Position numbers and translations under genes: made by a program. The notes beneath the pieces are model-generated. The model did not search any database, was not told the origin of the DNA, and worked only from the letters and a program-made list of their open reading frames with translations. This document shows positions 1 through 32,924 of a stretch of 32,924 bases of DNA, one piece after another; within the stretch, counting starts at the first letter, position 1; each line of letters starts with the position of its first letter. This DNA comes from Acidimicrobiales bacterium (GTDB taxonomy: Bacteria > Actinomycetota > Acidimicrobiia > Acidimicrobiales > DASWMK01): the NCBI GenBank assembly GCA_036399815.1, contig DASWMK010000053.1, forward strand, positions 1 through 32,924. Direction: 5' to 3'.

Positions 1-1162
1 GGGCCCTCGCCGCCTCGGCCGCCGTCACGCCCCTCGCCGCCGCGTCGACCGCGATCTGCGCGGCGACGAACGGGGCCGCGAACGACGTGCCGCCCCAGGT
101 CGCGGACCCGGAGGCGAACTGGCCGGCGTCGCCACCGGCGAGGGTCGGGAGGTCCGTCTTCGTCGGCACCGCGAACGGCCCGGCGACGTCCACGCCCGGC
201 GCGTACAGGTCGACCCAGTCGCCGAAGTTGGACCCCCAGTGGTCGAACGGCGGCTGGCAGTCGGTGTGGACGCGGGCCGGCCGGCCGTCCGGGCCGGTGG
301 CGCCCACGGCGACGACCGCCTTGGCGGCCGCCGGCCAGGTCGGGACGTCGACGCCGTCGTTGCCGGCGGCCGCCACGACCGCCGTCTTCGGGCTCAGCTC
401 GAGGAGCCGGGCGACGGCGCGCTCGACGGCCAGCGTGCCGAGGTTCCGGTGGCTGTAGGAGCCCCAGGACAGGTTCACGACGTCGGGGCCGGCGCCCGCC
501 AGCGCGGCGATCTGGAGCGCCACCTCGTCGGCCTTCGCCATCGAGTGCCGGAGGCGCAGCCGCTCGACGACGATCGTGGCGCCGGGTGCGTGGGCGTGCA
601 CGACGCCGGCGGCGAAGGTCCCGTGGCCCCACAGCGGCGACAGGTACGGGCCGTTCGCCGTGGTGACGGCCTCGCGCTCCTCGGGGTCGCTGCGGGCGTC
701 CACCGAGTCGCCGAACCAGGGCTGGTGCTGGATGCCGGTGTCCAGGACGACGACGAGCTGGCCGGCGCCCCTCGACCGGTCGGGGTCGATCGGGGCGGGC
801 TCGGACCGCGCGGTCGCGAGGCACCCGGGCCAGACGTGGATGTGCGACATGGCGTAGAGGTAGTGGTTCAGCCGCACCGTGATCGTCGGGCTGACGTCGT
901 CCACGATCTCGTCCACCACGTCGTGGAGCGGCGGCCCGCCCGCCGGGGGGCGCTCGACGAGGACCTTCTCGACGCCGAGGTCGGGCAGCGGGGTCACGTC
1001 CTGGACCCTGAGGCCGCGCGCCTCGAGCTCCTGCCTGGTCCGCTCGAGGTCCTCGGTGGTGGTGAGCACCTCGTCCTCGGCGTACCAGATCTCGAGTCCG
1101 CTGGTGTGGTGCTCGACCGCGCTGGCGGGCAGGGGAAACCCGTACTCGTCGTAGATCGTCAT
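1..1162 (-). CDS. S8 family subtilisin-like serine peptidase (3' end outside window)
   Basis: Reads into the left edge; 387 codons are visible. The subtilase triad is intact: Asp141 in VVVLDTGIQ, His180 in WGHGTFAAG and Ser360 in GGTSFAAP, with the oxyanion Asn268 in AAAGNDG. About 125 N-terminal residues precede the catalytic domain; they could be a prodomain or a regulatory region. There is no hydrophobic signal peptide, so the enzyme is probably cytoplasmic, unlike most secreted subtilases. The ATG has a textbook ribosome site, AAGGAGG, about 5 nt upstream. It is divergent from the TPR-CHAT protease gene across 65 bp, so the two could be co-regulated. What follows the catalytic domain is unknown because the gene is cut. 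Confidence 0.93.
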   Translation of the reverse strand, partial: MTIYDEYGFPLPASAVEHHTSGLEIWYAEDEVLTTTEDLERTRQELEARGLRVQDVTPLPDLGVEKVLVERPPAGGPPLHDVVDEIVDDVSPTITVRLNHYLYAMSHIHVWPGCLATARSEPAPIDPDRSRGAGQLVVVLDTGIQHQPWFGDSVDARSDPEEREAVTTANGPYLSPLWGHGTFAAGVVHAHAPGATIVVERLRLRHSMAKADEVALQIAALAGAGPDVVNLSWGSYSHRNLGTLAVERAVARLLELSPKTAVVAAAGNDGVDVPTWPAAAKAVVAVGATGPDGRPARVHTDCQPPFDHWGSNFGDWVDLYAPGVDVAGPFAVPTKTDLPTLAGGDAGQFASGSATWGGTSFAAPFVAAQIAVDAAARGVTAAEAARA

Positions 1163-1214
1163 GAGTCCCTCCTTCTGCTGACCGACGGACGGCGCACGCG
1201 GCACGGCGGATACC

Positions 1215-1220
1215 TAGGAT
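1215..1220 (+). promoter_or_regulatory. Putative -10 hexamer TAGGAT for the CHAT gene
   Basis: TAGGAT ends 7 nt before the GTG start at 1228, with no Shine-Dalgarno sequence. This is consistent with a leaderless transcript. The overlapping CCTAGG core could also serve the divergent subtilase gene. Confidence 0.5.
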
Positions 1221-1227
1221 TCGCCGC

Positions 1228-3849
1228 GTGGCGGGCGGCGGGTCCCTCGGGAAGGCGGAGCGGGCCAAGGACCTCGTGCGGGCCGACCCGGGCAGGGCCG
1301 AGGCGCTCGCCGCCGAGGCCCTCGCCGAGGCGGGCGACGACCTGCGGGCCGTCGCCGTGGCCCGGCGGGTGCTCGGCATGACGGCGCGGGAGGACCAGCG
1401 CTTCGAGGACGCCGAGGCCCACCTGCTGGCCGCCGTCGACGCCGCCGAGGGCGCGGGTGCGAGGGCGCTCGCCGCCAGCTGCCGGATGAGCCTGGCGGGC
1501 GCGCTGCTGTTCCAGGGCCGCTACGGCGAGGCGCTGGCGCTGGTCGACGCGGCGATCCCCGCCCTGTCGGGCGTCGAGCGGGCGAGGGCCCGGTTCCAGC
1601 GGGCGGCGGTCCTCCAGGTGTCGGGGGACGAGGAGGCCGCGGCCAGGGCCTACGAGACGGCGGAGCGGGCGCTGCGCCGGGTGGGCGACCGGCTGACCCT
1701 CGCCCAGCTCTACAACAACCGGGGCCAGCTGCGGCTCGCCCAGGGGCGGGTGCGCCGGGCCGGCGACGACCTCCGGCGGGCCGAGTCCATCTACGACGAG
1801 CTCGGCCTCGGCAAGGCGAGGGCCGACGTGCGGGCCAACCTCGGCGTCGCCGCCGCCCGGGAGGGCGACCTCCTCGCCGCCCTGCGCTGGTACGAGCAGG
1901 CCGACGCCGAGCTCGCCGGCCTCGGCCGGGAGGACCCGCTCTCGCTGAAGGACCGGGTGCCGGCCCTGCTCGTGGCCGGCCTGAGCGACGAGGCGACGGA
2001 CACGGCGAGGCGGGCCGTCGAGCTGCTCGAGCCGAGGGGCAGGAGCACGTACCTGGCCGACGCCATGCTCGTCCAGGCCGAGGCCGAGCTGGCGGCCGGC
2101 GACGCGGCCGCGGCCGGCGAGCTCGGCCGGGCGGCGGCCGACCAGTTCGCCGACTTCGGCCACGCGCGGGCGACGGTCGACGCGCGGGCCGTCGCCACCC
2201 TCGCCGACCTCGCCGACGCCGGCGCCGCGGCCGCCGCCGGCCCCCGCGCCGTCGCCGCCGCCCGGGCCCTCGCCGGCGAGGCCGAGCAGGCCGGCCTGCC
2301 CCGCCGGGCCCTCGACCTCCACCTCGCCGCCGGCGAGGCCGCCGCGGCGCGGGGTGACGTGGCCGTGGCCGACCGCGAGCTCGCCATGGCGGCCGGCGGG
2401 CGGGCGAGCGGGCCGGTCGACCGGCGCCTGCGGGGATGGCGGGCCGAGGCCGGGCGGCGCCTGGCCGCCGGCGACCGGCGGGGCGCGCTGCGGGCGGCGT
2501 CGGCCGGGCTGGCCGTGCTCGACCGGTACCGGGACGCGCTCGGCGCCGTCGAGCTGCGGGCCGCCGTCGCCGCCCACGGGACCGAGCTCGCCGCCCTCGG
2601 CCTGCGGGTCGCCGTCGAGGACCACCGGCCGGCCGCCGTGCTCAGCTGGGCCGAGCGCCACCGGGCCGTGTGCCTCCAGCGGCCGCCCGTCCGCCCGCCC
2701 CACGACCCCGTCCTCGGCGCCCTGCTCGGGGAGCTGCGCACGGTGACGGCCGCGCTCGACGGGGCGGCGCGCGCCGGGCGGCGGGCCACCGAGCTCGACG
2801 CCCGCCGGCGCCGCCTCGAGGAGGCGGTCCGGCGCCGGGCCCTGCTGGCCCCGTCGGCCGGGGCGACGGCGGCCGCCGGCGTGCCGGTCGCCGACCTGGC
2901 CGCCCGCCTGGGCGACGGCGCCCTCGTCGAGTACCTCCGCCTCGGCGACCGCCTCGCCGCGCTGACGGTCGTGGACGGCGAGCTCGGCGTGTGCGAGCTG
3001 GGCGACGCCGGGCCGGTCGTGCGGGAGTGCCGGCTGCTGCGGTTCGCGCTCGGCCGGCTGGCGGGGCGGGACGCCGCCGAGGCGGCCGGGCGGACGTTCG
3101 CGGCCAACGCCGCCCACGCCGCGGCGGCCCTCGACGCCCGCCTGGTCGCCCCGCTGGCCGGCGCCGTCGGCGACCGCCCGATCGTCGTCGTCCCCACCGG
3201 CGACCTCCACGCCCTCCCGTGGGCGGCGCTGCCGTCGCTGCGGGGCCGGCCGGTCACGGTCGCGCCGTCGGCGACGGTGTGGGCGGCGGCCGTCGACCGG
3301 CCCGAGCCCCAGGGGCACCGCCTCCTCGTCGCCGGCCCCGACCTGCCCCACGCCGGCGAGGAGGTGTCGACCCTCCGCCGCGCCTGGCCCGGGGCCCGCA
3401 CCCTGACCGGTCGCCGGGCCACCGTCGCCGCCGTGCTCACCGGGCTCGACGGCGCCTCGGTGGCCCACGTCGCCGCCCACGGCCACGTCCGGGCCGACCA
3501 GCCGCTGCTGTCCTCCCTGCGCCTGGTCGACGGCCGGCTGACCGTCTACGACCTCGACCGCCTCGAGCGCCCGCCCGGGCTGCTCGTGCTGTCGGCCTGC
3601 GACACGGGGCTCTCGGCCGTGCGCCCGGGCGACGAGCTGATGGGGTTCGTCGCCGCCCTCCTCGCCCTCGGCACCCGGACCGTCGTGGCCGCCACCGGCC
3701 CGCTCCCCGACGACGCGGCGGCGCCGTTCATGGCCGCCGTCCACCGCCGCCGCGACGCCGGCCGGTCGGCGGCCGAGGCGGTGGCCGAGGCCCAGGCCGA
3801 GTGCGACGAGCCGGCGGCGGCGTTCGTCGTGCCGTTCGGTGCCGGCTGA
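1228..3849 (+). CDS. TPR-repeat CHAT-domain (caspase-like) protease, 873 aa
   Basis: The N-terminal half is a run of Ala/Leu/Arg-rich helical hairpins typical of tetratricopeptide repeats, roughly residues 10-330, followed by more helical repeats to about 550. The C-terminal third is a CHAT domain (caspase HetF associated with TPRs), with the putative dyad His751 in VAAHGHV and Cys791 in VLSACDTG, and the usual VVVPTGDLHALPW segment before it. CHAT proteins are cysteine peptidases related to caspases and separases; the TPR part normally senses a partner and controls the protease. The GTG start is favoured by the -10-like TAGGAT just upstream. It lies between a divergent subtilase and a convergent ECF sigma/partner pair. 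Substrate unknown. Confidence 0.92.
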   Translation: MAGGGSLGKAERAKDLVRADPGRAEALAAEALAEAGDDLRAVAVARRVLGMTAREDQRFEDAEAHLLAAVDAAEGAGARALAASCRMSLAGALLFQGRYGEALALVDAAIPALSGVERARARFQRAAVLQVSGDEEAAARAYETAERALRRVGDRLTLAQLYNNRGQLRLAQGRVRRAGDDLRRAESIYDELGLGKARADVRANLGVAAAREGDLLAALRWYEQADAELAGLGREDPLSLKDRVPALLVAGLSDEATDTARRAVELLEPRGRSTYLADAMLVQAEAELAAGDAAAAGELGRAAADQFADFGHARATVDARAVATLADLADAGAAAAAGPRAVAAARALAGEAEQAGLPRRALDLHLAAGEAAAARGDVAVADRELAMAAGGRASGPVDRRLRGWRAEAGRRLAAGDRRGALRAASAGLAVLDRYRDALGAVELRAAVAAHGTELAALGLRVAVEDHRPAAVLSWAERHRAVCLQRPPVRPPHDPVLGALLGELRTVTAALDGAARAGRRATELDARRRRLEEAVRRRALLAPSAGATAAAGVPVADLAARLGDGALVEYLRLGDRLAALTVVDGELGVCELGDAGPVVRECRLLRFALGRLAGRDAAEAAGRTFAANAAHAAAALDARLVAPLAGAVGDRPIVVVPTGDLHALPWAALPSLRGRPVTVAPSATVWAAAVDRPEPQGHRLLVAGPDLPHAGEEVSTLRRAWPGARTLTGRRATVAAVLTGLDGASVAHVAAHGHVRADQPLLSSLRLVDGRLTVYDLDRLERPPGLLVLSACDTGLSAVRPGDELMGFVAALLALGTRTVVAATGPLPDDAAAPFMAAVHRRRDAGRSAAEAVAEAQAECDEPAAAFVVPFGAG

Positions 3850-3867
3850 GCGGCGCCGGCCGGCGGG

Positions 3868-4311
3868 CTAGACCCGCACCCAGTCGGTGACGACCGGCGA
3901 GCCGCCCTCGGGGGCCAGCCGGAGCCGGACCAGCCCCGTCCGCACGCCGGTGAGCACGAAGCGGCCGAGCCCGTCGACCTCGGCCGACGCCGAGCCGCCC
4001 GGCCACTCGCCGGCCACCGTCCCGGCCGCCGCCGGCACGACCTGCCCGGTCAGGGTCGCCGTCCGGCCGGCGGCGGCCACCTCGACGAGCACCTCGCCGG
4101 CGCCGGCCCGGAACGTGAGCTGGCGGCCGCCGCCCCGGACGCCGGCCCGCTCACCCGACTCGACGTCGGCGACGAGGTCGGCGACCTCCTGCCCGGCGGC
4201 CCGCCAGGCCCAGGTGGCCGCGGCCGCGTCGAGGACGTCGGGCGGCACGGGGTCCACGGCGCGCAGCATGGCGACCACGTCCTCCTCGGACGGCCAGCCG
4301 TCGTCGTTCAC
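3868..4311 (-). CDS. Small ECF-sigma-associated protein of unknown function, 147 aa
   Basis: Starts at a GTG preceded by GGGAGG, 13 nt after the sigma factor stop, so it is almost certainly co-transcribed and translated with the sigma gene. The N-terminal 45 residues are a helical, acidic stretch (EEDVVAMLRAVDPVPPDVL, then a Trp-containing helix). The C-terminal 90 residues are beta-rich, with GRFVLTGVRTGLVRLRL, resembling a small Ig-like or carboxypeptidase-regulatory-like sandwich. No membrane segment, signal peptide or zinc-binding HxxxCxxC motif is seen. From memory, proteins of this look often follow actinobacterial ECF sigma genes. A role as sigma partner, anti-sigma factor or protease substrate is inference. 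Confidence 0.8.
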   Translation of the reverse strand: MNDDGWPSEEDVVAMLRAVDPVPPDVLDAAAATWAWRAAGQEVADLVADVESGERAGVRGGGRQLTFRAGAGEVLVEVAAAGRTATLTGQVVPAAAGTVAGEWPGGSASAEVDGLGRFVLTGVRTGLVRLRLAPEGGSPVVTDWVRV

Positions 4312-4324
4312 GGCGCCACCTCCC

Positions 4325-4897
4325 TCACCCACCGGAGCCTTCTCCGGACGCCGAGATACGCGCCACCTCCGGATGGGTGCGCAACTTCTCCATGCACCGT
4401 CGTCGCGTCGGCCCGAGCGAGCCCCTCGGGACCCCGAGCAGCCCGGCGATGTCGTCGTAGCTGAGCGGCGGCGTGACGGCGAGGAGGCGGAGCAGCTCCT
4501 GGCAGCGGCGGGGGAGGGAGGCGACGGCCGCCCACAGCGCCCGGCGGCGCTCGTCGGCGATCAGGGCGGCGTCGGGGGCGGGCGCGGGGCCGCCCCGGTC
4601 GTCGAGGTCGAGGCCGGCCGGCACGGTCCGCCGCTTGGTGCGCAGCAGCGACAGGCACTCGCGCTGGGTGGTCGTCTTCAGCCACCCGGCGATGGTGGCC
4701 GGGTCGTCGATCGTGTGGAGCCGGGTGGCGACCCGCAGCCACACGCCCTGGGACACGTCGGCGGCGTCGGCGTGGTCGAGCCCGAAGCTCCTCGCCACCC
4801 CCCACACCATCGGCGCGAACTCCTCGACGAGCTCGCAGAACGCCCCCTCGTCCTCGACGGCCGCCCGGACGAGGTCGGCCAGCGGCCGGCTCAGCAT
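4325..4897 (-). CDS. ECF-type RNA polymerase sigma-70 factor, 190 aa
   Basis: Two-domain sigma layout. Region 2 is at about residues 20-90 (FCELVEEFAPMVWGVARSFG, then DVSQGVWLRVATRL and the Trp-containing WLKTTTQRECLSLLR). An acidic/Pro linker follows, then region 4 at about 118-178 with the helix-turn-helix LSYDDIAGLLGVPRGSLGPT. It directs RNA polymerase to alternative promoters. The length is typical of ECF factors. The ATG start lies 16 nt after the stop of the PdxH-like gene, so the three minus-strand genes probably form an operon. There is no SnoaL-type C-terminal extension and no classical zinc anti-sigma gene nearby; the small downstream protein is the only candidate partner. Confidence 0.93.
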   Translation of the reverse strand: MLSRPLADLVRAAVEDEGAFCELVEEFAPMVWGVARSFGLDHADAADVSQGVWLRVATRLHTIDDPATIAGWLKTTTQRECLSLLRTKRRTVPAGLDLDDRGGPAPAPDAALIADERRRALWAAVASLPRRCQELLRLLAVTPPLSYDDIAGLLGVPRGSLGPTRRRCMEKLRTHPEVARISASGEGSGG

Positions 4898-4913
4898 CCC
4901 GGGACCGGCGCCG

Positions 4914-5510
4914 TCACGGGGCGACGCGGGTGACCGACCATCCTCCGCCTGCCGCCCGCCGGAACCTGACCCGGTCGTGGACGTGGTCGTCCCGGCCCTC
5001 CCACAGCTCGACCACCTCCGGCACCAGCCGGTAGCCGCCCCAGTCGGGCGGTCGGGGCAGCGGGCCGTCGCCGAAGCGCTCGCCCAGCTCGGCCACCCGG
5101 GCGAGGACGGCGTCCCGCCCGGCGACCGCCGAGTGCCCGTCGGAGGCCCACAGCACCACCTGCACCGCCCGGGGGAGGCCGGCGAAGCGCTCGTCGCACT
5201 CGCCGTCGGGCAGCCGCTCGACGGTGCCCTCGACCCGCACCTGGCGGTCCTGGCCGAGGAACCCGAAGCACAGCGCGGCCGACGGGTTGGCGGCCAGGTC
5301 GGCGGCCTTGCGGGTGCGGTGGTCGGTGAAGAACACGAACCCGTGGTCGACCTGGACCACGTTGACGTAGCGGGCCGACGGCCGCCCGTCCCGGCCGGCG
5401 GTGGCGAGGACGGCGGCGGCCGGGTCCGGCGCGCCCGTCGCCACCCACGACTCGTGCCACGAGCGGAACCGCGCCAGCGGGTCGTCGACCCCTTCCTCCA
5501 GCTCCCCCAC
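4914..5510 (-). CDS. pdxH: Pyridoxamine/pyridoxine 5'-phosphate oxidase-like flavoprotein
   Basis: About 198 aa with the order of motifs of PdxH: ARYVNVVQVDHGFVFFTDHRTRKAADLAANP, then RQVRVEGTVERL, then WGGYRLVPEVVELW, ending WSVTRVAP. PdxH is an FMN enzyme that oxidises pyridoxamine or pyridoxine phosphate to PLP. The usual RLHDR active-site block reads HVHDR here, so the Arg that contacts the substrate is His, which could shift specificity. Two adjacent in-frame GTGs exist (5516 and 5510). I chose 5510 because TACGGT sits 6 nt upstream of it, matching other genes here. It leads the run into the ECF sigma gene. The symbol is tentative. Confidence 0.82.
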   Translation of the reverse strand: MGELEEGVDDPLARFRSWHESWVATGAPDPAAAVLATAGRDGRPSARYVNVVQVDHGFVFFTDHRTRKAADLAANPSAALCFGFLGQDRQVRVEGTVERLPDGECDERFAGLPRAVQVVLWASDGHSAVAGRDAVLARVAELGERFGDGPLPRPPDWGGYRLVPEVVELWEGRDDHVHDRVRFRRAAGGGWSVTRVAP

Positions 5511-5516
5511 GTCCAC

Positions 5517-5522
5517 ACCGTA
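5517..5522 (-). promoter_or_regulatory. Putative -10 hexamer TACGGT for the PdxH-like gene
   Basis: TACGGT on the minus strand, 6 nt before the GTG at 5510, with no Shine-Dalgarno sequence. It helps decide between two alternative starts. Confidence 0.4.
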
Positions 5523-5553
5523 TGCCCGGATCCGTAGGGCATCCGCCAGCCGG

Positions 5554-5559
5554 TAGCGT
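5554..5559 (+). promoter_or_regulatory. Putative -10 hexamer TAGCGT for the cyclophilin gene
   Basis: TAGCGT ends 9 nt before the GTG at 5569. This suits a very short or absent 5' leader. Confidence 0.4.
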
Positions 5560-5568
5560 TGCCCCTCC

Positions 5569-6471
5569 GTGAGCACGACCAAGCGGCAACGCCAGAAGGA
5601 AGGGCGGCTGGCGCGCCTGGAGGCGGCGCGGATCGCGCAGCAGCGGGCCCAGCGGCGGCGGCGGATCATCACCGCCGTGATCCTCGTCGTCGTGTTCGTC
5701 GGGGCGGCGTTCGCGTTCTCGGCGATGTTCGACGACGACGACGGCGACAGCGTGAGCGCCACCGACACGTCCACCACCGAGACGACGAGCGGCGAGCCCG
5801 AGGAGTTCACCTACGGGAACGGCGAGTGCCCGCCCGACGACGGCGCCGACGAGCCGAAGCTCGACTTCGAGGACGCCCCCCAGCTCTGCATCGACCCGGC
5901 CGCGTCCTACACGGCGGTGTTCGAGACGAGCGAGGGGACCGTCAGGGTGGCGCTCGACACCGAGCGCACGCCGGGCACGGCCAACAACTTCGTGGCGCTG
6001 GCCCGCTGGGGCTACTACGACGGCACCGAGATCTTCCGCACCGACACGTCGATCGACATCATCCAGGGCGGGTCCCCGCACACGAACGACAACTCCGACC
6101 CCGGCCCCGGCTACACGATCCCCGACGAGGGCGGCACGTTCACCTACCAGCCCGGCGACCTGGTGATGGCCCGCAGCGCGGCGCCGGACAGCGCCAGCGC
6201 CCAGTTCTTCTTCGCCACCGGCCCGAACGTCTCGGCCCTCGACGCGCAGGGCACCTACGTCACGTTCGGCCACGTCACCGAGGGCCTCGACGTGCTGGAG
6301 GAGATCCTCGCCCTGAACGTCGACGACCCGCAGAGCGGCCTCGGCGGCCACCCGAGCCGGGACGTCGTGATCGAGTCGGTGACGATCGAGGAGGAGGAGG
6401 CGCCGGCGTCGACCACGAGCACCACGGCCGACGACCCGTCGACCACGAGCACGACGGCCGCCTCGGGCTGA
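5569..6471 (+). CDS. Membrane-anchored cyclophilin-type peptidyl-prolyl isomerase, 300 aa
   Basis: Basic cytoplasmic N-terminus (residues 1-32), one membrane segment at about 33-53, an acidic linker DDDDGD, a Thr/Ser-rich spacer, and a cyclophilin fold at about 105-275. Fold landmarks are TVRVALDTERTPGTANNFVALA, IIQGGSP, AQFFFAT and FGHVTEGLDVLEEI; a Thr/Ser tail follows (STTSTTADDPSTTSTT). The family isomerises Xaa-Pro bonds, here on the outer face of the membrane. The segment that normally reads FHRV, carrying the catalytic Arg, reads F156-R-T-D, so the Arg is shifted by one or lost. Activity is therefore uncertain and a binding or scaffold role is possible. It is divergent from the PdxH-like gene. 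Confidence 0.88.
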   Translation: MSTTKRQRQKEGRLARLEAARIAQQRAQRRRRIITAVILVVVFVGAAFAFSAMFDDDDGDSVSATDTSTTETTSGEPEEFTYGNGECPPDDGADEPKLDFEDAPQLCIDPAASYTAVFETSEGTVRVALDTERTPGTANNFVALARWGYYDGTEIFRTDTSIDIIQGGSPHTNDNSDPGPGYTIPDEGGTFTYQPGDLVMARSAAPDSASAQFFFATGPNVSALDAQGTYVTFGHVTEGLDVLEEILALNVDDPQSGLGGHPSRDVVIESVTIEEEEAPASTTSTTADDPSTTSTTAASG

Positions 6472-6501
6472 GCCTCACGGCCGCGGGGTAGCGGGGGCGC
6501 C

Positions 6502-7299
6502 ATGGCCGACCCCGCCAACGGCGAGCTCACGTTCATCGGCACGGCGACGGTGCTGCTCCGCCTCGGCGACCTCACCGTCCTCACCGACCCGAACTTCCTG
6601 CACCAGGGCGAGCACGCCAAGCTCGGCTACGGCCTGCGTTCCCGGCGCCTGACCGAGCCGGCCATGCAGCCGCGGGACCTGCCGCCCCTCGACCTCGTCG
6701 TCCTGTCCCACCACCACGGCGACCACTTCGACGAGGTGGCGGCGGCCGAGCTGGACGAGGCCGTGCCGATCGTGACGACGCCGCACGCGGCGAGGAAGCT
6801 CGGCCGCCAGGGGTTCACGGCCGCCGTCGCCCTGCGCACCTGGGAGTCGCACGTGGCGGCGCGGGACGGCACGGAGGTGACGGTGACGGCGATGCCGGGC
6901 CGCCACGCGCCCCAGCCGCTCCAGGCCGCGCTGCCGCCGGTGATGGGCAGCCTGCTCGAGGTGCGCAGCGGGGACCGGCCGCCGTTCCGGATCTACGTCA
7001 CCGGCGACACCCTGTTCGTCGACGAGCTGCGCGAGATCCCCCGCCGCCACCCCGACGTCGACCTCGCGCTCGTCCACCTCGGCGGGACCCGCATCGCCGG
7101 GGTGCTGCTGACCATGGACGCCGACCAGGGGGTGCGGGCCCTGCGCCTCGTCCGGCCCCGCACGGCCGTCCCGATCCACTACGACGACTACACGGTGTTC
7201 CGGTCGCCGCTCGCCGACTTCCGGGCCGCCGTGGACGGGGCCGGCGACCTCGCCACCGAGGTCGTGTATCTGGGGCGGGGCGAGACCTACCGGTTCTGA
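6502..7299 (+). CDS. Metallo-beta-lactamase-fold hydrolase (UlaG-like), 265 aa
   Basis: The zinc motif is SHHHGDHFD (His70, His72, Asp74, His75), preceded by a strand with LTVLTDP. Later ligands are likely in GRHAPQ, YVTGDTLF and the final VPIHYDDY. The compact single domain with an N-terminal LTFIGTATVLLRLGDL strand matches the UlaG/YfnR-like branch of metallo-beta-lactamase-fold hydrolases. It is predicted to be cytoplasmic. The substrate cannot be read from sequence. It begins 30 nt after the cyclophilin gene and its stop overlaps the convergent WYL regulator by 13 bp. Confidence 0.87.
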   Translation: MADPANGELTFIGTATVLLRLGDLTVLTDPNFLHQGEHAKLGYGLRSRRLTEPAMQPRDLPPLDLVVLSHHHGDHFDEVAAAELDEAVPIVTTPHAARKLGRQGFTAAVALRTWESHVAARDGTEVTVTAMPGRHAPQPLQAALPPVMGSLLEVRSGDRPPFRIYVTGDTLFVDELREIPRRHPDVDLALVHLGGTRIAGVLLTMDADQGVRALRLVRPRTAVPIHYDDYTVFRSPLADFRAAVDGAGDLATEVVYLGRGETYRF

Positions 7300-8252
7300 G
7301 CGGCCATGGCCGCCCCGGTGGCGGCCAGCGCGGCCCGCACCGACGGCGGGTCGAGCACCTCGACGCCGCCGCCCAGCATGACCAGCTGGGAGGCGGCGAC
7401 CTCGTCGCTCTCGACGGCGAGGCTCACCTCCCGCCAGCCGTCCCCGTCGGGCGGGCCGGCGGCGGCGAGCGCCTCGCGGGCCGCGGCCTGGTCGACGGCG
7501 TGGACCAGCAGGCGGGCGGCGGCCGGCGACAGGCGGAGGCGGACGGTGGCGCGGAGCATCGACCGGTCGAACTCGGCCGACGCCGCCGACCACCAGGCGG
7601 CCAGGTCGAACCCGCCGGGTCGCTCGGCCCGCTCGTCGAGGCGGGTGGCGGCCCGGATGCGGCTCACCCGGTAGGTCGCCGGTCGGCCCCCCGACGCGGC
7701 GACGAGGTACCAGATCCCGCCCTTCAGCACGAGGCCGAGGGGGTCGAGCCGGCGGTCGACCTCGTGGCCGGGCCGGCCGTAGCGGACGTGCAGCCGGTGG
7801 CCCGACCACACGGCGTCGGCGACGGCGGCGAGGTGGGGCAGGTCCTCGTCGTGGTGGAACCAGCCGGGGGCGTCGAGGTGGAAGCGCTCGGTCACCCGCG
7901 CCGCCCGGCCCCGCAGCTCGGGGGGCAGGGTCGACAGCACCTTGGTGCGGGCGGCGGCGAGCACGGTGCCGAGGCCGAGCTCGGCGACGGCCGTGGGCGC
8001 GCCGGCGAGGAACAGGGCGGCGGCCTCGTCGCCGGTCAGCCCGTCGAGCCGGGTGCGCCAGCCCTCGACCAGCCGGATGCCGCCCCGGGGCCCCGTCTCG
8101 GTCCAGATCGGCACGCCGGCCTCCTGGAGGGCGGCGACGTCCCGGTACACGGTCCGCACCGAGACCTCGAGCGCGTCGGCCAGCTCGGCCGCCGTCGCCC
8201 GGCCCCGGCGCTGGAGGTGGAGGAGGAGGGCGACGAGGCGTCCGGCCCGCAC
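7287..8252 (-). CDS. WYL-domain (YafY-type) transcriptional regulator, 321 aa
   Basis: N-terminal winged helix-turn-helix at residues 1-60 (RATAAELADALEVSVRTVYRDVAALQEAGVPI, the DeoR-like signature of this family), then a WYL domain at about 140-235 (RLHVRYGRPG, RLDPLGLVLKGGIWYLVAA) and a C-terminal WCX-like extension. WYL proteins are ligand-responsive regulators. The GTG start is preceded on the minus strand by TAGCCT with a 7-nt gap. It is divergent from a flavin split-barrel gene, and a perfect inverted repeat lies between them, suggesting that it represses or activates that gene and itself. Ligand unknown. Confidence 0.92.
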   Translation of the reverse strand: MRAGRLVALLLHLQRRGRATAAELADALEVSVRTVYRDVAALQEAGVPIWTETGPRGGIRLVEGWRTRLDGLTGDEAAALFLAGAPTAVAELGLGTVLAAARTKVLSTLPPELRGRAARVTERFHLDAPGWFHHDEDLPHLAAVADAVWSGHRLHVRYGRPGHEVDRRLDPLGLVLKGGIWYLVAASGGRPATYRVSRIRAATRLDERAERPGGFDLAAWWSAASAEFDRSMLRATVRLRLSPAAARLLVHAVDQAAAREALAAAGPPDGDGWREVSLAVESDEVAASQLVMLGGGVEVLDPPSVRAALAATGAAMAAQNR

Positions 8253-8259
8253 GGCCCGC

Positions 8260-8265
8260 AGGCTA
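8260..8265 (-). promoter_or_regulatory. Putative -10 hexamer TAGCCT for the WYL regulator
   Basis: TAGCCT on the minus strand, 7 nt before the GTG at 8252. The palindrome at 8270-8298 would cover its -35 region. Confidence 0.5.
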
Positions 8266-8269
8266 GGGC

Positions 8270-8298
8270 CCTTCCCTGACAGGAGATGTCAGGGAAGG
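8270..8298. promoter_or_regulatory. Perfect 12-bp inverted repeat, probable WYL operator
   Basis: The left arm CCTTCCCTGACA (8270-8281) and the right arm TGTCAGGGAAGG (8287-8298) are exact reverse complements, separated by GGAGA. The dyad centre is placed where the -35 elements of both divergent promoters would fall, so one bound dimer could control both genes. The site lies in the 63-bp gap between the WYL gene and the split-barrel gene. Confidence 0.75.
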
Positions 8299-8303
8299 TG
8301 AGC

Positions 8304-8309
8304 CAGGAT
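8304..8309 (+). promoter_or_regulatory. Putative -10 hexamer CAGGAT for the split-barrel gene
   Basis: CAGGAT ends 6 nt before the ATG at 8316. This favours that ATG over an earlier in-frame ATG at 8286, which would place the start inside the palindrome. Confidence 0.45.
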
Positions 8310-8315
8310 CGTCGC

Positions 8316-8798
8316 ATGGCCTCGTGGAACGACCTCGCCGCCGCCGCCCCCGACCTCGCCGAGCGGACGATGGCCCGCTTCCGGGCGACCGGGCTCGCCA
8401 TCCTCGCCACCATCCGCAGGGACGGCTCGCCCCGCCTCACCGGCATCGAGGTGACGTTCAGGGACGGCGACCTCTGGCTCGGGATGATGGACGGGTCGCT
8501 CAAGGCGCTCGACCTGCGGCGGGACCCCCGCCTGGCGCTGCACGCGGCCACCGTCGACAAGGAGGTGCGCGACGGCGACGCCAAGGTGGCCGGGCGGGCC
8601 GTCGAGGTGCTCGACGAGGACGTCAAGGCCCGGTTCCTCGAGCACGTGGAGGCGGAGAACGGCCAGGCGCCGCCGGGGCCGTACCACCTGTTCAGGGTCG
8701 ACGTCAGCGAGGTGTCGTTCCTGCGCCCGGCGGGCGACCACCTCGTGATCGAGACGTGGACGGAGGGCGGCCGGTACCGCTCGGTCGACCGCTACTAG
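8316..8798 (+). CDS. Pyridoxamine 5'-phosphate oxidase-family (FMN/F420 split-barrel) protein, 160 aa
   Basis: Single split-barrel domain: FRATGLAILATIRRDGSPRLTGIEVTFRDGDLWLGMM, then KALDLRRDPRLALHA and GDAKVAGRAVEVL. This resembles the small flavin- or F420-binding oxidoreductases of actinobacteria more than true PdxH. Reaction and substrate are unknown. I start it at the ATG at 8316 because the upstream ATG at 8286 lies in the operator and the -10-like CAGGAT sits 6 nt before 8316. It is probably the main target of the divergent WYL regulator. Its TAG stop is the first half of the next gene's TAGCTT hexamer. Confidence 0.85.
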   Translation: MASWNDLAAAAPDLAERTMARFRATGLAILATIRRDGSPRLTGIEVTFRDGDLWLGMMDGSLKALDLRRDPRLALHAATVDKEVRDGDAKVAGRAVEVLDEDVKARFLEHVEAENGQAPPGPYHLFRVDVSEVSFLRPAGDHLVIETWTEGGRYRSVDRY

Positions 8799-8801
8799 CT
8801 T
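8796..8801 (+). promoter_or_regulatory. Putative -10 hexamer TAGCTT for aidB, overlapping a stop codon
   Basis: TAGCTT ends 7 nt before the GTG at 8809. Its first three bases are the stop codon of the upstream gene. Confidence 0.45.
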
Positions 8802-8808
8802 CGGCCTC

Positions 8809-10428
8809 GTGGCCACCCACGAGGTCCTGAACCAGCCGCCGCCGCTCGAGGGCCACGACGTGTTCGGGGCGGACGAGGCCCTCGTGGAGGCGGTGGCGCG
8901 GGAGGGGGCGGGCTGGGCGCTCGACGACCTCCACGACCTCGGCCGGCTGGCCGGCTCGCCCGACGCCATCGAGTGGGGCGCGGCCGCCAACGCCAACCCC
9001 CCGGCCCTGCGCACCCACGACCGCTTCGGCCACCGCGTCGACGAGGTCGCCTACCACCCGGCCTACCACCGCCTGATGGAGGTGGCCGTCGGCCGCGGGC
9101 TGCACACCGGGCCGTGGTCCGACCCCCGGCCGGGCGCCCACGTGGCCAGGGCCGCCGGCTTCGTCGTCTGGAGCCAGGTCGACGCCGGCCACTTCTGCCC
9201 CGTGTCCATGACCTACGCGGTCGTGCCCGCCCTGCGCGCCCACCCGGGGCTGGCGGCCGAGTGGGAGCCCCGCTTCGCGTCCCGCACCTACGACCCGTCG
9301 TCCCGCCCGGCCGCGGCCAAGGCCGGGGCGCTCGCCGGCATGGCCATGACCGAGAAGCAGGGCGGGTCCGACGTGCGGGCCAACACCACGCGGGCCGAGC
9401 CGGCCGGCGGCGACGGCGAGGTGGCGCTCACCGGCCACAAGTGGTTCTGCTCGGCGCCCATGTCCGACGCCTTCCTCGTGCTGGCCCAGGCGCCCGGCGG
9501 GCTCTCGTGCTACCTCGTGCCCCGGTGGCGGCCGGACGGGACGCGCAACGCCGTGCACCTCCAGCGCCTGAAGGACAAGCTCGGCAACCGGTCCAACGCC
9601 TCGTCGGAGATCGAGCTCGACCGGGCCTGGGGCCGCCTCGTCGGGGAGGAGGGCCGGGGGGTGGCGACGATCATCGCCATGGTCAACGCCACCCGGCTGG
9701 ACTGCGTGCTCGGGGCGACCGCCGGGATGCGCCAGGCCGTCGCCCAGGCCACCCACCACGCCGCCCACCGGCGGGCCTTCGGCCGGGAGCTGGTCGACCA
9801 GCCGCTGATGGCGAACGTGCTCGCCGACCTGGCCGTCGAGGCCGAGGCGGCCACCGTGCTCGCCCTCCGCCTGGCCCGGGCCTGCGACGCCGGCGAGGGG
9901 CCGTTCCGCCGGCTGGCCACCGCCGTCGGCAAGTACTGGGTGTGCAAGCGCCACCCGGCGCTCGTCGCCGAGGCCCTGGAGTGCCTGGGCGGCAACGGCT
10001 ACGTCGAGGAGTCGATCCTGCCCCGGCTGTTCAGGGAGAGCCCGCTGAACGGCATCTGGGAGGGCTCGGGCAACGTCATGTGCCTGGACGTGCTGCGGGC
10101 CATGGCGAAGGAGCCGGCCGCGCTGGCCGCCTTCCGGGAGGAGGTGGCGCTGGCCGCCGGCGCCGACCGCCGCCTCGACGCCGCCGTCGCCGCGCTCGAC
10201 GCCGACCTGGCCGACCTCGACGGCATCGAGGCGAGGGCCCGCCGGGTGGTGGAGCGCATGGCGCTCGTGCTCGGCGGGTCGCTGCTCATCCGCCACGGCC
10301 ACCCGGCGGTGGCCGACGCGTTCTGCGCCTCCCGGCTGGGCGGCGACTGGGGCCGGGCCTTCGGCACCCTGCCCCGCGGCGTGCCCTTCGGCACCCTGGT
10401 CGACCGGGCCCGCCCGAAGGTGGGCTGA
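8809..10428 (+). CDS. aidB: AidB-type acyl-CoA dehydrogenase-fold flavoprotein, 539 aa
   Basis: Long acyl-CoA dehydrogenase-family protein with the AidB hallmarks: MAMTEKQGGSDVRANTT at 178-194, HKWFCSAPMSDAFLVLA, LKDKLGNRSNASSEIE, CLGGNGYVEESILPRLFRES followed by PLNGIWEGSGNVMCLDVLRA. AidB belongs to the adaptive response to alkylation; it binds FAD and DNA and may detoxify alkylating agents. The length matches E. coli AidB. No ada or alkB gene is next to it. It begins 10 nt after the split-barrel gene, so it may share the WYL-controlled transcript in addition to its own putative promoter. Confidence 0.9.
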   Translation: MATHEVLNQPPPLEGHDVFGADEALVEAVAREGAGWALDDLHDLGRLAGSPDAIEWGAAANANPPALRTHDRFGHRVDEVAYHPAYHRLMEVAVGRGLHTGPWSDPRPGAHVARAAGFVVWSQVDAGHFCPVSMTYAVVPALRAHPGLAAEWEPRFASRTYDPSSRPAAAKAGALAGMAMTEKQGGSDVRANTTRAEPAGGDGEVALTGHKWFCSAPMSDAFLVLAQAPGGLSCYLVPRWRPDGTRNAVHLQRLKDKLGNRSNASSEIELDRAWGRLVGEEGRGVATIIAMVNATRLDCVLGATAGMRQAVAQATHHAAHRRAFGRELVDQPLMANVLADLAVEAEAATVLALRLARACDAGEGPFRRLATAVGKYWVCKRHPALVAEALECLGGNGYVEESILPRLFRESPLNGIWEGSGNVMCLDVLRAMAKEPAALAAFREEVALAAGADRRLDAAVAALDADLADLDGIEARARRVVERMALVLGGSLLIRHGHPAVADAFCASRLGGDWGRAFGTLPRGVPFGTLVDRARPKVG

Positions 10429-10452
10429 GCCCGGCGGCGCCGTGCGGGGTCG

Positions 10453-10695
10453 CTACTGCTGGTAGTGCTCGACGGTCTCGGCGTCGCGGGCGCCGCTCTC
10501 GTCCGGGTCGAGCCCGGCCGACCGCTTGGCCCGGCGCTGGCGGAGCAGGTCCCAGCACCGGTCGAGCTGGACCTCGACCTCCTGGAGGCGCTGCCGGTCC
10601 TCGTCGCTCAGCAGGTTCCCGGCGTGGGCCTCGCGAAGGTGGTGCTCCTCGTCGATGAGGTCGTCGATGCGGCCGAGGATGTCGCGGTCGTCCAT
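10453..10695 (-). CDS. DUF2630 family protein, 80 aa
   Basis: Short, charged, fully helical protein matching DUF2630: MDDRDILGRIDDLIDEEHHL, a central DRQRLQEVEVQLDRCWDLLRQRRAKR, and a C-terminal GLDPDES. The pattern suggests a coiled-coil hairpin. Function is unknown; the family is common in actinobacteria. Start chosen at the ATG 6 nt downstream of a CAGGAT hexamer. It is convergent with aidB (24 bp between stops) and divergent from the secreted-protein gene at 10800. Confidence 0.88.
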   Translation of the reverse strand: MDDRDILGRIDDLIDEEHHLREAHAGNLLSDEDRQRLQEVEVQLDRCWDLLRQRRAKRSAGLDPDESGARDAETVEHYQQ

Positions 10696-10701
10696 GGCGC
10701 C

Positions 10702-10707
10702 ATCCTG
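10702..10707 (-). promoter_or_regulatory. Putative -10 hexamer CAGGAT for the DUF2630 gene
   Basis: CAGGAT on the minus strand, 6 nt before the ATG at 10695; no Shine-Dalgarno sequence. Confidence 0.4.
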
Positions 10708-10787
10708 CCCGCTCCGACCGATGACCACTCACCGCGGCCAAACGGCATGGCATCGGCCGCACACGGTGAGACTTGAGGAATCGGCTC

Positions 10788-10793
10788 AAGGAT
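10788..10793 (+). promoter_or_regulatory. Putative -10 hexamer AAGGAT for the secreted-protein gene
   Basis: AAGGAT ends 6 nt before the GTG at 10800. It is used to choose that start over the in-frame TTG at 10773. It deviates at the first base, so confidence is low. Confidence 0.3.
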
Positions 10794-10799
10794 CGTGCG

Positions 10800-12242
10800 G
10801 TGCCGGCCGATGGGACCGCCGTGGCTCCCGTGCGACCGTCCCGCAAGCGGAGCGCCGGCATCGTGGCCGTCGCCATCGCCACCGTCCTCCTCGTCGCCGG
10901 CCCGCCGGCCGGGGCCCGCCCGAAGGAACGGGCCCCGGGGACCGACCGGGTCGAGCGGGCCGAGGCCCACCGGGCCGGGCCGCCCGGCCACCGCTCCGCC
11001 GGGCCCGGCCGCGAGGCCGCCGACGCCGGGCGCCGGCCCCGCCCGACGCCGCCGCCCGAGCAGGCGCCGGCCACGACGGCGACGTCCCTGCCGACCGAGA
11101 CGCTCCCGCCCTCGACCACGACGACGACGACGGCGCCGCCGCCGCCGACGACCGAGCCGCCGCCGACGACCGAGCCGGAGCCGGAGCCGGAGCCCGACGT
11201 GACCGTCAGCCCCCCGCCCGAGTCGGGGGAGGACCCGGGCGTCGACGTGGCGCCGGGGTCGGAGGACGCCGTCGAGTACGAGACCGAGGAGGACCGCCCC
11301 GAGGTGACGATCGAGGCGACCGAGGACGGGCCGCCCGTCCTCGACGTGCTCGTCGCCAGGGACGCCGGCGGCGAGGCCCCGGCGTCCACGCTCGTGGTCC
11401 GGGTCGAGGAGCCGAGCACGGACCTGGCCGGCCCCGACGTGGCCGTCGTCCACGCCGACGGGGGCGTGGTCGTCACGCCGCCGGCCGGCGCCGACGACGT
11501 CGTCGTGGCCGTCGAGCCCGGCGGCCCCTCGGTGACCGAGCTCGGGGTGTCGGTCCAGATGGTGGGCGGCGTCGCCCGGGTCCTCGTCACCGTGCCGGCC
11601 GACCGGCTGCCGGCCGTGCTGCTCCAGGTGCCGGCCCGGGGCACCGACCTGCCGACCGTGGCCCTCAGCCAGCGCAGCGAGGCCGGCACCAAGCTGGCCC
11701 TGTCGATCGTGCCGGCCCTGATCGAGGACGAGGGCCCCCGCCCCGGGCCCCGGCCGCCGACCACGCCGCCGGACGTCCCGGGGACGACCGTGCCCGACGG
11801 CCCGACCCGGCCGGGCGGCGACGGCGCCGACCGCCCGCCGGCCGGACCGGCCACCACGGTCCCCGTCCCGACCACCGCCGCCCCCACCGGCCCGGCGCCG
11901 GCCGCGCCCGGCCCCGCCGGCCCGGCGCCGGCCGCGCCGCCGTCCGCCGGCCCCGTCGCCCCGGTCACCGCGCCGCCGTCGACCGTGGCGCCCGACCGGG
12001 CCCCGACCCCGGGCCGCGACCCGCTGCACGGCCTGCCCGGGTGGCTGTCCCGCACGGCCGTCGACCCCACCCGGGGCCCGCTCGGCGTGCTGGCCAGGGC
12101 GGCCGTCCACCACCCGGTGCCCGTCGGCCTGATCCTCACCGTCGTCGGGTTCCTGCTGGCCCAGACCCTGGTCGACCGGCGCAACCCCAGGCTGCTGGCC
12201 GCGCCCCTCGACGGCGCCGACGACACGCTGAGGTTCGAGTGA
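10800..12242 (+). CDS. Secreted Pro/Thr-rich protein with C-terminal membrane anchor, 480 aa; function unknown
   Basis: Layout: a basic N-terminus and hydrophobic signal at about 14-39 (SAGIVAVAIATVLLVAG), a Pro/Thr/Glu-rich stalk at about 75-140 (STTTTTTAPPPPTTEPPP), a beta-rich domain at about 165-300, a second Pro/Ala/Thr linker, and a C-terminal membrane helix at about 435-455 (VGLILTVVGFLLAQTL) with a short tail. It is therefore probably an extracytoplasmic domain held on stalks. I do not recognise the central domain. Start: GTG at 10800; a TTG at 10773 would add nine residues without changing the signal. Its TGA overlaps the GTG of the diguanylate cyclase gene (GTGA), so the two are translationally coupled. 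Confidence 0.8.
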   Translation: MPADGTAVAPVRPSRKRSAGIVAVAIATVLLVAGPPAGARPKERAPGTDRVERAEAHRAGPPGHRSAGPGREAADAGRRPRPTPPPEQAPATTATSLPTETLPPSTTTTTTAPPPPTTEPPPTTEPEPEPEPDVTVSPPPESGEDPGVDVAPGSEDAVEYETEEDRPEVTIEATEDGPPVLDVLVARDAGGEAPASTLVVRVEEPSTDLAGPDVAVVHADGGVVVTPPAGADDVVVAVEPGGPSVTELGVSVQMVGGVARVLVTVPADRLPAVLLQVPARGTDLPTVALSQRSEAGTKLALSIVPALIEDEGPRPGPRPPTTPPDVPGTTVPDGPTRPGGDGADRPPAGPATTVPVPTTAAPTGPAPAAPGPAGPAPAAPPSAGPVAPVTAPPSTVAPDRAPTPGRDPLHGLPGWLSRTAVDPTRGPLGVLARAAVHHPVPVGLILTVVGFLLAQTLVDRRNPRLLAAPLDGADDTLRFE

Positions 12243-13822
12243 GGTCGGTCCCCGGCACGGCGCGGGGCCGCAACGAGCTGGCCTCGCTGGCCTGGCGGCT
12301 GGGGTCGCTCCAGCTGACCCGGCTCGTGATGGCCGCCCTCGCCGTCGCCGCCGCCGCCAGCCTGCCCGGCTACGTCCCGTCCACCCGGCCGGTCGTCGTC
12401 ACGTCGCTGGCGTTCGCGCTGCTCACCTCGGTGCTGGAGGCCGTGCGCCGCCGCTACCGGGTCCGCAGCCTGGCCCTGCTGTCGTCGACCCTGCTCCTCG
12501 ACGGCGTGTGGGTGGCCGTCGTGCTGTCCGGCGGCGGCGGCCTGTTCGGCCCGCTCGGCGTGCTCGTCCACCTCCACGTCGTCGCCGTGACCGTGCTGCT
12601 CTCGTGGCGCACCGGGCTGAAGGTGGCGGTGTGGCACCTCCTCCTCCAGCTGGTGTCGGCCTACGACGGGTTCGAGTGGCTGAACGCCGGCTCCGGCGAC
12701 GAGCGGTCGCTGGCCTTCAGCGGGCTGGCCGTCGTGCTGCTGGCGGCGGCCGCCGCCTGGTATTCCGCGCTGAACGAGCAGGCCCTGCGGCGGGGCAAGG
12801 CCGAGCTCGCCGCGCTCGTCGCCCTCACCGAGTCGCTCGAGGTGGCCGACACGGCCGGCGACATCCGGGCCGCGCTGCTCCGCCACGTGACCGAGCGGCT
12901 GGGCTTCCGGCGGGCCGCGCTGGTCGACCACACGGCCGCCGGCGCGGCCGGCGCCGTCGTGGACCGCCGGACCAGCGTGCTGTTCGAGTCGGCCGTGCCC
13001 ATCCCGCCGCCCGCGCTCCGCCACCCGTCCGAGGCCGGCGTGCGGACCGGGACGAGAGGCGTGCGCCTCGTCCGCACCCTCGACCCCGACGCCGCGTCCG
13101 ACCGGCTGGCCGACGCCCTGTTGCCGGCGGCGACCAACGTCGTCGTCGTGCCCCTGACCGTCGAGGGCCAGCTCGTCGCCACCCTGTACGCCGAGTGGGG
13201 CGGCCACCGCCGCCGGGTGGCGGCCCAGACCGTCGCCGTCCTCGTGCAGTCGTGCACCCACGCCGCCCAGTCGCTGCGCAGCGAGCGGCTGCGGTCCGAG
13301 GTCGAGTGGCTGGCGACCCGGGACCCGCTCACCGGCGTCTACAACCGGGCCGTGTTCGACGAGCGCCTCACCGAGCTGGTGGCGTCGGCCCAGCGCACCG
13401 AGCGGCCGCTCAGCCTGATCGTGCTCGACGTCGACCACTTCAAGGCCGTCAACGACGGGTTCGGCCACCAGGCCGGCGACGGGGTGCTGCGGGTGGTCGG
13501 CGAGACCCTGATCGCCAACTCCCGCAACGACGACGTGGCCGCCCGCTTCGGCGGCGACGAGTTCGCCGTGCTCCTCCCCGGCGTCGCCGGGCCTACCGCC
13601 CTCGCCGTGGCCGAGCGCCTGCGGGCCTCGATCAGCCGGGACGTGCCCCTCGGCGGCATCACGGTCAGCGCCGGGGTGGCGACCCTGCCGAGGCGGGGCG
13701 GCTCGCCCCAGCAGCTGCTGGCCGCGGCCGACGTCGCCCTGTACCAGTCGAAGCGGGACGGCCGGGACCGGTCGAGCCGCTTCGAGGAGCCGCACGTCAC
13801 CCTGGCGCTCCCCGGCGCCTGA
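12239..13822 (+). CDS. Membrane-bound diguanylate cyclase (GGDEF), 527 aa
   Basis: Several membrane segments at about 25-175 form an N-terminal multi-pass domain. A short coiled region and a GAF-like domain at about 195-340 follow, then a GGDEF domain at about 360-515. The active loop is intact (GGDEF at 438-442), with RDPLTGVYNRAVFDERL and VLDVDHFKAVND. An RxxD inhibitory site (Arg429-Asp432) stands five residues before GGDEF, so product inhibition by cyclic-di-GMP is expected. No EAL domain. The start GTG overlaps the TGA of the secreted anchored protein, which suggests that the pair works as a surface sensor and its signalling output. Confidence 0.92.
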   Translation: MRSVPGTARGRNELASLAWRLGSLQLTRLVMAALAVAAAASLPGYVPSTRPVVVTSLAFALLTSVLEAVRRRYRVRSLALLSSTLLLDGVWVAVVLSGGGGLFGPLGVLVHLHVVAVTVLLSWRTGLKVAVWHLLLQLVSAYDGFEWLNAGSGDERSLAFSGLAVVLLAAAAAWYSALNEQALRRGKAELAALVALTESLEVADTAGDIRAALLRHVTERLGFRRAALVDHTAAGAAGAVVDRRTSVLFESAVPIPPPALRHPSEAGVRTGTRGVRLVRTLDPDAASDRLADALLPAATNVVVVPLTVEGQLVATLYAEWGGHRRRVAAQTVAVLVQSCTHAAQSLRSERLRSEVEWLATRDPLTGVYNRAVFDERLTELVASAQRTERPLSLIVLDVDHFKAVNDGFGHQAGDGVLRVVGETLIANSRNDDVAARFGGDEFAVLLPGVAGPTALAVAERLRASISRDVPLGGITVSAGVATLPRRGGSPQQLLAAADVALYQSKRDGRDRSSRFEEPHVTLALPGA

Positions 13823-13851
13823 CGACCCCGCCCGCCGGCGGCGGCTGACTC

Positions 13852-13857
13852 TAAGCT
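13852..13857 (+). promoter_or_regulatory. Putative -10 hexamer TAAGCT for the S51 peptidase gene
   Basis: TAAGCT ends 7 nt before the ATG at 13865; no Shine-Dalgarno sequence. Confidence 0.5.
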
Positions 13858-13864
13858 CGGCGCC

Positions 13865-14866
13865 ATGAGGACCCGGCGGACCACCGTCGCCCTGCTCACC
13901 CTCGCCCTCGCCGCCGCCGGCCTGGCGCCGCCGGCCGCCGCCGAGGAGGCCGAGCCGAGGGGGCCGGGCTTCGCCTGGTACCTGATCGGCGACGAGGCCG
14001 ACGTCACCCCGGTCACCTCGGCCGGGTACGCGCTGATGGGCGGCGGCCGCAGCGTCGCCGCCGCCTTCCGGTGGCTGGTCCGCCGGGGCGGCAACGGCGA
14101 CGTCGTCGTGCTCCGCGCCTCCCAGGCCGACGAGTACAACCGCTACATCGACGGGCTGGAGCCCATGGACTCGGTCGAGACGATCGTGTTCTCGACCAGG
14201 GACGCGTCCTACGACCCGTTCGTGCTGTCCCGCATCCGGGCGGCCGACGCCCTGTTCATCGCCGGTGGCGACCAGTCCAACTACGCCAGGATGTGGGACG
14301 ACACGCCGGTGGAGGACGCCATCGAGGAGCTGGCCTTCCGGGGCGTGCCCATCGGCGGCGTGAGCGCCGGCCTCGCCATCCTCGGCGAGTACGCGTTCAC
14401 CGCCCGGAAGGGCACGATCTCCTCGCCGGCCGCCCTGTCCAAGCCGTACCACGAGCGGATGACCGTCGACGGCACGTTCCTCCAGCTCCCCGGGCTCGAG
14501 AACCTCATCACCGACAGCCACTTCTTCGAGCGCCACCGCCAGGGCCGGCTGGTCGCCTTCCTCGCCCGCATCGTCGGCGACGGCCACGAGACCCAGGCGC
14601 GCGGCCTCGGCATCGACCAGGGCACCGCCGTGCTGGTCGAGGCGGACGGCTCGTCCAGGGTGGTCGGCGACCGGGCCGCCTGGTTCATCGAGACGACCGG
14701 CACCCCCGAGCACCTCGAGCCCAGGGACCCGCTGACCTACACGGGCCTGCGCGGCTACCTGGTCGAGCAGGGCGGCACGTTCGACTTCGCCACCTGGACG
14801 GGCACCGGCGGCCGGCCGTTCACGATCTCGGCGGTCGAGGGCGACCTCGTGATCGAGCCGGCGTAG
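13865..14866 (+). CDS. Secreted cyanophycinase-like S51 serine peptidase, 333 aa
   Basis: Signal peptide at 1-26 (TVALLTLALAAAGLAPPAAA). The S51/cyanophycinase fold is shown by the GGGRSVAAAFRWLV strand-helix, LFIAGGDQSNYARMW, and the nucleophile elbow GGVSAGLAILG with Ser167. LITDSHFFERHRQGRLVAFL and GLGIDQGTAVLVE are also typical of the family. Cyanophycinases cut beta-Asp-Arg bonds; many secreted homologues have other or unknown substrates. No cyanophycin synthetase is seen here, so the substrate is open. The response-regulator gene starts 14 nt downstream, so this may lead an operon that runs to 18010. Confidence 0.86.
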   Translation: MRTRRTTVALLTLALAAAGLAPPAAAEEAEPRGPGFAWYLIGDEADVTPVTSAGYALMGGGRSVAAAFRWLVRRGGNGDVVVLRASQADEYNRYIDGLEPMDSVETIVFSTRDASYDPFVLSRIRAADALFIAGGDQSNYARMWDDTPVEDAIEELAFRGVPIGGVSAGLAILGEYAFTARKGTISSPAALSKPYHERMTVDGTFLQLPGLENLITDSHFFERHRQGRLVAFLARIVGDGHETQARGLGIDQGTAVLVEADGSSRVVGDRAAWFIETTGTPEHLEPRDPLTYTGLRGYLVEQGGTFDFATWTGTGGRPFTISAVEGDLVIEPA

Positions 14867-14880
14867 GGCGGGGCCGCCCG

Positions 14881-15564
14881 GTGGCCGCCATCCTGCTCGT
14901 CGAGGACGACCCCTCGGTGCGGGAGGCGGTCGCCATGGCCCTCGAGGGCGACGGCCACCGGGTGGAGGCGGCGGCGTCGGGCGACGAGGCGCTGGCCGCC
15001 TGGCGGTCGCGCCGGCCCGACCTGGTGCTGCTCGACGTGATGCTCGGCGGCGTCGACGGGCTCGACGTGTGCCGGGCCATCCGGCGCACCGACGAGGTGC
15101 CGATCATCATGCTGACGGCGCGGGCCGACGCCGTCGACGTGGTCGTCGGGCTGGAGTGCGGGGCCGACGACTACGTCACCAAGCCGTTCGAGACCCGGGT
15201 GCTGCTGGCCCGCATCCGGGCCGTCCTGCGCCGCCACGCCCGGCCGGCGGCCGAGGCGACCGTGTTCCGGTTCGGCGACCTCGTGGTCGACGTGCCCGGC
15301 ATGTCGGTCACCAAGGGCGGCGAGGAGGTGCGGCTGACGCCGACCGAGTTCCGCCTGCTCGCCACCCTGGCCGCCCGCCCGGGCCAGGTGTTCACCCGCC
15401 AGCTGCTCCTCGAGCAGGTGTGGGACTACTCCTACCTCGGCGACAGCCGGCTGGTGGACGTGTGCGTGCAGCGGCTGCGGGCCAAGGTCGAGGACGACCC
15501 GACGGCACCGGCCCTCGTCCAGACGGTGCGGGGGGCCGGCTACAAGCTCGTCCCGCCCCGATGA
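14881..15564 (+). CDS. OmpR/PhoB-family response regulator (MtrA-like), 227 aa
   Basis: Receiver domain at residues 1-115 with the acidic pair in LLVEDDPSV, phosphoacceptor Asp52 in LVLLDVML, Thr in MLTARAD and Lys in YVTKPFE. A winged-helix DNA-binding domain at about 130-225 carries LTPTEFRLLATLAARPGQVFTR and ends VQTVRGAGYKL. It controls transcription when phosphorylated by the next gene product. Start GTG at 14881. Its TGA overlaps the kinase ATG (ATGA). The response regulator - kinase - GerMN lipoprotein order is the same as mtrA-mtrB-lpqB of mycobacteria, but orthology is not proven. Confidence 0.93.
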   Translation: MAAILLVEDDPSVREAVAMALEGDGHRVEAAASGDEALAAWRSRRPDLVLLDVMLGGVDGLDVCRAIRRTDEVPIIMLTARADAVDVVVGLECGADDYVTKPFETRVLLARIRAVLRRHARPAAEATVFRFGDLVVDVPGMSVTKGGEEVRLTPTEFRLLATLAARPGQVFTRQLLLEQVWDYSYLGDSRLVDVCVQRLRAKVEDDPTAPALVQTVRGAGYKLVPPR

Positions 15565-17009
15565 GGCGCCGGCTGGGGCCGCGCCTGCGGGCCCGGCTCG
15601 TCCTCGCGTTCGTCGCCGTCGGCGCCCTGTCGGCCGTGGCCGTCGCCGTCGCCTCCTACCTGCTCGTCCGCTCCGACCGCCTCGACCGGGCCACCGACGA
15701 CGCCATCGACCAGGCCCGGTTCAACCTCGAGCTGCTGGCCGAGCGGCTGGGCGACCCGCTCACCCCGGCCGCGGTCGCCGCCGCCAACGAGGACCTGCTG
15801 CGCCGGGGCGGGTTCGACGTCGTCACCCTCGGCGCCGGCGAGCCGTTCCTGACCACGTCGCTCGAGCTGACGGCCGGGTCCGTCCCGTCCGACCTCCAGG
15901 CGGCCGTCGGCGGCGGGCGGGTGGCCGAGGCCAGGCGGGAGGTGGGGGGCCGGTCGTACGTGATCGTGGGCGGCCAGCTGCCCCCCGACGGGCCGTCGTG
16001 GTTCTTCTTCTTCCCGCTCGACGACGTCGACGAGGACCTCGCCGGCCTCCGCACCGTGCTCGCCGCCGTGGCCGCCGCCACCGTCGCCGTCGCCGTCGTC
16101 GTCGGCCTGCTCTCGGCCCGCCGCCTGCTCCGCCCGGTGGCGAGGGCGAGGGACGCGGCGAGGCGGCTGGAGCGCGGCGACCTCGCCACCCGGCTGCCGG
16201 CCGACGGCGGCGACGAGCTGGCCGACCTGTCCCGGTCGTTCAACGAGATGGCCGAGGCGCTGGAGCGCACGGTCGGCGACCTCCGCCAGCTGGAGGCCGG
16301 GCAGCGGCGCTTCGTCGCGGACGTGTCCCACGAGCTGCGCACCCCGCTCACCGCGCTCAACGCGGCCGCCGACGTGCTCGCCGGCAACCGGGACGGCCTC
16401 AACGAGCCGGGGGCGAAGGCGGCGGGGATCCTCATCCTCGAGTCCCGCCGCCTGGCCCGGCTGGTCGAGGACCTGATGGAGATCTCGCGCTTCGACGCCG
16501 GCGTGGCCCCGGTCGACGTGGAGCCGGTGCCGGTCGGGCGGCTGGTGCGGGAGTCGGCCGCCCTCCGCGGGTGGTCCGACGACGTCGACGTGGCCGTGGA
16601 CGGCGGCGAGGTGTGGGCGAGCGCCGACGCCCGCCGGCTCGACACGGTCGTCGCCAACCTGCTCGGCAACGCCGTGAAGCACGGCCGGCCGCGGGTCACC
16701 GTGCGGGTGGCGGCGGCCGGCGGGACGGTCACGGTGACGGTGGCCGACGCCGGCCCCGGCATCCGCCCCGCCGACCTCGGCCGGGTGTTCGACCGCTTCG
16801 CCAAGGGCGACGCGGCGCGGCCCCGCAGCGAGGGGAGCGGCCTCGGCCTCGCCATCGCCAGGGAGAACGCCCGCCTCCTCGGCGGCGACCTCACCGTGGC
16901 CAGCCCGCCGGGGTCGGGGGCCGTGTTCACGCTCACCGTCCCCGTTGCCGAACCGTTACCCGACGGCGAGGTGGCGGTGACGCCGCCGGCCGAGCATGGG
17001 GTCCGATGA
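15561..17009 (+). CDS. Sensor histidine kinase (MtrB-like), 482 aa
   Basis: Membrane segment at about 13-35, an extracytoplasmic sensor region at 36-160, a second membrane segment at about 162-185 and a HAMP domain at about 186-240. The dimerisation/phosphoacceptor box is FVADVSHELRTPL with His257. The ATPase domain has the N box (VVANLLGNAVKHG), G1 (DAGPGI) and G2 (GSGLGLAIA). It phosphorylates the response regulator encoded just upstream, with which it overlaps by 4 bp. Its stop overlaps the ATG of the lipoprotein gene, so all three are translationally coupled. Confidence 0.94.
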   Translation: MRRRLGPRLRARLVLAFVAVGALSAVAVAVASYLLVRSDRLDRATDDAIDQARFNLELLAERLGDPLTPAAVAAANEDLLRRGGFDVVTLGAGEPFLTTSLELTAGSVPSDLQAAVGGGRVAEARREVGGRSYVIVGGQLPPDGPSWFFFFPLDDVDEDLAGLRTVLAAVAAATVAVAVVVGLLSARRLLRPVARARDAARRLERGDLATRLPADGGDELADLSRSFNEMAEALERTVGDLRQLEAGQRRFVADVSHELRTPLTALNAAADVLAGNRDGLNEPGAKAAGILILESRRLARLVEDLMEISRFDAGVAPVDVEPVPVGRLVRESAALRGWSDDVDVAVDGGEVWASADARRLDTVVANLLGNAVKHGRPRVTVRVAAAGGTVTVTVADAGPGIRPADLGRVFDRFAKGDAARPRSEGSGLGLAIARENARLLGGDLTVASPPGSGAVFTLTVPVAEPLPDGEVAVTPPAEHGVR

Positions 17010-18010
17010 GGACGAGGGCGCTGCTCGCCGTGGCCGTGGCGGTGGCCGTCCTCGCCGGCTGCGGGGGGTCGTCGACCGGCCCGCGCGACGTCGGCGCGGC
17101 GCCGACCCTGCCGGTCGAGGTGACCGTCACCCTGCCCGGCCACGACCGGCCGCCGTCCACGGCCACCACCTCGCCGACCACGGCGCCGACGACCCCGACG
17201 ACGGCCGGCGGCGGGCCGGGGACCACGGCCGGCCCGGTCACCCCGCCGCCGACGGCCGTGCCCCCGGTCACGGCGGCCCCCGAGGTGCGCGACGTCACCC
17301 TCTGGCTGGTGCGGGGCGACGCCGTGGTCGGCGTCCCCCGGCAGGTCCCCGCCGTCGAGGGGATCGGGGCCGAGACGGTGCGGGCGCTGCTGGCCGGCCC
17401 GACCCCGTCCGAGGCGGCGGCCGGCTACGCCACGGCCATCCCGGCCGACACCCGCCTGCTCGGCCTCGCCATCGACGACGGCCTGGCCACCGTCGACCTG
17501 TCGAGCGAGTTCGAGTCGGGCGGCGGGTCGGCCTCGGTCACCCTGCGGCTGGCCCAGGTGGTGTGCACGCTCGACGCCTTCCCGACCGTGGACCGGGTCC
17601 GCTTCCACCTCGACGGCGAGGAGGTGGAGGTGTTCTCGGGGGAGGGGGTGGTCGCCGACGGCCCCGTGTCCTGCGGCGACTACCAGGGGACGACCACGAC
17701 GGCCCCGCCGGCCGACGCCGAGGACGGCTTCGAGGTGGCGAACGCGGTCGAGTCGTTCATGGCCGCCCGCCAGGCCGGGTCGGGGTGGGCGTCGTGGATC
17801 ACCGAGGACGCGCTCGGCGCCTACGAGGGCCCGTCCGCCCTGCCCCTCACCCCGGTCGGCGGGTGGAGCATCGAGCGCATCGACGGCGCCGGCCCGTTCC
17901 AGGTGACGGTGGCCGTCGACGGTCGGGTCGAGGTGCTGACCGTCGGCAGCGGCCTGGCCGCCGACGGCACGAGCCGCGACTTCGTCGTCACCGCCGCCCG
18001 CGCGGGCTGA
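17006..18010 (+). CDS. GerMN-domain lipoprotein (LpqB-like accessory), 334 aa
   Basis: Lipoprotein signal peptide with lipobox VLAGC, Cys19. A Pro/Thr-rich spacer at about 45-90 is followed by a GerMN domain at about 95-215 (VTLWLVRGDAVVGVPRQVP, ETVRALLAGPTPSEAAAGY, ATVDLSSEFESGGGSASVTLRLAQVV). A further beta-rich region ends the protein (WSIERIDGAGPFQVTVAVDG). GerMN lipoproteins such as LpqB sit at the membrane with a two-component kinase and modulate it. It is shorter than LpqB and lacks the beta-propeller-like C-terminus. ATGA overlap with the kinase gene. Confidence 0.88.
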   Translation: MRTRALLAVAVAVAVLAGCGGSSTGPRDVGAAPTLPVEVTVTLPGHDRPPSTATTSPTTAPTTPTTAGGGPGTTAGPVTPPPTAVPPVTAAPEVRDVTLWLVRGDAVVGVPRQVPAVEGIGAETVRALLAGPTPSEAAAGYATAIPADTRLLGLAIDDGLATVDLSSEFESGGGSASVTLRLAQVVCTLDAFPTVDRVRFHLDGEEVEVFSGEGVVADGPVSCGDYQGTTTTAPPADAEDGFEVANAVESFMAARQAGSGWASWITEDALGAYEGPSALPLTPVGGWSIERIDGAGPFQVTVAVDGRVEVLTVGSGLAADGTSRDFVVTAARAG

Positions 18011-18033
18011 CGCGCCGCGTCGCCGCCGACGGC

Positions 18034-19884
18034 TCAGTCCTCGGCGCGGCCGCCGAGGTGGCGGGCGAGGAAGCGCTCGGCGGCGGCGTAGAAGCGGAGG
18101 CGGTTCTCGGGCTTGGCGAAGCCGTGGCCCTCGTCCGGGAACAGCAGGTACTCGTGGTCGACGCCCTTGTCCCGCAGGGCGGCGACGATCTGCTCGGACT
18201 CGGCCTGCTTCACCCGCGGGTCGTTGGCCCCCTGTGCGATCAGCAGCGGGATGCGGATCCGGTCGACCCGGCTGAGCGGCGACCGGGACCACATGAACTC
18301 GGCCTCGGTGTCGGGGTCGCCGACGCGGGTGAGGAACTGGGCCCTGAGCGGGGCCCAGTAGGGCGGGATCGACTCGATCAGGGTCTTCAGGTTCGACGGC
18401 CCGACGATGTCGACCGCGCACCGGAACAGGTCGGGGGTGAACGTCGCGCCCACCAGCGCGGCGTAGCCGCCGTAGGACCCGCCGTAGATGGCGATGCGCC
18501 CGGGGTCGGCCCACCCCTGCCCGACGACGTGGCCGACGGCGTCGACGAGGTCGTCGTGCATCCGCCCGGCCCACTCCCGGTTCCCGGCGTTGACGAAGGC
18601 CTTGCCGTAGCCGGTCGACCCCCGGAAGTTGACCTGGATGCAGAGGTAGCCGCGGTTGGCCATCCACTGGGCCTCCGGGTGCAGGCCCCAGGTGTCCCTG
18701 GCCCACGGGCCGCCGTGGACGTTGAGCACGGCCGGCAGCCCCGACCGCTCCTCGCCGGGCGGGAACGTGAGGTAGCCGTGGATGGTCAGCCCGTCCCTGG
18801 CCGTGAACGAGAACGGCTCCATCGGCGCCAGCCGGTAGCGGCCGAGCTCGGGCTGGTGCTCGAACAGGAAGGTGCCCTCGCCGGCGTCCCGGTCGTAGGC
18901 GAAGTAGCGGACGGGGCCGTCGTCGGCGGTGAACCCGGCCAGCCACACCCGGTCGGCGTCGTCGTGGCCTTGGAGGACGAGGTCGCCGCCGTCGAGGGCG
19001 CGCACGGCGTCGAGGTCGGCGGCGACGGCCGGGTCGAGCACCTCCCAGTCGATGCGCTCGCGCACGTAGGAGACGAGTTGCGGCTCGTTGGTGTCGGGGT
19101 GGAGGCGCACGCCGCCGACGTCGTAGGTCTCGTCGCCGGCCACCTCGACCTGCTCGCCGGTGGCGCAGTCGACCCGGACGAGCCGGGTGGCGTTGGCGCC
19201 GGCCGAGGTCAGCACGTACAGCGCCGTGCCGTCGGCCGTGAAGCTCAGCAGGTCGGTGGACAGGGCGTCCTCGTGGGGGACGTCGAGGAGCGGGCGCCAC
19301 TCGCCGTCCTCGTCGTCCCGGACGAGCACCCGCAGGCCGCCGTCGGGCAGCGGCTCGACCGCGGCCCGCACCCGGAAGTCGTCGTCGGCCAGGAAGCCGA
19401 GGTAGCCGGGGTTGTCCACGACCTTGTCGAGCGTCCCGGAGGGGAGGTCGAGCCGGTAGACGTCGTGGAGGCGGGGGTCGTCCCGGTTGATGGCGACGAG
19501 GATCGTGTCCGGGAAGCGCTTGTCCACCGCCACCAGCCGGACCTGCACGTGGTCGAAGGGCGTGACGTCGCGGACGCCGCCGTCGACGAGGTCGACGGCG
19601 TAGAGGTGCCAGTCCTCGTCGCCGCCGGCGTCCTGCGCGTAGAGCAGGTGGCGCCCGTCGTGGGCCCAGGTGTGGGCCCGGATGCCCCGCTCCCGGTCGT
19701 CGGTGACGACCCGGCCCGACGACGGGTCGGCCCCGACGTCGCCCACCCACACGTTGAGCACGCCGTCCGACGGGGCGATCCAGGCCAGGCGCCGCCCGTC
19801 GGGCGACACCCGGGGGCTGGTGCGCTCCGGGTTGCCGAACAGGACCGTGCGGGGGACGAGGGGGACCTCGTCGAGGGGCGCCAT
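18034..19884 (-). CDS. S9 family (prolyl oligopeptidase-like) serine peptidase, 616 aa
   Basis: An N-terminal beta-propeller of about 340 residues ([46 protein letters not shown] blades) precedes an alpha/beta hydrolase domain. The triad is Ser470 in GGSYGGY, Asp555 in GANDPRV and His587 in DEGHGF, with the oxyanion region [14 protein letters not shown]. This fits acylaminoacyl-peptidase/dipeptidyl-peptidase-like enzymes that process short peptides. No signal peptide, so it is cytoplasmic. A weaker TAGGCC lies 6 nt before the ATG on the minus strand. It is convergent with the GerMN gene (23 bp between stops). Confidence 0.93.
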
Positions 19885-19915
19885 CCGGATGGCCTACCAC
19901 GGGCCGCCGGGCAGG

Positions 19916-19921
19916 CAGGAT
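19916..19921 (+). promoter_or_regulatory. Putative -10 hexamer CAGGAT for the ACAD-like gene
   Basis: CAGGAT ends 7 nt before the GTG at 19929; no Shine-Dalgarno sequence. Confidence 0.4.
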
Positions 19922-19928
19922 CGGGGGC

Positions 19929-20954
19929 GTGCCCGCCGCCCACCCCCTCGTCGCCGCCGCCCGGCGGGTGGCCGCCGACGTCCTGGCGCCGGCGGCCGAG
20001 GACGTCGACCGGGCCGACCTCGTCCCCGCCGCCCACCTGCTGGCCCTGGCCGGCGCGGGCCTGTTCGACCTGACCGGGCTGGCGCCGCCCGACACCCGCC
20101 TCGTGTTCGAGGCCCTGGCCGGGGCGTGCGGGGCGACCTTCTTCGTGTGGGCCCAGCACCACGCGCCCGTCGGCGACCTGGCCGCCTCGCCCAACCGGGA
20201 CCTGGCCCGCCGGTGGCTCCCCCCGCTGCGGGACGGGCGGGCGCTCGGCGGCGTCGCCTTCGCCTACCTCCGCCGGCCCGGCCCCCCGGCCGTCGTGGCC
20301 GAGCCGGACGGCGCGGGGTGGCGGCTGCGCGGCTCCGCGCCGTGGGTGACCTCGTGGGGCCTGGCCGACGGGTTCGCCGTGTCGGCCGCCGCGCCGGGGG
20401 ACCGGGTGGTGACGGCGTGGCTGCCGGCCGAGCGGCTCACCCCGGCCCGGGGGGCGACCGCCGTCCCCCTCGACCTGTCGGTGATGGCGGCGACCGGGAC
20501 GGTCCGCCTCGACCTCGACGGCGTGGCCGTGGCGACCGGCGACGTGATGGCCGACGTGGACGCGGGCGGCTGGCGGGCCGCCGACCGGGTGGGCACGGTG
20601 AGCCCGGCGCCCGCCGCGCTGGGCGTGGCCGCCACCTGTGCCCGGCTGCTCGGCGAGCGGGAGCCGGCCGTGGCCGGGGCGGTGGCCGCGGAGGTCGACG
20701 CGGCGCGGGCCCGGGGCGAGGTGCTCGCCGCGCCGCCGCCCGGCGAGCGCGACCTCGACGCCCTCGCCGCCTCCCGGGCCGACCAGCTGGTCCTCGCCAC
20801 CCGGGCCGCACTGGCCCTCGTCGCCGCCACCAGCGGGGCGGCCGTCCTGCGGTCGTCGCCGGCCCAGCGCCTGGCCAGGGAGGCGGCCTTCTACCTGGTC
20901 CAGGCCCAGGTCCCGCCGGTGAAGGCGGCCGTGCTCGACCGGCTCGCGACCTAG
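19929..20954 (+). CDS. Short acyl-CoA dehydrogenase-fold flavoprotein, 341 aa
   Basis: Acyl-CoA dehydrogenase-like order: a helical N-terminus (LAGAGLFDLTGLAPPDTRLVFEALAGACG), a middle beta domain (GVAFAYLRRPGPPAVVAEPDGAGWRLRGSAPWVTSWGLADGFAVSA), and a helical C-terminus with SGAAVLRSSPAQRLAREAAFYLVQAQ. The C-terminus resembles the flavin monooxygenase/desulfurase branch (RSSPLQR-like) and lacks the usual catalytic Glu motif. It is about 40 residues shorter than standard dehydrogenases. Possibly a catalytically altered member; substrate unknown. Its TAG stop is shared with the putative promoter of the following Nfu-type gene. Confidence 0.8.
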   Translation: MPAAHPLVAAARRVAADVLAPAAEDVDRADLVPAAHLLALAGAGLFDLTGLAPPDTRLVFEALAGACGATFFVWAQHHAPVGDLAASPNRDLARRWLPPLRDGRALGGVAFAYLRRPGPPAVVAEPDGAGWRLRGSAPWVTSWGLADGFAVSAAAPGDRVVTAWLPAERLTPARGATAVPLDLSVMAATGTVRLDLDGVAVATGDVMADVDAGGWRAADRVGTVSPAPAALGVAATCARLLGEREPAVAGAVAAEVDAARARGEVLAAPPPGERDLDALAASRADQLVLATRAALALVAATSGAAVLRSSPAQRLAREAAFYLVQAQVPPVKAAVLDRLAT

Positions 20955-20957
20955 CAT
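20952..20957 (+). promoter_or_regulatory. Putative -10 hexamer TAGCAT for the Nfu-type gene, overlapping a stop codon
   Basis: TAGCAT ends 6 nt before the GTG at 20964. Its TAG is the stop codon of the upstream gene. Confidence 0.45.
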
Positions 20958-20963
20958 CCGCCG

Positions 20964-21221
20964 GTGGCCACCGCCGAGCCGTCGCCCACGCCCAACCCCG
21001 ACGCCCTGAAGTTCACGCTGGACACCACCCTGCCGGAGATGTTCAACGTGACCAGCGCGGACGCCGCGGCCGGGAACCCGTTCGCCGCGGCGGTGTTCGC
21101 CGTCGACGGCGTGCGCAGCGTGTTCGGCACCAACGACTTCGTCACCGTCAACCGCCGGCCGGGCGCCGACTGGGAGCCGATCGTGGCGGCCGTGCAGGAC
21201 GCGGCGGGGAGGTACCTGTGA
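20964..21221 (+). CDS. Stand-alone Nfu/NifU N-terminal-domain protein, 85 aa
   Basis: Matches the Nfu N-terminal domain, with its typical opening PTPNPDALKFTLD and central NPFAAAVFAVDGVRSVFGTNDFVTVNRR. In full-length Nfu proteins this domain precedes a CxxC domain that holds an Fe-S cluster. Here the protein ends after the N-domain and contains no cysteine at all, so it cannot carry a cluster by itself. It may be a partner or adaptor. Its TGA overlaps the GTG of the next gene (GTGA). Confidence 0.85.
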   Translation: MATAEPSPTPNPDALKFTLDTTLPEMFNVTSADAAAGNPFAAAVFAVDGVRSVFGTNDFVTVNRRPGADWEPIVAAVQDAAGRYL

Positions 21222-21799
21222 GCGGGACGGCGTCGGCCCCCCACTTCTTCGACGAGGCGCCGCCGCCGGCCGACGTCGCCGAGCCGGTCGACGTCCGGCC
21301 GCCGCCGTGGACGGGGCCGCCCGACAACGTGCTCGGGCGGGCCGTCGACCTGGCCGCCGTCCTCGCCAGGACGCCGACCCTCGCCATCGTGGCCGACGCC
21401 TTCCGCGCCTACCCGACCGGCGTCCGGTTCACCCTGACCGTCGCCTTCCGCCTCAGGGAGCGGGCCTACCCGGACCCGTTCAACAGCCGGCTGCTCCTCG
21501 GCGTCGGCATGGCCGACGGCCGCCGGGCCCGCAGCCACCTGGGCGACGCCACCGCCGGCGAGCCCGTCCTCTGGCAGCTCGGCGGCCACGGCGGCTCGCG
21601 GCGGGCCGAGATGGACTTCTGGCTGCACCCGCTGCCGCCCCCCGGCCCCATGCTCGTCGTCGTGAAGTGGGAGGACGCCGGGGTCGACGAGCACGCCGTC
21701 GAGGTGGACGCCGCCCCGCTCGTGGCCGCGGCCGCCGAGGCCGAGGAGCTGTGGCCCGACGACCGGCCCGTGGAGGGCTGGGGGTGGCGGGCCCGGTGA
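21218..21799 (+). CDS. Protein of unknown function, 193 aa
   Basis: I do not recognise the family. The first 30 residues are Pro- and acidic-rich, then there is a helix-strand region (VLARTPTLAIVADAFRAYPTGVRFTLTVAFRLRER) and a beta-rich core with WQLGGHGGSRRAEMDFWLHPLPPPGPMLVVVKWEDAGVDEHAVEVD. No signal peptide, membrane segment or cysteine is seen. It is translationally coupled on both sides by GTGA overlaps, to the Nfu-type gene and to the PYROXD2-like gene, so it very likely acts with one of them. Confidence 0.82.
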   Translation: MSGTASAPHFFDEAPPPADVAEPVDVRPPPWTGPPDNVLGRAVDLAAVLARTPTLAIVADAFRAYPTGVRFTLTVAFRLRERAYPDPFNSRLLLGVGMADGRRARSHLGDATAGEPVLWQLGGHGGSRRAEMDFWLHPLPPPGPMLVVVKWEDAGVDEHAVEVDAAPLVAAAAEAEELWPDDRPVEGWGWRAR

Positions 21800-23415
21800 G
21801 CGCGGGGACCTACGACGCCGTCGTCGTCGGCGGCGGCCACAACGGGCTCGTGGCCGGGGCCTTCCTCGCCCGGTCGGGCCGCCGGACCGTCGTCCTCGAG
21901 CGCCGGCCGCAGGTCGGCGGGGCGGCCGTCACCGAGCGCCCCTGGGGGCCGGACTACAAGGTGACCGCCCTGTCCTACGTGGTCAGCCTGCTGCCGCCGT
22001 CGGTCGTCGACGGCCTCCAGCTGGCCCGCCACGGCTACCGCGTGTTCCCCCAGGGCCCGTACTTCGTCCCCTACGCGGACGGCCGCTCGCTGGCCCTGCC
22101 CGAGGACCCGGCCCGCCGGTACGAGGAGGTGGCCCGGTTCTCGAAGGCCGACGCCGAGGCCTTCGAGCGCTGGGACGCGTGGATGGGCGGCCTGGCCGCG
22201 GAGCTCGGCCCGCTCCTGTCCGCCGTCCCGCCCCGCATCGGCTCGCGGGACCCGGCCGACCTGGCCGACCAGGCCCGCCTGGCCTGGCGCCTCCGCCGCC
22301 TCGACGTGCGCCAGGTGGGCGACGTCACCCGCCTGTTCACGATGAGCATCGCCGACCTCCTGGAGGACCACTTCGAGTCGCCCCAGGTGCAGGGCGTGCT
22401 GGCCGTGAGCGGGGTGATCGGCACGTGGGCCGGCCCCCGCTCGCCGGGCACGGCCTACGTGATGGCCCACCACCACGTGGGCGACGTCGGCGACGGCCGG
22501 GTCGGCGCGTGGGGCTTCCCCGAGGGCGGCATGGGCGGGGTGACGAGGGCCATCCGCCGGGCGGCCGAGTCCTTCGGGTGCGAGGTCCGCACCGAGGCGC
22601 CGGTCGAGCGCATCGTCAGCCGGGGCGGCCGGGTCACCGGCGTCGCCCTCGAGTCGGGGGAGGAGCTGGAGGCGCCCGTGGTGGTCGCCGCCACCCACCC
22701 CAAGATCACGTTCCTGCGCCACGTCGACCGCTCCGAGCTGCCGGCCGAGTTCGTCGAGGACATCGAGCGCTGGCGGACCCGCAGCGGCACGGTGAAGGTC
22801 AACGTGGCCGTCGACCGCCTGCCCGAGTTCCCGTCCCGGCCGGGGTTCGACCCCGACGTCCACGGCGGCACCATCGAGCTGGCGCCGTCGCTCGACCACA
22901 TCGAGACCGCCTTCCAGGACGCCGCGGCCGGCCGGTCCGCCGCCCGCCCGTTCGCCGACGTCTGCATCCCGTCGGTGTTCGACCGCACCCTCGCCCCCGA
23001 GGGCCACCACGTCGTGTCGATGTTCACGCAGTGGGTGCCGCACACGTGGGCCGACGAGCCCGACCGGGCCGAGCTCGAGGCCTACGCCGACCGGGTGATC
23101 GCCGGCATGGACGAGGTCGCGCCCGGCTTCGCCGACTCCGTGCTGCACCGCCAGGTGATCGGCCCCCACGAGATGCAGGAGGAGTACGGGCTGGTCGGCG
23201 GCAACATCTTCCACGGCGAGCTGTCGGCCAGCCAGCTGTTCCACCTGCGCCCGGCGCCCGGCTACGCCGACTACCGGACGCCGATCGCCGGCCTCTACCA
23301 GTGCGGGTCGGCGACCCACGGCGGCGGCGGGGTGACCGGCATCCCCGCCGTCAACGTCGTCCGCCAGATCGAGCGGGACCAGCGCCGGGCCCGCCGGCGC
23401 CGCCGCCGGGGCTAG
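21796..23415 (+). CDS. PYROXD2/phytoene-desaturase-like FAD-dependent oxidoreductase, 539 aa
   Basis: The N-terminal FAD dinucleotide fold YDAVVVGGGHNGLVAGAFLA is followed by RRTVVLERRPQVGGAAVT and a C-terminal FAD-binding block (TPIAGLYQCGSATHGGGGVTGIPAVNVVRQI). GFPEGGMGGVTRAIRRAAES and GTVKVNVAVDRLPEFPSRPG are typical of the carotenoid-desaturase-like PYROXD2 group, whose substrates are largely unknown. No carotenoid genes are nearby. It overlaps the upstream unknown gene by 4 bp. It is convergent with the DAO-Rieske gene: the two stop codons share one CTAG. Confidence 0.89.
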   Translation: MSAGTYDAVVVGGGHNGLVAGAFLARSGRRTVVLERRPQVGGAAVTERPWGPDYKVTALSYVVSLLPPSVVDGLQLARHGYRVFPQGPYFVPYADGRSLALPEDPARRYEEVARFSKADAEAFERWDAWMGGLAAELGPLLSAVPPRIGSRDPADLADQARLAWRLRRLDVRQVGDVTRLFTMSIADLLEDHFESPQVQGVLAVSGVIGTWAGPRSPGTAYVMAHHHVGDVGDGRVGAWGFPEGGMGGVTRAIRRAAESFGCEVRTEAPVERIVSRGGRVTGVALESGEELEAPVVVAATHPKITFLRHVDRSELPAEFVEDIERWRTRSGTVKVNVAVDRLPEFPSRPGFDPDVHGGTIELAPSLDHIETAFQDAAAGRSAARPFADVCIPSVFDRTLAPEGHHVVSMFTQWVPHTWADEPDRAELEAYADRVIAGMDEVAPGFADSVLHRQVIGPHEMQEEYGLVGGNIFHGELSASQLFHLRPAPGYADYRTPIAGLYQCGSATHGGGGVTGIPAVNVVRQIERDQRRARRRRRRG

Positions 23416-24947
23416 GAGGGGGCGGCCTCCGCGGCGTCGGTGCCGACCGGGTCGAGGTCCTTGGTCGCCGGGCCCTCGATGACCCGGCCGTCGACGTCGT
23501 AGCGGGAGCCGTGGCACGGGCAGTCCCAGGTCCGCTCGGCGGTGTTGAACGTGACCTCGCAGCCCAGGTGGCGGCAGACCGGCGACACGGCGTGGAGCGT
23601 GCCGTCGTCGTCCCGGAAGGCGGCCGCCTTCTTGCCGCCGACGGTGACGACGGCCCCCTCGCCGGCGGCCAGGTCGTCGCCCGAGCGCCGCTTGGTGGTC
23701 GTGGCCAGCCGGTCGCCGACGAACCGCCGGGCGACGTTGGCGTTCTCCTTCACCAGGTCCCGCAGCTCGGCCCTGGGCTTGAACCGGCCGGGGTCGAAGG
23801 TCGACGCCCACCGGTTCTCCTCGCCCCGCAGGCGGTCGGAAAGGATCATGGCGGCGACGGTGCCGTTCGTCATCCCCCACTTCTTGAAGCCGGTGGCGAC
23901 GAAGACCCGGTCGTTGCCGGGGGTGAGCGGCCCGATGAACGGGAGGCCGTCGGCCGGCACGTGGTCCTGGGCCGACCAGCGGTGGTCGACGTCGGCGACG
24001 GGGAAGCGCTCCCTGGACCAGGCCTCGAGCGCCTCGTAGCGGCGGCGGGTGTCCGGGTCCTGGCCGACCTTGTGGCCCTCGCCGCCGAGGACGACGACGG
24101 TGCCGCCCCTCGCCGGCCGCACCGAGCGGGTGGGCGAGTCGGCCGACAGGTACATGCCGAGGGGGACGGGCCCGTCGAGGCGGGCGGCCAGCGCGTAGGA
24201 GCGCTCGGGGTGGCAGCGGGCGAAGAAGCCGCCCCGGTCGAGGAACGGCAGATGGGTGGCGAGGACCACCCGCTGGGCCCGCACCTCGCCGTGCTCGGTG
24301 CGCAGCACGCACGGCGACCCCTGGCGCACGTCGACCACCCTCGTCCGCTCGGCAACGGTGGCGCCGGCCGCGTCCACCGCCTCGGCCAGGCCGAGGCAGT
24401 AGCGGCGGGGGTCGAAGTGCAGCTGGTCGTCCACCCGGATGGCGCCGGCCACCGGGTAGGGCAGGTCGGTCTCGGTGGTGAACGTGGCCGGCAGGCCGGC
24501 CTGGGTGGCCGCCTCGACCTCGGCCTCGATCTCGGCCACCTGCGCCGGGTCCTCCGTGTAGGTGTAGGCGGCCGCCCTGGTCAGCTCGCAGCCGATGCCG
24601 AGCCGCTCGACGGTGGCGGCGACCAGCTCGACGGCCGCCTGGTTGGCCTCCCCGTAGGCGGCGGCCTTCTCGGCCCCGTGCTGGGACCGCAGGCGGTCGT
24701 AGGTCAGGCCGTGCAGGGACGTCACCTTGGCCGTCGTGTAGCCGGTCACCCCAGAGCTCACCCGGCCGGCCTCGACCACCAGCACGGACGCGCCGGAGTC
24801 GGCCAGCAGCAGGGCGGTGGTCAGGCCGGTGATCCCGGCGCCGACGACGGCGACGTCCACGTCCGTGGCGCCGGCCAGCGCCGGCCAGGTGCGGCCGTCC
24901 GTGCCGGCCACCCACAGCGATCGGTTGCGCTCATCGAGGGTCCCCAT
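23412..24947 (-). CDS. FAD-dependent oxidoreductase fused to a C-terminal Rieske [2Fe-2S] domain, 511 aa
   Basis: Residues 30-400 form a glycine-oxidase/DAO-type FAD fold: VAVVGAGITGLTTALLLADSG (Gly36, Gly38, Gly41), then VVLATHLPFLDRGG and, near its end, FVATGFKKWGMTNG. Residues about 425-505 are a Rieske domain with cluster ligands Cys458, His460, Cys476 and His479. Extra Cys463 and Cys478 (CRHLGC...CPCHGS) match the disulfide-bonded bc1-type Rieske pattern. The electron path would run between FAD and the 2Fe-2S cluster; substrate unknown. No signal or membrane segment. ATG chosen at 24947; a longer in-frame extension reaching 24986 seems unlikely. Confidence 0.92.
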   Translation of the reverse strand: MGTLDERNRSLWVAGTDGRTWPALAGATDVDVAVVGAGITGLTTALLLADSGASVLVVEAGRVSSGVTGYTTAKVTSLHGLTYDRLRSQHGAEKAAAYGEANQAAVELVAATVERLGIGCELTRAAAYTYTEDPAQVAEIEAEVEAATQAGLPATFTTETDLPYPVAGAIRVDDQLHFDPRRYCLGLAEAVDAAGATVAERTRVVDVRQGSPCVLRTEHGEVRAQRVVLATHLPFLDRGGFFARCHPERSYALAARLDGPVPLGMYLSADSPTRSVRPARGGTVVVLGGEGHKVGQDPDTRRRYEALEAWSRERFPVADVDHRWSAQDHVPADGLPFIGPLTPGNDRVFVATGFKKWGMTNGTVAAMILSDRLRGEENRWASTFDPGRFKPRAELRDLVKENANVARRFVGDRLATTTKRRSGDDLAAGEGAVVTVGGKKAAAFRDDDGTLHAVSPVCRHLGCEVTFNTAERTWDCPCHGSRYDVDGRVIEGPATKDLDPVGTDAAEAAPS

Positions 24948-25018
24948 GCGCGTCGTACTGTTCCAGACGATGCCGGCCGGTGCCATGCCGGGGAGCGGCT
25001 CGGACGGGGAGGTCGGCC

Positions 25019-25918
25019 GTGGACGTGAGGGAGCTGCACCGCCGGGCCGTCGCCGGGTTCGGCGACCGGGTGCGGGGGGTGCCGGCGGGGGCGTGGCGGT
25101 GGCCGACGCCGTGCGAGGGCTGGGACGTGCGCGAGCTCGTCGCCCACGTCGTCGAGGAGTGCCGGTGGACGCCGCCGCTGCTGGCCGGCGCGACGGTCGA
25201 GGAGGTGGGCGACCGCTTCGCCGGCGACCTGCTGGGCGACGACCCGGTCGCCGCCTGGTCGGCGGCCGGCGACGAGGCGGTGTCGGCGTCGCAGGGGGTG
25301 GAGCCGGCGGTCACCGTCCACCTGTCCTTCGGCGACTTCCCGGCCGAGGAGTACCTGTTCCAGCTGGCCGCCGACCACCTGGTCCACGCCTGGGACCTGG
25401 CCAGGGCGACCGGCCAGGACGAGGCCCTCGACCCCGACGTCGTCGCCGCCGTCGCCGACTGGTTCGTCGACCGGGAGCCGTTCTACCGGGAGGGCGGGGT
25501 CATCGGGCCGGCCGTCGAGGTCGCCGAGGAGGCCGGGCCCCAGGCCGTGCTCGTCGGGCGCTTCGGCCGGGACCCGGCGCCGGGCGGCACCCTGGCCGCC
25601 GTCGCCCGCTTCAACCTGGCCTTCGCCGCCGGGGACCTCGCCGGGATCGCCGCCGCCGTCGCCGACGACGCCGTGTTCGTCGACACCACCCCGCCCGACG
25701 GCGGCCGCCACGAGGGCCCGGACGCCATCGCTGCCGCCTTCCGGGGCGTCTTCGCCTCGCCCGGGTGCGAGTTCTCGACCGAGGAGGGGTTCGTGGCCGG
25801 GGACCGGGCCGTGTTCCGGTGGCGGTACGGCTGGCAGGGCGGCCACGTGCGCGGCGTGGACGTGTTCCGGGTGCGGGACGGGCTGGTGGTCGAGAAGCTG
25901 TCGTACGTGAAGGGCTGA
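25019..25918 (+). CDS. MDMPI/DinB-like (TIGR03086-type) domain fused to a SnoaL-like domain, 299 aa
   Basis: Residues 1-190 match the mycothiol-dependent maleylpyruvate isomerase/DinB-like helical bundle: PTPCEGWDVRELVAHVVEE and LAADHLVHAWDLARATGQDE, including the His residues used for metal binding. Residues about 195-299 are a SnoaL/NTF2-like domain (ARFNLAFAAGDLAGIAAAVADDAVFVDTTPP, FRVRDGLVVEKLSYV). A thiol-transfer or isomerase role is family knowledge; the real reaction is unknown. The GTG at 25019 is chosen for its GGGGAGG ribosome site 7 nt upstream. The FRG gene follows after one base. Confidence 0.88.
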   Translation: MDVRELHRRAVAGFGDRVRGVPAGAWRWPTPCEGWDVRELVAHVVEECRWTPPLLAGATVEEVGDRFAGDLLGDDPVAAWSAAGDEAVSASQGVEPAVTVHLSFGDFPAEEYLFQLAADHLVHAWDLARATGQDEALDPDVVAAVADWFVDREPFYREGGVIGPAVEVAEEAGPQAVLVGRFGRDPAPGGTLAAVARFNLAFAAGDLAGIAAAVADDAVFVDTTPPDGGRHEGPDAIAAAFRGVFASPGCEFSTEEGFVAGDRAVFRWRYGWQGGHVRGVDVFRVRDGLVVEKLSYVKG

Positions 25919-25919
25919 G

Positions 25920-26732
25920 GTGGCGGCCGTCGAGGAGGTGTGCCCGGCCTCGTGGGCCGAGCTGGTGGACGCGCTGTTCGCCGAGCCGTGGCCCGACCAC
26001 GCGGGCCGGTTCCACTCGAACCTGATCCACCGGGGCATGGCCGACGCCTCCTGGCGGCTGGAGCCGTCCCTGCACCACCTCGGCCTGGTCGAGCAGGAGG
26101 CCCACGTCCTCCGCAACTTCAAGAAGTACGGCCGGCAGGTGGGGTCGGCGCCGCTCAGCGAGTGGGAGTGGGTCACCCTCGGCCAGCACCACGGCCTGCC
26201 GACCCGGCTGCTCGACTGGACGTACTCGCCGCTCGTCGCCCTGCACTTCGCCACCGCCTCGGCCCGCCACCGCGACACCGACGGGGTCGTGTGGACCTTC
26301 GACTTCGTGCGGGCCCACCGCCGCCTGCCCGGCGTGCTGCGCCAGCTGCTCGAGAGCGAGGGCGCCGGGGCGTTCACCACCGAGCTGCTGGAGCGGGTGG
26401 CCCCGACCCTCGACGCGCTCGACGCGCTGAGCGACGACCCGTTCCTCCTCGTGCTGGAGCCGCCGTCGCTCGACGCCCGGGTGGTGAACCAGTACTCCGG
26501 GTTCGCGCTCGTGTCGCCGACCGCCACGACGCTCGGCGAGTGGCTGGAGGAGCAGGACGAGCCGCTCGCCCGCAAGGTCAGGGTCGGCGCCGAGCTGAAG
26601 GCCGAGGTGCGGGAGCGCCTGGACCAGGCCAACGTGAACGAGCGGGTGCTGTTCCCCGGCCTCGACGGGCTGACCAGCTGGCTGATCCGCTACTACACGA
26701 GCGGCGAGCGCCGCCTCCCCGGCGCCGGCTGA
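25920..26732 (+). CDS. FRG-domain protein, 270 aa
   Basis: The FRG domain is named for its conserved Phe/Arg-Gly motif. Here it shows SNLIHRGMADASWRLEPSL with Arg38-Gly39, and the second hallmark GQHHGLPTRLLDWTYSPLVALHFA at about residues 82-105. This is close to the usual size of the single-domain family. FRG proteins are found alone or in defence-like and mobile gene sets; the molecular function is not established. It starts with GTG one base after the previous stop, so it is co-transcribed with the MDMPI-SnoaL gene. A hairpin and a 23-bp repeat tract follow. Confidence 0.9.
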   Translation: MAAVEEVCPASWAELVDALFAEPWPDHAGRFHSNLIHRGMADASWRLEPSLHHLGLVEQEAHVLRNFKKYGRQVGSAPLSEWEWVTLGQHHGLPTRLLDWTYSPLVALHFATASARHRDTDGVVWTFDFVRAHRRLPGVLRQLLESEGAGAFTTELLERVAPTLDALDALSDDPFLLVLEPPSLDARVVNQYSGFALVSPTATTLGEWLEEQDEPLARKVRVGAELKAEVRERLDQANVNERVLFPGLDGLTSWLIRYYTSGERRLPGAG

Positions 26733-26734
26733 CC

Positions 26735-26759
26735 GGTCCCGGCGGGCGCGCCCGGGGCC
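26735..26759 (+). terminator. Possible terminator hairpin after the FRG gene
   Basis: An 8-bp arm GGTCCCGG (26735-26742) pairs with CCGGGGCC (26752-26759), including one G-U pair, around a 9-nt loop. It begins 3 bp after the FRG stop. No T run follows, as is usual in high-GC actinobacteria. Structure only, function inferred. Confidence 0.4.
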
Positions 26760-26801
26760 CGGCCACGGGTGGACGTCGGCCCGCTGCACCCGCCGGCGCC
26801 C

Positions 26802-27029
26802 GGGCGCCCGCCGGTGCCGCGGCCGTGTGCCGGCCGGTGACCGCCCGTGTGCTCGCCGGTGCGGCGGTCGCGTGCCGGCCGGTGACCCGCGGGTGTGCTC
26901 GCCGGTGCCGGGGTCGTGTGCCGGCCGGTGACCCGCCCGTGTGCTCGCCGGTGCCGGGGTCGTGTGCCGGTCGGTGCGGCGGCCATGTGCCGGCTGGTGC
27001 GGCGGCCATGCGCCCGGTGTGCGGCGACC
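26802..27029. repeat. About ten tandem copies of a 23-bp repeat
   Basis: Units start at 26802 (degenerate), 26825, 26847, 26870, 26893, 26916, 26939, 26962, 26985 and 27008; two are 22 bp (26825 and 27008), the others 23. Most open with (G/A)TGTGC and carry (G/T/C)CGGTG or a close variant at positions 9-15. Two subtypes alternate as 46-bp pairs from 26825 to 26961: one has CCGGCCGGTGACC, the other CTCGCCGGTGC and mostly ends CCGGGGTC. The last units end GCGGCGGCC or similar. The unit is not a multiple of three and no coding frame is convincing. It fills most of the 343-bp gap between convergent genes. Confidence 0.9.
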
Positions 27030-27062
27030 GTCGACCCGCCGATCCTGCGCCGGCGGGTCGAC
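27030..27062. terminator. Perfect 12-bp hairpin between convergent genes, probable bidirectional terminator
   Basis: GTCGACCCGCCG (27030-27041) and CGGCGGGTCGAC (27051-27062) are exact complements around a 9-nt loop. It lies 13 bp beyond the stop of the minus-strand P1 peptidase gene and abuts the end of the 23-bp repeats on the other side. It lacks a T tract, as in intrinsic terminators of many high-GC bacteria. Confidence 0.6.
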
Positions 27063-27075
27063 AGCCGCGCCGACG

Positions 27076-28221
27076 TCAGCCGGCCGTGGCGCCGGCCCGT
27101 TCGAGGAGCTCCCGTACCCGGTCGAGGGGGAGTCCCGGGACCGTGCGGCCGTCGCGGCCGGTCACCGTGTCGGCGGCGCACAGGCAGTTGAGGACGGCCT
27201 CCTCCGTCGCCTCCACCGTGGCGGCGAACAGGCCGTCGAGCGCCCAGTCGTGCAGGGTCGTGCGGGTGACGGTCGGGTCGCCGTCCCGGTCCGGCCGGGC
27301 CCGGCGGACGCCCTCGGCCGTCGAGAAGGCGAGGAAGATCTCGCCGCTGCTGTGATGGGCGTACGAGCCGGTGCGGGCGAGGCCGAGGCCGGCCCGCGTC
27401 GCCACCCGCCGCAGCTGGTGAGGGTCGAGGGGCGCATCGGTGGCGACGACGACGATGCACGACCCGGCCGGCGGCGGCGGTGGTTGTGCGGCCTCCGGGC
27501 GGTCGCCGGCCAGCAGCCGGCCGACGGGCACGCCGGCGACGGTCAGCCGGCCCGGCTCGCCGAAGTTGGCGAGCAGGAGCACGCCGACGGTCCAGTCGCC
27601 TACCACCCGCGACGCGCTCCCGATCCCGCCCTTGAACCCGAGGCACGACATGCCGGTCCCGGCCCCGACCACACCCTCGGCCACCGGGCCGTCCTCGGCG
27701 CCGGCCGCGCCGTCGAGCGCGGCCCGCACGTCGTCAGCGTCCACCTGCACGACCCGCGTGTCGTTCAGGTGGCTGTCGTCGCACTCGCCGACGACCGGGA
27801 GGACGACGTCGTCGACGCCGATGGCCGGCTCCGCCTCGACCAGCGCGGCGACCGTGGCGTCGAGCACTCGCCCCACCTGCATCGAGCTCGTCAGCAGGAC
27901 GGGCGTCTCGAGGATCCCCCACTCGGCGACGGAGACGGCGCCGGTGAGCTCGCCGGCGCCGTTGAGGACGGCGACGGCCGCCGGGACCGGCGCGTGGAAC
28001 AGGTCGCCGACGCCGTAGGGGACGACGGCGGTGACGCCGGTGCGGGCGACGCCCCGCCCCTCGGGCGGGTCGGGCTCGTCGCGCCACACGGTGGCGTGGC
28101 CGACGAGGACGTCGGGGACGTCGACGATCGTCCCGGTCGGCCCGGACGGGAGGCTGCCGATCGTGAGGCCCAGGTCGCTCGCCCGGCAGCGGGGCGGCGG
28201 CGGTCCGGCCGGCGCGGTCAC
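27076..28221 (-). CDS. P1 family peptidase (DmpA-type aminopeptidase/amidase), 381 aa
   Basis: Typical DmpA layout: GSLPSGPTGTIVDVPDVLVGH near the N-terminus, GVVGAGTGMSCLGFKGGIG in the middle, and the self-cleavage site in PPPPPAGSCIVVVATDAPL, between Gly253 and Ser254. Ser254 becomes the N-terminal nucleophile of the small subunit. GSYAHHSSGEIFLAFST follows as in DmpA. These enzymes release N-terminal residues (L-aminopeptidase/D-Ala-esterase) or cut beta-peptides. No signal peptide, so cytoplasmic. The GTG start has TACGCT 8 nt upstream. Confidence 0.92.
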   Translation of the reverse strand: MTAPAGPPPPRCRASDLGLTIGSLPSGPTGTIVDVPDVLVGHATVWRDEPDPPEGRGVARTGVTAVVPYGVGDLFHAPVPAAVAVLNGAGELTGAVSVAEWGILETPVLLTSSMQVGRVLDATVAALVEAEPAIGVDDVVLPVVGECDDSHLNDTRVVQVDADDVRAALDGAAGAEDGPVAEGVVGAGTGMSCLGFKGGIGSASRVVGDWTVGVLLLANFGEPGRLTVAGVPVGRLLAGDRPEAAQPPPPPAGSCIVVVATDAPLDPHQLRRVATRAGLGLARTGSYAHHSSGEIFLAFSTAEGVRRARPDRDGDPTVTRTTLHDWALDGLFAATVEATEEAVLNCLCAADTVTGRDGRTVPGLPLDRVRELLERAGATAG

Positions 28222-28229
28222 GCCCGCCG

Positions 28230-28235
28230 AGCGTA
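28230..28235 (-). promoter_or_regulatory. Putative -10 hexamer TACGCT for the P1 peptidase gene
   Basis: TACGCT on the minus strand, 8 nt before the GTG at 28221. Confidence 0.4.
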
Positions 28236-28264
28236 CGTGCCGCCCGGCGGGCGTGGACGCCCGG

Positions 28265-29695
28265 CTACAGCTGGAGCGACTTGACGGTCAGGAACTCGTC
28301 GAGCCCGTACCGGCCGAGCTCGCGGCCATGGCCCGACTGCTTGAACCCGCCGAACGGGGCCAGCGGGTTGAAGGCGCCGCCGTTGACCTCCACCTGGCCG
28401 GTGCGGATCTGGCGGGCCACCCGCTTGGCGCGCTCGGGGTCGCCCGACCACACGCCGCCGGCGAGCCCGTAGACGGTGTCGTTGGCGATGCGGACGGCCT
28501 CGTCCTCGGTGTCGTAGGGGATGAGGACGAGGACGGGCCCGAAGATCTCCTCCTGGGCGATGGTCATGTCGTTGCGGACCTCGGAGAACACGGTCGGCTG
28601 CACGAAGTAGCCGGTCTCCAGGCCCTCGGGCGGCTCCTCGCCGCCGGTGACGAGGCGGGCGCCCTCCTCGATGCCCTTGCGGATGTAGCTGCGGACCCGG
28701 TCGCGCTGCACGGCCGACACGAGCGGCCCGAGCACGCTGCCCGGCTTGAACGGGTCGCCGGGCTTGAAGTTGGCGGCGGCCTGGGCGGCGATCTCCTCGG
28801 CCTCGGCCAGCTTCTCCCGGGGGACGAGCATGCGGGTGAGCGCGCTGCACGTCTGGCCCGAGTTCAGGAACGCCTTGCCCACGCCGTCGCTGACCGCCTG
28901 GCGGAGGTCGGCGTCGTCGAGGATGACGTTCGGCGACTTCCCGCCGAGCTCGAGGGCCACCTTCTTCACCGTCTGGCTGGCCAGCTCGCTGACCCGCTTG
29001 CCGGCCCGGGTCGACCCGGTGAACGACACCATGTCGACGTCGGGGTGGGCGGCGATCGCCTCGCCGACGACCGGCCCGACGCCGGTGACGAGGTTGAACA
29101 CGCCGGCCGGCAGCCCGGCGGCGTCGACGATCTCGGCGAGGATGAAGGCGTTGAGCGGGGCGACCTCGCTCGGCTTCAGCACGACCGTGCAGCCGGCGGC
29201 GAGCGCGGGGGCCACCTTGGCGGCGATCTGGTGGAGCGGGTAGTTCCACGGGGTGATGCAGCCGACGACGCCGACCGGCTCCTTCACGACGAGCGAGTTC
29301 CCGACCGTCTCCTCGAACTGGTAGCCGGCGAGGATCCCGGGCATCGACCCGAACGTCATCATGGGCAGGCCGGCCTGGATGATGTGGCTCAGGTGGATCG
29401 GCATGCCGACCTCCTGGGCGACCGTCGTCGCGATCTCCTCCGAGCGGGCCTGGAGGCCCTCGGTGATGGCCTGGAGGTACTTGGCCCGGTCGTCGACGGA
29501 GGTGGCCGACCACGCCGGGAAGGCAGCCTTGGCGGCGGCGACGGCCCGGTCGACGTCCTCGGGCGTGCCGTCGGGGATGCGCCCCATCACCTGCTCGGTG
29601 GTGGAGTTGACCACGTCGAGCGTGCCCGTGCCGGTCGACGGCACCCAGGCGCCGTCGATGTAGAGCCGGTCCCTCACCTGGACCTCGTCTGCCAC
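28265..29695 (-). CDS. NAD(P)-dependent aldehyde dehydrogenase, 476 aa
   Basis: Complete aldehyde dehydrogenase: [20 protein letters not shown] and [14 protein letters not shown] for cofactor binding, [11 protein letters not shown], general base Glu249 in LELGGKSPN, nucleophile Cys283 in [16 protein letters not shown] and the C-terminal [15 protein letters not shown]. It oxidises aldehydes to acids; the exact substrate cannot be told. The GTG start has AAGGAG about 9 nt upstream. It lies 89 bp downstream of the SDR gene on the same strand and may share its transcript, which would fit an alcohol-aldehyde-acid pathway. Confidence 0.94.
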
Positions 29696-29784
29696 CGCTC
29701 CGTCTCCTTGTCCGGGCCTGCGCCCTGTCGTCCGTGCTGGTCCTTCGTTACCACCGCCGCGCCGGGTTCACCACCTGGCGCCGG

Positions 29785-30624
29785 TCAGTCCCACCAGTCG
29801 AGCGTCGCCCGCATGGCCTTCTCGAACCCCTCGAAGTCCGTCGACCGGCGCACGGCCATCACCATCTCGGCGTCCTGGCCGACGAGCGTGCGCAGGGGCG
29901 GGTCGTCGGCGTGGGCGAGGTCGGCGATCACCCTGGCCACGACGCCGGCGTCGGCCGGCTCGCCGCCGGGGACCAGGCCGCCGATGGCGGTGTCGAAGCG
30001 GGCCGAGGTGTCCCAGTAGGGCGAGCCGGGCCGGAACCGCCGGGCGACGACGGCGTTCTCGCCGATCCTCGTGCCGAACTGCCCGGGCTCCACGACGACG
30101 ACCCGCACGCCGTAGGCCCGCACCTCGAGGGCGAGCGCCTCGCTGAGGGCCTCGAGCGCGTGCTTGCTGGCGGCGTACAGGCCGGCGAACGGCCGGGCGA
30201 CGAGGCCGGCGAGGGAGGAGACGTTGACGATCGTCCCCGACCGGCGCTCCCGCATGGACGGGACGACGGCCCGGATGACCCGCAGCGGGCCGAGGACGTT
30301 CGTGTCCAGTTGGCGGAGGGCCTCGTCGTCGTCGACCTCCTCGATCGGGCCCTTCACCTCGATGCCGGCGTTGTTGACGACGACGTCGAGCGGGCCGACG
30401 GCCGCCTCCGCCTCGGCGATGCCGCGGCGCACCGACGCGTCGTCGGCGACGTCGAGGGCGACGACGGTGAGGTCCACCCCGGCCTCCGCCGCCGCGTCCC
30501 GGAGGGGACCGTCGCGGTCTGGGTTGCGCATCGTCGCGACGACCGTGTCGCCCCGCCGCGCCATCTCGACCGCGGTCAGGAGGCCGATGCCGCTGCTGCA
30601 ACCGGTGATGAGAACAGTGGGCAC
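29785..30624 (-). CDS. Short-chain dehydrogenase/reductase, 279 aa
   Basis: Classical SDR: nucleotide motif TGCSSGIG at 7-14, NNAG strand, catalytic Ser in VNVSSLAG and YxxxK in LYAASKHAL, plus VVVVEPGQFGTRIGEN after the active site. The sequence resembles the NADP-linked oxidoreductase group with a PGxFxT motif. Substrate unknown. The GTG start has GGAGG 4 nt upstream. It leads the minus-strand pair with the aldehyde dehydrogenase and is divergent from the gene at 30921 across 296 bp. Confidence 0.93.
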   Translation of the reverse strand: MPTVLITGCSSGIGLLTAVEMARRGDTVVATMRNPDRDGPLRDAAAEAGVDLTVVALDVADDASVRRGIAEAEAAVGPLDVVVNNAGIEVKGPIEEVDDDEALRQLDTNVLGPLRVIRAVVPSMRERRSGTIVNVSSLAGLVARPFAGLYAASKHALEALSEALALEVRAYGVRVVVVEPGQFGTRIGENAVVARRFRPGSPYWDTSARFDTAIGGLVPGGEPADAGVVARVIADLAHADDPPLRTLVGQDAEMVMAVRRSTDFEGFEKAMRATLDWWD

Positions 30625-30706
30625 GGGGCCTCCAACGGTTCGTTTCGGTGCGGCGCCGGTCTAGTGGATGGCTCCTCTCCGCTCCACCGCGCCACCGCGG
30701 CCGGCT

Positions 30707-30734
30707 CCTGGCGGAGCCGCCCTGCTCCGCCAGG
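30707..30734. repeat. Perfect 11-bp inverted repeat
   Basis: CCTGGCGGAGC (30707-30717) and GCTCCGCCAGG (30724-30734) flank CGCCCT. It lies between the starts of two divergent genes, not behind a visible gene, so it may be an operator, an RNA hairpin in a leader, or the end of an unseen small RNA. Confidence 0.6.
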
Positions 30735-30906
30735 CGTCGCCGCTCGGTGGGCCCCGCCGACCCCGCTCGACCGCGCTCGACGGCGCGGGGGTTCGTCGTC
30801 CGGCGCCGCTCCGGCCCGCAGGCGGCGTGCCGTGAGCCGCCCGGCGCGTCGTCCGGATGGCCGGTGCGCCGGCCCGCGCCCGGTCAGGGGCGCGCGGGCG
30901 GCGAAG

Positions 30907-30912
30907 TACGCT
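30907..30912 (+). promoter_or_regulatory. Putative -10 hexamer TACGCT for the gene at 30921
   Basis: TACGCT ends 8 nt before the ATG at 30921. Confidence 0.4.
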
Positions 30913-30920
30913 CCGGGGCG

Positions 30921-31367
30921 ATGCTCGTGGAGGTCGGCCCGGTGCCGGCGGCGAGCGTGCTGGCATGGACGTCGTACGCCGGCTCCGTCGTCGACGACCT
31001 GCGGGACCTGGCCGACGACGTCGCCCCACCCGTCGACCTCGCCGCGCTCGACGCCTTCGCCCGCTACCTGGACGAGTGGCGCGCCGTCGCCCAGCGGTGC
31101 GACCCGTTCCGCTGGTCGGCCGACCTCGACCCGGCGACCGTGGAGTACCTGCTCCACGCCTGGTTCGTCGTCGCCAACCGACTGGCCGCGAGCGCCGAGC
31201 GCCGCGGGGTGGTCCTGTCGCCGGCCGAGGGCGAGCCCTTCTACCAGGCCGTCGTCGGGGCCGTGCTCGACGCGCTGGCCGGCGAGGGGCGCAGCCCGGC
31301 GCAGTTCTCGGACCACCTCCGCAGCTTCTGGCCGGGGCTCGAGCCGGGCGCTCCCAGTGACGGATGA
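30921..31367 (+). CDS. Hypothetical helical protein, 148 aa
   Basis: I do not recognise it. It is predicted mostly alpha-helical and rich in Trp/Phe/Tyr: VDDLRDLADDVAPPVDLAALDAF, DPFRWSADLDPATVEYLLHAWFVVANRLA and a final AQFSDHLRSFWPGLEPG. No signal, membrane segment or known catalytic motif. The frame stays open further upstream to 30648, but that part is Arg-rich and unlike a protein; the ATG at 30921 has a -10-like TACGCT 8 nt before it. It is separated by 49 bp from the RHH gene. Confidence 0.72.
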   Translation: MLVEVGPVPAASVLAWTSYAGSVVDDLRDLADDVAPPVDLAALDAFARYLDEWRAVAQRCDPFRWSADLDPATVEYLLHAWFVVANRLAASAERRGVVLSPAEGEPFYQAVVGAVLDALAGEGRSPAQFSDHLRSFWPGLEPGAPSDG

Positions 31368-31384
31368 CCGCGTAATGGCCGGCG

Positions 31385-31400
31385 ACGTAATCACGTAATC
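31385..31400. promoter_or_regulatory. Tandem octamer ACGTAATC x2, possible RHH operator
   Basis: Two head-to-tail copies of ACGTAATC, 31385-31392 and 31393-31400, immediately upstream of the TAACGT hexamer. A related CGTAATG stands at 31373-31379. AT-rich steps stand out in this GC-rich window. Ribbon-helix-helix proteins often bind short tandem sites next to their own promoter. Confidence 0.5.
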
Positions 31401-31403
31401 CAG

Positions 31404-31409
31404 TAACGT
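31404..31409 (+). promoter_or_regulatory. Putative -10 hexamer TAACGT for the RHH gene
   Basis: TAACGT ends 7 nt before the ATG at 31417, just downstream of the tandem octamer. Confidence 0.5.
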
Positions 31410-31416
31410 CAGCTGC

Positions 31417-31932
31417 ATGCCAGAGACCGCTGCCGCCACCATCGAGCGTTGGTTCGTCGACCACGTCCCGTCCGACTGGCTCGCCGCGCCGGCGACGGTG
31501 ACCGTCGACAACGACGAGATCCTCGTCCTCCTGCCCCTCCCCGAGCCGACCGCCGTCGACGGCGACGGTGACCCCGACGCCCGCCGCGCCGCTCGCATCA
31601 GCGCCTTCCGCGAGGAGACTCGTGAGCGGCGCATCGACATCGCCACCCAGGCCGAGCACCTCTTCCAGCGGAAGGTGTCGTGGGGCGCCGTCATCGGCGA
31701 CACCCGCCGGGTGTTCACCTCCCTCGCCGTGCCCGTGATGACGCGCCTCCGCATGACCGAGCGAGCGGTGCTCGACCTTCTGATCGACGCCGGTGTGGCG
31801 CGGAGCAGGAGCGAGGCGCTCGCCTGGTGCGTCCGGCTCGTCGAGAAGCACGAGCGCGCCTGGATCGACGACCTCCGGGCTGCGCTGGAGCACGTCAAGA
31901 AGGCCCGGGCCAGCGGCCCGGTGTCGATCTGA
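31417..31932 (+). CDS. Ribbon-helix-helix (RHH) domain protein, 171 aa
   Basis: The C-terminal part looks like an RHH DNA-binding fold at about residues 105-146: the strand VMTRLRM, helix ERAVLDLLIDAG, then SRSEALAWCVRLVEKHE, the classic SRSEA turn of MetJ/Arc-type proteins. The first 100 residues are of unknown fold, with an acidic DGDGDPD stretch and a long charged helix (RRAARISAFREETRERRIDIATQAEHLF). It probably represses its own promoter through the tandem octamers upstream. The HtrA-like gene begins one base after its stop, so both are co-expressed. Confidence 0.78.
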   Translation: MPETAAATIERWFVDHVPSDWLAAPATVTVDNDEILVLLPLPEPTAVDGDGDPDARRAARISAFREETRERRIDIATQAEHLFQRKVSWGAVIGDTRRVFTSLAVPVMTRLRMTERAVLDLLIDAGVARSRSEALAWCVRLVEKHERAWIDDLRAALEHVKKARASGPVSI

Positions 31933-31933
31933 G

Positions 31934-32917
31934 ATGGCGACGACCGACGTGGCACCGGCGCCCGCCGCCGACGGCGCCACCCACGACGACGACGCGCTCG
32001 ACGCCTACTCCCGCATCGTCACCGCCGTCGCCGAGCAGGTGACCCCCGCCGTGGCCAGCCTGCGACTGCACGGCCGGGGCGGGCGAGGACCGGCGGGCGC
32101 CGGCTCCGCCGTGGTGATCACCGCGGACGGGTTCGCCCTGACGTCCGCCCATGTCGTCGCCGGTTCGAGCCGGGGCACCGCGACCCTGGCCGACGGCCGT
32201 GAGCTCGACCTGGAGACGGTGGGCGCCGACCCGCTGAGCGACCTCGCCGTCGTGCGCCTCCGCGGCTCGGCGCTCGTCAACGCCACCCTCGGTGACGCCG
32301 ACCGCCTGCGCGTGGGCCAGCTGGTGGTCGCCATCGGCAACCCGCTGGGCTTCGGCGGGTCGGTGACTGCGGGCGTGGTCAGCGCGCTCGGCCGGTCGCT
32401 GCCGACGAGGGCGGGCTCGGCCACCCGCATCGTCGAGAACGTGATCCAGACCGACGCCGCGCTGAACCCGGGGAACTCCGGCGGCGCCCTCGTCGAGAGC
32501 CGGGGACGGGTCGTCGGCATCAACACCGCGGTCGCCGGCATCGGGCTCGGCCTCGCCGTGCCGGTGAACGCCACGACGACGAGGATCGTCGGGGCGCTCA
32601 TGAGCGAGGGCCGGTTCCGCCGGGCGTACCTCGGCATCGTCGGCTCCGGTCGCCCGCTGCCCCCGCGGGTGGCCGACCGCCTCGGCCGGAACCGGGCGGT
32701 CGGGGTCGTGGACGTCGTGGACGGCAGCCCGGCCGCTCGCGCCGGTCTCCGCCCGACCGACGCGATCCTCGACCTCGACGACCGGCCCATCGAGGACGCG
32801 GGCGACCTCCAGCGGATCATGATCGGCGACGCCATCGGTCGGCGAGTGACCCTCCGCGTGCTGCGGGGAAGCGAGGTCCTGCACCTCGAGGCGGTGCCGG
32901 CGGAGCTGGTCGAGTAG
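31934..32917 (+). CDS. HtrA/DegP-like trypsin-fold serine protease with PDZ domain, 327 aa
   Basis: S1C protease domain with the full triad: His73 in LTSAHVVAG, Asp103 in PLSDLAVVRL and Ser182 in NPGNSGGAL. A PDZ domain follows at about 230-322 (RRAYLGIVGSGRPLPPR, GVVDVVDGSPAARAGLRPTDAILDLDDRPI). HtrA proteases degrade or trim misfolded proteins, usually outside the cytoplasm. This one has no signal peptide or membrane helix: the N-terminus is MATTDVAPAPAADGATHDDDALDAYSRIV, so it appears cytoplasmic. ATG chosen because it lies one base after the RHH stop. The stop is 7 bp from the window end. Confidence 0.93.
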   Translation: MATTDVAPAPAADGATHDDDALDAYSRIVTAVAEQVTPAVASLRLHGRGGRGPAGAGSAVVITADGFALTSAHVVAGSSRGTATLADGRELDLETVGADPLSDLAVVRLRGSALVNATLGDADRLRVGQLVVAIGNPLGFGGSVTAGVVSALGRSLPTRAGSATRIVENVIQTDAALNPGNSGGALVESRGRVVGINTAVAGIGLGLAVPVNATTTRIVGALMSEGRFRRAYLGIVGSGRPLPPRVADRLGRNRAVGVVDVVDGSPAARAGLRPTDAILDLDDRPIEDAGDLQRIMIGDAIGRRVTLRVLRGSEVLHLEAVPAELVE

Positions 32918-32924
32918 CGCTCCG

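Follow-up and report, generated by a model that had tools for sequence, protein, structure and literature searches.

We consider the left end of a contig from an Acidimicrobiales bacterium, analysed as a single window of 32,924 nucleotides, where four genes stand together. The first, on the minus strand (2..1162), encodes an S8 subtilase (Pfam Peptidase_S8, E 6.7e-22). Its start is most plausibly the ATG at 1162, behind a GGAGG site, and its 3' end is missing because the edge of the contig, where the window ends too, lies inside the gene, leaving 387 codons. Divergent from it, with 65 bp between the two starts when ATG 1162 is taken, lies the plus-strand gene of an 873-residue TPR-CHAT protease (1228..3849, GTG start; Pfam CHAT E 7.7e-33, TPR_12 E 6e-9). 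Convergent with the TPR-CHAT gene are two minus-strand genes, that of an ECF54-like ECF sigma factor of 190 residues (4325..4897; TIGR02937 at 72 bits, against a cut-off of 42.9) and that of a 147-residue protein (3868..4311, GTG start at 4311), hereafter the partner, which we predict to be a soluble anti-sigma factor. Exactly 13 nt separate the sigma stop (4325) from the partner start (4311). A preliminary description of this DNA had listed the same four parts, and the Pfam and TIGRFAM matches together with the coordinates bear it out, down to the residue numbers and the length of this gap. A pyridoxamine 5'-phosphate oxidase gene (4914-5537, minus strand) ends about 17 nt upstream of the sigma start; given the common strand and the short distance, the sigma and partner genes may share a transcript with it. 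Farther along the window are an AidB-type acyl-CoA dehydrogenase gene (8809-10428), an open reading frame with a GGDEF diguanylate cyclase motif (12508-13848) and a stretch of degenerate, G+C-rich tandem repeats with a period of about 23 nt that is not CRISPR-like (26797-27014).

The sigma factor contains the domains Sigma70_r2 (E 5e-12) and r4_2 (E 0.001), the motif GS(I/L)GPTRxRC is conserved among the sigma factors (29-row alignment), and the predicted model of a relative matches ECF sigma factors. The neighbourhood itself is not new. The passages on ECF54 in PMC8999054, which credit Huang et al. 2015 and Casas-Pastor et al. 2021, describe actinobacterial ECF sigma factors with conserved subtilase, CHAT and "carboxypeptidase" proteins, and these passages propose proteolytic control without an anti-sigma factor. 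The present cassette is this published neighbourhood, its sigma factor being called ECF54-like from its domains and gene context, and a relative from the Geodermatophilaceae (L119), the family of the ECF54 model organism, has all four genes. The "carboxypeptidase" is most likely the CarboxypepD_reg-like domain of the partner, a beta-sandwich and not a peptidase. In the literature searched we found no description of the partner as an inhibitor, of its probable cut site or of its promoter. A third ECF54-like sigma gene of the same genome (G000:C218:272-790, L169) stands at a contig start and contains one in-frame TGA; no partner, CHAT or subtilase gene was detected within its 2.3 kb of sequence.

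How constant the four-gene set is can be seen from a search of one named genome for each of 84,980 species, in which the sigma alignment alone served as the query. Among the best 80 loci, a selection that favours close relatives, the partner gene is directly downstream of the sigma gene in at least 74, a CHAT gene is present in at least 64, an S8 gene in at least 53 and all three in at least 51, these counts being lower bounds because contig ends cut loci. A further collection of 46 loci, most of them retrieved with the partner as the query, shows the same gene set. Hence the four families do co-occur in other genomes (80 and 46 loci), and the similar neighbourhoods that the preliminary description mentioned for other actinobacteria are found across the phylum. 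Searching relatives from the same order with the partner adds loci from another six genomes; every one has sigma and CHAT genes, and most have a subtilase gene. The window's own genome has only two CHAT genes, and the other one belongs to a second, complete copy of the cassette; this, together with the recurrence across the phylum, places the set beyond chance. More than ten gene orders occur with a constant content, and the sigma gene keeps its place directly upstream of the partner gene on the same strand. A variable order with a constant content points to function, rather than to inheritance as a single block. In 114 sigma-partner pairs, most of the genes overlap or are less than 100 nt apart, a 4-nt ATGA overlap being the commonest arrangement. 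Where no CHAT gene adjoins the pair, a cassette-type CHAT gene is found elsewhere in seven of the eight such genomes. The partner family is present in 38 of 396 evenly sampled actinobacterial genomes and in 115 of 299 genomes of one order, so that, of the untested signalling units in the phylum, the cassette may be one of the more common.

Some loci depart from the standard layout. In tandem cassettes (L071, L073) the partner gene occurs two or three times alongside CHAT and subtilase genes, with a single sigma gene, as though a number of sensors converged on the same sigma factor. Solo partner genes without a nearby ECF54-like sigma gene are found at L048, L055, L060 and L068, and the neighbour at L060 is a different, SigJ-like sigma gene. 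Carriage on plasmids was considered and set aside, since the only match is a record of 11.85 Mb, which must be a chromosome.

Both proteases look active, as predicted from their intact catalytic residues. The dyad of the CHAT domain was correctly assigned in the preliminary description to His751 (codon at 3478) and Cys791 (codon at 3598), each of which is kept in 86 cassette relatives (86 or 87 aligned). In the cassette CHAT proteins an Asp is also conserved at position +37 from the catalytic Cys, and in the window this residue, D828, is a candidate S1 residue. In separases, an Asp in this region holds the P1 Arg, which we take as a lead only. In profile comparison with solved structures, the nearest is a "CHAT domain-containing protein" of 991 residues (8rot/8rw5, E 4.4e-15), and Csx29-type chains match at E 2e-13; alignment to Csx29 gives a Ser in the column of the Asp. 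The sole PADLOC match for the cassette is a generic CHAT match to BovA. In the subtilase, the triad D141/H180/S360 and the oxyanion residue N268 are intact and are kept in 80 to 81 of 81 relatives, and an N-terminal extension of about 135 residues precedes the catalytic domain. Between this extension and the catalytic domain, two related subtilases contain perfect repeats, (PGGTPY)n at L016 (8459-10021) and (PASFAH)n at L015 (12082-13578). The window's subtilase has no signal peptide, a hydrophobic N-terminus is absent in 81 of 83 subtilase relatives, and nearly all relatives of the subtilase and of the partner have neither a signal peptide nor a membrane segment. Both products should therefore be cytosolic.

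We turn to the partner. In the window it consists of a short helical N-terminal part, a flexible linker and a C-terminal beta-sandwich, the last with a weak carboxypeptidase-regulatory-like match (E 0.03) and weak fold matches to CrdA (Z 9.7) and to adhesin domains (Z 8.6); a search of solved structures with the partner profile brings no meaningful match. A more telling comparison comes from family f57, a deep-branching, apparently Rubrobacter-like group with longer partners of about 205-220 residues. The N-terminal 80 residues of these proteins match zinc anti-sigma factors in a profile comparison (Prob 68.7, E 4.6e-5, 73 columns), the zinc anti-sigma profile having been built from the same genomes' own anti-sigma factors, and the sigma profile, taken as a control in the same comparison, gives nothing (Prob 0.6). 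Single sequences of the family have scattered matches, at best E 0.001 for zf-HC2 and E 0.008 for RskA_N. The long partners are homologous to the short ones (Prob 97.8, E 1e-12). Short partners of the window type keep the last helix of the anti-sigma-like domain and the remainder of the protein, lack the first two helices, and their own profile has no direct match to the anti-sigma factors (Prob 0.2). From the anti-sigma-like domain of the f57 proteins and their homology to the short partners, we infer that the family is a soluble anti-sigma factor or derives from one. The position directly downstream of an ECF sigma gene, as in the 114 pairs, fits the class I anti-sigma arrangement. The partner is predicted, with good confidence, to be a regulator that binds the sigma factor.

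Neither structural models nor covariation speak clearly for or against a direct contact of the two proteins. For a read-through chain from L129, made up of sigma factor, 20-residue linker and partner, AlphaFold2 gives confident domains with a pTM of 0.64 at full length and 0.64 for a truncated chain, both below the level of a confident dock. The partner part has three helices (chain residues 224-273), then a linker of low confidence (276-281) and a sandwich of eight strands. In both models the sigma part superposes on the closed, anti-sigma-bound form of SigW-RsiW and CnrH-CnrY with an rmsd of 4-5 across some 155 residues. Against the form bound to RNA polymerase the rmsd rises to about 27. 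A sigma factor modelled on its own might show the same preference. In the truncated model the first helix of the partner aligns, together with sigma4, to FixJ and EL222, a hint only. Among the structure matches listed, which are dominated by sigma chains, no anti-sigma chain aligns to the partner helices. Covariation between sigma factor and partner (206 pairs, Neff 159) was rejected as a sign of contact: it is strong against global shuffling and vanishes when pairs are shuffled within clades of 50% identity, so that it reflects common descent.

The linker of the partner has a feature of its own. One position is Arg in 197 of 206 partners and is followed by Gly, Ser or Ala in 197, with an entropy of 0.32 amid positions of 1.7-3.4, most neighbours having 2 to 3.4. 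In the L129 model this Arg is chain residue 280, within a segment with pLDDT below 50. An invariant Arg in a disordered and otherwise variable linker between two domains resembles a protease site. In the window the residue is Arg59 (codon at 4135..4137, minus strand), and the candidate cut falls between Arg and Gly of the sequence VRG. Clear losses of the Arg number five, four of them from loci without a CHAT gene in the available sequence; the fifth has a CHAT gene and yet a His in place of the Arg (L328). Three further apparent losses are probably alignment slips, with an Arg-Ser found three residues on. On this evidence we lean slightly towards the CHAT protein being the protease that cuts the partner, with Arg59 as the candidate site.

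The regions upstream of the genes give a second line of evidence. The hexamer GTATCA is the most over-represented upstream of both the subtilase and the sigma genes. In the extended form GTATCA-N14-18-(C/G)TC it precedes 16 of 59 dereplicated S8 genes, where dinucleotide shuffles give 0.2, and 10 of 71 sigma genes, where they give 0.15; among 61 CHAT genes it precedes none. GTATCA stands before 15 sigma genes, 14 of which have no divergent subtilase or CHAT gene sharing the region. Four instances of the strict form are found across six genomes (6-10 Mb) from one genus, which we take to be Streptomyces-like, and each is upstream of a cassette S8 gene. An excess of GTATCA upstream of the partner genes was discarded, since it probably reflects the codons for a Ser-Tyr-Gln that is conserved in the sigma factor. 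In the window, the promoter-like element of the subtilase (1186..1213, minus strand) reads GTATCC (1213-1208), a 17-nt spacer and GTCCG (1190-1186); it is one base off the consensus, lies 51 to 24 nt before the subtilase ATG, and occupies the position of the recurrent element upstream of S8 genes. The second cassette copy of the same genome (L011) has GTATCT-N17-CTCGTCC. The predicted GTATCA promoter is probably used by the cassette sigma factor. With the element before the sigma and subtilase genes and none before the CHAT genes, the sigma factor is most simply taken to drive its own gene and that of the subtilase, the subtilase being an output and the CHAT protein a constant sensor. The preliminary description had let either protease cut the partner. 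Of the two, the CHAT protein is kept as the candidate cutter, and the subtilase is better read, from its promoter-like element, as a target of the sigma factor, both roles being possible.

Combining these pieces, a scheme for the cassette can be proposed. In the resting cell the 147-residue partner, as a soluble anti-sigma factor, would hold the ECF sigma factor. A signal, probably some protein that the TPR array binds, would activate the caspase-like CHAT domain, which would cut the partner linker after Arg59 and so part the sigma-binding helical part from the beta-sandwich. The remaining fragment would be unstable or non-inhibiting, and the sigma factor would be freed to act on promoters of the GTATCA type, transcribing both the subtilase gene and its own. 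The induced cytosolic subtilase might then amplify the response by degrading more partner, or might act as an effector that digests other proteins. We infer the binding, the cut, the cutting enzyme, the promoter use of the sigma factor, the role of the subtilase and the signal, and we give the whole chain, from the cut of the anti-sigma factor by the CHAT protein to the induction of the sigma factor and the subtilase, an even chance of being right.

The published ECF54 passages (PMC8999054) suggest another scheme, in which the proteases degrade the sigma factor itself in unstressed cells and the small protein would be an adaptor or a chaperone. An intracellular subtilase encoded beside the sigma gene agrees with it, as does the lack of a direct anti-sigma profile match for partners of the window type. 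In the best 80 loci, however, the partner adjoins the sigma gene (at least 74) more constantly than do CHAT (at least 64) and S8 (at least 53), and it remains beside the sigma gene in loci that lack both proteases, the behaviour expected of an anti-sigma factor. The anti-sigma-like domain of the distant partners also speaks against degradation of the sigma factor, which we consider unlikely. The anti-sigma reading is favoured over it by that domain together with the linker Arg, the Asp of the CHAT protein and the promoter-like element.

Alternatively, the two enzymes could act in two steps, with the CHAT protein removing the N-terminal extension of the subtilase, the subtilase cutting the partner or the sigma factor, and the CHAT protein sparing the partner. 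The extension of about 135 residues could be a pro-domain, full catalytic sites are kept in both enzymes, and SAVED-CHAT is known to give immunity via a cascade of proteolytic activity (PMC11229360). The S8 gene is the least constant member, though, with at least 53 of the best 80 loci, and CHAT genes occur without it in well-covered loci such as L014 and L017, which indicates that the subtilase is not required for signalling everywhere. An Arg cut site is, moreover, unusual for subtilisin-type enzymes. We regard such a two-step order, too, as having only a small chance. Least probable of all, and in our view quite doubtful, is that the genes share a stress theme only, with a structural partner whose linker Arg binds the sigma factor or RNA polymerase: the weak sandwich matches to CarboxypepD_reg-like, CrdA and adhesin domains and the occurrence of solo partners would suit it, but it is opposed by the tight coupling of sigma factor and partner, the lack of a signal peptide or membrane segment in the partner, and a four-gene content that is constant across many orders.

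The anti-sigma scheme, with its cut by the CHAT protein, can be compared with known systems. Like the ECF54 group described, the cassette encodes an actinobacterial ECF sigma factor with subtilase, CHAT and "carboxypeptidase" proteins; the published model does without an anti-sigma factor, whereas our reading includes one, and adds a candidate cut site in it and a promoter through which the sigma factor would regulate itself. If this is true, the missing anti-sigma factor of the ECF54 group would be supplied, together with a single-residue test (R59A). In CalpL-CalpT-CalpS a cytosolic protease cuts a soluble anti-sigma factor and an ECF sigma factor is freed (PMC11417357). The same step is proposed here, with the difference that CalpL-CalpT-CalpS uses a Lon protease, a SAVED sensor and a cA4 signal instead of TPR-CHAT and has no subtilase.

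With Craspase (Csx29, Csx30 and the CASP-sigma/RpoE factor) the cassette shares a TPR-CHAT protein, an ECF sigma factor and a protein between them. The cassette is not a Craspase: no RAMP protein (PF03787) is matched in the window's genome, which is 97% complete, and no CRISPR-like array is seen in the window, whereas RAMP/Cas7-11 and an array belong to Craspase. The preliminary description was right, on these grounds, to call the locus CRISPR-free. There are further differences, in that Csx30 has more than 500 residues and the partner 147, the cassette adds a subtilase, and Csx29 has a Ser where the cassette CHAT proteins have the Asp; Csx29 cuts Csx30 next to Met427 (PMC10028731). The Craspase-like logic put forward in the preliminary description gains from the co-occurrence of the genes, the Csx29 match, the anti-sigma-like domain of distant partners and the candidate Arg site, and stands in part, with the CHAT protein proposed to work in the manner of Craspase and of CalpL-CalpT-CalpS. 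A broader reading, which we offer tentatively, is that actinobacteria commonly have a CRISPR-free counterpart of Craspase, in which a caspase-like TPR-CHAT protein would respond to a signal by cutting a soluble anti-sigma factor at one conserved Arg, and the freed sigma factor would induce a second, cytosolic protease, possibly for phage defence or programmed cell death. Were this so, the logic of Craspase would exist independently of CRISPR, and the cassette would be a natural source of a caspase-like protease that is specific for Arg and has a short substrate.
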